A stretch of 64,000 bases of DNA, from positions 5,704,001-5,768,000 of the forward strand of contig OX344764.1 of the NCBI GenBank assembly GCA_947034895.1. The letters are read 5' to 3'. A program made the position numbers and the translations under genes. The notes under the pieces were generated by a model. It did not search any database. It was not told the DNA's origin and worked only from the letters and a program-made list of their open reading frames with translations. Positions 1-64,000 of the stretch are shown here, piece by piece (within the stretch, counting starts at the first letter, position 1; each line of letters opens with the position of its first letter). This DNA is from Rhytidiadelphus loreus (Eukaryota; Streptophyta; Bryopsida; Hypnales; Hylocomiaceae).

Positions 1-1505
1 AGTCAATTTTGCTTAGATGTTCATGAAATTTTGACACACTGTGTGAACATACACTATATTCCTTTAGTGGGAGTTTTATTTTTTTTCCGATCAAGTGCCC
101 ATACCAAAGTTATATTGCCTTGAACTTTTGGGACAACTTGGGCAACTTTGGACATCATGTGCAATATATATAGTTTCCGTATATAATTCTTTTTTTTTTG
201 AAATAATTGCCAAATTTTTGAAACTTATGTTTTAAAGTGTTGAATCTTATCTTTGAACTTTAATTTAATTTTCTGCACCCAAGTGCCCAACCTTGGTCCA
301 AATGACCTAAAACTACCCCAAGTGATGGCCAAGTAATAGGAACTTCTGATGGAATCCAGGACTGTCTCAGTTCAACTATCCATGCTAACATTGCTACTTC
401 ATTCCTCCACTTGTTCCTAATGGGGATACCCAAGGTGTTGCTTTGGTTGTGTCGTGTCAATCCAATTGTAGCCCTTAAAGGCCATATGCTTAAAAAAAAA
501 AAAAAAAAGTGCCCAACCTGCTGTGTGGAGTAAGATAATAAGTAACCCAAACTGTTTCATATTTTCTGGGATCTTTGTGGAATTACTTATGAATTTTTGA
601 AGCCGAAATAGCAGAGGTCACTGAAGGCATTATGTTCGCATTTGGTACGTTCGAAACTCCAGTATGCACCTCTGCGTCTTACAGTCCTCTTTTAGACCCT
701 GGCGAGATTTTTGGCCACCTGGGGTGTTACCTTCGTGGTCAATGGGAGGCAGACAGTAGCCATCGACAATCGCATTGAGGTTCGCCTCCACATTTCATCA
801 TCAGTCTTCCTCCTGCAGACGGAGTGTGGACCCTGCGTCGTCACCTTCGTAAAAATTAAAACGAATTCAAAAATGGCTTGAGCTAGGAAGCTGATGGTGA
901 AGCAGCCGGAGCCTCCATCAGATATAATGTTGGACCTTGGCCGGCATGGCATGCAAGTCAGTAAAGTATCTGTCAAGTGAACGTAGATTGAATTCCGGCT
1001 TGCACTTCGATTTGTGGCTCACATTCCGTCCTCTGCCGTGTTAGCTTCTCTCCCTCCGATTCACTGTCAGTTCTTTGATTTTTGAAAGCTCGCAATGTCG
1101 TCGATTAATTGGGGTTGTAATGACGAAAATGCGTTTGCAGCAAATGATTATATGTATGTCTGCTCCAGATCATTGACAGACAAATCTGTTTAGCTCGAAT
1201 TAGGATTTGATTGCTTGACGGTACACGTTCGGAAATCGAGTTCTTCTCAACTCCACAGAGAGTTTGGAGGGATTGAATTCAGCTCAAATTAGGGCTTGAC
1301 GAACTCTGGATTGCAGGGAGGTGTTCCGAGAGTTTGGATTCACGATACAAAGGTTGATTAATTACAAGGTAGATCTTATATTCAGTGGATGTTTGAAGGG
1401 ATTGAATTGCATGTGTGCCTCTCGATCACGGTGTTGATGTGCTCATTGCAATTGGCAGTGAAGTGTTCCCGGCGACCAAGTTTTTAGTGCAATTCCCAGA
1501 TCATC
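1..1505. other. Upstream intergenic region of the oxidoreductase gene
   Basis: No gene is supported here. The first 600 bases are AT-rich with a run of 17 A at 492-508. From about 600 to 1505 the base composition becomes more balanced and resembles the flank of the following gene, so promoter and 5' UTR sequence probably lie here. I could not identify a convincing TATA box. Short reading frames on the minus strand (260-550, 692-976) have no recognisable content. Confidence 0.4.
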
Positions 1506-2796
1506 ATGTCGAGTAGAGCGATTGTGCAAGACGGGTACAATAAGGAGAACCCGTTGAGCACTCTCAAAATCGTCACCCGGCCCATTCCCAGCGCCGGACC
1601 AAACCAAGTCGTGGTGCGCATCACGGCGCGTCCCATCCACCGCACTGACTTCCTCTCCGTGCAAACTGGCCGCGTCGGTGGCAACGGCAACGGCACGTTC
1701 GGCTCCGAGGGCTGCGGCGTTGTCCATGAGGTACGCAGCAATACACGAATTCTGTCACTCTATCCATGTATACGAATCTGCCGCAATTCGTGGGAGCTAG
1801 ATTGACGTATCAAGATATACAGAGCGCCAAACACGTGACGTTCAAATGCTCAAAACTTTGACAACCAGTGAGGGACACAAAACTTCACTGATTCTTGAAA
1901 ACTCAACCCTACCAATTCCGTGAAACTTTGCCATGATTCTGTTGAAAATGGGATAAGAATGGTTAGATGAATTGATTACGCTACACAACCTGACAGACGC
2001 GTGCATGTACCCCCAGGTAGGCGAGGGCGTGACCGCTGTACAAAAAGGACAACGAGTGGTAACCATCACCGGCACCGAAGTCTTCAAAGGCAACGGCTCA
2101 TTCCAAGAATACATCCTCCTGGACAAGTCTCTCGTCTGGCCAGTCCCTTCCGACATGCCTGATGAGCAAGCCGCGCAGTTCGTGATCAACCCATGGACCT
2201 CCTACTCCATGCTCCACGACCTGCAAGTCCCGAAAGGCGAATACATAATCCAGAGCGCAGCAGGCTCCACTCTCGGGAAGCAAGTCATCGCCCTTGCTTC
2301 CCACTACGGCATCAAGACCATCAATATCGTCCGCCGATCGGAGCAGAAAGCGGAGCTTCAATCCTTGGGCGCCGACGAGGTGATCTGCTCGACGGAGGAA
2401 GACGTTGTGGCCCGAGTGAAGGAGATCACGGCTGGGAAGCTCGCGTGGGGGGCCTTGGACGCCGTCGCGGGCGCTATGACGGCCACTTTGGCTGCGTGTG
2501 TTCGTAACGGTGGCCAGGTCTTCGTTTATGGGGCGTTGGGTGGGACAAATTCTGTGTCCGTGAGCACGTTGGATGTGTTTCGTGATGTGCGGATTGGGGG
2601 GTGGATCATTTATAATAAGATTATGCAAAGTACGGAGAAATGCCATGCTGTTGCGAAGGAAGTCGCGCCGCTCATCACCAGCGGGGTGATTCCGCTTGCT
2701 GAGGTTGAGAGGTGGGCATTTGACGATTTTTTGAAGGCGATGGAGGTGGCGGAGCAGTCCGGGGGTGTGAAGAAGATTTTGCTCGTCACGCCGTAG
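1506..2796 (+). CDS. Zinc-independent medium-chain dehydrogenase/reductase (2-enoyl-CoA/quinone reductase-like), two exons
   Basis: The gene is exon 1 1506-1730 (75 codons) plus exon 2 2017-2796 (259 codons and TAG), 334 residues in all, a normal length for the family. The intron (1731-2016, 286 bases) is phase 0, starts GTACGC and ends CCCCAG. Splicing joins GSEGCGVVHE to VGEGVTAVQKGQRV, which rebuilds the typical GxEGxGxVxxVGxGV...G signature of the GroES-like catalytic domain. Residues about 125-145 contain the NPWTSYSML stretch seen in mitochondrial enoyl reductase relatives, and AAGSTLG (156-162) opens the Rossmann nucleotide-binding fold. The Cys/His zinc ligands of alcohol dehydrogenases are absent. 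The family reduces C=C bonds of enoyl or quinone substrates with NADPH; the exact substrate is not readable. A signal or transit peptide is not obvious. The exons are visibly more GC-rich than the surrounding DNA. Confident in family and structure, not in substrate. Confidence 0.88.
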
Positions 2797-3092
2797 AGAG
2801 GAGGCAATCATGGCACACTTGGGTGGCTCGCAATTTCCTCAGCTCGGCTGGGCTGGGTGTGTTTAGGATATCTGTTACGAAGAGTATGTTTGCACTTGGT
2901 GTTAGGGTGATGTTTGCAATGTGAATCTGGTCCAATAGTAGGTCTAAATTCGTTCTTGAGATCCTCGGTAACAACACTCTTTAACATCAAGTGCAGACAT
3001 ATTTGTAGACATATGTAATTGCAGGATGCTAAACGTGTCTTTCAAAGAGGGCCCTGCAAGGTGATTTTCTTGTTTTATACAATAATTGTGAA

Positions 3093-3098
3093 AATAAA
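3093..3098 (+). terminator. Possible poly(A) signal AATAAA downstream of the oxidoreductase
   Basis: An AATAAA hexamer lies about 300 bases after the stop codon, in a sequence that turns AT-rich just beyond. In plants the hexamer is only loosely conserved, so this is suggestive. Confidence 0.25.
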
Positions 3099-3388
3099 GC
3101 CCCCTAGCTAATTTGGGACCTAACTAATTCTATTTTCTTCACCTCTTCCATCTAATTTGGGACCTCTAATTGCAAATATGAGTTCAAAATTTGCAATTTT
3201 TTTCATGTGTGGAAAAAAAAAATTATTATGTTTTCCACAAGAATAAATTCACCTTGATGGGTCTACTTTGAAAGATGGATTTAGCATCCTACTATGAAAT
3301 TGGTGGTCACAAATTGGTTTCCAATTTTCACAAAGGTTCTACCCAAAAGCATTCATTTCTAGGCTACAAAAAATGTAAATACATTGAT

Positions 3389-3900
3389 AAGAAGATAAGG
3401 TCTTTACACAAGTGGGGTGGTAGGAGGTAAAACAACCCATGTGGAATATGTAAATTAGGATTAGTAGGAGCATAACCGCTCATAGTGAAGTCAAACTACA
3501 AGAAAGTAGAATTTCAGAACTCATTTAGGTAGTGTAAAATAACTTTTTGCAAAAAAACTTTGAACTAAGTTAATGTGAATAGTCAAGTTAACTTTCATCT
3601 CTGAAAAACATTTTGAAATTTCAAGCCTCCAATCAAAATTTATGGACAAAGTTCAAAGAAGGATTGGAATAGACAATTTCTTTGACATTTTCAAACATCC
3701 TCTCTAAATTTTGCCCACAACTTTTTCTTGGAGGCTCAAAATCACAGAAGGATCCTAGGAGGTGAAATTTAGATTTGTTTCCCAAATTTTCTCAAAACCA
3801 ATTTTTTTGAAAAAAGTTATTCTACTATGCCAAAATGAGATTTGAAATTCTACTTTGAACACAATTCCTACATCTTGACAATGTAGTCAAACTCTCATTA
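3389..3900. repeat. Foldback element, family F, copy A
   Basis: The two halves are approximate reverse complements: the left half runs from GGTGGTAGGAGGTAAAACAA through AATCAAAATTTATGGACAAA, and the right half returns through TATTCTACTATGCCAAAATG. The same sequence recurs at 7823-8020, 28830-29440 and 58375-58860. The outer part of the right arm is truncated here. No coding capacity. Confidence 0.75.
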
Positions 3901-4883
3901 AAAAAAGAATGAGGTCTAAGGAGGGCCACAAATTCTCAAATTGCAAGGAATGCTAGCTTAAACAAACAGACAAAAATATACAAACTACAAGGTCAAAATT
4001 GCACAAGACAGTTTAATTAAAGAATTAAAAAGGACTAAATGGAAATAAGCCTTAATCTTAAAATGAATCCAAAATTACAAAAGTCATAGGATTTGTTGTG
4101 GATGGAAAATTGTCATGTTAGATTTGATTATCTTATTGATTTTTTAATTTTTTATTGTATAATATTATGGCTAAGATTTGAGTAGTTCATAGCTTAGGAA
4201 GCCTCCTTGAGGCAACCCTCCCATACCCTCTTTTTCATTCTATTGTATCTTCAAATTATTCTGCACCCTTTGAGAATTCATGATAGAGAATGGATTTCAT
4301 TATACAAATGACCTCTCCACCCTTCATTCTCACAAAATGACAATGAATAATTCCTTCATTTTGCTATCAATTTTTTTTTATGGTAGTGTGGTAAAATAAT
4401 AGATGGTAGATGGTCAAAGCACTCAAATGGGATTGGTAGTATAGAATACCTGTGATTACATTAGACTTTTCATTTTATTCTTGCTATTTCAAATTTTCTA
4501 GCTAGCACTAAATGTTTTTTTTTGACAACTTGATTATTTAACAATTTATCTTGTTCATTTCTTTTTCTTTGACTTTCTTAAAGATAATTATTTTCCATTG
4601 ATCGTGCTTTTCAACTACTATAGCGTAGAACATCATAATGTAAATCAAAATTCTAAATCATTCTATAATTAGAAATTCATTCCATTAATTTTTCTTCTTA
4701 GTGCACATATCACCAATTTGCAACAATTACACTATTTTAGTATAGGTTAGAATATTATTGTATTGTACCAAATTTTACAAAAATTAAGACAAGTCATGTA
4801 GTGATGTATGCAAGTTGCTTACAATTGGATTTTAATTTGTGATATCCATGGTGTGCATAGATTCTAATTGATGTGCTAGAGTA
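3901..4883. other. AT-rich intergenic DNA without recognisable features
   Basis: I see no reading frame, hairpin or repeat shared with the rest of the window in this stretch; it contains many short homopolymer runs. Confidence 0.4.
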
Positions 4884-5001
4884 CATCACTTTGAATCCCT
4901 CTCCATCAAAGTTTGAGCTTAGACTCACAAGCAAGTGTATGGCATCACTTTGAGTCCCTCTCCATCAAAGTTTGAGCTTAGACTCACAAGCAAGTGTATG
5001 G
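4884..5001. repeat. 59-bp perfect-length tandem duplication
   Basis: Two adjacent 59-base units (4884-4942 and 4943-5001) starting CATCACTTTGA and ending GTGTATGG differ by about one base. It is a recent local duplication with no coding content. Confidence 0.9.
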
Positions 5002-5534
5002 CATCGATAGAGTTTCTCATTTGCTAATCAATAATGTATTGCTTAACCCTTAAATGCCTCGGTGGTGCCCTTGGAAATCATCCCCTTTGATTGTATATGA
5101 CATCATTTACTTAAAAAAACACCAAAGTACTCATTGGAGGTCAAACTACTATTCATTATCTTTCCCTTTTCACTAAAAAAAACACGTGTCCGCTGCAACT
5201 GACTGCAATGCAACTATGTGTCCTATACAACTATCTTGCAACTGTAGCCTTCTATAATTGCACCAGATCTAACATGAACAAAGTTATACGTTGTTCTAGT
5301 CACAAAATAGTTGCACAGTGAAGTTTAGGATTACAGGGATGTATTAGAAAGCAACTAGCAACTAGACTAACAACTTGAAAGCAATTAGATTACAACTTAG
5401 AAGCAACTAGACTACAACTAGAGTTCAACTAGAAAACAATTACAATGGTCCCATATCAATTGTCAAGAGTATCCTTAGATCGGACCTATAAGGCTTGTAA
5501 GTTGTTGTAGTCTTATGCAATGAATTTTGTTGAT

Positions 5535-6420
5535 TTAACCCTTTAATAACCGGTCGACCATTTTTTGGTTGATTTTTGGACTCTTGGTCTAATATTGTTC
5601 AAAATACATTTGATCACAAAAATCTCAAAGAGGAACGCAATTAGAATTTCTTTGTGTGCTTCAAACAAAACCAATTTCAAGAGAATTGGAGCATTGATGA
5701 ATTAGCTATGAGGTTGCAAATTCAAATGGCCTGGACCTTCAAATGGGAAGTGTTCAACAAAAATACAAAAAAATATCAACCAAATTGTGAGATTTTTTTG
5801 TAACTTGATGTCTTGACAAGGCATAAGTCTTGCTTTGTAATATCATGAATGCCCAAAGTAAACTTATGCATCATTATTTATGTAGCACAAATTCTAAAGG
5901 GTCATTCAAGTCATTGGTTTTTGAGAATAAGGAAAGCAACTCAAACTCCAACAAGGTTCTAGAAGCAAACATGATTTAGAGGTACATTTCACTTTCTTCA
6001 ATGTACCAAATCTGCACATTCTAGAAGGGTATTCGTTTTGATGACCATAGATGACCATTTTTTGTGAACTTCAAAAATTTATAACTAATTTCACAAAGCT
6101 TGAAAAAATATGAAACGACTTGGATTAGATGCCTATTCTACTTGTCTTTTGAGGAAAATTTAGTAAAAAATATTTAAAGATGTTTCACTCCCCAAAATTC
6201 AATTTTAGCCTTGAAAAGGTTGATTTATGGACCTCCTACCTTATTTATAGCAATTTGTACCGTTTGATGAGTTTGATTTTTTGTTAGGTTGAAGAATCTC
6301 CTTTATGGAAACACCTTGTACGGTTTGATCTAAGACTACATTTTTAGAATGGCCACAAAATTCAATTTCTTGAAAAACTAAATTTGCCTCCTAAATCAAC
6401 CATGGTCACTAAAGGGTTAA
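5535..6420. mobile_element. TTAACCCTTTA-terminated element nested in the CACTA transposon
   Basis: The left end TTAACCCTTTAATAACC and the right end, reverse-complemented, TTAACCCTTTAGTGACC form a terminal inverted repeat. The interior holds no coding frame. Bases about 6040-6238 resemble part of the element at 59048-59344, ending CTACCTTA. Confidence 0.6.
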
Positions 6421-6455
6421 TTCTAAGATTTCTACAATTTATAGACTTCTACAAT

Positions 6456-6749
6456 CATTAGAGGAGATTTCAGTCTCTTGGAGGGCCATTTCAAGCACTT
6501 CCTGGCTGGTTCCCAGCAGTCCCTGTGAACGCCAGCGCTGCCACGTCACCGTTTTAAAAAAAAAAAATTTAAAAAAAATTCTTCTAAAAATGCAAAAATA
6601 AATCGAAAAAAAATTTAATAAAATTTTTTTCTTCAAAAAATGACGTGGCAGTCTCCAATCCACGTCACTATGCTACGGGAGCGCAGTTCCCGTGTTGGGA
6701 ACGGGATGGGAACTCGCAGCCCTCCGGCAACTTGAAATCTCCTATAATG
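6456..6749. mobile_element. CATTAG-type foldback MITE, copy 1
   Basis: The ends are CATTAGAGGAGATTTCA and, reverse-complemented, CATTATAGGAGATTTCA, followed on both sides by GGAGGGC. Inside, GCTGCCACGTCA (about 6535) is mirrored by TGACGTGGCAGT (about 6640) around an A/T-rich spacer. Related copies are at 49229-49504 and 62387-62750. The CA(C/T)TA ends suggest a CACTA affinity. Confidence 0.7.
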
Positions 6750-7315
6750 CTATAGAAATAAAAAAACATTTAAAATCCAAGAATTTTAAAATCTATGAAA
6801 TTGTAAGGTTTCCCTAAACCAATGAAATCTATTGTATACTAATATTTGAACTTTTGAAATCCAGGAAAAAGGCAAATCTGAAATTTTAAAATCTAAAAAA
6901 AAGATAGATTTGAAATTCTAAAATCTAGAAAAAAATTGATCTAAAATTCTAAAATCTAGATAAAAGATAGATATAAAAATTAGAAATCTACAAATCATTG
7001 AGATTAATATTTTAAAAATCTACAAATCTACAAGTCGCAAACAAGTCGCAAATGAGCCATGCAATCTTGTGACTACACTACAACTAATGCAATCTTGCGA
7101 CTAATGCAACTTGTCCACTACAACTGCAGTCTCTACATTGTCACCTAGTTGCAAACATCTTATTCAACTACAAAATGAGTTGCATATTGCACTTGCAAAA
7201 CCCCTCATTTTCTTCTAGTGTTTTGCACAAAATTCCAAAGATGAACAATTGCACTTTTGTCATACATAGAAAGATTCTTTGTCATTCATCAACCAAAAAA
7301 TGTCCGTAGTGTCAT

Positions 7316-7542
7316 TTAACCTCTTAACGCCTCAATCATTTTCTAATTTTGGCACATTTTTGCTTATATCTTTCTACAAAATATAATTTACCGCAATTTC
7401 ATGAAATTGATCATTAAGGAAGATTGTCTTTTCAAGATTTAAGTGTTACATTGGATGAATGAAAAGTTAGTTGGAAAAAAAATTGCCTTGAAGCCCTTTG
7501 TTCATTGTCTAGAATATGGATGTCGGAGCACTTAAGGGTTAA
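7316..7542. mobile_element. TTAACC-type MITE adjoining the split copy
   Basis: It starts TTAACCTCTTAACGCC and ends, reverse-complemented, TTAACCCTTAAGTGCTCC. It abuts the right end of the interrupted MITE at 7319. No coding content. Confidence 0.55.
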
Positions 7543-7822
7543 GGTTTTGCTTACCCATCAACCCTCAATGATCAAGCCAAGGTGATGTAACTTTGGTATG
7601 GAACACCTTTAGGATAAAGAGGACAATTCATTGGTTGTGTTTTCAATTGCTCCTCCAAAAGATTAGACTTCTGGATTTTTTGATAATTGTGTTTGCATGT
7701 GATCATTGGTGGCACAACGTCTTTGACTATAAAAGGATGTAGTCCTATCACCAAGGTATTTAGCCAAATATCATCAATTCAAATTAGATGAATAGGTGTA
7801 GTTAGCAAGATTTCTAAACTTT

Positions 7823-8020
7823 TCTAAATTCAAAGTATTTTGAAAAAAGTTATTGTAAACTGCCAAAATCAAGTCTAAAATTCTACTTCAAATACAATTC
7901 TTACTTTTGACTTAACTATGAGTGGTTGAATTCCTACTAATCCTACATTACATATTCCACATGAGTTGTTTTACCTCCTACCACTCCATTTGTATATGAA
8001 GAGATTGTCTTCCCACATCT
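7823..8020. repeat. Foldback family F, copy B, right arm only
   Basis: The sequence from TCTAAATTCAAAG to GAAGAGATTGTCTTCC matches the right arm of copies C and D, including ACTATGAG(T/C)GGTTGA and TTTACCTCCTACCACTCC. The left arm is missing. Confidence 0.7.
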
Positions 8021-8569
8021 AAATACAAAAAATAAATGACTTTTGAAGTTTTTTGAGGTAATTGTTGAACTTTTTGTTCACAATGATCTTAAAGCATTAA
8101 TTATTTTTGGTACTTTAATTATATATTGGATATGATAGTGTAGAAGCTATTATTTGGATACGACACTAGCAAGGCTTCTTGTTGAATGCTACTTGCCTTT
8201 GTAACTATTGATGGGTGTAGAATATTTTGCATCATATCAATAGGGGTAGAAATGATGTGGAACATTCCACATCATTTTGTTGGGGAGAAGGCAATCCAAC
8301 TAACCTATAGGGGTGATTCAAAAATTGCAAACATAGTGCATTTGGAAGGAAGGAGTGTGTCACCACCCAAATTAAGCACAAGCTTGCAAGGCCTTCAAGG
8401 GATATCATTCTTGGCAATGTCATAATTATTGTAAGAAGCACCATCCTCCACTTACAATGTTGCATTGGCCACCATGATGCATGTAGAAATCATGTTGCTT
8501 TGAAAAAACGACAACATAGTGTGGCAATAGGAAACATCGTGTTTTCAAATGACACAAAAACTACTTTTA
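8021..8569. other. Intergenic stretch with no supported feature
   Basis: A 79-codon frame at 8186-8425 on the plus strand and its antisense partner have no recognisable motif and are treated as chance frames. Confidence 0.35.
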
Positions 8570-9262
8570 AAATAATGGATCTCAATTACATACTCTATAA
8601 GTTTGCAAGTACACTAGAATTAATTACCTCTCACCACCTACTAATTACCAAACAACTTTGACTCTAGTAAGATACAAAATCTACTTAACTCTTAGAGGTT
8701 GTATAGCCACTTGCAATCCCTACTCTCAAAAAACACTAGACAAATCATCAACAATTACACTCACAATAGAATGCCCCCAAAGCTATATAAATCCATTTAA
8801 ACTACGAATTTTTTATAGAGAACATGCTTAGAATATTTCTTAAACTAGGCCTAACTAAAAGATTAGAGTGCCAACAAAAAGTGATGATGTCTTTGACGAA
8901 GGGGCTCAAATCATGTGGTAGTTCAGGTTGGGCTCCATCAAGAATAGCATCTCGTATTTTACAAGAATGAACCACACTCAAATGGCAACTTTCCTATGGC
9001 AATCTTGTAGCACGTCATAGCAAAGCTATACACATCCATTTCCTTAGTGAACACAATCTCTGATCCTTCAATTGTTGTAGTAACTCAGGCGCTCTCCAGA
9101 ACCCCGTTCCCATCACACTGACGGAACATTCCCAGTCAGACACACTTGGAAGAAAGAAAACATGATCATTGGGAGACACTGCCAGATCACAATTCTTCTT
9201 CCCTCCAAACGAGGAGACTAAAACATTTGCAACTTTCAAATCCCTGTGTATGATACCTATAC
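8570..9262 (-). pseudogene. 3'-terminal fragment of a protein kinase gene related to 54314-55645
   Basis: On the minus strand 8890-9262 matches the C-terminal half of the intact kinase: the segment after the catalytic loop, SDWECSV in place of the usual DFG region, GTGFWRAPELLQQLKD, and the last subdomain, with frameshifts and stops. The similarity continues past the stop codon into what is the 3' flank of the intact gene (8570-8890 against 53345-53453 plus 54178-54368). The intact locus has an extra 0.72-kb TIR element in that flank which is absent here, so this copy records the empty site. The 5' part of the gene is missing from about 9262 upward. Confidence 0.8.
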
Positions 9263-9279
9263 TAAAGGAGGAATCCCAT

Positions 9280-9526
9280 TCTTGACCACTTAAGCGATTT
9301 TGGGCATCTGTAAGGCAAGTTTGATCGGTGGGAGAATTTTTCCATGTGAAGAAATATAGTTTGATCAGTTGGAAGAATTTTTCAGAATTTTTTACTTGAA
9401 GACGAATTTACTATGAATTTTTGAGCTCTAGGTTTTGTCTTTCCGCTTTCCATGATATAGGTCTTGCTATTTTTGACCACACAATTGTCAGAAAATGGAC
9501 AACGCTTCATTTCTTTAATGGGCAAC
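9280..9526. repeat. Fragment of the 1-kb dispersed repeat X
   Basis: The run from ACCACTTAAGCGATTTTG through AATTTTTCAGAATTTTTTAC to TACTATGAATTTTT resembles the repeat at 16370-17353 in the same orientation, at low identity. Confidence 0.45.
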
Positions 9527-10109
9527 CCCGGGGAGGACACTCCCTATGTTTTAGCAAACTACGTGCGGCAGAAAAAGTAAAACAAGTAATACACCTTAAA
9601 ATTTAATTTCTTTTTCAAAAAAAAAATTATGGATAGATTTTACTACTTTATAAGTTTATGTTTTGAATTATTGGTATTTTTTTGTGCTAATAGTAATTAG
9701 TTATAAATTTTTGAAGAAAAAAGATACACTGTAAAGCTGAAAATAACTTTCACACCTCTATATTATATAAGAAAAAAAATTTGAAAAATGAAAAAAAAAT
9801 TATATAGAATAGCTTTCTATTGAAAGTTTATTTTGGTTGAATATTGATGCAATAGTCATCTTCATGTGAGCTCTATAAATATTTTAGTTGGAGAACATGC
9901 CATTTTAGTTCATTTTTCAACCCTTTCTAGACAATATATCTTATGTTATTTGGAATTGAATTTTTTGTCAATAAAAACCTTTAGTCATTGTTAAACAAAG
10001 CTCAAAATTTTAGAATGAAATTATAGTTTATTCAAGGTGAATTACATGAATTACTTTTTCCACCGCCGCACGTAGTTACCCCAAATGTAGTGAGAGTGTC
10101 CTCCCCTAG
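9527..10109. mobile_element. hAT-type MITE, 583 bp, with perfect 8-bp target duplication
   Basis: The element is flanked by TGGGCAAC at 9519-9526 and 10110-10117. Its ends CCCGGGGAGGACACTC and (reverse-complemented) CTAGGGGAGGACACTC form a 16-bp inverted repeat with 14 matches. An 8-bp duplication is the hAT hallmark. The interior is AT-rich and non-coding. A close relative is at 47556-48131 and a diverged one at 17420-17825. Confidence 0.9.
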
Positions 10110-10488
10110 TGGGCAACTGTAGTACAAAAAATAGCTATCAATGAATACATGATATTGTAGTACGTAAGCATCATAATTTGCACATGATGGAACTTTAATG
10201 CACAAATGCAGGTTAACAAAATAAATAAGTGTAATGCCAGATATTTACAAGAACCACTTCCTCTTCTCGCTCACATTCAAACTTAAATGCACAAGCTTCC
10301 CTCTCTTCCATAACGGCTATGTTACTGTTATCTCCAACATTCTCTTCAGAAGGCCATGCACTTTGCATCAGATAAGTCATTGGAAATTGCTGAAAGTTTG
10401 GAACATTCAGAAGCACATGCACCTCCTGCGATTGCACCATGGAATGTACAAGCGTGAAAAACGTTTGAAAAGGATTTGTGAAGAATAC

Positions 10489-12890
10489 CTACCTGCCTTC
10501 CATGACTTGTGAGTTTTTTATTGACGTAGGGGAGTGAGCTGGAGCGAGAGGTCCTGAGCATCGTCGACCTTCTACTGGGATGGACGGCATGACCATCTCC
10601 GCCCCTAGTCGTGCAGCCCGTTGAGTACTCGCCTGAGCCCTGGCCCACACTACATCTTGCCGCTTTTGGGAGTTGCGGGCCCACTCCAAGGCCTTTTGCG
10701 CTTTTTCTTCTGCCTTCCGCGCTTTTTCCTCAACAACTTGGCGTTGGTGAGTTTCACGTTGTTGACGTCTCTCCTCGCACTGCACTTGTTTTCTCTGCTG
10801 TGCAGCTTGCCTTGAAAGTCACCATATTTCCTTCTCTCTTGCTTGTTGTTCATTTCGATCTTGCATTTGTTTCACGCTGGCAATGTATGCATCTGAAGTG
10901 ACAAGAATGGATTTAGAAAAATCGACAATGGGATCAACGCTACGTTTACGTTGTTTTGACTTTGGAGCAACTGTGGGCAACTGCAAGAAACGCGTGACAG
11001 AATTAGGATTTTTGTCGACGTCGCCACCTTCGACCTCGCTTGCTTGTTCCGTAATCAATGTTCCTGCAGCCACAAAAAAATGTTCAGTGGAAGCATTTGG
11101 AGCCACCTGCAGGTCACCTTCGATGTCGTCATCCTGTAAAGAACGTATGTCCTCTTCTTCCCTATTATCGGCTTCACAATGTGATGTATCCTTTGGTACT
11201 TCGACAAAGTCGTCAATAGGTGATGGAATTGGTTTGGTAGACTTGTAAATTTCACTAGGGCCTAGCTGTGCATCCACTGCCATTTTGTTGAGTGGATAAA
11301 TCCCTGTGCACTTGAAGCCCTTGGTGATACTGTTGATGGTCAAAGCACGGCGCAAACTTAGAGACACCCACTGAGCAAGGATTTGTTTGGATGCAAGGCG
11401 GTTGAGATTTCACGATACCCAGAAATCGCGGTATTGCCTAAAGTAGGTCTTGAAAGGTCCAAATACACAGACATCCAAATGTTGAAGAGCATGCGATGTG
11501 TAAGACAGTAAGGTCACAATGTCCACTTCTGCTTTTTGTGCCTCTATAGCCACTTTAAGAGTGACATGACTTGCATGTCCATCTACAACAAGTAAATGTC
11601 GTTGTGTAGGAGAAATGTCAATGAGTTCTTGGACGTTGTGAATGAAGTGTTGAATCCATGCGCTGAATAAATCCGCAGTCATCCATGCATTCTGTTGCAT
11701 GGCCATGGTGGTAGCTGATTCACAATGATGTAAATAGTCTTGGCGCACACGTTTACCTTTAAAAATGTAAAATGATGGAATTGCTGACCCTGCTGCGTTG
11801 ATCCAGACCAAGACGGACAATCACTCCCTTTGATCCGGGATGGTGCGGTGCACATGACGAGCACCTTTGCGGCCTAAGACAATTGCTCCACGATTTCTTC
11901 CAACCTGCACACCGCTTTCATCACAATTCCACACCCTATGTAGAGGATATGCATGTAAGGTATATAGTAGCTTTAAATTTTCGTAGAAGCTTTGCACATT
12001 CTCTACACACAAACCTTTGGCATGAGAGAATGGAAGAGCTTCCGCTGTCCTCAATGCGAGCTTTGGGTGACAGTGTCTGAACCACCTCAGCCATCCATTA
12101 CTTGGGATTCCATTCTTGAATGGTGTCACTCGACTCTTAGTCATCTTGTAAACTTTCATTTTCAGGCTTAGGGGACTCAAGCCTAGTCCCCTGTCGCACA
12201 TGGCAAGTGTGTACTCCACTAGCTGCTGCTCTTCATCATCTGTAAGAACACTATGAATTCCTCGCTTTCTTGATTTTCGCACACCATAGCACCAATCTCT
12301 GAAAGTGGAGTATGGAATTCCGTTGTTTGAAGCAGCTTGCCTCATACTTGCTCCTTCTTGATGTTGTTCCAATGCCATAGTCATTTGTTCATCTGTCCAC
12401 CAAGAATTTTTTTTGGCTTGCATACAACGTCTTTGCCTTGTCGTGATTGTTGTTGTTTAGGTTGCACATTGTTGACATCTTGCAACGTACTGTCTTCTAT
12501 TGCAGGAGATCGATGCAGTGCTACATCCCTTTCATTGCGTTCCTGGCCCCCGGGCTTGTTGAAGACAAGCACGCCCTTCTCCTTGCGCAGCCTCTTTTTG
12601 TCCACTACCGATGGATTCTTCATCTGTTGCTTGCGTTGGCGCAAACTCTGCCCACGAATAAGCCTAGCGGTGCCACTTTGCCCGCTTGTTGCTATAAAGT
12701 CTTCGTCCCCGTTGCTACTCCTTGCACCGGCTACGCTACTTCTGCTGCCCTGTCCCGCCCATTGTAGCACAGGTAGGGCATCATAGTTATTGGCCCCGTT
12801 GCCAAGTTGATGGTCACTTGTAGTACTGTGACTAGTGTCTAAGCTCCCGTCAGATGGTATTGGCTCTTCTTCAGTACTACTGGAGTTCAT
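10489..12890 (-). pseudogene. pogo/jerky-like DDE transposase (HTH_psq, CENP-B-type HTH, DDE_1), inactivated
   Basis: One long minus-strand gene of roughly 800 codons is interrupted by four lesions. A Ser/Asn/Gln-rich N-terminus starts at 12890. A frameshift falls in a run of eight T (12407-12414). Then come a psq-type helix-turn-helix (DEQMTMALEQ...SMRQAASNNGIPYSTFRDW), a Tc5/CENP-B-type DNA-binding region, and the DDE core: WNCDESG (Asp at 11920-11922), VVDGHASH (Asp at 11581-11583) and LDVCVFGPFK (Asp at 11473-11475), so all three catalytic acids survive. GFKCTGIYPLN follows, then an acidic region and a basic, Gln/Arg-rich coiled coil. In-frame TGA codons at 11821, 11410 and 10819 break the frame, which otherwise continues. 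The gene family moves DNA by cut-and-paste at TA sites or is domesticated; here it is dead unless the stops are sequencing artefacts. I could not find its terminal repeats. Confidence 0.85.
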
Positions 12891-14574
12891 TTCTTGCTCT
12901 TATATGTGACTTACCAAAAAATCATGGGATATTGGCATGTTCTTCAGTGTTGTAATAGGAATCTATTGCACCACAAATAGCTCAATTACACAGACATGCA
13001 TGTGGACAACAAGGGCTTAGAAGACAAGGAAGCATATTCAAGTGAAACAAAAAGAACTAAGACATCAACGTTTATTCTTTGCATTTTCTTTGCTCACAGA
13101 TGGATAAGCTCTTATGAAAGTTTTTTTTTTTTTCTTCAAACCATGGTCTTGGTGAGATTTTTGAACACCCTGTCTTTAACTTTAGTTCATCTTCTTTCAT
13201 GAGTGCAAACATGAGGAGGCTAGCTCATTTGCTGTTGACCATACCTAGAGCACTATATAACAGCAATGACCATTTGCAAGACATATTGCTCTTTAAATTA
13301 GGGTATTCTAGGGAACTAACCTTGTTGTTGTGTTTTTGGGAAGCAAGCAAGCGATCTCTCTGTACTCACAATTTTCGAATTGAAGAGAAAAAGATTCACT
13401 TTGTTCTTTGTGTTAATTACTCTGTGCAGGCACAAGTATTGGAATTAGTGCATGAAATAGATGGTTAGCATACAACACTTGCTCTTCTTACATACATACC
13501 CTAAATGTATGGTCCTCCAAACACTGTATTCTTAATTTGCATACATAACAATTGCTATTCATCGTTGTCCCAAGCAATTCAGCACGAAATCAGTTTCTTC
13601 ACTTGAACATGATTTTCATAAACAATAATTCTAGCAGCATTTCAGAGAACCTTATGATCCATGAGCAACATCCTGTCTCACCAGCACTTCCAAGACAGCG
13701 TGAATTCAGCCACTCCTTCCTTGACAAAAAACTACAGTGAAAACTATTGTGACGAAAACTGAAGGCGTTAGAGTCTTCACAAAACTATCCTCATTGACAA
13801 TAATGAGTTGTGATTATGGAGACTACCTCCTGAGAGTAGAGGGCACTTACTTTCTAATCACTAAATTTGGGAAATCAGTTAATGAAAACCTCCCATACCA
13901 AGCGCAGCCACATTAAAAAATAATCATCCAAACAACAAAAATCAGCTGCCAAAAATGGGCAATTCCACTAATACGCCATTCATTTTTTACTAAACAATCG
14001 CAGCCATTCCAAAATTAGGTAGCATTCCATTTTGCTCATTGCCACTTGCCACTCTACAAAACAATAAGGTAGAAGCACCCATTCCCGACCAAGGTCCAAT
14101 AACCAACCTATAGATTGATTGATTTCCAACCATAGCAAAAATGTTTTTTTTTCTCCATTTCAAAATTGGGACTTATAAGTTATTGATATATGTTCCAAAT
14201 TAGTGAGTCAGAAAGTAGAAAGCTATAAATAAGAAGGTAGTTTTTGAATGATCAAAATTAGGAGAGTCTATAGATCGGCAATGGGTCCGAAGTACGTTTT
14301 GCCTTTCAATATTCATAGTAATTTCAATTCAAGTGATAAAATTACCAAAGTTTTTGCAATCCTCCTCATTTCTATCCCTACACCTCTGAAAATATTTACT
14401 ATCCTAGATCATGTCTCCAATTGCTTATTCAGTCGACTATGGGGGCTTCTACTTAGTTCTCTTCCCAATCAGTAACCGTCAGAATTTATCATTTATTTCT
14501 CTCAGATTGCACGGAATTACACCACCCTACGCTACTGAAATGGATGTGTGGTCGGAAATGGGATTCCTCCCTTA
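12891..14574. other. Intergenic stretch with no supported feature
   Basis: Several short frames (for example 13199-13468, 14248-14475) show no recognisable motifs. No repeat shared with the rest of the window was seen. The 5' end of the pogo-like element may lie in its first part. Confidence 0.35.
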
Positions 14575-14712
14575 TGCAAGGTCATCATCTCAACGGCAAT
14601 GAAAAATATGATTTTCAGCGCTTGGTCCATAGAAAACGGTGAGCCTTTACCATTGTTGCGTTCCAGGGGCAGATTGATGAGCCTTCAAAGATCTCCCCAG
14701 TGCTTGCTCAAG
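14575..14712 (-). pseudogene. Short kinase gene fragment
   Basis: The segment from TCATCATCTCAACGGCAATG through GTTGCGTTCCAGGGGCAGAT to AGATCTCCCCAG matches 54806-54926 of the intact kinase (helix region before the catalytic loop). It is only about 46 codons long and ends where a small MITE is inserted. Confidence 0.75.
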
Positions 14713-14719
14713 ATTAATC

Positions 14720-14848
14720 TAGGGCTTTTTTTTTTGGCGAAATTTCGCTAGACTGTCAGAAATCTGACCTCTCTGGCTTCATCCCTCCAAAAACTGGCCT
14801 CTATATTGAAGCCAACACACGGGACACAGGTCCAAAAAAAAAGCCCTG
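14720..14848. mobile_element. 129-bp hAT-type MITE with perfect 8-bp target duplication
   Basis: GATTAATC occurs immediately on each side (14712-14719 and 14849-14856). The ends TAGGGCTTTTTTTTT and (reverse-complemented) CAGGGCTTTTTTTTT are inverted repeats of the hAT type. The interior has no reading frame. Confidence 0.9.
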
Positions 14849-14876
14849 GATTAATCCACTCAATTGCAATAGTGTT

Positions 14877-14904
14877 TCATATATATATATATATATATAT
14901 ATAT
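14877..14904. repeat. (TA)n microsatellite
   Basis: An uninterrupted alternating A/T run of about 28 bases. Confidence 0.95.
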
Positions 14905-15089
14905 CTTATTTCACGCGTAAATTAAGAAAAGCATACGTTAGCATCCCCAAGAAAGAACAATCTGAAGGGTTAATACAATTAATGAACTGTCGGGGCTCAC
15001 GAGAGTCCCTCATATCACTTCAAGAGCCAGCTTGCAGCCAGCATGCCGGAGGACTTGCTTATACTCCTGAAACCAGTGCATTGGTAGTA

Positions 15090-15318
15090 TGGTACACTAA
15101 TGATGATAAATAGTGTTAGCCATACTAACTATTTTAGAAATGCTATAAGTTTTTACTTTTGATGAATATTTTTACTGAGTGTATAGATCCTAATATAATT
15201 TTAAGTGGGAGAACTTTACACCTATAGTTGGTAAAAATATTCATCAACAGTAAAAACTTATAGCTCTTTTAAATCAATTAGTGTAGGTAACACTATTTAT
15301 CATCATTAATGTAGTGCT
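15090..15318. repeat. Foldback hairpin element
   Basis: The left arm TACACTAATGATGATAAATA...GCTATAAGTTTTTACTTTT is mirrored by AGTAAAAACTTATAGC...TAAATAGTGTTACC on the other side of a spacer around 15170-15220. Arms are about 85 bases. Non-coding; could form a long stem if transcribed. Confidence 0.8.
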
Positions 15319-15474
15319 CTTAAACCAACCCTCTTCTTCAAACCATCCTCTAGGTGGCTGAAAAATGGATACATTATGGACTACTGATTATGTCAGAGAA
15401 GAGAAAGATTTAGTTCATTCTTCTCCAATGGATGGTTTATACTTCTTTAAAGGTTGATTTAAGAGGCACTGTAG
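15311..15474. repeat. Second foldback hairpin, abutting the first
   Basis: GTGCTCTTAAACCAACC with AAACCATCC at the left is answered by GGATGGTTT and GGTTGATTTAAGAGGCAC at the right. It shares a few bases with the right end of the preceding hairpin. Confidence 0.7.
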
Positions 15475-15595
15475 GTTCATTTCTAATTAAGTGGATAGGC
15501 GTTCATTAATTTTTTTCAAAATGAGAATCGGCGGCCCAACTACCTTCCTACATATGCTAAAAAATCTGAAATAATAATTAACTCAAGCTTCCATT

Positions 15596-15932
15596 CAAGT
15601 TTTAGTAAAAGTCACATTTAGGAACCTTATCTATTAATTATTGCATGCTTCAATGCTTGTTTTTGGTAAAGCTGTATCTTTTTTCAGACCATTTAAGAGT
15701 GGGTTTTGCAAGGGCTAGAAGTCACAAATAGGTCCCTATGGCAGAATTCTTTGAAAACTCAAAACTAATTCACAATAGCTCCAAAAAATATGAAACCACT
15801 TGGGTTAGATTCCGCATCAAATATTCTTCAAGTGAAAAATAAAGGAAAATATTTTTGCGCATCTGAAACCTATCAAAAAGGCCCAACAGCCCTTAAAGTG
15901 TCGCTTTTAGAGCAACCTACCTTAATCAAAAT
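15596..15932. mobile_element. Right-end fragment of an AGGTA/TACCT-type element
   Basis: The stretch matches 57540-57869, including GGCAGAATTCTTTG, ATATGAAACCACTTGGGTT and the end CTACCTTA. The left end is not present. Confidence 0.65.
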
Positions 15933-16222
15933 GGAACTGAGTAAAAAAATCTGCATCACACAGCAAATAAGCAATCAGTGTAATAATATAAGAAGATGCA
16001 AGGGGAATTGCTCACACAGCCACACCAATCAGCTCTTATAAGAACTCACCTGGATCTACACATGCATTTCCACGGGGAGAGAGACAGTGTTCCTTCAATC
16101 CTGCTAATTGTTCTCTTTATTGTCATACCTACTCATGGCTTGAATCCTGTAAACATCTGCAACAGGAAAGCTCTGCACCACGACGGAGGGCAATGTTAAA
16201 AATGTACACATATGAAGAACCT

Positions 16223-16327
16223 ACACTAAATAGTGAAATTAGGTTGCCCCACACTAATTTCTCATATCTAACACTTTCAGACATGATCAACTATAGTCTG
16301 GGGCAACCTAATTTCACTATTTAGTGT
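16223..16327. repeat. 105-bp hairpin MITE with perfect 29-bp arms
   Basis: Bases 16223-16251 (starting ACACTAAATAGTGAAATTAG) are the exact reverse complement of 16299-16327, around a 47-base loop. The perfection of the arms implies a young insertion or active correction. Confidence 0.9.
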
Positions 16328-16369
16328 AAGGCCCAATTCACAGGGCATTGCCCTCTATTAATTTTCAAA

Positions 16370-17353
16370 TTGGCAAGACTTGAGGCAGCTTTGGGAGATG
16401 GGTTGTCCTCGTTCGCAACTCAATGGTGTTCGAGTAAGTTGGACACTAGGAGGTATTTTATGAGCTTGGCCTAGACAGGACCAGGTGTCAAATAGAAGAC
16501 CTTTACGATCATCAAGGCACTGTGGGCTATAGTATCTCAGGTCTCTCAAGCTTAACTCTGTAAGGACGGACTGGCCACCGTGTGAATCAACTAATTAAAA
16601 TAAATAAATAAAACACTCATTGGAGGTCAAAGTATTGGGCAAGACCTCCCCTTTATCCAAAGAAATTCGAGGATGAATATTTGTACTTTTGTCTCACATG
16701 GAAGTTAGGATTCTTTGTCATCCATCAGACACTTAGTGTTCACAACAACATTTTAGGGTTAAATAATAATTTGACAACTTGAATGTAGAGAGAACCTCAA
16801 GTGAGTTAGGTGCCTACATCTAAAATTGTGCAAGTAAGTATTTGAACATGGTTCTAGTTAATATTAGTTTGTGTTACTTTCTGTTGGGCCTACTTGACAG
16901 TTGAACAAAGATTCTAGAATTTACAGAATATGATTTTAGGACACCAAGGATAGGGGAGACGATCCATTTTCAACCACTTAAGCAATTATGCATATTTGGA
17001 GCACATATTTCCGGAGTGACAAATTTTTCCCATGTACAAAAATAGAATTTGGAAGGATTGCATATTTTTTCAGAATTTTATTACACAAAACATAATTACT
17101 ATGAAATTTTTAGTGGAAGATTATCTCCAACGTACAATGGTGATATAGACCTTTTGATTTATGACCATAGGTTGATTGCCAATACAACCAAGGGCTAGTT
17201 GCAATATTGATAGCCTTGTAGCCAATCATAATGCTCCACAACTTCACAAAAATAGAATGGTCTATTGGTTGGGAATGGTGGGATGATCAGGAATGGGTTG
17301 ACTTTCCTATACCAAGAAACTTAAAGTGTGAAGTCTATCATAGTTTTACCCTT
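16370..17353 (+). repeat. Dispersed 1-kb repeat X, copy 1
   Basis: This segment is the approximate reverse complement of 23528-24604 and corresponds to the split copy at 56547-60333. Landmarks are TGTCCTCGTTCGCAACTCAA, GACCAGGTGTCAAATAGAAG, TAAGGACGGACTGG, and CTATACCAAGAAAC near its right end. It contains an old TTAACCC-type MITE remnant at about 16588-16756. There is no credible coding frame; the family is non-autonomous. Confidence 0.8.
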
Positions 17354-17419
17354 AGGGGTCACTTAGAATATCCATTAGAAACCATATGCGAACAAAACTT
17401 TGGACCCCCTATATATTTT

Positions 17420-17825
17420 TTGAATTTTAAATAAAAATAAATAAATAGAAATATGAATAGATTTTCCTACTTTGAAAGGTTATGTTTTGAATTATTGATA
17501 TTTTTATTTGTTAATAATAATTAGTTAAAAAAATTTGAAGTAAAAAGATGCACTGTAGAATTGGAAAATAACTTTCATACCCCTACATTATATAAGAAAA
17601 AATTGTTTAAAAATGAACAAAAAATTCCTAAAAAGAACTCTCTATTGAAAGCTCATTTTGAGTTGAATATTGATTCAATGGTCGCCGAAATGTCTTTTCT
17701 ATAATTATTTGAGTTGAAAAACATGCCATTTTAGTTCATTTTCAACCTCTTCTAGAAATCGTTTCATATTTTATTTGAGTTCAAAATTTCTGCAATAGAA
17801 ACCTATAGTCATTATTAAACAATGG
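17420..17825. mobile_element. Diverged copy of the 0.58-kb hAT MITE, ends missing
   Basis: The body from GAATAGATTTTCCTAC through GAAAATAACTTTCATACC, TATTGAAAGCTCATTTTG and AACATGCCATTTTAGTTCAT to CATTATTAAACAATG matches 9640-9995 and 47660-48030. The GGGGAGGACACTC termini are gone. Confidence 0.7.
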
Positions 17826-17832
17826 AGTACCG

Positions 17833-18300
17833 CACTTGACGAGGAGATGATGCTTTGAGTTTCAACAATGTTCACTTACTAGACGGTCTCAACATTCATG
17901 TGTTGAACCCAATTTGAAGCCAAGCATGTGAGGCAGAAACAACCTTCAGTGTCTCCACTGAGTCCGCGTGTCATCTTCACACTCAGTAGGCTAAACTCTT
18001 CCAAGATAATAACACCTTGTTTGCAAGCCTATTATTTTCCAAATTGACAATGAAATCTGTCTAAATAATGTCATTTCAGAGAGTCCCTAAGTTTCCTGCA
18101 ACTGAAGCTTGTAGATCTAGTCCGCATAATTTGTTGTAAGGTAGTCTTGTAAATTTGCTACCAAGATTGTTTTGTCTTGGACTATCTTGGACTTACAAAA
18201 CTATCCTGCTTGAGTTGAACCCAAATCACAATCTACTTAATATTGCATTCTGACAGGCTTTGAGAAACTGAATGGTCTTCGGGATGTGGAGCTTGTCCAC
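17833..18300. repeat. Dispersed repeat R, truncated copy 1
   Basis: GACGAGGAGATGATGCTTTG to TGACAGGCTTTGAGAAACT matches 47320-48330 and 61000-61425. At 18077 it reads CATTTCAGAGAGTCCC, the empty counterpart of the hAT MITE insertion at 47556. Confidence 0.8.
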
Positions 18301-19449
18301 ATTTATTTTCTTAAAAGGAATCCCTTACATTGAGATTGAGATTCTTAGAAGACATTGAGAATCCCTTAGAAGACATTGAGATTCTTTTCCAAATTTTTAA
18401 TGGCAAATTCTTGGTAGGGTGAAACAAATCTCAATATTTTGCAAACTAGGATTTTGTAGGATTAAAAATTTACATACTTGTCACATTACGTGATAGTCAA
18501 AATTTGAATGTCAAAAGTATTTAAAAAATTTATTTATGAAATGTAATTTAATAAAAAATGGTAGCAAACATGATAATGTTTTTCTAATGAAAGAAATAAT
18601 AGACTAAAAGAGATTGAAAAAAAACATTTTCTTAAAAATTTCTAGTCTTGACTTTACACAAACAAATTGGCCTTGGAATACTTTTCTTTTAATGTTTATT
18701 CTTATTAATTTAAAAAATAATAGGTTCTAGTGTGATGAAAAACAAAAAATATATAAAAATGATTCCAAATTTTTTGAAGATGTTCCAAAAAATAAACTAA
18801 TAATATAAATTATTAAATCACAATTGCACATTTCACATTTACAACAAGATGAATTGAAAATGTCATTTTTGATGTATAGATACATTACAAACATATATAA
18901 ATGAAGGTCATAATAGTCATTATACAAAAAGTCATCATGTTTGAAGGTTGATTATATTTTAAACTATTCAAGCACCGATATTTTTCATATGAGATATATA
19001 GTTGACGATTTACAATTTATAGGTATAAGGGTGTAGGAAAATAACTTCAATTATTTTTTTGTTGTATGAATGCAATATTTAATCTTGAACGACATTAAAT
19101 TACATTAAAGTACTTAAAGCATTTTTTGTAGCATCCTATAATACAATTATAAAATAATATAATTGCTTGTACTATGTATACCTTGCTGTTTCAAACTATT
19201 AATGCATTTTACAACAAAACTTAAAGAAAAAACACTTCAAATTATAATTGTATGTTTCACATTTGTAAATTGGCACATCATAATTGATGTAGAAAAAACC
19301 AAGAACATGTTGACAACATATATGAATAAGCTTATGAGCTATAAAAAAATCCATATGTAGTACATCATGATAATCACATTTTAAGGGAATAAAAAGTCAA
19401 ACATATTCCGCACATTACACCAATGTGTTTGTTCACTAATGTAAAATTC
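18301..19449. other. AT-rich intergenic DNA without recognisable features
   Basis: Short direct repeats of AGACATTGAGATTC (18345-18380) are the only structure I noticed. No frame looks coding. Confidence 0.35.
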
Positions 19450-19522
19450 AAGGTTTAGAATCTAAAGTCTAGGATTTAGGGTTTAAGATTTAGGATTTAA
19501 AATTTAGGGTTTAGAGTATAGC
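19450..19522. repeat. Degenerate TTTAGGG-like interstitial repeat
   Basis: Variants of TTTAGGG and TTTAGGA recur about ten times in 70 bases. The plant telomere repeat is TTTAGGG, but the array is too degenerate to claim a telomeric origin. Confidence 0.4.
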
Positions 19523-19679
19523 ATTTATAATGCATATTTCAATGTGTGAAAGATTAATTTGAATTATCCTTTCTTTGTATACATAATTGCTATATAGAAT
19601 GCTTGTAGTATTAAATAGAAGCCTTGAAAAGCAAATTTGTACTTTTAAAAATCCATTAATACAATACAGCTGGATGGGG

Positions 19680-20340
19680 GGTAGGATAGGTGAACGAGTG
19701 GTTAGATGGCGAACAAGGGGTCAGAGGAGAGGAGGGCGTCTTTTTGGCCATTATCAAACACAGTCTTGGAAAATGGTCCATAACTTTTTGCTAAAAGGTG
19801 GAAAGTTGAAACAGATTCTTATAGGTGAAACTTGACTTTATTTCCAACCTTTTTGTTGTTGAAAGTTTTTTGAAAAAAGACATTTTATTATGCGTAAAAA
19901 AGGTTTGAAAATCAAGTTTTGTGACATTTTACTGTGGTCAGGCGGACGGACGGACCAAGGGTCAGAGGGTCAGAGACTTGGAGGGTCGATTGGGTGGTGA
20001 GATGGGTGGATAGGGATCAGAGGAGAGGACGGCATTTCTTTGGCCATTTTCAAATATAGCCTTGGAAAATGATCCACAACTTTTTTCTGGAACGTCAAAA
20101 CTTGAAATGGATTCTTGAAGGTGAAACTTGGCTTCATTTCCAACCTTTTTGTAGTTTAAAGTTTCTTGAAAAAATACATTTTACTATGCATAAAAGAGGT
20201 CTAAAAATTATATTTTATGACATTTTACTACGGTCGGGCAGACGGTCGGATGGGCCATTGGAAGGGCGGATGGGGGTCGGAGGAGCGGACAACAGTTTTT
20301 TGGCCATTTTCAAACACAACCTTGAAAAATGGTCAAGCTG
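19680..20340. repeat. Tandem repeat with ~290-bp unit alternating AT-rich and GGAC/GGTC-rich halves
   Basis: A partial unit (19680-19768) is followed by two fuller units beginning near GAAAATGGTCCATAACTTTT (19769) and GAAAATGATCCACAACTTTT (20062). Each holds TTTCCAACCTTTTTG, GAAAAAA(G/T)ACATTTTA, GACATTTTACT and then a G-rich half with GGACGGACGGACC-like words. A further diverged half unit is at 20590-20840, where the complementary GTCCGCCCGTCCG words appear. Confidence 0.75.
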
Positions 20341-20589
20341 AGTAAGCAATGATTGTGGTTGTCGTTGCCTCAAATGAATGAATGAATGAGAGTGGCAATT
20401 TTTGCGTCGGTTATGTTAGTGGTGATCAGTCATGGATCAGTCTCACTTCTCAAATAGATAGGGCGGCAATATTGGGTTCATGGCGATGATGCTGCTTTGT
20501 CCCTACTCGAATGGAAACTTTCCAATCAAGCACAACAAATCTTCCAGTTCAACATCACAGATCGTGGGGACAGTACTTCGGAAATAACT

Positions 20590-20850
20590 TATTGTTGGAA
20601 GTTTGAAACTTGAAACGGATTCTTGGAGGTGTAACTTGGCTTCATTTCCAACCTTTTTGAAGTTTAAAGTTTTTTGAAAAAAGACATTTTACTATGCGTA
20701 AAAGAGGTCTGAAAATCATGTTTTATGACATTTTACTGTGGTCCGGCCGTCCGCTTGTCTACATCGTCCGCCCGTCCGTGCTGTTCGTCTGTCGAAATGT
20801 CCAACGGATGTCGTCCGATGGACACCGTCCACTACGTCCGCGTGTCTAGA
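20590..20850. repeat. Detached unit of the ~290-bp repeat, GTCCG-rich
   Basis: CTTGAAACGGATTCTTGGAG to GACATTTTACTGTGG matches the units at 19.8 and 20.1 kb. It continues into an unusual run of GTCCGxxCGTCCG words (20750-20850) that can pair with the GGAC-rich half of the tandem units. Confidence 0.6.
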
Positions 20851-21189
20851 TTTGGGACATGATTTGCCCCTAGACGTTGAAATTTGTCAACCCTAGCCTA
20901 AGCGGTTCTCGCTCCTACATGTCTTGAATATATAAGCAGTAGGTAGGGCCAACATTCCCCATGTTTGTCACCTGGGCCTCTTTCTCTTGAACTTCAATTC
21001 ATTTTGAGCTCCTTGTAAGTCTACTTGGGTGGCAGATGGCCCTGGTTTGTTGCTAAGGTGATGTAATAATAGTTCAAGAATATTGTTTTGTGGAATATTG
21101 TTTTTTCATTCAACACGAAGAAGGAGGAAGGCTTTTGTAATCATCCGTCAATGCAATGGGAAGTCAACATAAACAAACAAAAGAATGGA

Positions 21190-22150
21190 AATCTTGGTAC
21201 AATTTTCAGAGAATGGGATGAAAGTGACTTATATTTTCTGCAATAGGACATTTAGTTACAAATGTGAGCGTGCTTTTGCACACTTTAGAGAGGTCAATTT
21301 GTCGTAGTCTACTTGGGCCGATGCGACATAGATTTGCCAATTGTGCAAAATTTGTCCCACAACAAATGAATCCCGAAGACATGTATGAAGGAGAATCAAT
21401 TCTGAGTGGTCCATCGAGAGCAACTCCAGTTGCAAGTTCAAGCCAATCCACTTAGAATGAAGTGATGGGTGGGGTCATGGGTGGAGGCTTGGAAGAAGGG
21501 GCTAATCTCTCTGAAGAAAATGACCCTTTACACATGTCTAATAGTCTCGCTGCATCGAATTCCACGAGATCTAGGCCATTACGTCAACAACGCATGCTAG
21601 ATGCCTTCAACATTGCAAAGAAGAAGGAGTTGGATGAGAAGTGGGCAAGTTTTTTCTATGAGGCAAATGTGCCATTTAATGTGGCAAGGAATGCAACCTT
21701 TATTGAAGCGATGAGGGCAACCTCTGTGGCAAGGTTTGAATACAATCCACTTTTTTTATCATAAGTTGAGGACTAATTTGATTGAACCCAAGAGGTTGCA
21801 AATCGAGAAGCAAATTGAAGTCAAAGTTGGTTTTGCAGTCAAGCATTACGGAGGGTCGATATGCAGCGATGGTTGGAATGATGTTAACCAGAGGCCCCTC
21901 ATGAATGTAATGATGTCATGCCCCACAAGTGATGTATTTTTTAGACTGGTCCATTGACACTATCGGGCAAAGGAAATCCATGCGCTACATAGCAGACCAA
22001 ATAAAAGTATGCATAATTGAAAAAGTGGGTCCCAAATATGTGATGCAAGTTTGTACAGATAATGCAACAAACATGCTTGGGGCATTAAACGATATTGTTC
22101 TAATATACCTACACATGATGGTGCTTTTACCATCAACGGTAGGATCTTAA
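21190..22150 (+). pseudogene. hAT-family transposase relic (BED-like finger and DUF659)
   Basis: Three frames in succession encode a degraded hAT transposase. First is a finger-like FCNRTFSYKCERAFAHF (about 21218-21290), then a linker with RPLRQQRMLDAF, then a DUF659-type core: CSDGWNDVNQRPLMNVMM, the IDTIGQRKSMRYIADQI stretch and VCTDNATNML (about 21860-22085). At least two frameshifts separate these, and the C-terminal dimerisation region is not recognisable. In live hAT enzymes this core carries the RNase-H-like catalytic fold. It lies between inverted copies of repeat X, but those copies also occur without it. Confidence 0.8.
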
Positions 22151-22342
22151 TTGGTGGTCTCACCAGCATACAGGATTGATGTGGAAGTAGTGTTTCTTTT
22201 TGTGCACAATTGTTTGCCATTTGGCTATAGCCGAAAGATGTAAAGAAAATTTTCATTGCTTTGGATCAAAATAGCTAGTGAGCTGCTGTATTTTGAAACT
22301 AGTAGTCAAATTTTACCTAAGTATCACCCAGTTTTGATATAG

Positions 22343-23102
22343 GGGTAGTTGCAAGAAACACTTCACGTTTTTTGTTCAAAACTGCATTTTTTGGCCATAG
22401 GACTGGCAGTACTATGCAATACTACTAATACTATGTTTTAAAAGCGCCTTGACAAATCTGCATCGTTGATTGAAGGCACCTGCAGATTTACACCGTTGAT
22501 TTAGTACTATGTTGTACTATGCAGTACTACGGACTACTACGAAGTACTGCAGAAGATACTAGGAGCAAAAAATAGCAGAAAAGGGGCCTGTAGAGATTTT
22601 CGTTTTTAGTAATTCAAAAAAAATTCAAAAAAATTCCATAAAAAACAGTCGTTTTTCTAGAGAAGACTGTGCTCGCATTGCACCAAAAAATTCATGAAGG
22701 AAATTTTTTCCCTCTTCATAGCTTTTGCGCAAAGGAAGGTCACTTTGACCCCATGTGTGCAACCGACATGATGCTATTTTCATAAAAACTCATCGTCAGC
22801 CCTTTTAGTGTTAGTAGACCTCCAACATGTCCAATTTGTGGCTTCAAATTTGCATTTTTGGGTCAAGAATAGGACTAAAAAAACCCAAAATGGCCAAGGT
22901 AGACACCCAATCGGGGGCATGTTAAAAATAGTAAACTAATTTTTTTTAAATTTAAAAAATTACACAAGGTCTGTAACTTTAGCATCTACCTTAATTTCAA
23001 ATTTCATGCCAAATGGACAAACAATGCAAAAATTATGAGCAAAAAGCCAATTTTTAAGGGCAAGGGGACAAGAAATAGGACAAGTGTTTCTTGCAATCAC
23101 CC
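22343..23102. mobile_element. 0.76-kb TIR element, family T, copy 1
   Basis: The ends GGGTAGTTGCAAGAAACAC and (reverse-complemented) GGGTGATTGCAAGAAACAC are inverted repeats. A second copy is at 53454-54177, sharing GGCCATAG, AACCCCAAAATGGCCAAGGT-like text and GGACAAGTGTTTCTTGCAAT. The interior is non-coding; 22500-22560 is rich in TACTATG/GTACT words. Target duplication is unclear (GATAT on both sides is possible). Confidence 0.8.
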
Positions 23103-23527
23103 ATAGATATCACCAAGTATCACCCAAGTATCACATGAGTATTGAAGAAACAACTGGAGCCCTACCCTACGCAAAGGTCAGATTTGACATAAATTAAGTC
23201 ATTTTTGTAAAAAGTGCCACATGTCATCTTGCAAATGCTCTGGGGTGATGTGGACCCATGAGAATCTGACGCGGAAATTCAATTTTGGCAGTCAGGTGCT
23301 GAATCAGACCTTCATATACGGTGCTTCTCCAAAATGAAAAAACAAAAACTGTGGAAGTTTAGGCAGGTTTACCACAAATGACTGACAGCTGTATGCATGG
23401 AACTCTACAGAAATTCATCACGTACCGGCATGTCAACACATCCCTGAATCAGATTGAGAAAGTAAATAAGTAAAAAAATAGTAGTATTAAGCAAAAAGAT
23501 GTGTCCAACCAATGAAATCGACTTCCA

Positions 23528-24604
23528 GTAACAAAATCAACATACACCAGCACAGGTGCCGGCCTAAGCCATGTGCACACCTTTAGAGGTAGGGAGACGA
23601 ATTCAAATATGGGTACAACTATGATAGACTTAGCACTTTAACGTTTCTTGGTATAATTAGGGGAGTCCACTCATTCCTGATCATCTCCATTCCCAACCTA
23701 TAGACAGTTCTATTTCTGTGAAGTCATTGTGGAGCATTATGATTGGGCTACAAGGCTGTCAATATTGCAATTAGCCCTTGGTTGATTTGTCATTCGGACT
23801 ATGGTCATAAATAGAAAGGTCTATATCACCATTGTAAGTTGAAGAGAAATCTTCCACTAAAAATTTCACAGTAATTACTATTTGTGTAATAAAATTCTGA
23901 AAAAATACGCAAACCTTCCAAATTCTGTTCCTATACATGGGAAAAATTCACCACTCCAAAAACATGTGCTCCAAATATGCTTAATTGCTTAATAAGTGGT
24001 TGGAAATGGGTCGTCTCTCCTATCCTTGGTGTCCTAAAATAATCTTCTTCAAATTCTAGAATCTTTGTTCAACTGTCAAGTAGGCCCAATAAAAAGTAAC
24101 ACAAATTAATAACTGGAACCATGCTCAGATGCTTATTTGCACTATAATTTTAGATGTAGGCACCTAACTCACTTGAGGTTCTCTCCACATTCAAGTTGTC
24201 AAATTATTATTGAACCCTATAATGCCGTTGTGGACACTAAGTGTTCGATGGATGACAAAGAATCCTTCCACATGAGACAAAAGTACAGTTGTTCATCCTC
24301 AATATTTTTTGTAAAAAAGGGGAGGTCTTGCACAGTACTTTGACCTCCAATGAGTTTTTATTTTATTTTCTTTAAGTAGTTGATTCACACAGTGACCAGT
24401 CCGTCCTTACAGAGCTAAGCTTGAGAGACCTGAGATATTATAGCCCACAGTGCCTTGATGATCGTAAATGTCTTCTATTTGACACCTGGTCCTGTCTAGG
24501 CCAAGCTCATAAAATACCTCCTCATTGTCCAACTTACTCGAACACCATTGAGTTGCGAACGAGGACAACCCATCTCCCAAAGTTGCCTGCCTCAAGTCTG
24601 GCCA
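23528..24604 (-). repeat. Dispersed 1-kb repeat X, copy 2 (inverted)
   Basis: The whole segment is the inverted counterpart of 16370-17353, extended by about 90 bases at its left end (GGTGCCGGCCTAAG). It preserves uninterrupted sites for two of the elements that split the copy at 56.5-60.3 kb: GTCAAGTAGGCCCAAT (about 24080) and GATGCTTATTTGCAC (about 24130). Confidence 0.85.
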
Positions 24605-24611
24605 GGGCGAA

Positions 24612-24948
24612 TTGACCCCCTCATTGCCCCGAATGTGGATGGATGGAGGGGATGAGGGGGTCGTTTGCTGTCCATTGAGTGAGCCTCCGACCTCCTCCCA
24701 TCGTCCCTCCAACCTGGTACCTGCGGGCCAGGGAGAACTGACCCCCTCGCTCGGCCCTGCGGGCAAACCCTGGAATTATTTATTTTCCTCACATGAATTT
24801 TTTTGCAAATTTTGAATTCATTCCTGCGATCAGAGACCCCAAATTAGCTAAGTGAGGTCAAGATTATACCCTAGAATGGCCCAAAATAGGGGGCATTTTT
24901 TTTACTTGCACCCCTGGTAAGGACGAGCGAGGGGGTCAATCCACCCCA
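24612..24948. repeat. GC-rich palindromic segment with GACCCCCTC motifs
   Basis: GACCCCCTCAT (24615) pairs with ATGAGGGGGTC (about 24652), and TGACCCCCTCGCTCG (about 24739) pairs perfectly with CGAGCGAGGGGGTCA (about 24926). It may be a small foldback element; ends are undefined. Confidence 0.55.
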
Positions 24949-24999
24949 TCCATACCTGCGCCTTCCTCCCTCCTGCTCCCTGCAACTCCCCTCCTCCCC

Positions 25000-27520
25000 T
25001 TGCAATTTTTCTTTTTCTCATGCATGAATTATTTTTTTGAATTTTTGTTAATATTCTTTGTTTTCTGCTAATAGAAACTTGAAATGCAGATATTTGAAAG
25101 CATCAAATCCATGACATGAGAATAATTGTGAGGATCCTTGAGTGTCTAATGCAAGAATTGTATTTAAGGCAAGTCGTGATTCATGAAAAAGGTAGATTGA
25201 AATAAGTTTTGGGGGAGGTTGAAGCTTCATAATTCAAAGGAGGTGGATTGTCACTTTTAAAGAGGTTGTGGAGTAGAATTTGTACACTTACAAGATTGTG
25301 AGCTTTAATGAAGTAGCTATAACCTTTTTGAAATATGATGCAATTATTTATTTTGAAGCTTGCGAGGGAGTTTGAAATTCCAAATGTTAAATCTAAAACT
25401 TTACTCTTGATGGAGCTTTCTAGCTTTAATTCATCCTTTACTCATGCCTCTATCCAAAATTCTTTTTTTGTAAAGGTGGACTCACTTCAGTTTAGGATGC
25501 AAAATATTTGACGTCAAAAGCTTGCAATGTTACAATGGGAGGAAGGCTAATAATGCAATCACATAAAAAGTATTCCATGAAGGATATACAAATAGAAATG
25601 ATTCTTGGTAGACTTGTAATAATTGTAACCCCTAAAGCTCTATGACTATCATACCTGTCTATTGGGATTAGGAAAAATAATTCTAGAAATAGGCACCATC
25701 AATACATTACTATTCTAAGTTGCATTGTACAATACATTGCCATAATTTTGGAAATGTGGACTACCCTTGGTTCGTAAAGGATTAATTATATATTATCTTA
25801 TACCATCGTACTATAACAATTAAATAATGATATTCATTAAAAATCTTGATTTAACAAAGCACAATATAATCTATTAAATCTTGATGATTATATGATAATT
25901 TCACATCTACTAGATTAAATCTATGAATTTGAAATTTGTAAAACTACATACAATCTTGCAACAATCTTTGCATGTTTTAAAGGTAAATAAATATGAAACA
26001 AAATAATGATGATTTTTTCTTTTGGCCTCCTATAAAGAAGTGTGTATATCAATCAATAGAGTACATTTCACCATTTTACACTGATTGAATCATGTTGAAT
26101 TGGAATATTTATATTATTTTAACATTGAAGGTATGCAATAAGAGATACCAAAGTTGGAATTTGATCACAAAATCATCCATCATTGAAAGTTGCAGGATAG
26201 AACAAGTAAAATAGATGTCTTCAGATTGTTGTAACTTTACAAATTTAAATGCTCATTCAATTCAAAAGTCTCCCTCGAATATTGAAGTACTTTTAAATCC
26301 ATCTTGTAACTAAAAGAGGAAGTTTGAACAAGATAGATCACGAAACTCAAAATTTGTATAGAATAATTTTCATAATGAAATTCATACTTGTGATCATTTA
26401 AAATTTAAAATTTAAAAGTACAAATGTTTAGATCCAACCTCGTATTCACTATTTCAAGGCTGAAGATGAATAACCCTTAAGTTCTCTGATGTCCAATTTG
26501 TGGATGATGAATAGATTCATTTTCTTATTTCTTTCTTGTTGCCGCTTAGGTGAAATTTATCCTAATTTGTGGAGATACCTTATCAAGTTCTTGTCCTATC
26601 TATCAATTGGATGTGGTGTTACTAGAGTACCTATTCTTCTAAAATTATAAATATGGAAGTATGTAAAATAGTTGACTAAGCCAAAATTGCATGGACTCTA
26701 GTTCAAAATTGCATTTGCAAAATGAGGTCATAGATGTAAAGGACTGAGAAATTTCAAAAAATCACCATGCTTAAGAAAACCTCTTTTTAAACCCATTCCA
26801 ACAAGTTTTACTCCAAAATGATAATATTTTGCTTGTAATCAAATTTTGAAGGAATTTTAAAGTTTCCCTCAAAAATTTCATAAAAAAATATTGGTGATAG
26901 AACTGGTGAATCAAACCGTACGGATGGAATTTGAAATTCAAAATCTACAACTTTCATTTGTATATCAATTCCAAAATCTTCTCCCAAATAGTACTTTATA
27001 GTTTATAATGATATTTCTCAAATCCTCAATTCTAGAGAAGACGTCTAGGGATTAAGCTAGTATACAAATTCAATCTTCATCTTAATTTTAAAACCTGCTT
27101 GCTTGGAAGCGATTGTTAGCTTCTTGCTATAGTGAAGTGCTTTTCATTTTTAGACACACACAAACTTAGAAATCTTGTGAAATGAGTGTTGTGTACTTGA
27201 GGTATGTCTTGAAGTTCCTGGTGAAGTTCCATTTCGAGATCATTTCTTAGACCTGAATAATTATTAGGCAAGCAGGCAAAGCTATGATTGAATTCTGATC
27301 CTTAATGCATACAAGGGTTCATGGACTCGTGGGATGCCTATGTCAAGTTTGGAATATCTGAAAAAACTTCGTGGATCGGAGGTTTAGCTGTAAGTTCATC
27401 AAGTGTAGGTCTCGTGGAATTTGTGTGCTTCGACAACCTATTCCAGAAATCTTTGAATAATTACGAGGTATACATTCCATTTGTAAGTGCTTTCCTTCCA
27501 GTATAGTAGGACTCCTTTAT
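25000..27520. other. AT-rich intergenic DNA without recognisable features
   Basis: I saw no coding frame, shared repeat or hairpin of note in this 2.5-kb stretch. Confidence 0.35.
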
Positions 27521-28431
27521 ATTCTGCCATTCAATTTCCATCATTCTTACCAAGGCTGGATCATGCATGTGGTTGTCGTCTCCACCACAAGAATAACAAG
27601 ACACTTGAATTCTAAAGCTAGAAAGTGATACAGATTTGCAGTTGAAGGGCTGTCTGAGGCTAGGTCAACACAATAGGGATCTCCACCAAGGCTGCAAATT
27701 GAATTTCAACCAAGGAGGCAATCAGTCACAAGCAATATAAACCTGAAGATCTCAATCATCAACACTCAGCCACTTAAACAAAAACGGCAGCCAAACAAAA
27801 CATTAAACATTAAACATTAACCCATTAAAAACATTCGGAGTTTGTATCAAAATGTCATTGCAAAAAACGCAGATACTTACAAAAGTAGGTTGCATGAAGA
27901 TCAACTGCAACCTTAAAACCTTCTGTATGAATGGCATATTCAAGGTCCCAGAAATGTTGTTGCCGGCAACTGGGATCGTCTCTCATGGTTAATTGTTAAA
28001 CATTCTAGCAACGAAATGCTGCAGATCATCTCTCGTGGTTGTTAAACACTCCAACAACGAAATGGTGCAGTAGAGACTCCAAATTTCAAACAAACCCTAC
28101 TTCTCCAGAGCTCCAGATCCACATTTCACAGACTTCGACAAGAGTCCAATGATGCAAATGAATATCGAACAATAAGAACGTTTCTACATTGCAGCATTCA
28201 CTTCTTCAAAACATTCAAAGAGCGTTGACATTTGGAGCAGATTCGGTGAGAGCATTTGGAGAAGGAAAAACGAGATTGAATATCGGAACCAGCGATGCCG
28301 GGAAGGGAGCTCGGAGGGATCAGGTCGGAGGGAGCGGGAGGCAGGTCGGAGATTCTTGTGTGGAAGCCAGGTGAGTTCTTACATGAGATGATGGTAGTGT
28401 CCAGTCCGATACTAATAAGGGCGGGTATATA
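27521..28431. other. Moderately GC-richer unassigned region with a ~50-bp direct repeat
   Basis: Composition is closer to gene flanks than to the AT-rich background. Two imperfect copies of GATCGTCTCTC...CAACGAAATG(C/G)TGCA lie side by side (27974-28023 and 28024-28069). A 61-codon frame at 28189-28374 ends at a GTGAGT that could be a splice donor, but I recognise no protein. It may be a promoter and first exon of an unidentified or non-coding transcript. Confidence 0.3.
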
Positions 28432-29716
28432 AGGTAAACCAGCCTATTGTGGACAGAATTTGGAGTGTGCCCTCATGCTATTACTGAAATTTTTCAAATT
28501 TTTTCCCACACAAAGATAACTGTGAGAAATAGTGAGAGCAATTGAAATTTTATTTTTCAGACAAAGTGTGAATTAGTAATGTATTTCTGAAGTGATCTTC
28601 CCAACACAGTCTATAGGCTGCCCCATAACGAACAAAAAGTGTACCCAATATGCTTATCTTAACCACCTAAAGTGGTCACAATAATTTCTAATGTAGAATG
28701 CCATGAAAAGTAACTTCTGACGATGATTTAGAGCATCCCCACGGTAAGGCACCAAAGGCAACCAACATGGGGAGTTGGCTTCCTACCGTGGGGCAAACTT
28801 GTAGTTAATACATTATCAATTAAAATTGAGTTTTAGACGAGAGGAAGAGTTCACTATATACACATGTGGTGGTAGGATGTAGAACAATCCATGTGGGATA
28901 ATGTAAATTAGAATTAGTAGGAACTCAACCGCTTATAGTTAAGTCAAATGTAGGTTTTGTTTCTTAATAGAATTTCAAACCTCATTTAGGCATAGTAGGA
29001 AAAAAAAATTCAAACCACTTTGAACTAAGAAAAGTTGTTAAATGAAGATAAATTTCATTTCCAAAAATCCATTTAAGATTTAGAATCTCCAATCAAAAGT
29101 TATAGACAAATTTGAGAGAAGGGTTGGAAGGGAATTATTTTTTACAATTTCAAACTTCCTCTCTCAAATTTGTTCATATATTTTAATTGGATGTTCTAAA
29201 TCTCAAACGGATTTTTGGAAATGAAATTTATCTTCATTTAACAACTTTTTTTAGTTCAAAGTGTTTTGAATTATACCATGCCTAAATGAGGTTTGAAATT
29301 CTATTAAAAAACAAAACCTACTTTTGACTTAACTATGAGCGGTTGAGCTCCTACTAATTCTAATTTACATTATCCCACATGGATTGTTCTACATCCTACC
29401 ACTTCATATGTATATAAAGAGTTTCTCTATTCAATTCTAATCTCAAGGTAAGATGGAGATATTTTCCAACAAATGTGAGATGGTTGGTGGATTTAATTCT
29501 CTTATTTAATTAAAAGCATCTTTTTGTGATTTAGCGCCCCTCTTTGGCGAGTTTGCCGTGGGAATACTCTTACAATTGTAATGTTGGGTGTTCCTAATGC
29601 AGTCACTAATCACTCCATGAGCGTCATATTAGATACTGATTGTGGTTTGAGAAAACCGTCATGGGGTGATAAGGTGTCCACTATGGGCGATCTGACTGTA
29701 ATGGGTTGTTTTACCT
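28432..29716. mobile_element. TA-flanked AGGTA/TACCT element carrying foldback copy C
   Basis: The left end is TA|AGGTAAACCAGCCTATTG and the right end, reverse-complemented, is TA|AGGTAAAACAACCCATTA. The same left terminus occurs on the element at 59733-60181. The interior is dominated by the giant hairpin at 28830-29440. Confidence 0.6.
28830..29440. repeat. Foldback family F, copy C, most complete
   Basis: Two arms of roughly 280 bases face each other across a short centre near 29145. The left arm runs GTGGTGGTAGGATGTAGAAC ... CTCCAATCAAAAGTTATAGA, and the right arm returns ... GTTCTACATCCTACCAC. A transcript through this element would form a stem several hundred bases long. Confidence 0.85.
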
Positions 29717-30710
29717 TACATGGCCTGGGGCTGGATGGAAGGCTGGCCCGATTTGCCTCCAATCTGGCCCACAATCCGGCCCCAAATCACCACTCCGGAC
29801 CCAGATAATGTGAAGGGGTTGAGGCCGAATTCTGGGGCCGAATTCCAATTCATCACTCTGGCCCTAGGTAATGTAAAGTGTTGAGGTCCAATTCTAAGGC
29901 CGAATTCTTGATTAATGTGCTCTTGAATTTTTGGAATGCTTAATTAAAAAAATCTACGACATGCATCTTTTTATTTTTTATACTTTAGGAAAAAATAGTT
30001 TTTTTTCTATTTATTCTATTTCAAATATAGGAAAAAAAAATAGAATTCTTTAGACTTTTCCTTTTTATTCCTACTTTACCTATTTCAAAATGGAAGAGAG
30101 ATTTTTTAATTTTTTTTAACCTTTTCCATTCTCTTCCTATTTTTTCTATTTGGAAAAAAGGAAGTTCTTTGACTTCTTTTGAACCTTTTTTTTTTTTACA
30201 CTAAAACTAGAGTTGACATTGAAAAAAGATTTGTAGCCCCATAATAGTTGTCATTTATTAAACATACAATTCAAGAAAACATGTAATTTTTTTTAATCTC
30301 TTTTTCAAATCTATATTCTTAGTTTATTTTAAAGAAAGCATAAAAAAATTTATTATGAAAACTTGAATGAATCCAATGATAAATGTAAATCAAGTTTTAC
30401 CATACATGTTATTTCTAGTAGCATAATTTTTCCTTACCATATTCTTTTTTCAAGTATTTGTCATCAAAATTGATAAAAACACACATTATCTTATAGATGT
30501 CAAATTTTTTGGCATTACTTCAACAATGACTTTCATTTACAGATTTGTGTCTATATAAAAATTTACTTATTAATCATGTAATTTATCAAAATTAGTGTCT
30601 TATAACATAGTATGTAATTTGTGTCTACACCAAATTCTTTTTTTATTAATATCTCATGCTAAAACAATTGCAAAGACATTATTGTTACAATTGCAATGGT
30701 TAATAATAAT
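29717..30710. other. Intergenic: GGCC/GGCCGAATTC-rich patch, then very AT-rich DNA
   Basis: 29717-29910 is rich in CCGGCCC, GGGGCCGAATTC and GGCCC words resembling 31495-31960. From 29910 to 30710 the sequence is extremely AT-rich with long homopolymers. No coding frame is evident. Confidence 0.4.
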
Positions 30711-31393
30711 AAAATTCATTATTAACAATAAAATTCATTATTAACAATAAAATTCATTATTAACAATAAAATTCATTATTAACAATAAAATTCATTATTA
30801 ACAATAAAATTCATTATTAACAATAAAATTCATTATTAACAATAAAATTCATTATTAACAATAAAATTCATTATTAACAATAAAATTCATTATTAACAAT
30901 AAAATTCATTATTAACAATAAAATTCATTATTAACAATAAAATTCATTATTAACAATAAAATTCATTATTAACAATAAAATTCATTATTAACAATAAAAT
31001 TCATTATTAACAATAAAATTCATTATTAACAATAAAATTCAGTATTAACAATAAAATTCAGTATTAACAATAAAATTCAGTATTAACAATAAAATTCAGT
31101 ATTAACAATAAAATTCAGTATTAACAATAAAATTCAGTATTAACAATAAAATTCAGTATTAACAATAAAATTCAGTATTAACAATAAAATTCAGTATTAA
31201 CAATAAAATTCAGTATTAACAATAAAATTCAGTATTAACAATAAAATTCAGTATTAACAATAAAATTCAGTATTAACAATAAAATTCAGTATTAACAATA
31301 AAATTCAGTATTAACAATAAAATTCAGTATTAACAATAAAATTCAGTATTAACAATAAAATTCAGTATTAACAGTAAAATTCAGTATTAACAA
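30711..31393. repeat. 19-bp minisatellite, about 36 units in two variant blocks
   Basis: The unit is TTCATTATTAACAATAAAA. From the start to about 31041 nearly every unit reads TTCATT; from 31042 to 31393 every unit reads TTCAGT. Within each block the copies are almost identical, so two variants have each been amplified as a block. The last complete unit carries one further change (ACAGTAAAA). Confidence 0.97.
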
Positions 31394-31494
31394 CTTGTAA
31401 CACAGCATCTGTATCACAACATGACTCAACCAGATGGGATTGAGCTCACAGTTAATAAAAAATGTAATAAAAAAGAAAAGAAAAGCCCTTGCAT

Positions 31495-31960
31495 GGTAGA
31501 CGGTGGAGATTTGTCCGATCCAACGGAGGAGACGAATGTGACACCAATCCGGCCCTAGATGGGAAATCGGGCCACCAAAAACCTTAGCCCGATTGCTCCC
31601 TTGGGGCCGGATGGTTTGGCGCCAAAACCATACCACCTAAGGCGACACGTAGGATGAGTGGTGGTTTCATCCGGCCCCAAGTATAAAGCCCTTGGGCCGG
31701 ATTTGGAAAAATTGAGCAATCCCATTGGTTCAAACTTGGAGAGTTCCGGCCGGCCTTCAATCCGACCCCAAGTGTATACCGGCCCTAAGCTTTTGGCCCC
31801 CTCTGCATATATTCGGAGGATCCATATATATAAAAAAATATATATATAAAATATATATAAAAAACTCCGGTCTTCAAAGAAGGCCGGCGTGAATAAAGTG
31901 TCTGTTCGTAATGACAATGGGCCGGTGTCCAATGGAGCAAGGGCCATTGATGCAGAACTA
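31495..31960. other. GGCCGGA-rich segment of unknown origin
   Basis: Words such as CCGGCCC and GGGGCCGGA recur in both orientations, giving short potential hairpins. A 130-codon minus-strand frame (31555-31947) is Pro/Gly-rich because of these words and does not look like a protein. CTCTGCATATATTCGGAGGA (about 31800) recurs at about 60909. Confidence 0.35.
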
Positions 31961-32273
31961 CTCTTCCCTTTTGAGAATAGACACTTTACGGACTAGTGAC
32001 CAGAATAAAGCAACCAGGGGTTGAAAAGGTGGATATGAAAAAAAAAAAAAAAATAGATGTTGTAGTATGATGTCTTTATTCAATGGGTAGTGGTTGATTG
32101 TTTTCAATTTTTCTTTTATATAGGATGATTGATCCGGCATATTGGATGGCAATGGTGTTGATTGTTTTGAAAGTATACTTTAGAGCGGCTTTAGGTACGT
32201 TTAGTTTATTTTCAAGGAGTTTCATTGATGGAGCATGTGTTGTTCCTCTGGCTCCAGCTGTAATGACAATAAG

Positions 32274-32738
32274 TGGGTCAACATTCCATCCGAGGGCTAT
32301 GATGCTATTGATTAGTGGTTGATATTTTTGAATTTTGTCGGCAACTGGGCTTTGTGAAAATCTATCATTGGTGAATGTGAATTCAATGAACTGTATAGTG
32401 AGATTGTTATCCGGGTTAGTTGGTGGAATACTTTGGTATGGGAGTCCTTTTACCCATAGCATGTCCGGTTTGAATCTAGCATTGCAGTGGCATCTTTGTC
32501 CTTCACAGGAGCAAGGCAATAGCCATGAGGGGACAATGTTTTCTTGTGGGTTATTGTTGAATATGCCTGCGTTCATTAGAGTGTAGTATCTTGATTTTTT
32601 GTTTGATATTATTAATTTCTGTAATTCCCATACTGCTTTGTTATGTCTTTTGACTCGGAGGGCGTGTATATGTTGTTGACTGCATTTTAGAAGTACATGG
32701 AGCCATGTGTCTATATCTTGTGATCTACATATAGAGCA
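32274..32738 (-). other. CCHC finger and restriction-like endonuclease (REL) motifs at ORF2 C-terminus
   Basis: C-x2-C-x9-H-x4-C (CSIC...HVLLKC) is followed by VKRHN, then FKPDMLW and FIEFTF, then a KIQKY segment. R/KHN, (R/K)PD and a following acidic residue are the motif set of the R2-type restriction-like endonuclease. Its presence with the N-terminal AP-endonuclease is what marks the element as Dualen-like. Confidence 0.65.
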
Positions 32739-33767
32739 TGTGATTGATGGAAATCTTTCTATGCCAAAAAATAGTTGTTTTCGAGCATTGCCCATATATT
32801 GGCCAATGCGGAATTTTAATAGGTTTGTTTTCTGTGAATCTGTTATGTGTGGGTTAGACCAAAAGTCATTAGAGAGAATATTATCTATGTCTGGATTGAG
32901 TGTCCATTTGCTAATGTTGGGGAATTTTTGTGCCAATATTACTAAGTTTTTATCATGATCGTATTTGTTGATGTATGTTTTAAGGCATCTGACTGGTCCT
33001 TTATCAGGTTGATGGGCCGGGCTTGGCCATTCATCTTTTTGGGAATAGAATGGTGTGGTGTGTGCAAATTCATATGGTTTTGAGGCAAATTTGTATACCT
33101 TTGTTGTTCCGTTTTTAGCTAGTCTGTCTGCATGTTCGTTGCCTAAAATATTACTATGGGCTTTAATTTTGGAAATTGTTGTAGGTTGCGTACGACTTTG
33201 GAGCATTGCTACCATAGATTCAAGTATAGTTTTATCCGCATGGTTACGGTGTATCGTAGGGTGTTTTAATTGTGTGTTAAGTACATATAAACAGTTTAGG
33301 CAGTCGGTAAATATGTGTGCTGGTTCGTGTGGATATTTGGTAGTGATTATTCGTAGTGTTTTGTGTATGGCCATTAGCTCAGCTCTGAAAATGGTTTGGA
33401 GACCGGGTAGTCTTTTGGAGATTTGGATTTCTTCTTTGGAGGGGTTGTAAATACCATATCCCGCTTTTTCACGTACCCAATGACCATCAGTGTGTTGTTT
33501 AGGCAATATAAATGATCCATCAGTGTAGTAATTGTATTGTGATTGGTATTTTAGTTGAGAGTTGGTTGTATATGTTGGTATAGGAGGTGTATGGATATTT
33601 ATTAAGTTGCAGTTGGATTTATATGTAAGTTTATTCCACTTAGTGTTTTTGTTCACTATTACATTTTGTGGTGTTGCTTGAGCAATTTGTATGTAGTATT
33701 GTGGTATTTGCATATTTTGGAGGATTAGTGTGAGGGAGTTTATTTGGTTAAGTGGGCCAATGTTATT

Positions 33768-34256
33768 GTTTTGTTGGTGTATACAGAAGATATGTATTGC
33801 AAGGGGTTCATTCTGTGGCCGTTTATTAAGTTCAGGCGGGATTGTGGGTTCGTCATATATAATGGTGTCTGCAGCAAAATGAGTAATAACGTGTGTGTCG
33901 TCAAAAGGTCCGGTATATGGTGAAAAGTTTTGATACCAATTGATATCTGGTATGACTAGTATGGTTATAGTATTTAGATCATGTTTGGCCGCTAATTGTG
34001 CCCAGTGTATCGCTTGTTGCGCTGTTTCCTCATTGTGAGGATGTGCGAAGCCAATACCTTTCCATTTGTATTCAAAGGCTGTTCCAAGTGATCCAAATAG
34101 TTTGTCTCTTTCAAATTGGGAGTAGAATTGTGTGATTTGTGTAGAGCAGGTAATTGGTGAGGAGAAATATGAGTGGGAAATGTTAAATGTTTTTGTAAGA
34201 GATTCTAGGATATTGTGTGGGAGTGTATGATGTGATGTTCTAAGTGGATTTTTTAT
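33768..34256 (-). other. Possible Dam-like adenine-methyltransferase-fold module, catalytic motif altered
   Basis: The module lies upstream of RNase H in the same frame. It contains TQFYSQFERDKLFGS, then WKGIGFAHPHNEETAQQAI, TITILVIPDINWY and a later HFAADTIIYDEP. The order (aligned F/S...N-like position, FYS...D, W-G-FANPP, hydrophobic strand ending VPDxxW) resembles phage- and retroelement-type Dam methyltransferases. The expected NPPF/Y at the active site reads HPHN here, so even if the fold is right, catalysis is doubtful. It could instead be an unrelated element-specific domain. Confidence 0.4.
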
Positions 34257-34607
34257 TTATTTTTATATTTGTATCTTTGATAAAGCCATATTATTTCAGT
34301 TTCGAATGATTGTGCCGGTGGTACAAAGGTATGTGTGTTATTTTTTGCAGTGTGATATTGTTGCCAAAGCCATTGTAGTCGATAGTTGGGATGGTAATGA
34401 GGTGTTGTCCAGTATCTAGGTATAGGTGTGTTCGTTCATTTTCCGTTATTATGGTGTGTGTATTTGTAAGAATGTCTTTTTCTGGATTACATTCGGAAGT
34501 GGATATAGATGTTAGTGGGATTATTGTTGGGGGTGGGATGTACCTAGTATCTCTGGGTTTTTCCTATTGGAAGTGTAATGTGATAATTTTTTGTAATGTT
34601 CGTGTTG

Positions 34608-34814
34608 TTGTCTTGTGTAATATTGTGTTAGTAGATTGATATTATGTGAGATTACTGTTGGTTGATTAAAAGGGAAGAGATCTCTTTGTGGCATCCATTG
34701 AGCATAAATTGTGTCATTCGGCATTTTATATTGACATAGGTATGTATTATATTTTTTGGAGATTTTATATGAGTCTTTTATTTCTTTGGTTTTGAGTTTT
34801 GTTATAGTATATAT
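34608..34814 (-). other. Possible chromo-like module in ORF2 between RT and RNase H
   Basis: The stretch has the order IYTITKL...KYNTYLCQYK...YAQWMPQRDL...INLLTQYYT. This parallels the chromodomain layout YxVEKIL...YLVKWKG...TWEPxxNL...LIxxY, with the aromatic/Trp positions in place. Chromodomains guide some LTR elements to heterochromatin. The match is by eye and the domain is not usual in non-LTR elements, so this is tentative. Confidence 0.4.
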
Positions 34815-37800
34815 GAGGGTTGTATTTGGGTTGTTTGGGATGTGTATTGATTGATTTTGTGGTCTTAGTATGTATGGTGGTTCTAGTGAATTGAGGCGAG
34901 GGGGATTTTCTGAAGGTCTTGGATTTAGATCGCGGTTGTTTGATATATATTGCGCTTTGAGAGTTCTTGCTATTGTGTGGATTTGGCAAGGATTTGAGCA
35001 TTGTATTGTACATTTTGGGTAGCAGAAAAGTTGTTCAGCTATGTTTAATGTGTAGATGCTTGAGACATCCATTCTTTCTCAAGTTCCGTTGTATGGAGTT
35101 GGAAGCTTTCTTTTATACTCTTAAGGTGGATGCCTACTTCATGTTTGAGTAGATACAAAGTTCTTGTCGTAGGTGATCTGGTACAATCATGTGATTTGAT
35201 TCTAGGGATGTTTTCTGCACCTCCGTGTTTGGCTAAAATATGGTGGATGAGTCCTTTATATATTATTCCTAATCTTCCTGGATCATTGAGGGCATTTCTA
35301 AGTTGTTCACTGATGCAACGTAAATATGCATTTTTGAGTGAAAAGGCTTCTAGGCCAAAGAGATTATGTGGAAGTTGTGCTATTACATTTGCAGTACATT
35401 TTGGTAATCCACATATAGTTTTTTGAATGCCAATGATTTTTTTGTCTAATTTTTTTATTGTTGGTAGAGAGTATGGAACTGCATAAAAAGTGTAGGCTAT
35501 GCCGGCCCTAATTATAGTGTCCACCATGTTGATTTTTTGTTTTATTGTGGCTGGGCAATTTATAAGTTGTTCACATTGTTCTATGACTTTTTTTGTGGTG
35601 ATATGGGTTTGCAAGTTCCATTTTAGTGATGGTACTAGTTGTATACCTAAGTACGTGTAGGGTTCATTTTGATGTAGAATTGGTATTGGTTGACCTCTAA
35701 AGTTGATGTTCATGTTTTCAATTTGTTTTTTGAAGGAGTCAGGTTTTATTTTTGATTTATTTGGGCATCCTGTAATTGCGCATTTTGATATTCCTAGTTC
35801 CATTCCTGACCAATTGCAAAATTTATCTAATTTGTTAAGTTGGTTTTGGAGGGACGCCAGTTTATTTGATGTAGCTGCCAGGTCATCGGCGTATGCTGCT
35901 GAGCTTATTGTTATTTTGGATGTACCAAATGTATAACCGTTACTGCCGGTTTGGAGCCATCGGAGTAAAGGTTCTAGAAAGATAAGAAAAAGGTAAGGAC
36001 TAAGGGTGTCTCCTTGAATGGTGCCTCTTTGTATTGGTATTGGTTTAGTATTACCAAAGTGTTCGCCTCTAAATATTGTATTTGACTGTGAGTAGATATT
36101 TCCTATTAGTGCTACTGCATCCTTTGGATATCCAAGATCTAACATTATGGCGAGGAGTCTTGCGTGGTCTATGGATTCAAATGCATTTTTGAAGTCTATG
36201 TATAGTATGTAGATGTCTTGATTAGTGAATCATGCATCTTCCAATGTTGCTATGAGTAGTTGGAGTTGTCGTGTTGTGCTTCTTTCTGCTCTGAATCCTT
36301 CTTGACTATCATGAAGTATTTGGTGGTGTTCACCATACTCAGAGAGGATTAGGGTTATAGTGCTAGTGAAGAATTTATATATTGTATTTGCAAGTGCGAT
36401 AGGTCTATGATTTGATAGTTGAGAAGGATCTCCTTTTTTATAGAGTAGTATAGTTGTACTGGTTTTCCAAGAGGTTGGGATTTGTTTTTGTTTGTAACAA
36501 TGTTTGAAGAAAAGAAAAAGTAGATTATGAAAACATTGTGGCATACTTTTTAGGATTATATTAGGGATTTGATCTGGGCTTGGTGTTTTGTTATTGGCTA
36601 AGTTTTTTAAACAAATGTCATATGTTTCCTTGGTGAGGTAGGTATGTAGCGGGATTTCTTGGTTTCCTCTCTTCTCTATGATGAAACCATCTAAGTCGTG
36701 CCATGGGTATTGTCGTACTCCACACATACAGTGTGGTAGGTGTTCTGGTAGATAATGGCATGTTGGAACTGTGGGTCGATTACTGATAGATTGTTGGATG
36801 TGTATTTCGTTGGCTATGTCTTCCGGGTTAGTTAGTAGGTTGTTGTGTCTGTCCATAATGCAATCTAGTGAGGGTGTGTTTAGGTTCTTGAATACTCTTT
36901 TGTTTATTTTCTTAGGGCTCTTTTCATACAATTGTCTATATTTTGATATAGCTTTTTTGATACAGTTTTGAGTGTATTGTGTAGTAATCTTTCGGGCTTG
37001 TACATTTGCATTTTTGGCTAAGTTGGCTAGCGTTGTAATCCATTCTTGTTGGTTAGGTTCTTGTGTTGGAGGTGGTGGGATACAAATATGGGTGTGATTT
37101 TGTAGTTCTGCCATTATTGGGTGTGTTGTCCAATGTGTGGTGTTTTTGGTTATGTATATTGCTTTTCTAATTAAGTCATATGTGGAAAGGTGGGATTTTC
37201 ATTTCTTTTGTAATTTTCTTGGTAGGTAACCCCCCTGTTGTGATGTGCAAGTTGTTAGTTGGGGAAGAGGTGGTGCGCTGCACGTTTCAATTATTTTATC
37301 AGATATATTTTGTACTAGGTGGTCTAAAGTAGTGCATGCTATATGCCATTGTTGTTCTGTTAGATGTTCTGTATTGAGGATAGTGGTTAGTTCGTTTATT
37401 TGTAGTATGTGTGTCTCGAGAAAATTTGTTTTAAAATTTTCTATATTGTCTTGGGGGATAGGGTTTAAAATTCTTGGCAGTTTATTTTGTGGTGGTGTTA
37501 TAGGGCGTGCTATTAGTGTGTTTGGTGGTATATGTAATGTTACAGGTGAGTGATCTGAGTTGAGGTTGTGGTTGTGATGCGTGGTTGATGTATATAAGGT
37601 CGGATTAGGTACTTTAATGTAATAACCATCAATTAGACTGGTTTGAGTATAGTTATGTCCGCCTTGTCTAGAAAATGGGCTATTGGTTTCTGTGTATGTG
37701 AGGTGAAGGTTGTTTGTAAATGTGCGCCATTCTATGTCTTCTGTTTGTGGTGGGATTCTGTTAGATTCATTTTGTCTTCCTATAAGTGCAATATCTCTAT

Positions 37801-38926
37801 TGAAGTCACCACATAAAACGGATGTGTATTGTGGGTGTATAGAAATTTGTTGGTTTATGTGTTGTTGGATTTTTGGAATTAGTTGCAAGTCATCGGTATG
37901 TGAAGGCATGTATATGTGAAATAGTAGCCATGGTTGTAGTGGTTGATTATTTATTTTTATTATTTGCAGATATGGTGAAAATTCAGTAGGAGTTGGGATT
38001 TTGGTGATGTATCCTGGGAAGGTGTATTTTTTATTTATGAGAGTGAGGAATCCGCCTCTATTTGGTGTATATTGTCTTCTTTGTTGTACACACCTAGTTA
38101 ATGTGTGTGTATTATTAAATATTAGTTTATATTGTGGGAATAAATTTTGAATGTATTTTGTAGATTTTGTGGCTGTTATTTTGGTTTCTTGTATTGTTAT
38201 TATAGCCGGAGTATCTGGTGTGAGTTCTATTAATTGATGAAGATTTGGTAGAGCCGTATTTATTGATGAAGCATTCCACGTGGTTATGTATGTATTAGAA
38301 TTTGTTGTTTGTGCTCTTGTTGAATGGTTTGAGGGTAAGGAGGGTTGTGGTAGAGGATGAGAGTATTCTGTCAGAGGGTCTTTATATTTTAATATTTCTT
38401 TTAGTATTTTTTCGGGTAAGAAAGGAAATTTATTACTCATATTTTGTAAAGTTATTGGTTCGTTTGTTTGTTTAATGAAACTATAGATTTCTGTATGGAT
38501 TGAATTAGGGGGTGTAATGAGTGATGTATTTATGTCTTTAAATTGTGTATATGGGTGGGGAGTTGTGATATGTCTTTCTGGTGGGTTTTGTAGCGATGAC
38601 ATTTTTTCTAGAAGAGACATGGTCCAATGTGGGAGTGGTGTTTGTATTAGTGTTTGATTACATGTATCTAATAATGGGCTAATTGTGGTGATGAGTGCAA
38701 ATAAGAGTCTTGGTGGCAGGTGGTGTTGATTTTGGTAGATGTATCGGGATAGGTGTGGGTATATTGTAGTTGTGTTAATATGTTGAGGATGTGTGATGTT
38801 TAGTAGTGGTGCGAATGTTTTTGCTAGATGTTGGTATTCTGGTTGTAGTTTTATTGTGCATGCTATAAAGTACATTTTATATCTGTGTTTATGTGCCGGT
38901 GGGTGTGTTGTTAGTATGTCAAGCAT

Positions 38927-38956
38927 GGGGCCTGGGTTGGTTTCAATGTCACCACT
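38927..38956 (-). other. 2A-type ribosome-skipping peptide near the ORF2 N-terminus
   Basis: Residues 89-98 read SGDIETNPGP, preceded by a hydrophobic HLTILL stretch. This fits the 2A consensus D(V/I)ExNPGP exactly. In several animal and trypanosome non-LTR elements such a peptide near the ORF2 start separates an N-terminal leader from the enzyme by ribosomal skipping. Here it would release an 97-residue leader ending in Gly, with the downstream protein starting at Pro. Confidence 0.85.
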
Positions 38957-39300
38957 TAAAAGGATTGTTAGATGTAGTGGAAGTTTTTGATGTTGTGAGA
39001 TGAGTCCAATAGGTTTTGATTTAATTTGATTGTGATGGGTAGTTTGTGAAAATTTATTGACATGGTTATTATCATAGGGAGTGTGTTTATATGTATATGA
39101 GTTATAGGTGTTTAATTTGTTTGTTTGGGATTGTAAAAGAAAACGTTTGAAGAAGTGTGATGAGAAGATGAGACAAAACTCTTTATATATGTAATATTGC
39201 CAACAATTGGAGGTATACAAAATACAAATAAGAGATAACGTAGTACTAAAGTATATGTCTATGGCACTCTGTTTTTGGGTGATGGCGTTGTATAACCTAA

Positions 39301-40977
39301 CTAGTTTGGCGGAGAAGAGGGGTCTGGAGCTGTAATGGCTGGGCGGGCTAGGTTTTGAATCACTTGCATGCTCTGACGGAGAATGTCTTCTAAGTTTGTG
39401 AGAGCTCCTCTAAGGTCATTTTCCACCTTGTCTGCGTAGCTTTGTGCTTCTGTCTGTAGTTCTTCCTTCATTTGACTCATGTCAGACTTGAATTCGACTC
39501 GGAGCTTCAAGTTTTCTTTGGAGACTGCTTCTCCTATTAACGCTGAGAGTTCATCTCTGTTTAGTGGTTGTTTTGAAGCAGAGGATGATGCTGTGTTTTG
39601 CATTGCTTCGACTGTGCTGGCGAGAGCAGTGTTGATGTCTAGAAAGCCCCATTTTTGGAGTGTTTCATCATTGGGTTTCACAGACCCGTCCAAAGACTTG
39701 GGATGAGGTTGAAACTCCACGTACTTGTGTTGAAGACGTGCTGATTTCTTAACATGTTGCTTGTAGATTGCTGCATTCAAGCATTCGATGTTGGCAATTC
39801 CGCTATGAGCGTTGCCCTTGTGTCGGGGGAAGAAGATGGATTTGATATTCTTGTGTCCAATGTGATCATGTAATCCCTCTGATACTTCTGCAGTGGATTT
39901 GGTAAGGTTGATGTTCTTAGCAATCAGAACAAGACAATTTCTTTTGTTTACTTCTTCCTTGGTGAGTTGGTTCAAATCGATGTTGATAGGTTGTAGAAGT
40001 TCACCCAGTATTGCAATGCGCTGTTTCTTAATCTTCTCGAGTTGTTCAGGTGACGTTGTTGTTAGCCAACCATAGGGTTCAATAGTGGGTTTTTGAACCT
40101 GTGTCAATTCGAACTCGAAGCCTCTACGAAAGCTCTCTTCTAGTGTTTGTTTGAAGAGGTGATGGGGTTCTATGTTTCTGATGGTTTCACTATTGATTTT
40201 GATGGAGAGTAGGGTGCTGGTAGCTATGGGATCGAAAGATTTGGCAATTTTGGCGATTGTCAATGTGTCATTGTCCAAAGGGATTGCGAAAACTCTAGTG
40301 CCTCGGAGTAGGGCTTTGCCGTCGACCTCAGGGTTCGCTAGGTGAATTCTAGCCATACCCGACCAAACTTTGGAGTTCTTAGCGCCGTGGCATAGGATTG
40401 CTACCGGGTCAGCAATGCTATCTCCTATCTGTATATGCATTTGCTTGAAACGAAGGAGAACTTTTGACATGGCTTCCTTTTGAGTGAGTGGTACCTCAGG
40501 TTTCTCAAAATGCAATAGTATATGATAATCGAGTGCTAGATGGGTATGCATATTTACCTCAACATCAAACGGAATTTGTGTTAGGTTGAAGTGTTGTCCC
40601 GCAATGTTGTCCGGCCTAGATGTTGGCCATAGCTTCTGCTGGACACGGGGGAATGACATACGGGCTCTCGAAAGTTTAGCCGCTTCTTGTGCAGTATGTC
40701 CTTGGGCGATGAAGTCTGGTATTGTTTGTTTGTTGAGAAGTGGCATCCCGGCCTCATAGGCTAGGGTTTCCATAGTCGGATAGCCATACCAAAATTCGTA
40801 TGGTATTTGACCTTGGAGCTGAGTCAAGGTAGTGTCGGCGCCTTTCGGTTTCTTTTGGTGGGACTTGTCAGCTTTTGGGGTGGTGCGTTTGTGTGAGCCA
40901 GATGCTTCTTCCATCTCGATTTCATCAGGATAGGATACATGTCTATGTACCTTGTTGTTGTGAGGAGGATCCGACAT
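39301..40977 (-). CDS. Retrotransposon ORF1 protein, apparently intact, 558 residues
   Basis: The frame is open from further upstream (41724), but I place the start at the ATG at 40977 (MSDPPHNNK), because the preceding 249 codons look like translated leader: low complexity, unlike the rest. The protein has a basic N-terminal tail (SHKRTTPKADKSHQKK), a central folded region with FWYGYPTMETLAYEAG and GKALLRGTRVFAIPLDNDTL, and a C-terminal coiled coil (KENLKLRVEFKSDMSQMKEE onwards) ending Pro-rich. ORF1 proteins of non-LTR elements bind element RNA as oligomers; the coiled coil fits that. I recognise no named domain. Codon usage is clearly different from ORF2, being less A-rich. Unlike ORF2 it has no break over 558 codons. 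Confidence 0.75.
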   Translation of the reverse strand: MSDPPHNNKVHRHVSYPDEIEMEEASGSHKRTTPKADKSHQKKPKGADTTLTQLQGQIPYEFWYGYPTMETLAYEAGMPLLNKQTIPDFIAQGHTAQEAAKLSRARMSFPRVQQKLWPTSRPDNIAGQHFNLTQIPFDVEVNMHTHLALDYHILLHFEKPEVPLTQKEAMSKVLLRFKQMHIQIGDSIADPVAILCHGAKNSKVWSGMARIHLANPEVDGKALLRGTRVFAIPLDNDTLTIAKIAKSFDPIATSTLLSIKINSETIRNIEPHHLFKQTLEESFRRGFEFELTQVQKPTIEPYGWLTTTSPEQLEKIKKQRIAILGELLQPINIDLNQLTKEEVNKRNCLVLIAKNINLTKSTAEVSEGLHDHIGHKNIKSIFFPRHKGNAHSGIANIECLNAAIYKQHVKKSARLQHKYVEFQPHPKSLDGSVKPNDETLQKWGFLDINTALASTVEAMQNTASSSASKQPLNRDELSALIGEAVSKENLKLRVEFKSDMSQMKEELQTEAQSYADKVENDLRGALTNLEDILRQSMQVIQNLARPAITAPDPSSPPN

Positions 40978-41864
40978 TGTGCCTGTATTGAGTTGTTTTT
41001 GATGAGAAGAGAAAATGTAATTAAGTAAGACAAGTTGAGGGTATAAGGATAAGTCTAGTTTTGAAGTATTGTAATGGAGTTTCTTATGGATTGCAATGGT
41101 ATTGTTTGTGGTTTCAAACCATGTAAGATATATTATAAGAACCCTCCTAGGAGCAAAGGGCTCCCGGGCATGAATGGGTGTATAATATATCATTATGGGT
41201 AGGTGGACTTGGTAAATAGACATATGCTTTAAAGTAAGATAAAAGTGGTATGGGTAGGATAACATACCTCTAGAAGCAGTGTGGGCCCTGTGTGAGGATG
41301 GAGGTGGGGGGGTGTCCGAGGCTAGACGCTTGTGAATACAAAACTCAGTGGATACTAGAGCAGTTGGTGTGGTGTTGATGTTTTCGTGGCTTGATGAACC
41401 TCTGGTCTTTGTACGTGAGGTTGTATGTTGTTTGTGAGTATTCACTATAGTTTTTGGAGTTGGCCGCAAGCGTAGCTCCTTCTCACTTCGTCTTGGATTC
41501 ACCGGCTTGTCTTGGGGCTTGGTCTTCATACAGCTTTGATTGGGGTGTAAGAACACCGTGCGTCTCTCCACATAAGTATAGCCGCAGTTGTGTGTGTAAA
41601 CTATGAAAGAAGTTGGGTCTTGTTGTTGTCCTGTGAAGTCTGGCGGTTGATGAGCTTTTGAATATGGGATTCGTTGGAGGTTTGAGTACCTAATCTCCTT
41701 GACGTGTTGTTGGGATAGCTGCACAGATTGCTAAGGAGTGCAGTAGTTGTGTCGACCAATGTTGGCTGCAACTGGTTTCCGAATACCGGGGCGGTGTGGA
41801 TGTCTCCAGACTGCGGTGTGGTGATGTTGCTGGCGTGTGACTTGGCGATGCAACTCCTTCGCTG

Positions 41865-42265
41865 ATTTCGGTGAAGTCAGCTCCAGTTGTAGTGCCAGGA
41901 AGTTGCGGGGAGGTGATTCGGTGATGCAGGGCCCGCTCGGTGCACAACTACAGCAGGGTCGAAGTCGTAATTGCAAGCTATCGCTGCGTCTCCACGTTCT
42001 TGGGGTGATCGCTATGTCTCTTTGTTCTTCGGTGATGCTCTGACTGGGTGGTGTTGTCGCAGCCACTGATGTTGGTGAAGTCTGCTCCAGCTGCACTGCC
42101 CGAGAGTTGCGGGGTGGTGATTCGGCGATGCAGGGCCCGCGCGGTGGACAGATGCGGCAAGATTGAAGTTGTCGGTGTAGGTTGGCGCTGTGCCTCTTCG
42201 ATCTTGATGTGGTTACTACGCTTCCTGGTTCTTCGGTGGTGCTCCGGCTGGGTGGTGTTGTTGCG
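41865..42265. repeat. ~200-bp tandem repeat in the presumed 5' UTR of the retrotransposon
   Basis: CGGTGAAGTCAGCTCCAG...GTTGCGGGGAGGTGATTCGG...ATGCAGGGCCCGC at 41868 recurs as TGGTGAAGTCTGCTCCAG...GTTGCGGGGTGGTGATTCGG...ATGCAGGGCCCGC at 42071. Both units end with a GGTGGTGTTGTxGC segment. Tandem 5' monomers with promoter activity are known in some LINEs. Confidence 0.75.
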
Positions 42266-42355
42266 TTTCCTGGTTCTTCGGTGGTGCTCCGGTTGGGTGG
42301 TGCTGTTACGTTTCCTGGTTCTTCGATCGTGCTTTGGCTGGGTGGTGCTGTTGCG
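42221..42355. repeat. 45-bp tandem repeat, three units
   Basis: Units at 42221-42265, 42266-42310 and 42311-42355 share TTCCTGGTTCTTCGGTGGTG and GGGTGGTG. The length is a multiple of three, so antisense frames through it look like repetitive proteins (TTQPEHHRRTRKR), but there is no sign that this is translated. Confidence 0.9.
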
Positions 42356-42670
42356 GCAACAGGCTTCTATGTTGCGGGTGAAGAACGTGAGCTGCGTGTG
42401 ATCTGTTGCGATGTACAAGCACAGAGAAGAGGCTGTTGTTTGTTGTGACGAGAGGTACTTGTGAATTTGTTTGGGAGATTGTGGATAGAAGGTTTCCGTT
42501 TTGGGAGTGGTAGTGATTCGGGTTGGGTGCTAGATTTGGTATGTTGTGAGGCGCATGCGACGTGGTAAGTGAGTGTGGGTGTAGAGTAGCAGGGGTTGCA
42601 AGGTAGTAGGGATCTGGGGTGGTCGTGAGAAGAAAACAGTAAAGCAAAGAAATTTTTAAAAGAAACACAG

Positions 42671-43095
42671 GGAAAAGAACCTGATCATAAGTGACGGTGC
42701 TGAGTATGCATACTTGTAAGGTTTATCCACGTGCGGAATGTCGGATGATGGCGGGTGGAGGACGAACTGCAAAGAACTCCTGCTCTCGGTGGAAGTCTGC
42801 CGAAATCTAGTGCTTTAGTTTCTCAGTCCTGCATACGCCACCTTGTCTCTCCAGCCGCTCAGATTCAAGACAGGTGCTCCTTGCCGCAACAGATCTGAGC
42901 TTCCAGAAGTGTCCTAAAATTTCGAATCTCATGGTTTTGAAGAAGCGGAGTTGTCTGCAGTGCTCTTGACTTGCTCTACAAGGGTGGTTTGAAGTAGGAG
43001 CGGTCAGTCCTCGCCATTGCTGCATAGACAACAGGCAGCAACACCGCCATCATCCGGCCCGCGACGTGATCAGAGCTTAGCTCCGCTCCGCCATT
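42671..43095. other. Unassigned flank upstream of the retrotransposon
   Basis: Balanced base composition, no repeat or coding frame recognised. It may still belong to the retrotransposon 5' end. Confidence 0.3.
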
Positions 43096-43434
43096 TGTGG
43101 GTGCTTAATTACCCACCCTTGGTAATTAATCGGACACAACCAGGTTCTAGGGGTTAACTAAATTCTAACCTAACGGGTGACTAAGCGTAGGTCCATTGTG
43201 CCTTCCAAGCAATGGATCTTCTTTACTAAGTTCCTAGTTTCCGCAGGTGACAATGGAGTTGCCCCAAATTGGCGAGGGAATAGTTCGGGCTAACCGTCCC
43301 CTAACGGCAGCCTATGCGAACTACCACCGAATCTATCCTAATCTATGGGAATCTGAGGCTAATTGACCTTTCCTAGGGCTGAGGAGGGATTACCTAAGTC
43401 CCTTCCATGGTTTCCTAAGTTGATTGGGTTTTTT

Positions 43435-43935
43435 CCTAATCTAAGTTATCTTTTTCCCTAATTTCATTTATCTTCTTTCTTCATTTAATTTTCTAATCTA
43501 ACTTGTCTTTTCCCTAATTTAATTTATCTTTTTCCCTAATTTAATTTATCCTCTTTCTTAATTTAATTTTCTAATCTAATTTATCTTTTATCTAATTTAT
43601 CCCCTAATTTAATTTATCCTTTTTTTCTAATTTAATTTATCTTTTTTCCTAATTTAATTTTCTAATCTAATTTATCTTTTATCTAATTTATCCTCTAATT
43701 TAATTTATCCTTTTTTTCCTAATTTAATTTATCTTTTTTCCTAATTTAATTTTCTAATCTAATTTATCTTTTATCTAATTTATCCCTTAATTTAATTTAT
43801 CCTTTTTTTTCTAATATCTTTTTTCCTAATTTAATTTTCTAATCTAATTTATCCCTTAATTTAATTTATCCTTTTTTCCTAATTTAATTTATCTTTTTTT
43901 TCTAATTTAATTTTCTAATCTAATTTATCTTTTAT
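43435..43935. repeat. CTAATTTAATTTATC minisatellite with ~91-bp higher-order period
   Basis: Basic words of about 21 bases (CTAATTTAATTTATCTTTTTT) are arranged in a larger unit. TTTTCTAATCTAATTTATC starts at 43567, 43658 and 43750, a spacing of 91-92 bases. Confidence 0.85.
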
Positions 43936-44799
43936 CTTTCTACCCTTGACCCTACGTCTTTATCACCTAAGGTAATTTTGATTGGCTACTTTAACCTTAA
44001 CTCCTAATTGGATTATTTTGTCCTCATCTAATGTTTAACTTCTTGGTTGAATTTTGACCCTAACGGTTACTAATCCCTAGTCCTATCCTATCCTGTTCTA
44101 CCTTGTTTTGTAATCTAATTCCTATCCTATCCTACTCTAATTTGGCTGCTTTTACGGTTAACTTCTATGTATGAGAGGGGTTTAGATACTTCTAGCCCTA
44201 TCGATAAACTTCTATGTCGAACTTAAGGTCCACCCTAATTCCTATTTGCTAATCGACATTAATCACTACTTAACAGAATTTAGCGCAAATTTAAAAGAAA
44301 AGCACTGGGGATTAATTTACTGACTCACCTGATCGATGTTGGCATGCACGACCTTTTCCTCCATACCTCCGGCCGTGTGCTCGTGTTCCATAGTCGACAC
44401 GTATGTTGAAGTAGTAAAATGCCTACAGCTTAGTCCTTGGCGAAGTAGTACACTCTAAAAGACCCTTAGTGGTCCCTTCCTTTCTCCTTATCTTTTTTCT
44501 CTTTTACTTCAACACTATTCCTACCAACCCCTTAAATGAGACCTTACACCATATGACGCTAATCTAATGGAAGAGTCACCTATTCTCTTACGTCGTCATT
44601 TTGGTGTCATCCTAATCTCTTTCCTAATGGTTGTAAGAAGCTTTTGAGATTTCCTACCTAATCCTATGACGCAACACTATTTATCGTCTCTCCCTTCTTC
44701 TTCTCCTATAACTACCCCCTTCCTAATTTTGTCATCATTGTGTGAGGTTTAGTTTGAGAGGTTGAGGATGTGGTTTGCAGGGCGCCGCTTGGAGCTTGT

Positions 44800-45060
44800 C
44801 TTTCTCTTCCCCCCCCCTTTTTGACTGATTCCTCCCCCCTTTGATGTATGTTTTGTTTTGATCTTTCCTTTTTTTTCTCTCTACCCCCCCACCCCCGAAA
44901 CCTTTGGACCAACCCCCCCAAGCCCTGGGCCCCCACCTCCTCCGAACACTGTCTGGGTGCCCGCTGCTGGGTGCCCACTGCTGGGTCGCCCGGTTGCTGG
45001 GTTGCCCGCTGGCTGGGTCGCCCGCTGCTGGGGTCCGCTGGCTGGGTCCTGGTTTTTACA
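44800..45060. repeat. C-run zone followed by GCTGGGTCGCCCG minisatellite
   Basis: 44808-44935 holds several runs of seven to ten C. From about 44952 the words CTGGGTGCCC, CTGGGTCGCCCG and GGCTGGGTC repeat with a period of about 14-17 bases. Reading frames across it are compositional artefacts. Confidence 0.7.
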
Positions 45061-47555
45061 CTCCCTCCCTAACCTCGGGTTTCCGTATGGGAACCCACTT
45101 AACTAAAAACTAAACTGGACGTTACTGATTATGGTCAAGGTAAGACAAAAGCTAGACTAATTTTGATGTGTTTGAAGTCAAAGCTTCGCCGTTGGGAAAA
45201 AAACTTGGATGTTGACCAAGCTATCTTATGGCGGGGGGTTTCTTCCGCCTTTCTACCACCTAGGGGTATCTTGGGAGCTAAACTTTAATTTTTCCCAAGA
45301 AGGTCTTGGGAGCTAAACTTTGGAACTTAGACCTACCGGGGTCCAAAGCTTCGCCGTAGAATCGGTTTTAACACCGACTTTAGGACTTGCAATGGGTTGG
45401 GGTTCAAAGCTCCGCCGTCTAGGACTCGTTTTAACACACTCTTTAGGACTAAGGGGTCACAGGGTCAAAGCTTCGCCGTCCCCCGAAGGGTGGGTCCACT
45501 TGTCAACAACAAAGAAGGGGTTTACTATGGTTAGCACTTACTTCCAAAGCACACGTACACACAAGACAATAACGTTAAGGGACTTATGCACCAAAGGCCC
45601 CCCAAAGCGGCATCGCCAAGGTACGGTGGGGGGTTACTCCGGGGTTAATGCACGACACAAGACAACTTTACAAAGAACTCTCCAAATGTGACCAAAAGAT
45701 GTTCAAAGAAGACACACGAAGTACAAGTGAACGAGAGGGACTCCAAGAACCTTCAAAAGCTGTAAATAGAACAACAACGGGAGCCAAAAGTGCTCCAAAA
45801 ACACCGTAAAGGTTTTTTGACCTAAATGCCAAAAATGCCAAGATAACTTGGACCCACGGACCCAAAACAAGTATTGGGGGTGTTTTGGGAGAGAGAAGGG
45901 CCCCCTTTTATAGGTTTCCAAGGGCCCACTCCCCCTCTCGACGAGTAACCTCATCCATCCGGATTTTCATCCAAATTTGAGATTTTCACCTAATTTTGGA
46001 TTTTACGCTGGTCCTAGCCTCTAACTTTTGGAGTTTAGCTCGGAATTGCAAATGGATTGCGCCAATGGCTTCAGAATGCCATTTTTAGCTCAAAGGACCT
46101 CCTACCCCCTATTTCTATCACAAAAAAACCATCGGAAACTAGTGTCAACTGGAGCCAATTAAAAGGGTAAAAACCTAACTTTTGGGGTTTACCTCTTTTG
46201 GCTTGGGTAACTAGCTAGGGTTGTTGGGGAGGCTCTAGGGAGTAAGAAAAGGCTCCTTGATGTCTTCGTTCCGACTTTGTACGCTCCCGGGACGCCGGTC
46301 AACCCCGCAAAGATCCTGCCGTAATTATTAATTGGGGGGATGTCGTCAGTTTCGGCTGCTTCCCGCTATTGGAACACCATGAAATTTGTCGGGGCACGTT
46401 ATTAACATAAACGATGCTAGTCTAATTTTTAGTGAGATTTTACCGCGGCCCGGGTATTTTCCATGAATTTCCCAACGTGGCCTTTGGCGGTTGACTGCTC
46501 GGAAAAAGATCCTTTGGAGATCAGAAAAAACCGAGACTTTTGGGGGAACCTCTCATGGAGTCCCCCAAGCCACGTGCCAAGTCTTGGGCTGTTCTGGCAC
46601 ACAATTGGTAGCGAGGTGAAAACTGACTTCGGTTGAATCACCGGCAGTCAGGGAATCTTTCACATGTGAGGGAATCTTGGCGAATGGATTTTGCCGTGGA
46701 CATCCCGACATGTTCCAGATCCGAGAACACTATCCGGCGGCTGTGGATTCCTCCATGCGGCCTGTCTGGGACAAGTAACACCTGCAAGCTAACAATTTGG
46801 ATTCCTAATGTTTCGTCGGTGGAATGGGGAAACCAGAACTTATCTTTGGAGATTTACATGGGGACCTCCCTAACTCTCCTAAGACTTAATTTAGCCTATC
46901 ATGGTCACATGCACTAGGTTTGGGCTATTTTGGGTAAGTTCCCAGTAGCCCTATTGTTTCCCACTAATCACGGGTTCTAACCTATATACAAGTGGGTTTT
47001 ATAGGTAATCTATGGATAAAAGGCTATTTATGACCAAATGCTATACTGGTACGTGACATACCTATTTTGGTTCTACACTCTTTTTTGGGCTTTTTGTACT
47101 ACTTTATGCCTTAATTTGTAATAAACTAAAAAAAAGAAAACAATGAGTCCCAAGTGACGAATTTGGGGCTCACACCATCGCTCCTCAATAATTTCTCCAG
47201 CAAATACCATCCGAAGGATCCAAACATCATTCAGAGCTAGTAACTATGTGGATTTTTAGGTTTCATTTTGTAATCTCTGTGGAATTTGCAGTCTGGTGAA
47301 GGTAGCATAGTATATAGTTGACAAGGAGATGATGCTTTGAGTTTCAACAATGTTCATGGCACTTACTAGATGGTCTCAACATTCATGTGTTGAACCTGGT
47401 TTGAAGTCAAGCATGGGAGGCAGAAACAGCCTTCAGTGTCTCCAATGAGTCCGCACGCTAGTACGCTAATTCTACCAAGATAATAATACCTTGTTTGCAA
47501 GCCTATGATTTTCCAAACTGACAATGAAATCTGGTTAAATAATGTCATTTCTGGG

Positions 47556-48131
47556 TCTGGGGAGGACACTCTCCACGTTTTAGGAACCCATGTGCGGAAG
47601 AAAAAGTAATACAAGTAATATACCTTAAAATTTAATTTCAAAAAAAAATTATGGATAGATTTTACTACTTTAGAAGTTTATCTTTTGAATTATTGGTATT
47701 TTTTTATGTTAATTGTAATTAGTTATAAATTTTTGAAGAAAAAAGATACACTGTAAAGCTGAAAATAACTTTCACACCTCTATATTATATAAGAAAAAAA
47801 TTTGAAAAATGAAAAAAAAAATTCTATAGAATAGCTTTCTATTGAAAGTTTATTTTGGTTGAATATTGATGCAATAGTCATCTTCATGTGAGCTCTATAA
47901 ATATTTTAGTTGGAGAACATGGCATTTTAATTCATTTTTCAACCCTTTCTAGACAATATATCTTATGTTATTTGGAATTGAAAATTTTGTCAATAGAAAC
48001 CTTTAGTCATTGTTAAACAAAGCTCAAAATTTTAGGATGAAATTATAGTTTATTCAAGGTGAATTACATGTATTACTTTTTCCACTGCCATACGTGGGTA
48101 CCCCAAATGTAGTGAGAGTGTCCTCCCCGTG
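47556..48131. mobile_element. hAT-type MITE, second copy, with empty site elsewhere in the window
   Basis: Ends TCTGGGGAGGACACTC and (reverse-complemented) CACGGGGAGGACACTC. The flanks TTTCTGGG (47548-47555) and TTTCAGGG (48132-48139) are an 8-bp duplication with one mismatch. The empty site CATTTCAGxGAGTCC is present in the other two R copies at 18077 and 61229. Confidence 0.92.
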
Positions 48132-49228
48132 TTTCAGGGAGTCCTTAAGTTTCTTGCAACTGAAGCTTATAGATCTAGTCTGCATAATTTGATGTAAGAT
48201 AGTCTTGTAAATTTGTCACCAAGAAAGTAAGTTTTGTCTTGGAATATCTTGGACTAACAAGACTATCCTGCCTGAATTAAACCCAAATCACAATCTGCTT
48301 ATTACATTCTGACAGGCTTTGAGAAACTTTTCAAGTAGCCCTAATTGGTTACTTTCGTTAAAACTTAGTTTAAGGATAAATCCCAAGTCTCATTGCAAGC
48401 CAAAATGGTTTTTGAGAAATTTGGACATCTAAAATGGGGTATCAAATTCAACATCATTTTTTTTCTTTTTCCTGAGATTAGAGAATTAAACAAATTTTTA
48501 GTTTAATTTATATTTTTTATGAAAACTCAATGGTTAAAATTAAAAAGAAGGTTTTTTAGGGAGAGAAGCCCTAACTTGGGCAAGCAAAGATTAACATCAT
48601 ATTGCTTTTAAAATTTGCATACTTCTTTCTAAAATGAGGTTCTATTCAAAGATAGAGTCCCTATGTCTTCCTTGCAAAAACATTTGAGTCATGGGTCTCA
48701 AAATCCCAACAAAGACAAATTTCAAAACCTGCATAGTCTTCAAAAAAACATTCAACTCCACTTTGAATCCTTTACATTTTCCTCAACCCCTAATTTTTTT
48801 ATATGTGACTTTTGTACTAATCAAGAACAAGATCCTATGGTTACAAATTCTAAAAGATGAATACAACTTGAATAATAGTCACTAGCATGCCTTATGCCAT
48901 TGCCACAACCGAAATTAAAGTAAAAATAATTTTCTAATTTTCTAATTCATTAAAAAAACTTAATTCAATAACTTTCACACAACATTGTGAGGGTTTGTGT
49001 TCTTGGTACAAATAGACTGAAGCTTTATGTACAAAGGAGTGCAAAGCCTTTATTTTGTGGTGTTGTGAGAGGTTGTGTTGTTGGTACAAATAGAAAGCTC
49101 TATATACAAAGGAGTGCAAGGGTTTTGTTCTCTAGTGTATGAACATACAAAGTAAAGGATATGTTTTTTTCTAAATAAAAGATAATTTAATTCATTTTTT
49201 TTATTCATAAAGTTTTGTAACTTTCACA

Positions 49229-49504
49229 CATTAGGAAAAGTTTGAGGCCTAAAAGAGGTTGCCAATTTTTGATTTTCGGAAGCCCCGCAATGCAAATACA
49301 AAAAAATAAAAATAAAAAAATTTAAAATTTAAAATAATTAATTTTTTTAATATTAAAAAATATTAAAATATTAAAAAACTGTTGCTAGTCTGACGTGGCG
49401 CTGACGTGGCACCAGTGGTGCCACGTCAGATCTAGAAAATGAAAACTCCTAATTGCGCCCGGGGGGACTCGTAGCCTTTTGCAAGCCTAAATTTTTTTGT
49501 AGTG
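49229..49504. mobile_element. CATTAG-type foldback MITE, copy 2
   Basis: The left end CATTAGGAAAAGTTTGAGGC and the right end (reverse-complemented) CACTACAAAAAAATTTAGGC are related inverted repeats. Repeat R copy 3 reads through the site without it (about 62276). At its centre CTGACGTGGCACCA and TGGTGCCACGTCAG form a perfect 14-bp stem around one base (49389-49430 region). Confidence 0.82.
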
Positions 49505-50036
49505 ATGTAGGTCGAAATGCCATAAACAAAGTCCATGCACCTCTGCTTACAAAGAAATTTTCAACAGTAACAAGAATGCTCTAGGACACCTTATGGTTTC
49601 ATAAATCTCAATGTATCAAACAAAACAAACAAACCAAAACAACAATCTAATTTAACCCCTAAAAACCCAAATTCTTTTTTTGGCAATATAGTAATTTTTG
49701 GTAGCTCACTACGAATGGAATTTTTATTCTTTTTCTTTAAAATTTTCACACAACATCAGCCCAAGGACAAGCTTTAAGGCCCATCAATTTTCATAACTTT
49801 TGACTATATGGTTAAAAAGTTATTGTCTGATATGTAGTTTTCATTGCTTAGTAAGTAGTCCAGATAGCAAAAAACACTTCTTGAAAAATCACTTTTTATA
49901 GAAATAAAAATTTGAAATTGGTTTTCTCAATTTAAGCTTATTTATATATATGTGGAAAGCTTTGCATCACTCCATTTTACTAATGAGATGAAAGTTATGA
50001 GGAGTTTTAGTTTGTGGGTAGTTATGGAATCTCTAC

Positions 50037-50622
50037 TCTAAGAAAAATTTTGAAGTCCTTTATTTAACTCCATTTTCAATATTTTTGGAAAAATCAAACA
50101 AACATAAGGTTTAGATTGTTTATTATAACATTAAAAACATTGGGATTGTCATTTTTCAATTCCATTTAAATAATTTATCAACAATATGATATTTTGAATC
50201 ATTCTCTACTTCTTTCTATTTACAATTATTTTCCTATATGTTGTACAATTCCAAATGATTTGAAAATTTTCAAGCATGTAGACAACTTACCTTGAAGAAT
50301 GAATCCAAAGAGTAACAACCATTTTGGACATTTTTTCATACAAATTGTAGATAGGTGGTTAATTTGGAGTTTTGGTCAATTTTACAAATTTTTGCAATGG
50401 TTCCCAATATGATGTAGTAAGTAATTCACTCACGTGAATGCAAATGGGTTGAAGGTGCATTTTTTTCCTTGTATTGGTTCTTTAAGTATCCAAATGGGGT
50501 TTACAGTCTTGGGTAAGTTAGTGATGGTTGTGATTGGTGAGAAACCGAATCGGAAGATCTTGTCATGTGGCTCACCCAATTCGGTTGGGTGGCAGTTAGT
50601 GCCCATTCTTTCTGTGGCCTAT
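50037..50622. other. Intergenic DNA, no supported feature
   Basis: A 63-codon frame at 50434-50625 has no recognisable motif. Confidence 0.35.
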
Positions 50623-50763
50623 TAAGATAATCTGCTCTTAAAGCGACCATTTAAGTCTACCTAACTCATCATTGACAGTAATAGATATTTCAAGCAACAT
50701 GTCATCCTATCTTAGATAGGGGTCGCATTTAGAACATGGTCGCTTTTAGAGCAGACTACCTTA
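50623..50763. mobile_element. 141-bp TA-flanked MITE
   Basis: Arms of 28 bases (50623-50650 and 50736-50763) match at 25 positions. They start TAAGATAATCTGCTC and, reverse-complemented, TAAGGTAGTCTGCTC, and both reach AAAGCGACCAT. The leading TA is the probable target duplication. It belongs to the AGGTA/TACCT group. Confidence 0.85.
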
Positions 50764-51414
50764 GGTGTGAAGTTGGAGGCTTATTTGTGGCCCACTACTG
50801 TTGATTGCAAGTGTGAGTCTAGCCTAATTTGGCTGATTTTGTTGTGTCGTAGTTGTGAAGTGAGTGTAAGTGCTAATTGGAATAGTTGTGTGTAGAATGT
50901 GGAGGATTGAGCAGATTAGTTATACTATGAGTTACAAGAATTCCTTAATAATGCGATTGTGCATTAAGCAAATTGTAAATCTTGCAGATTATAATAGAAT
51001 GGACAATTATCAAATTGGAAATTTGTCACCTGTTGGTTGTCTGTGATGTTGTGTTGTATTGTCTATTTTGATTCGTGATTAATCTGTATGTGTGATGGAA
51101 TAAGTTGAATTGAAAAATAATTGATTTCCAGTCGTGTATGTTTTGGATTGGGAATTTTTGGTGAGCAATTTAATTATTTTGAGTCCTGATTGGAATGCTA
51201 TTAGAAAGTTGTAGAGTCATGATAGTGAAATCTGAGTTGTTGTGTCTTGGTGTGCATGCCGAATTGGATTTTGTTGCCGGATGTATATGTTATTCTAAAT
51301 GTCTAATTGGTTGTAGTACTATTGTCTTAGCATGTGTGTGTATGCCTATTAACGAGGAACATTTGCTATCTATGGTTGAATATTAGTCCAAGTTGAATGG
51401 AAATGTATGTTTAC
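50764..51414. other. TG-skewed intergenic DNA
   Basis: The plus strand is poor in C over this stretch and rich in TTGTG words, but no repeat unit or coding frame is evident. Confidence 0.3.
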
Positions 51415-51642
51415 TTAACCCTTGAACGCCGGGCTGGTCACCATAGAAATCATCAGTTTTGTCACTGTGTGAATTGTTGGCTTAAAAAATTGAAAACTAC
51501 TCATTAGAAGACAAACTAATGTAGATCATCTTCTCTTTCCACACAAATGTTGAAGGATGAATAGTTGCATTTCTGTCCTACACGGAGAGATTCTTTGTCA
51601 TTCATCGGCAGAAAAATGTCCTCCGCGGCGTTTATGGGTTAA
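51415..51642. mobile_element. TTAACCC-type MITE, complete copy, 228 bp
   Basis: Ends TTAACCCTTGAACGCC and (reverse-complemented) TTAACCCATAAACGCC. The interior shares TGAATAGTTGCA and AGATTCTTTGTCATTCATCG with the copies at 5043/7221 and 63162. Confidence 0.8.
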
Positions 51643-51942
51643 ACCAATTTGAATTATGAATTGTTGTCACTATTTGTTGTTCCAATAAATTTTTGAGTGT
51701 AATAGATTTATTTTAATTGGAAGTAATACCAAATAGCGAGAGCAAATAAAAAATTTAGCGAATAGTAGTTAAGTAGATGAAACCAACTTGGTGAAATAAT
51801 TAGTTTACCTTAGAGCTATTTGGAAGCATCCAGCTATGGAGCGATAAGAGCAATTTGGAAGATTATGGAGTAAGTGTTGAGCAGCAAGACTACTCAGAAG
51901 TTTAAGCTACTGTCTATTTAGCTGAATTGGAATAAAGATTTA

Positions 51943-52030
51943 AAAGAAAAAAAAGATTAAAAAAAAGATTAAAAAAAAGATTAAAAAATAAATAAAAAGT
52001 TTTAAAAATTAATTAATTAATTAATTTAAA

Positions 52031-52079
<49 letters not shown>
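51943..52079. repeat. AAAAAAGATT short tandem repeats and (TA)n microsatellite
   Basis: Four near-identical AAAAAAAGATT units precede a TTAATTAATTAATTAA run and an alternating TA tract of about 45 bases (52035-52079). Confidence 0.9.
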
Positions 52080-52082
<3 letters not shown>

Positions 52083-53344
52083 AAAAATAGAGATTAAACC
52101 GAGAGATTGACTCAACCCTTGTGGCCATTAAGAGTGGAGTGTAGATTGCAATTAGGCCTACTGTGAGAATTTTACAAGTATTTATATTGTGCCGCCTAGT
52201 AGGATTCTTATTGGTTAGTTTATTTTCCCTAATCACTATATTCTCCCTAGGAACAAATTTAATATACTATTGGGTAGTTTCATAAAATTACAAATTATCC
52301 TATCCTACACAAATGTGACCTTGTGTTATGTAGTTGCCCAAATTTTTGAAGGGCCCAAGAAAGGATTTTTGTCATCTTACAATCTACATAGTGGAAATTT
52401 TTGAAATTTCTTCCACATCTTTTTCAAACTAATGTACTGTAAGGTCGTATGGTTACATTTGTCCAAAAATATAATATTTTTCTAAAATTTGGTACTTGTA
52501 CTAGAAATGGCAGTTTGGGAGCAATTTTGGTGAAAACATAGTCGAAAACAATTAGAGGTTAAGGTGTAGATTTCCTTAGAGAAGTGTTGATTTTTGGCAA
52601 TTTTGTGACTCTTTGTCAATTTTCAGCCCACAAATCATTAGACATTAATAGATAATAACTACTTTCTACTATGAGGGTTAATTGTTTCAAAAAAAATGGT
52701 AGATAAAATAAACTATTCACAAAAAGATTATTTTTACTCCAAAATATGTTAAGGAATTTGAATTTAAAAGAAAATATGAAGGCTAGAATGAAAAAGCATT
52801 TTTTGTAATTTAATATGAAACAACATTTCAAAATAGGCGAAAAAAATGACACATTTGTTTATTGGTGTAATTCAAAATCTAATTTATAGTGACTACAATT
52901 GAAGTAATTCACTTAACAACTTTTAGAATTTTAGAATTTTTACAAATTGAATTGAATCTCATACTCCATGTCTTTTTGTAGACAGTTTAATTCAAATACA
53001 AAAACTAAATTTCATAAAATCACTATTGATTTCTTTCAAATGATGTCTAGATGACTCTTAAATACATCCATGCACCTTTAGAGTTTATTAGGCTATGAGG
53101 TTGGAATTTAGTTTTTTATGATTTTAAATTTATAATTGAATATAAAACTTGCTCATGGATTGTAGTTAAAATTTTTATAAAGTAAAAGCTTAAACAAAAT
53201 AATAATAATAATAAATCATTAAAGTAAAAATGATCCTACCTCATAATTCCATGGATTCCAAATTTCAATGAAAACTTTGTGCTTTATTATTGAATAGGAC
53301 ATTTGAATTGTAACATATTGTCGTTAAGTAAAATGCACACTACA
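52080..53344. other. AT-rich intergenic DNA, no supported feature
   Basis: No shared repeat or coding frame was recognised. From 53345 the sequence is recognisable as the kinase 3' flank because it also accompanies the pseudogene at 8570. Confidence 0.35.
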
Positions 53345-53453
53345 TTTGAATGGATCTCAACTACAATTATATTCTAAGTATGATTTTGCAAGCACGTTGG
53401 AAATGTTGACCTCTTAGACTCTCACTACTTACTAATCAATAATTGTTGAACAA

Positions 53454-54177
53454 GGACGTTGCAAGAAACACCTATCGATTTTGGTTCAAATGGCCATAGT
53501 ACTGGAGTACTGTGAACTTTTGGAATAAATTTTTTTAAATGAAATAAAATATGAATAATTTGTAAAGCATTCTAAAAGGTATGAGAGTGAAAATTCAAGA
53601 CAAAAAAAATTTATATCTAAAGTTACACACACTCAAAGAGTGATTGAAAATACCATGAAAATAGACACTTTGGAATCTTTTTTTTAGAAAATATTTAAAA
53701 TAGTAAAAAAAATTCAAAAAAAAATTCATTTTTCCTAATTTAGAGATTCTCCTTCACGAGCACTTTTATCTTTGAAAAAATAAAATTTTGTTCTCTGCAC
53801 TTGCGCAAAGATAGTGCATTTTGAGCACATGTGGAGGGTGGATAGCTTACTATTTTTAGAAATCCTTCGGTGAGATTGTGTAACTTTAGTATAAGCCTTT
53901 GTATACCAATTTTGAGCTTTAAATTTTTATTTTAGGGTCAAAAATAGTACTACAAACCTCCAAAATGGCCAAGGTAGACATCCAATTGGGGTTTGTTTAA
54001 AAATAGTAATACAATTTTAAGAAATCCCAAAAAATTATTCAATACCTGAAACTACCACATGTACCTTCAATTCAAGTTTCATGGAAAACGAACAAATGAT
54101 GCAAAAGTTATGAGTAAAAACCTACATGTCCAAAGTCAAGAGGACACAAAATAGGACAAGTGTTTCTTGCAATCACT
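53454..54177. mobile_element. 0.72-kb TIR element, family T, copy 2, in the kinase 3' flank
   Basis: Ends GGACGTTGCAAGAAACAC and (reverse-complemented) AGTGATTGCAAGAAACAC. The kinase pseudogene at 8570-9262 shares the DNA on both sides but lacks this insert. Copy 1 is at 22343-23102. Non-coding. Confidence 0.82.
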
Positions 54178-54313
54178 CAACAACTCTCTTGAAAAACAAA
54201 TTGTTTTTTTTTATCAAATTGGACATGGCATAGCTGCATACAATCCCTAGAAATTGTCTACAAAAGACTAAACAAATCATCACAATAGTACTTACAATAG
54301 GGCACCAAAAATG

Positions 54314-55645
54314 CTACACTGACTTCAATTCAAATCTGATCATATCTGTAAGATTGACAAAACTGGGCCTCACTGAAGGATTGGAATGCCAACAAGAAGT
54401 GACGATGTGTTTGATCAAGGGGTCCATATCATGTGGCAGTTCAGGTCGGGCTCCATCAAGAATAGCATCCCGAGTTTCATGAAATGGATGGCCCTCAAAT
54501 GGCACCTTTCCTGTGACAATCTCATAGCAAGTCATAGCAAAGCTGTAGACATCCATCTCCTCAGTGAACACAATCTCAGAACTCGGAGTCCTATCCTTCA
54601 ATTGTTGCAGTATCTCTGGTGCTCTCCAAAACCCCGTTCCCACCACACCCACGGAACATTCCCAATCAGCCACACGTGGAATAAAAAAAACAGGATCATT
54701 CGAAGACACTGCCAAATCACAATCCTCCTCTCCTCCGGAAGGAGCGACTAAAACATTTGCAGCTTTCAAATCCCTGTGTATGATACCTAGTCCATGCAAA
54801 TGCTTCATATCAACGGCAATCCGATCTATGATTTTCACCGCTTGCTCCGTAGAAAAGGGCGGGCCTTCAGCGTTGTTGCGTTCCATGCGCAGATCGATGA
54901 GCGTTCGAAGATCTCCCCAGCGCTTGGGCATGACGAACCCAAACTGATGTCCTCCAGTGGCATGGTCTTTCACCAGAGCACCGTACAAAGGAAACATCCA
55001 GCGCTCCAGATTTAAATCTTTCACAACAGCAAGCCCTCGGGGCCATTGGCGCTGAAGGTCCTCAAGAGCATAACCAGACTTCATCACCTTCACCACAAAA
55101 TCACGCCCCATTTTAATCAACGTAGTGATCTCAATAGTCTCAATTGCGAACGTCACTTGAGCTTCGTAGATGACCCCTTGCGCTCCCCGTCCTACTTCCC
55201 TCCCCAACACCACGTCCGAAATTTGATTGCAAAATCCTCCCCATACTGCATCTCTTTGCAGCTCCTCAAAGTATTGGCGGTGATCCACACCGGGCTCATC
55301 TCCACTGCCGGTTCCTGATTCCCCACTGCCAGATCCTGACTCTTCACTGCTAGAAGCTCCCTCATGATGGCTCAATTCGCTCCAGTGCACTTTGGAATGG
55401 GCCGTTCGATATTCGAGCTCCGTGTCGAACTCACTCCTGCTGGATAACATGCTCGCAATCCGTGCTGAATGAAACTCGGAACAAGATGTAGAAGGCAGTG
55501 AAGCTGCAGAAGCAGACCCTTCGTTTCCACCACCAGTATTAGCGCCTCTGGCTGTGCTACTCTCCGCAAGGATGATGGCAGCATCTGCTCCCGCTCCCGA
55601 ATCTCCTTGTCCCGCACCCTTGGCCGTGCAAGAGATGTCCTCCAT
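54314..55645 (-). CDS. TKL-like Ser/Thr protein kinase, intronless, 443 residues, DWE in place of DFG
   Basis: The start ATG (55643-55645) sits in a good context (GCCATGGAG). Residues 1-140 are low-complexity, Ser/Gly-rich, with an acidic Ser-Gly patch at 97-116. The kinase domain spans about 146-440: glycine loop GRGAQG (152-157), ATP-anchoring Lys186 (VVKVMKS), catalytic loop HRDLKAAN (290-297), metal-binding Asp327 in ADWE, activation-segment end GTGFWRAPE (336-344), DVYSF (365-369) and Arg426 of the last subdomain. The activation loop starts DWE instead of DFG; Asp is kept, so activity is possible. A related pseudogene at 9.0 kb has the same DWE, so this is a subfamily feature. The GPPF...LHGLGIIHRDLKAANVLV pattern resembles plant tyrosine-kinase-like kinases. 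No membrane segment or signal peptide is seen, suggesting a soluble kinase. The substrate is unknown. Confidence 0.88.
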   Translation of the reverse strand: MEDISCTAKGAGQGDSGAGADAAIILAESSTARGANTGGGNEGSASAASLPSTSCSEFHSARIASMLSSRSEFDTELEYRTAHSKVHWSELSHHEGASSSEESGSGSGESGTGSGDEPGVDHRQYFEELQRDAVWGGFCNQISDVVLGREVGRGAQGVIYEAQVTFAIETIEITTLIKMGRDFVVKVMKSGYALEDLQRQWPRGLAVVKDLNLERWMFPLYGALVKDHATGGHQFGFVMPKRWGDLRTLIDLRMERNNAEGPPFSTEQAVKIIDRIAVDMKHLHGLGIIHRDLKAANVLVAPSGGEEDCDLAVSSNDPVFFIPRVADWECSVGVVGTGFWRAPEILQQLKDRTPSSEIVFTEEMDVYSFAMTCYEIVTGKVPFEGHPFHETRDAILDGARPELPHDMDPLIKHIVTSCWHSNPSVRPSFVNLTDMIRFELKSV

Positions 55646-56546
55646 GGCTACTGCGACTTGTCTCTGAACAAACGTTCGGACTTCGGAAGCAGGTTTTGGT
55701 CTTCTTACCTATCTCTGACGGAAGCTAGGATCGCCACCACACTCTCACACCCTCGAGAAACAGCATCAGAAACAACCTGCCGGTACACGATCTAAAGGAG
55801 TGCAGAACCTGGCTCAACTGACCACTAAGCAAGACGCCGGACACTCTGTCGGTAGTGAGACATCCATCGAGAGAGCAAGGAGTGCAAACACTGTCAGCGC
55901 GTAAACCCCAAAGAAGAAATACTCATGTCCTATTTCACAAGCCCCAATGCAAGCTCCTACGAAGACAAACCCCAAACAGAGACGAGCGCAAAACGCAGAG
56001 GCAGGAGTAGCACACGTGGCGGAAACACGTTGAGGTGGAGAGAGGTAACGTTGCCAGTACGTACTGTACTTTAGGTTTTAGTCGAGGGCCCACTGCTTAG
56101 TGGTGGTGATGTCGATGACGTTTGCTTGTGGATTTCTATATATATTGAACTTGCGTACTAACTGGTGTTTCCATGAGGTGAATACATCCTGATAAGATGT
56201 GAGTGCATAACGTTGAGTCCCTGCATGTGCATCGAGATTCTCATGAACAACAGACAGGCATTGCATTGACAGAGTTTCGATCTCAACTTCTGGTCATGAA
56301 TCTCCTGAAGATTCTTCTTTCCCTTCTGCTTGCTAGCTAGTTTACGTCTTATTGTTGTACTGTAAACGATCCTCTGCATTCATTTGAAGGGTGAAACCAT
56401 CAGAGATGGTCGAGGCTCGATGTGCTAGAGGCAAGTCAGCTTTGGGACTTTACCGTCTGATTAATCCAGATAGCACATGGTTGATACGGAGAATGACGAT
56501 GCTTTTACCATCAAGATATGTATAACTAATGAATTGTCTTTCTAAC
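55646..56546. promoter_or_regulatory. Kinase upstream region with G-box CACGTG
   Basis: This 0.9-kb flank is less AT-rich than the background. A CACGTG G-box sits at 56013-56018, about 370 bases before the start codon, with a second partial ACACGTTG nearby. No TATA box was convincingly identified, and no other gene is seen. Confidence 0.35.
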
Positions 56547-56730
56547 AAAATCAAACTACACCAGTACAGATGCCGGCCTAAGATGTGCACACCTTTCGAG
56601 ATAGGGAGATGAATTCAAATATGGGTACAACTACGATAGACTTCGCACTTTGACGTTCCTTGGTATATCCTTGGACAGGTGTCCTAAATTCGTATTCTGC
56701 AAATTCTAGGATCTTTGTTCCACTGTGAAG

Positions 56731-57869
56731 TAAGGTAGGTGACTCGAATTGCGACCCGCTTCTTGGAACCGTCCCTATAGGAGGCTCTGAAATGGACACT
56801 AAGCAATTTTGAAATGGACACTAAGCAGTTTCGAAATGGGCTTTTGATAATGTGAGAGCTTAATAAGGTTTGATAGATGTTGGTTTATACTACACATATG
56901 GTGTAATAAGAGCCAGGGTGGGTCGATTTTGAACTAAGAGTGGATACAAGACATGTGTTCGCTTCATTTTTGCAAGAAACAAATTTATGGCTGAACATCC
57001 TTTCACTAAAATGATTCTCAGTCACTCATTAATTCTTGGATTGATATGAAATTTTAGACACACAAACTAGACTATTAGGCGCAACTTTTCCAACAAAAAT
57101 ATTGAAAACGAACCTTGTATGAAGAAGTTATAAGCCGCCGAAGTTCACTGTGATTGAAGAATGTCGGGATTTAGAACTTCGAATTGCTCCCAAACATTCA
57201 AAACAACTTGAATTGACATGAAAATTTTACCACAATAACTAGACTTCAAGGGGAACATAACCCAACAAATTTTACTGAAAACAAACTTAGAATGAAGGAG
57301 ATAGAAGCCCCCAAAGCTGCAGCCAGCAGATGCAGTTTGGTGAACTTAAATTGAACTTGTGAACTTCGATTGGCTCCCAAAAAATCAGTATAACTCGGAT
57401 TGATCTGAAAATTGTATCTCACAAACTAGAAGAGAGAGCGCAAATTTTACAACAAGTTTTATTGAATTTGGAAATCGGATGCAAAAGTTAGAGCACTTTG
57501 AATTGGACTTCAAAGTATGTGAAGACAATATTGATTCTTTGGCTTCAGTTTAGTAAAGGTCACATTTAGGAACCTTAAATATTACTTGTTCAATGCTTCA
57601 TTGCTTGTTTTTGGTCACACCATATCTTTTTTCAGACCGCGCGTGTGGGTTTTGCAAGGCCTAGGATCACAAATAGGTGTCTATGGCAGAATTCTTTGGA
57701 AATTCATAAGTAATTCATAAATGCTCAGAAAAATATGAAACCACTTGGGTTGCATCCTGCATCGACTTCTCTTCAAGTGAAAAATAAGTGAAAATATTTT
57801 TAGGCATCCGAAAACCATCGAAAAGGTCCAACAGCTGGTAAACTGACGGTTTATGAGCACACTACCTTA
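56731..57869. mobile_element. 1.1-kb TA-flanked AGGTA/TACCT element
   Basis: The insertion reads GAAG-TA-AGGTAGGTGACTCG ... GCACACTACCT-TA-GGCC. The X copy at 24.08 kb has the single TA (AAG-TA-GGCCC), so the duplication is the dinucleotide TA. Inside is a 170-190-bp tandem repeat (56995-57540). No transposase frame. Confidence 0.85.
56995..57540 (+). repeat. Three imperfect ~170-190-bp tandem units inside the element
   Basis: Each unit carries TTGGATTGATATGAAAATTT-like, ACAAACTAGA, CAACAAATTTTATTGAA-like and GAAGGAGATAGAAGCC-like words in order; anchors fall at 57038, 57209 and 57397. An inverted copy of the array is at 63395-64000. Confidence 0.7.
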
Positions 57870-58374
57870 GGCCAAACAAAAAGTAACACAAATTAATAAC
57901 TGGAACCATGCTCATACGCTTAAGGTATGTCCACACCTGGAGTTTGGTAACAACGATGTAAAATTGTAACACCTCTGACAAAAACAGAAAGGTACAAGCA
58001 TTTGGTCAGAGGCCGTTTGGCATTGGTTCGGTATATTTACAGTCTTATGAAACTATCAATTGTTCAGACCTGGGGCATAATATTCAATAACTAGAGATTG
58101 TCTTCAGTCTTCACAAACGCTATCTTTCCCTCTCGAGAGTCCTCGTCCCCAAATCATGAAGAACAAAGATACAACTTTAATAGCAATGTCATTTGACCAT
58201 TTCCCATTATGAAAGTGTTTTGATGGCAAATTGAAGGGAAACTTCATTGGCGTTTGAAGGGGTGAAGGGTGGAGACATCATTTTTATAAAGAAATTTATT
58301 GTCCATTGTAAATCCTCAAAGGCTATGGGATAATTTGAAGATGAGAATTTGACCGCTCATTGTCAAAACCTAGG

Positions 58375-58860
58375 AATTATGTTTGAAGTAGAATTTCAAA
58401 CCTCATTTAGTCATAGTATAATAAAAAAATTCAAAAAACTTTGAACCCAAAAAAGTTCTTAAATCAAGTCAAAATTCATCTCCAAAAATCCATTTGATAT
58501 TTCAAGACTTCAATTCAAAGTTATGGACAAAAATCGGAGAAAGTGTTTGAAAATGTCAAAAGAAAATATCCCTTCCAACACCTCTCTGAAATTTGTCCAT
58601 AACTTTTGATTGAAGACTTGAAATATTAAAAGAATTTTTGGAGATGAATATAAAATTCATTTAACAACTTTTTTTGGTTTAAAGTTTTTTCAAAAAATTT
58701 ATTCTACTATGCCTGAACGAGGTCTGAAATTATACTCTAAACTCAATTCTTGCTTTAGACTTAACTATGAGCTCTTATAATTTGAGTTCACATATCCCAC
58801 ATTGTTTATTCTACTTCCTACCACCCTTTATGTATATAAAGAAATTGTCTTTCAAATTCT
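58375..58860. repeat. Foldback family F, copy D
   Basis: The arms share AATTTCAAACCTCATTTAG, AAATCCATTTGATATTTCAA and their complements with copies A and C. The outer left arm is truncated relative to the right arm, which ends TATGTATATAAAGAAATTG. Confidence 0.8.
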
Positions 58861-59047
58861 ACACACCCACAAAGAAAGGCTTAAGAAGCAAGTGAGATAG
58901 TTCAGTTCATATAGTTCTCTTTGAGAGTGTTATGTAATTACCCATATTGCCTTGCATTAAGAAAGAGCGTTGTTAGTGCATAGGAATCAACAGAGTTGGA
59001 AGGTTATAACTTTTCAACCACAACTTGCAATGTCAGAGAGCAATGAA

Positions 59048-59344
59048 TAAGGTAGGTGGCTGTAAATGCGACCCGACTCTAAAAGTGATCTGGTACATTT
59101 TGACTCTAACATGTACCAGAGGTGTACATTCCAGGAGGGGTCGCTTTTAGAAACCACTATGTTTTCAACTTCAAAAATTCATAACTAATTCCACGAAGGT
59201 TCGAAAAATATGAAACGACTTGGATTAGATGCCAATTCCATTTTTCTTACCACAAAAATTTACTGAAAATTGTGTTAAGAGATTTAGCTTCCCCAAAACT
59301 GCAAATCAGCTGTTAAAGTGTTGCTTTTACAGCCTCCTACCTTA
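59048..59344. mobile_element. 297-bp TA-flanked MITE
   Basis: Ends TAAGGTAGGTGGCTGTAAA and (reverse-complemented) TAAGGTAGGAGGCTGTAAA. The interior (ATATGAAACGACTTGGATTA) also occurs at about 6110, in a fragment ending CTACCTTA. Confidence 0.85.
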
Positions 59345-59732
59345 GTTCTAAAGTTTTCTCCAGTTAACAGCGCTTGTAAACCTTGCCAGCTTTGCAGCCA
59401 CGTAGGTTCGGTGGATACTAACGAACGATGGTCTGAACATGTCAAAGAAAAGTAAGTTATTGTAACATCGTTGGAAAGAACCCTGGCTAAGCCCAAGTGT
59501 GGACATACCTTTATTAGCACAATTTTAGATGTAGACGCCTAACTTACTTGAGGTTTTCTCCACAACTTGTCAAGTTATTATTAACCCTGTAACGCCATTG
59601 TGGCCACTACATGTCTGATGGATGACAAAGAATCTGACAAAAGTACAAATTTTAATCCTTGAAACTTTGTGCAGTAGGGGAGGTCTTACATAGTACTTTG
59701 ACCTCCAATGAGTGCCTTTTGATTTTGTTTTA

Positions 59733-60181
59733 AGGTAAACCAGCCCATTACCTTTCACTCCGAGTTTTGTCAATAGACCAGCCCAATTTTGTCACCTAAT
59801 TTTGGATCCAATTCCGTCCAGAAAACATCCAAATCCATTCTTTTTATGATGGAAATTAAAGCGTTCCATGACAAAATCAGAATTTTTATGACAATGAGGG
59901 ATAATGTGTTACTTTATTAATGGTGAATATTTTGTACTTAACTTGGGCAATTATGGGTTAGTTAGGGAACATTTATGAGTCTAATCTATGAGCGGTTTTG
60001 TAATTTCAGGGTAGACCACTTAAAAATTTCACAAAAATTATGATTTTAATCTGAAAATTATAATTCCACTTGGGTTTGATTTGTGGAACATGCGCACACC
60101 ACTAGAAAAATATATTCCCCTCTTGAAGTTGGCCGCAACATATTCAGATTGCAAATCAAGGTGGTAATGGCTGGTTTACCT
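59733..60181. mobile_element. 0.45-kb TA-flanked AGGTAAACCAGCC element
   Basis: Ends AGGTAAACCAGCCCATTACC and (reverse-complemented) AGGTAAACCAGCCATTACCA, with TA on each side. The X copy at about 24.38 kb reads through the site as TTTAAGTAGTTGATTC. The same terminus marks the element at 28432. Confidence 0.82.
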
Positions 60182-60333
60182 TAGTTGATTCGCATGGTGA
60201 TCAACCCGTCCTTACAGGGAGAGACTCAAGATATCACCAATTATATAGTGCCTTGCCATGCTTGTAAACGTCTTCTATTTGACACCTGGGCCTGTCCAGA
60301 CCAAGCTCATAAAACCCCTTCCATTTGGAGAGA

Positions 60334-60894
60334 TTTGAGGAGTCTGGGAGACTGTGAGTTGCTGAGGGTTCCCGGACTGTGAACTCTCTTTGTGAACTCT
60401 AATTTGACGTGGCCAGGAGACGGCTACATCAAATATTAATAATTTTTTAATTTTTTAATACTTTTAAATACATTTCAATTTTGAAAAAATAAATAAATAT
60501 ATATATATATATATATGTGTGTGTACACTACTACCTAAAGACTAAAGACAACGTGTTATAACGTATCCGTCGGTAGTGGTTTTATAACTAAGGTGAAATA
60601 ACTTATGTGCTGGATGCGAATGATCGGATTTTAGACTGTGTTGGATATGGCGGGAGAGTTTCAGCAACACGAGGACAGTCAAGGCAGAGCTTACCTAGCC
60701 TGCCACTCGAGCACCAGAATTTGGAATTGCAACCCCTGACCACCAGGTCATCTTTCCTTCAATTGTAAGCTTGTTTTCCCTTGTGCAATGCAAATCGTTT
60801 TGTTATACAGACTTCCCTCTGCATTGGAAGGGTGAAAAAATTTCGGAAAAGGCAATAAAGTGGAAGTGAATGCGGTAGTGTGGAGTCCGATACT
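60334..60894. other. Unassigned region with (AT)n(GT)n microsatellite
   Basis: 60497-60524 is an alternating AT then GT tract. 60335-60430 resembles an isolated half of a CATTAG-type MITE (GAGATTTGAGGAGTC, TTGACGTGGCCAGG). No coding frame. Confidence 0.4.
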
Positions 60895-63160
60895 AAGCTT
60901 TTGCCCCCCTCTGCATATATTCGGAGGATCAAAACATCATTCAGAGTAACCATGTTAAGGTTTCATTTTGTAACTATCTCTTTAGAATTTGCAGTCTTTA
61001 TAGTTGACAAGGAGATGGTGCTTTGATTTTCATCAATGTTCACTTACTAGATGGTGTCAGCATTCATGTGTTGAACTCAGTTTGAAGCCAAGCATGTGAG
61101 GCAGAAACAACCTTCAGTGTTACCGATGAGTCCGCGCACCAGTAGGCTAATTCTACCAAGATAATAACACCTTTTTTGCAAGCCTATGATTTTCCAAATT
61201 GACAATGAAATCTAGTTAAATAATGTCATTTCAGTGAGTCCCTAAGTTTCCTGCAACTGAAGCTTGTAGATCTAGTCCGCATAATTTGTTGTAAGATAGT
61301 CTTGTAAATTTGCTACCAAGATTGTTTTGTCTTGGACTATCTTGGACTTACAAAACTATCCTGCGTGAGTTGAACCCAAATTACAATCTGCTTAATATTA
61401 CATTCTGACAGGCTTGGAGAAACTTCTCAAGTAGCCCCAATTGGTTACTTTCATTAAAACTTAGTTGAGGGATAAATCCCAAGTCTCATTGCAAGCCAAA
61501 ATGGTTTTTGAGAAATTTAGGCATCCAAAATGAGGTATCAAACACAGCATCATTTTTTCTCTTCTTTTTCTTGAGATTAGAGAATTGAACAAATTTCTAG
61601 TTTAATTTATAATTTTTATGAAAACCCAATGGTTAAAATTTAAAAAGAAGTTTTTTTAGGTAGGGAAGCTCTAACTTGGCCAAGCAAAGATAGAGCCCCC
61701 ATGTCCTCCTTGCAAAAAATTTTGAGTCATGGGTCTCAAAATCCCAACAAAGACAAATTTCAAAAGTCAAAACCTTTATAGTCTTGGAAAAAACATTCAA
61801 CTCCACTTTGAATCTTTTACATTTTCCTCACCCCCTAATTTTTTTATATGTGACTTTTGTACTAATCAAGAACAAGATCCTATGGTTACAAATTCTAAAA
61901 GATGAATACTACTTGAATAATAGGTCACTAGTGTGCCTTGTGCCATTGCCACAACCAAAATAAAAATAAAAATAATTTTATAATTTTATAATTCATTAAA
62001 AAAAATTTAATTCAATAACTTTCACACAACAATGTGAAGGTTTGTGTTCTCAATGCAAACAGAAAGCTTTATGCACAAAGGAGTGCAAAGGCTTTATTTT
62101 GTAGTGTTGTGAGAGGTTGTGTTGTTGACTTGTTGGTAAAAATAGAAAGCTCTATGCACAAAGGAGTGCAAGTGTTTTGTTTTGTGGCATTTGAACATGC
62201 AAAGTGAATATTATGGTTTTTTCCAAATAAAAGATAATTTAATTCAATTTTTTGCTTCATTTAATTTTGTAACTTCCAAAATGTAGTTAGAAACGCCACA
62301 AAATAAAGTCCATGCACCTCTTCTAGCAAAGAGATGGTACCAATAATGCTCTAGGACACCTTATGGTTTTTTAGATCTCAATATATCATTAGAGAAAATT
62401 TGGGGTCTCAAGAGGGCTACTCTGCAGCTCTTAAAAGACCTTGAAATTTGTTTGTTTTTTGCAAAAGAAATCGTTTTCCCCCTATTTCTGCCTGCCTAAA
62501 TTTGTAGTGGTAGCAACACAAAAATCAAAATTAATGAATAAAAAATTGACTAAAAAATTAAAAAAAAACTTCCAGGCTGAAATAAAAATTTTAATTTAAA
62601 AAAAAAAATCGCAAAAACTAGCAGATTTTGAGATATTCACCTTAGCTGACACTAGAAGTGCGGCACTCTTTGGGGTGACAAACCAAGCTCGAAATAGCTT
62701 GGTTTGTTACCACGAGGCAACCCTCTAAAGACCCCAGAATTTTTCTAATGCAAACAAAACAAAACAAAAATCTAATTTAACCCCTAAACACCCATATTGC
62801 ATTTTTTGGCAACATAATAATTTTTGGTAGCTCACTATGAATGGATTTTTTAATTTTTTTTAATTTTTACACAATATGGGCCCAAGAAGTAACTTTAAGG
62901 CCTAATAATTTTCATAACTTTTGAAAATAAGGTTAAAAATTTATTGTAGGATATGTAGTTTTCATTGCTTAGTGGGTAGTCCAAATAGTAAAAAAGACTT
63001 GTTTAAAAATCACTTTTTTAAGAAATAAAATTTTGAAATTCTTTTTCTCAATTTAAGCTTATTTATATATATGTGGAAGGCATTGCATCATTCCATTTTG
63101 ATTAATGAGATGAAAGTTATGAGGAGTTTGAGTTTGTGGGTAGTTATGGAATCTCTACTT
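60895..63160. repeat. Dispersed repeat R, copy 3
   Basis: It is colinear with 47200-50036 from the GGAGGATCxAAACATCATTC landmark to TGGGTAGTTATGGAATCTCT, interrupted only by 62387-62750. It lacks the hAT MITE and the CATTAG MITE found in copy 2 and so dates those insertions. Confidence 0.85.
62387..62750. mobile_element. CATTAG-type foldback MITE, copy 3
   Basis: Ends CATTAGAGAAAATTTGGGGT and (reverse-complemented) CATTAGAAAAATTCTGGGGT, continuing into AGAGGG. Repeat R copy 2 reads CAATGTATCAAACAAAAC across the site, giving the exact boundaries. An inner stem AACCAAGCTC...AGCTTGGTT lies at about 62682-62705. No target duplication is evident. Confidence 0.85.
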
Positions 63161-63161
63161 G

Positions 63162-63385
63162 AACCTTTAAAGGACGAAGGGGTGCCCTTGGAAATCATCT
63201 CTTTCCATTACCGTGTGAGTCATGGGCTTTAGAAATAGCAAAAGCATTCATTGGAAGTCAAACTACTATACAAGACTTTGCCTTTTGACAACAAAATTCC
63301 AAGGATGAATAGTTGCACTTCTCTCCTATTGCATGGATTCCCTGTCATTCATCGGACGCCAAACGTCCTCCGATGTTTAACCCTA
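63162..63385. mobile_element. TTAACCC-type MITE, uninterrupted copy
   Basis: It runs from TTGAACCTTTAAAGGACG to GATGTTTAACCC. Its centre GCCTTTTGACAACAAAATTC is the uninterrupted counterpart of the site where the CACTA element at 5171 is inserted. Confidence 0.7.
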
Positions 63386-63394
63386 GACCGCCCA

Positions 63395-64000
63395 AGAAGA
63401 CAAAAAGTGTCCTCACATAGTTTTAAGTTAAATTCAAAGTACTGTAACTTTTGCATTTGATGTCCAAATTCAATAAAACTTGTTGGTAAAGTTGTGCCTT
63501 TTCTTTTAGTTTGTGTGTTAAAATTTTCAGATCAATCCAAGGGGTAATGATTTTCTGGAAGCCAATCAAAGTTCACAGGCTCAATTTGATTCACCAAAGT
63601 GCACTTCATGGCTGAAACTTCGGGGGCTTGTATCTCCTTCATCTAATGTTTGATTTAAATAAAATTTGTTGTGTTGTATTTCCCTTGAATTCTATTTATT
63701 GTGGTGAAAATTTCATGTCAATCCAAGTTGTTTTGAATGTTTGGGAGCAATTCAAAATTCAAAATCCCGCCATTTATGGACTATAGTGAACTTCGGTGGC
63801 TTGTATCTTCTTCATAAAATGTCCGTTTTCAATAAATTTTTTTGTAAAAGTTGCACATACTAGTCTATTTTGTGTGGATAAATTTTCATATAAATACAAG
63901 AATTTATGAATGACTGAGAAGCATTTTAGTAGAAGGAGGTTCAGCCCTAGATGTGTTTTTTGCAACTTTTCTTGCCTATTTTTGACCTTTGCAAGCCATT
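63395..64000 (-). repeat. Inverted copy of the ~180-bp tandem array of 57 kb, reaching the window end
   Basis: Reverse-complemented, it matches 56940-57520. Three unit anchors (TTCAGATCAATCC, TTCATGTCAATCC, TTCATATAAATAC) are spaced about 178 and 185 bases. It is cut by the end of the window. Confidence 0.7.

Follow-up and report, generated by a model that had tools for sequence, protein, structure and literature searches.

What kind of element combines a 2A-type peptide, two endonucleases and two unexpected modules on one strand of the Rhytidiadelphus loreus genome, and does it belong with the Dualen/RandI retrotransposons, as the initial annotation proposed? We analysed a window of 64,000 nucleotides (contig C4, 5704001-5768000) together with the genome as a whole (407 Mb in 489 contigs, nearly all of it in five contigs of 51-94 Mb). 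By its sequence, the genome holds many copies of a Dualen-type LINE (non-LTR retrotransposon), of which the window carries one decayed copy. Taken as a whole, we consider it quite probable that this is a decayed Dualen/RandI copy that likely moved by target-primed reverse transcription (TPRT), with a PCIF1-like domain that likely serves as an RNA-binding part. All of the modules named in the annotation are present on the minus strand, in the order it gave, and the features are as follows.

31870..43094, minus: whole element, Dualen/RandI-group non-LTR retrotransposon, decayed copy (blastn against ten other genomic copies)
40978..43094, minus: 5' untranslated region with tandem repeats (repeat scan and copy comparison)
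39301..40977, minus: ORF1, 558 amino acids, ATG at 40977 (reading frame)
39251..39313, minus: block of about 60 nucleotides spanning and following the ORF1 stop, with nucleotide-level conservation (subfamily comparisons)
38927..38977, minus: 2A (StopGo) motif LHLTILLSGDIETNPGP (sequence; NPGP in 35 of 38 relatives)
37541..38281, minus: AP-type endonuclease domain of ORF2 (PF03372/PF14529; catalytic residues conserved)
37199..37201, minus: in-frame TGA stop of the window copy (reading-frame analysis)
35636..36436, minus: reverse transcriptase (RT) with YADD, split by the TGA at 36230-36232 (PF00078 in two pieces)
35047..35048, minus: site of a 166-bp deletion in the window copy (copy comparison)
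34597..34817, minus: chromo-like stretch (three strands and a helix predicted)
33591..34410 (start approximate), minus: PCIF1/CAPAM-like domain with a methyltransferase fold, broken by a frame change in the window copy
34032..34046, minus: AHPHN at the place of the PCIF1 catalytic NPPF (alignment)
33108..33539, minus: RNase H with four acidic residues (PF00075)
32682..32738, minus: CCHC zinc finger (sequence)
32079..32660, minus: R2-type restriction-like endonuclease with RHN, KPD, E and K motifs (predicted fold and conserved residues)
31862..31986, minus: end of the 3' UTR, a predicted folded RNA, then a variable simple-repeat tail (folding and copy comparison)

The annotated extent, 32060 to 42670, had located the element correctly but not its ends: comparison with the ten other copies sets the 3' end near 31870 and the 5' end, common to four of the ten, at 43094, and a T-run near 32045 lies within the 3' UTR and is not the element's end. 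The window copy is interrupted by in-frame TGA stops at 37201-37199 and 36232-36230, lacks at 35047/35048 a 166-bp stretch that all ten other copies keep (copy c5_38.8 has further extra sequence at this site), and has two more frame changes, near 34521-34563 and 34257-34290; from these lesions in its reading frames, the copy is dead. An intron was rejected as the source of the 166-bp difference, since other copies have coding sequence there and GT-AG boundaries are lacking. None of the ten other copies that were read has both ORFs unbroken; in copy L029 one frame stays open for 1782 codons, from before the RT to the element's end. Support beyond chance comes from the RT (PF00078, 3.1e-22), from RNase H (PF00075, 1.3e-14) and from the close copies elsewhere in the genome. 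An Rfam search gave no match up to E 1. The streptophyte host that the annotation had supposed is borne out by five LEAFY-family matches in the genome (best 1.8e-27), a family that to our knowledge is confined to streptophytes.

The window holds several other features. A 19-bp tandem array (30704-31393; about 36 copies, 99% alike) starts about 480 bp past the element's 3' end. A frame that by eye looks protein-kinase-like (54314-55708, minus) has a closely similar stretch (IIHRDLK...WRAPE) in a shorter frame at 9015-9407 (minus), perhaps a duplicated fragment; a frame at 1957-2796 (plus) resembles, again by eye, a quinone oxidoreductase or enoyl reductase; and adjacent frames at 10819-12456 (minus) resemble a pogo/Jerky-type DDE transposase.

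The module between RT and RNase H that had been described as Dam-methyltransferase-like is methyltransferase-like, but it is not Dam: its Pfam match is to PF12237, the model of the PCIF1/CAPAM methyltransferase (5.5e-11 for the window copy, 1.6e-13 for L029), and a PCIF1/CAPAM fold without the catalytic motif is predicted for it. A PDB sequence search alone gave PCIF1 at E 0.06, and a structure search with the predicted model gave it clearly. The element's domain thus has in common with PCIF1/CAPAM, a cap-adenosine N6-methyltransferase, the fold of its predicted model, and differs from it in having AHPHN for NPPF and in lying within ORF2 between RT and RNase H. Nor is this module a local oddity, because it is found clade-wide: a domain of the same kind stands at the same place in 32 of 33 checkable relatives, which probably makes it an ancient core component of the group. 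The genome has 46 PF12237 matches, and 42 of them follow a same-strand RT match within 6 kb. The other four (G000 C1:73721159, C2:12080916, C2:371519 and C2:40954895) have no such RT match within that distance, and at the first two the element's 3' tail follows some 2 kb downstream. The same family search in control genomes, which need not hold PCIF1, gave 0 of 14, and no separate host PCIF1 gene was recognised in the R. loreus genome, where an intron-split gene could be missed. Among the open-licence literature matches listed, we did not find a PCIF1-like domain described in a non-LTR element, and an earlier mention is possible.

The domain would likely bind RNA and not methylate it. The ancestor of the entire Dualen/RandI group might have captured PCIF1 and disabled its catalysis, retaining the fold, between RT and RNase H, to read the capped RNA of the element itself, an origin that we put forward tentatively and hold to be somewhat doubtful. 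It is unlikely, in our estimation, that the domain still works as an enzyme in which AHPHN (NPEY, HPPF or SPPF among relatives) forms a modified active-site loop and the element's RNA, its cDNA or the target DNA is methylated. A working enzyme would be in keeping with the retained predicted fold, the retained F-x-S-P and D-x-x-F-G motifs, a constraint much like that of the RT, the conservation of AHPHN itself within the element's own branch, and the SPPF of one relative (P0080); against this, [DN]PP[FYW] occurs in 0 of 91 rows, the motif is not constant between branches (HPPF or NPEY in other relatives), and human PCIF1 carrying APPA is termed inactive in PMC8452764. By their motifs, some of the relatives' domains (SPPF, HPPF, NPEY) may still be enzymes. 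One alignment left out P0071, P0073, P0074 and P0075, because RT fragments were misleading it, and included P0003 and P0024.

The second unexpected module, the chromo-like stretch, is weak: three strands and a helix are predicted, but the Pfam chromo model matches 0 of 11 family members and a PDB profile search with the stretch returned no chromodomain. The structure matches listed for model A, which barely cover this part, include none either. The stretch has a dN/dS of 0.29, and relative P0080 has a chromo match below the cut-off (3.4e-4). Between RT and RNase H, PHD fingers are matched above the Pfam cut-off in P0096 and P0097 and below it in P0102 and P0110; in the first three of these the PHD precedes a Pfam-found PCIF1-like domain, at the place where the chromo-like stretch sits in this element.

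The 2A-type peptide, by comparison among relatives, is genuine as a conserved motif. It reads GDIETNPGP in ORF2, fitting the D(V/I)ExNPGP consensus; of 216 relatives, 54 match in its vicinity and 38 extend as far as the motif itself; 31 of the 38 have D[IV]ExNPGP and 35 end in NPGP. The minus strand is A/C-rich, so that open frames are cheap, and the leader 5' of the 2A shows no constraint as a protein. A signal-peptide leader of the kind described in PMC4981915 is accordingly not claimed, even though some relatives have hydrophobic stretches there. That the 2A-like stretch is an untranslated relic, with ORF2 starting at the methionine directly after NPGP, strikes us as quite unlikely: the window copy has no ATG before the 2A in its frame, and the unconstrained leader would fit as well, but the stretch itself has a dN/dS of 0.22 (over 21 codons only) and NPGP is kept in nearly all relatives that extend so far. 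On the reading we prefer, in which the 2A is translated, it would make the ribosome drop the leader, and the enzyme would begin at the proline after NPG. 2A peptides are borne by the non-LTR retrotransposons L1Tc and sea urchin CR1, which belong to RT clades other than that of this element. There, and in the N-terminal 2A signal sequences described in PMC4981915, the 2A lies upstream of the endonuclease domain, as it does here, and the present element differs from these systems in its plant host.

Upstream of the 2A, ORF1 has no known domain that we could find and evolves under constraint (dN/dS 0.10 between subfamilies). None of the 216 relatives matches it, long upstream frames included, and an in-frame junction of ORF1 with ORF2 in relatives was rejected on this count. 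ORF2 overlaps ORF1 and lies in the -1 frame relative to it (minus-strand stop-to-stop frames). No canonical -1 slippery site was recognised by eye in the overlap; the block of about 60 nucleotides at the ORF1 stop, which ranks within the ten most conserved 60-nucleotide windows in one of two subfamily comparisons, is a possible signal for getting to the ORF2 frame. The tandem repeats of the 5' UTR (two 204-bp units at 41862-42261 and three 45-bp units at 42222-42355) lie in what is likely a promoter region.

Purifying selection acts on both endonucleases, on RNase H and on the PCIF1-like domain, all of them conserved. The AP-type endonuclease of the window copy scores just below the curated Pfam cut-offs (23.3 versus 24.5 and 23.5 versus 27.4), which relatives exceed; its catalytic residues are conserved, as annotated, and its dN/dS is 0.14, compared with 0.08 for the RT. 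The four RNase H acids are likewise mostly kept in relatives (D 58/67, E 81/82, D 83/86, D 80/84), as are the residues of the CCHC finger (C 41/43, C 39/43, H 45/46, C 44/46). A PDB sequence search found no match for the C-terminal nuclease, which was recognised by structure alone: an R2-like endonuclease fold is predicted there and the motif residues are conserved, so that the dual endonuclease stands, as an AP-type enzyme plus a C-terminal nuclease with a predicted R2-like fold.

The placement was examined in an RT tree of 66 rows (IQ-TREE, PMSF), with several long outgroup branches and eleven rows of odd composition, in which the element was entered as copy L029. L029 and three relatives are grouped at 100/100, and a clade of 54 rows (99/99) unites the element's branch with seven Haematococcus proteins and one Pleodorina protein, with R2, human L1 and P0129-P0136 outside. 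This places the element, as proposed, with the dual-nuclease algal proteins of Dualen/RandI type, the references being algal or metagenome proteins identified by organism or domains and no row being labelled Dualen or RandI; P0118 and P0119 were taken as Dualen-like by their joined Josephin, AP-endonuclease and RT (P0119 also has RNase H). The best PDB matches, of the RT in the sequence search and of the C-terminal nuclease in the structure search, are R2 proteins. Even so, it is very improbable that the element is R2-like or of some other kind and gained its second nuclease outside Dualen/RandI, given this 99/99 clade that excludes R2 and L1 and given that long relatives such as P0082 and P0081 have the order AP-endonuclease, RT, PCIF1-like domain, RNase H, as in this element. 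The R2 protein has a CCHC finger and the C-terminal endonuclease whose fold and motifs are predicted here too; we know of no AP-type nuclease, 2A or PCIF1-like domain in R2, and the insertion sites read for the present element are, unlike those of R2, unrelated to each other. The original Chlamydomonas Dualen family reportedly has a cysteine protease domain. No Pfam match to such a protease was found in the element pieces scanned, and since Josephin occurs in P0118 and P0119 alone among the clade rows listed, the protease looks, from these domain matches, variable within the group.

Dualen/RandI is defined by an AP-type plus a restriction-like endonuclease, with RNase H also reported (PMC4640811), and is recorded from green algae and also from cryptophytes (PMC12747079); tails of (ATT)n and (CTATTT)n are tabulated for green-algal RandI in PMC3747384. 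The element is like this group in its RT clade, its two kinds of endonuclease, its RNase H and its simple-repeat 3' tails, and differs in its 2A, in having ORF1 and ORF2 in different frames, in its streptophyte host and in its own AHPHN branch. It is a new branch of a known group, one module of which is now identified by sequence and predicted fold. Dualen itself has been described as a link between old elements with restriction-like nucleases and younger ones with AP-type nucleases (PMC4640811).

The RT piece has at least 108 matches in the genome, several of them pieces of one copy (105 of 351 candidates were scored, so that counts are lower bounds); the weakest, at about 30% identity, are likely other LINEs. 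The window's subfamily occurs in at least eight other places at 94-97% identity (at least 362 of 394 residues aligned), and a second subfamily occurs near full length in at least 19 places at 82-86% identity. Target-site duplications of about 11-13 bp (one mismatch allowed) surround four of the five copies with both ends set, the window copy being the only miss. Six 3'-tail matches with no RT match nearby, as judged by eye, were read, and two have duplications, of 9 and 12 bp; L039 is a 5'-truncated copy of about 180 nucleotides within a target-site duplication, with the 3' end alone kept. The duplicated target sequences show no kinship to each other, and the tails vary and consist of simple repeats, (AT)n, (ATT)n and (ATCT)n among them. 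A SINE partner with the same 3' tail was looked for and rejected: of 40 tail matches, the six read include none that is SINE-like, and no tRNA. Two of these six, L034 and L035 on contig C4, are one duplicated locus: they have in common 894 bp, 93.6% identical, in which the short 3'-tail insertion is included. Copies c1_11.2 (L017), c5_0.64 (L021) and c5_38.8 (L023) have tens of copy-specific bases between the target-site duplication and the common 5' end.

The last 125 nucleotides of the element fold at z -2.47 (2 of 200 shuffles were as good) and are nearly identical in both subfamilies, between which dS in coding sequence reaches about 1 or above; covariation is thin (two-sided change in 1 of 41 pairs). 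This folded end of the 3' UTR is likely the RT start signal. In the mechanism that we propose, ORF1 protein would bind the element RNA, and ribosomes would get to the ORF2 frame close to the ORF1 stop, either by frameshifting or by re-initiating. ORF2 protein would recognise the folded 3' UTR, and the PCIF1-like domain would hold the RNA of the element, perhaps by the capped 5' end, close to the RT. One nuclease would make the first nick, probably the AP-type, because the few insertion sites read are not alike, and the R2-type nuclease would serve target binding or the second cut.

That selection has kept both nucleases in a streptophyte element makes this division of labour testable. A plant element with StopGo stands in contrast to plant viruses, in which no natural use of StopGo was found according to PMC12846837. 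The clade-wide PCIF1-like domain gives the group a recognisable part for which we found no described role in retrotransposition among the literature matches listed, and its missing NPPF poses a clean question, namely what job the fold does without its chemistry. If the tentative capture proposed above is true, a cap-modifying enzyme would have been turned into the self-recognition part of a retrotransposon.
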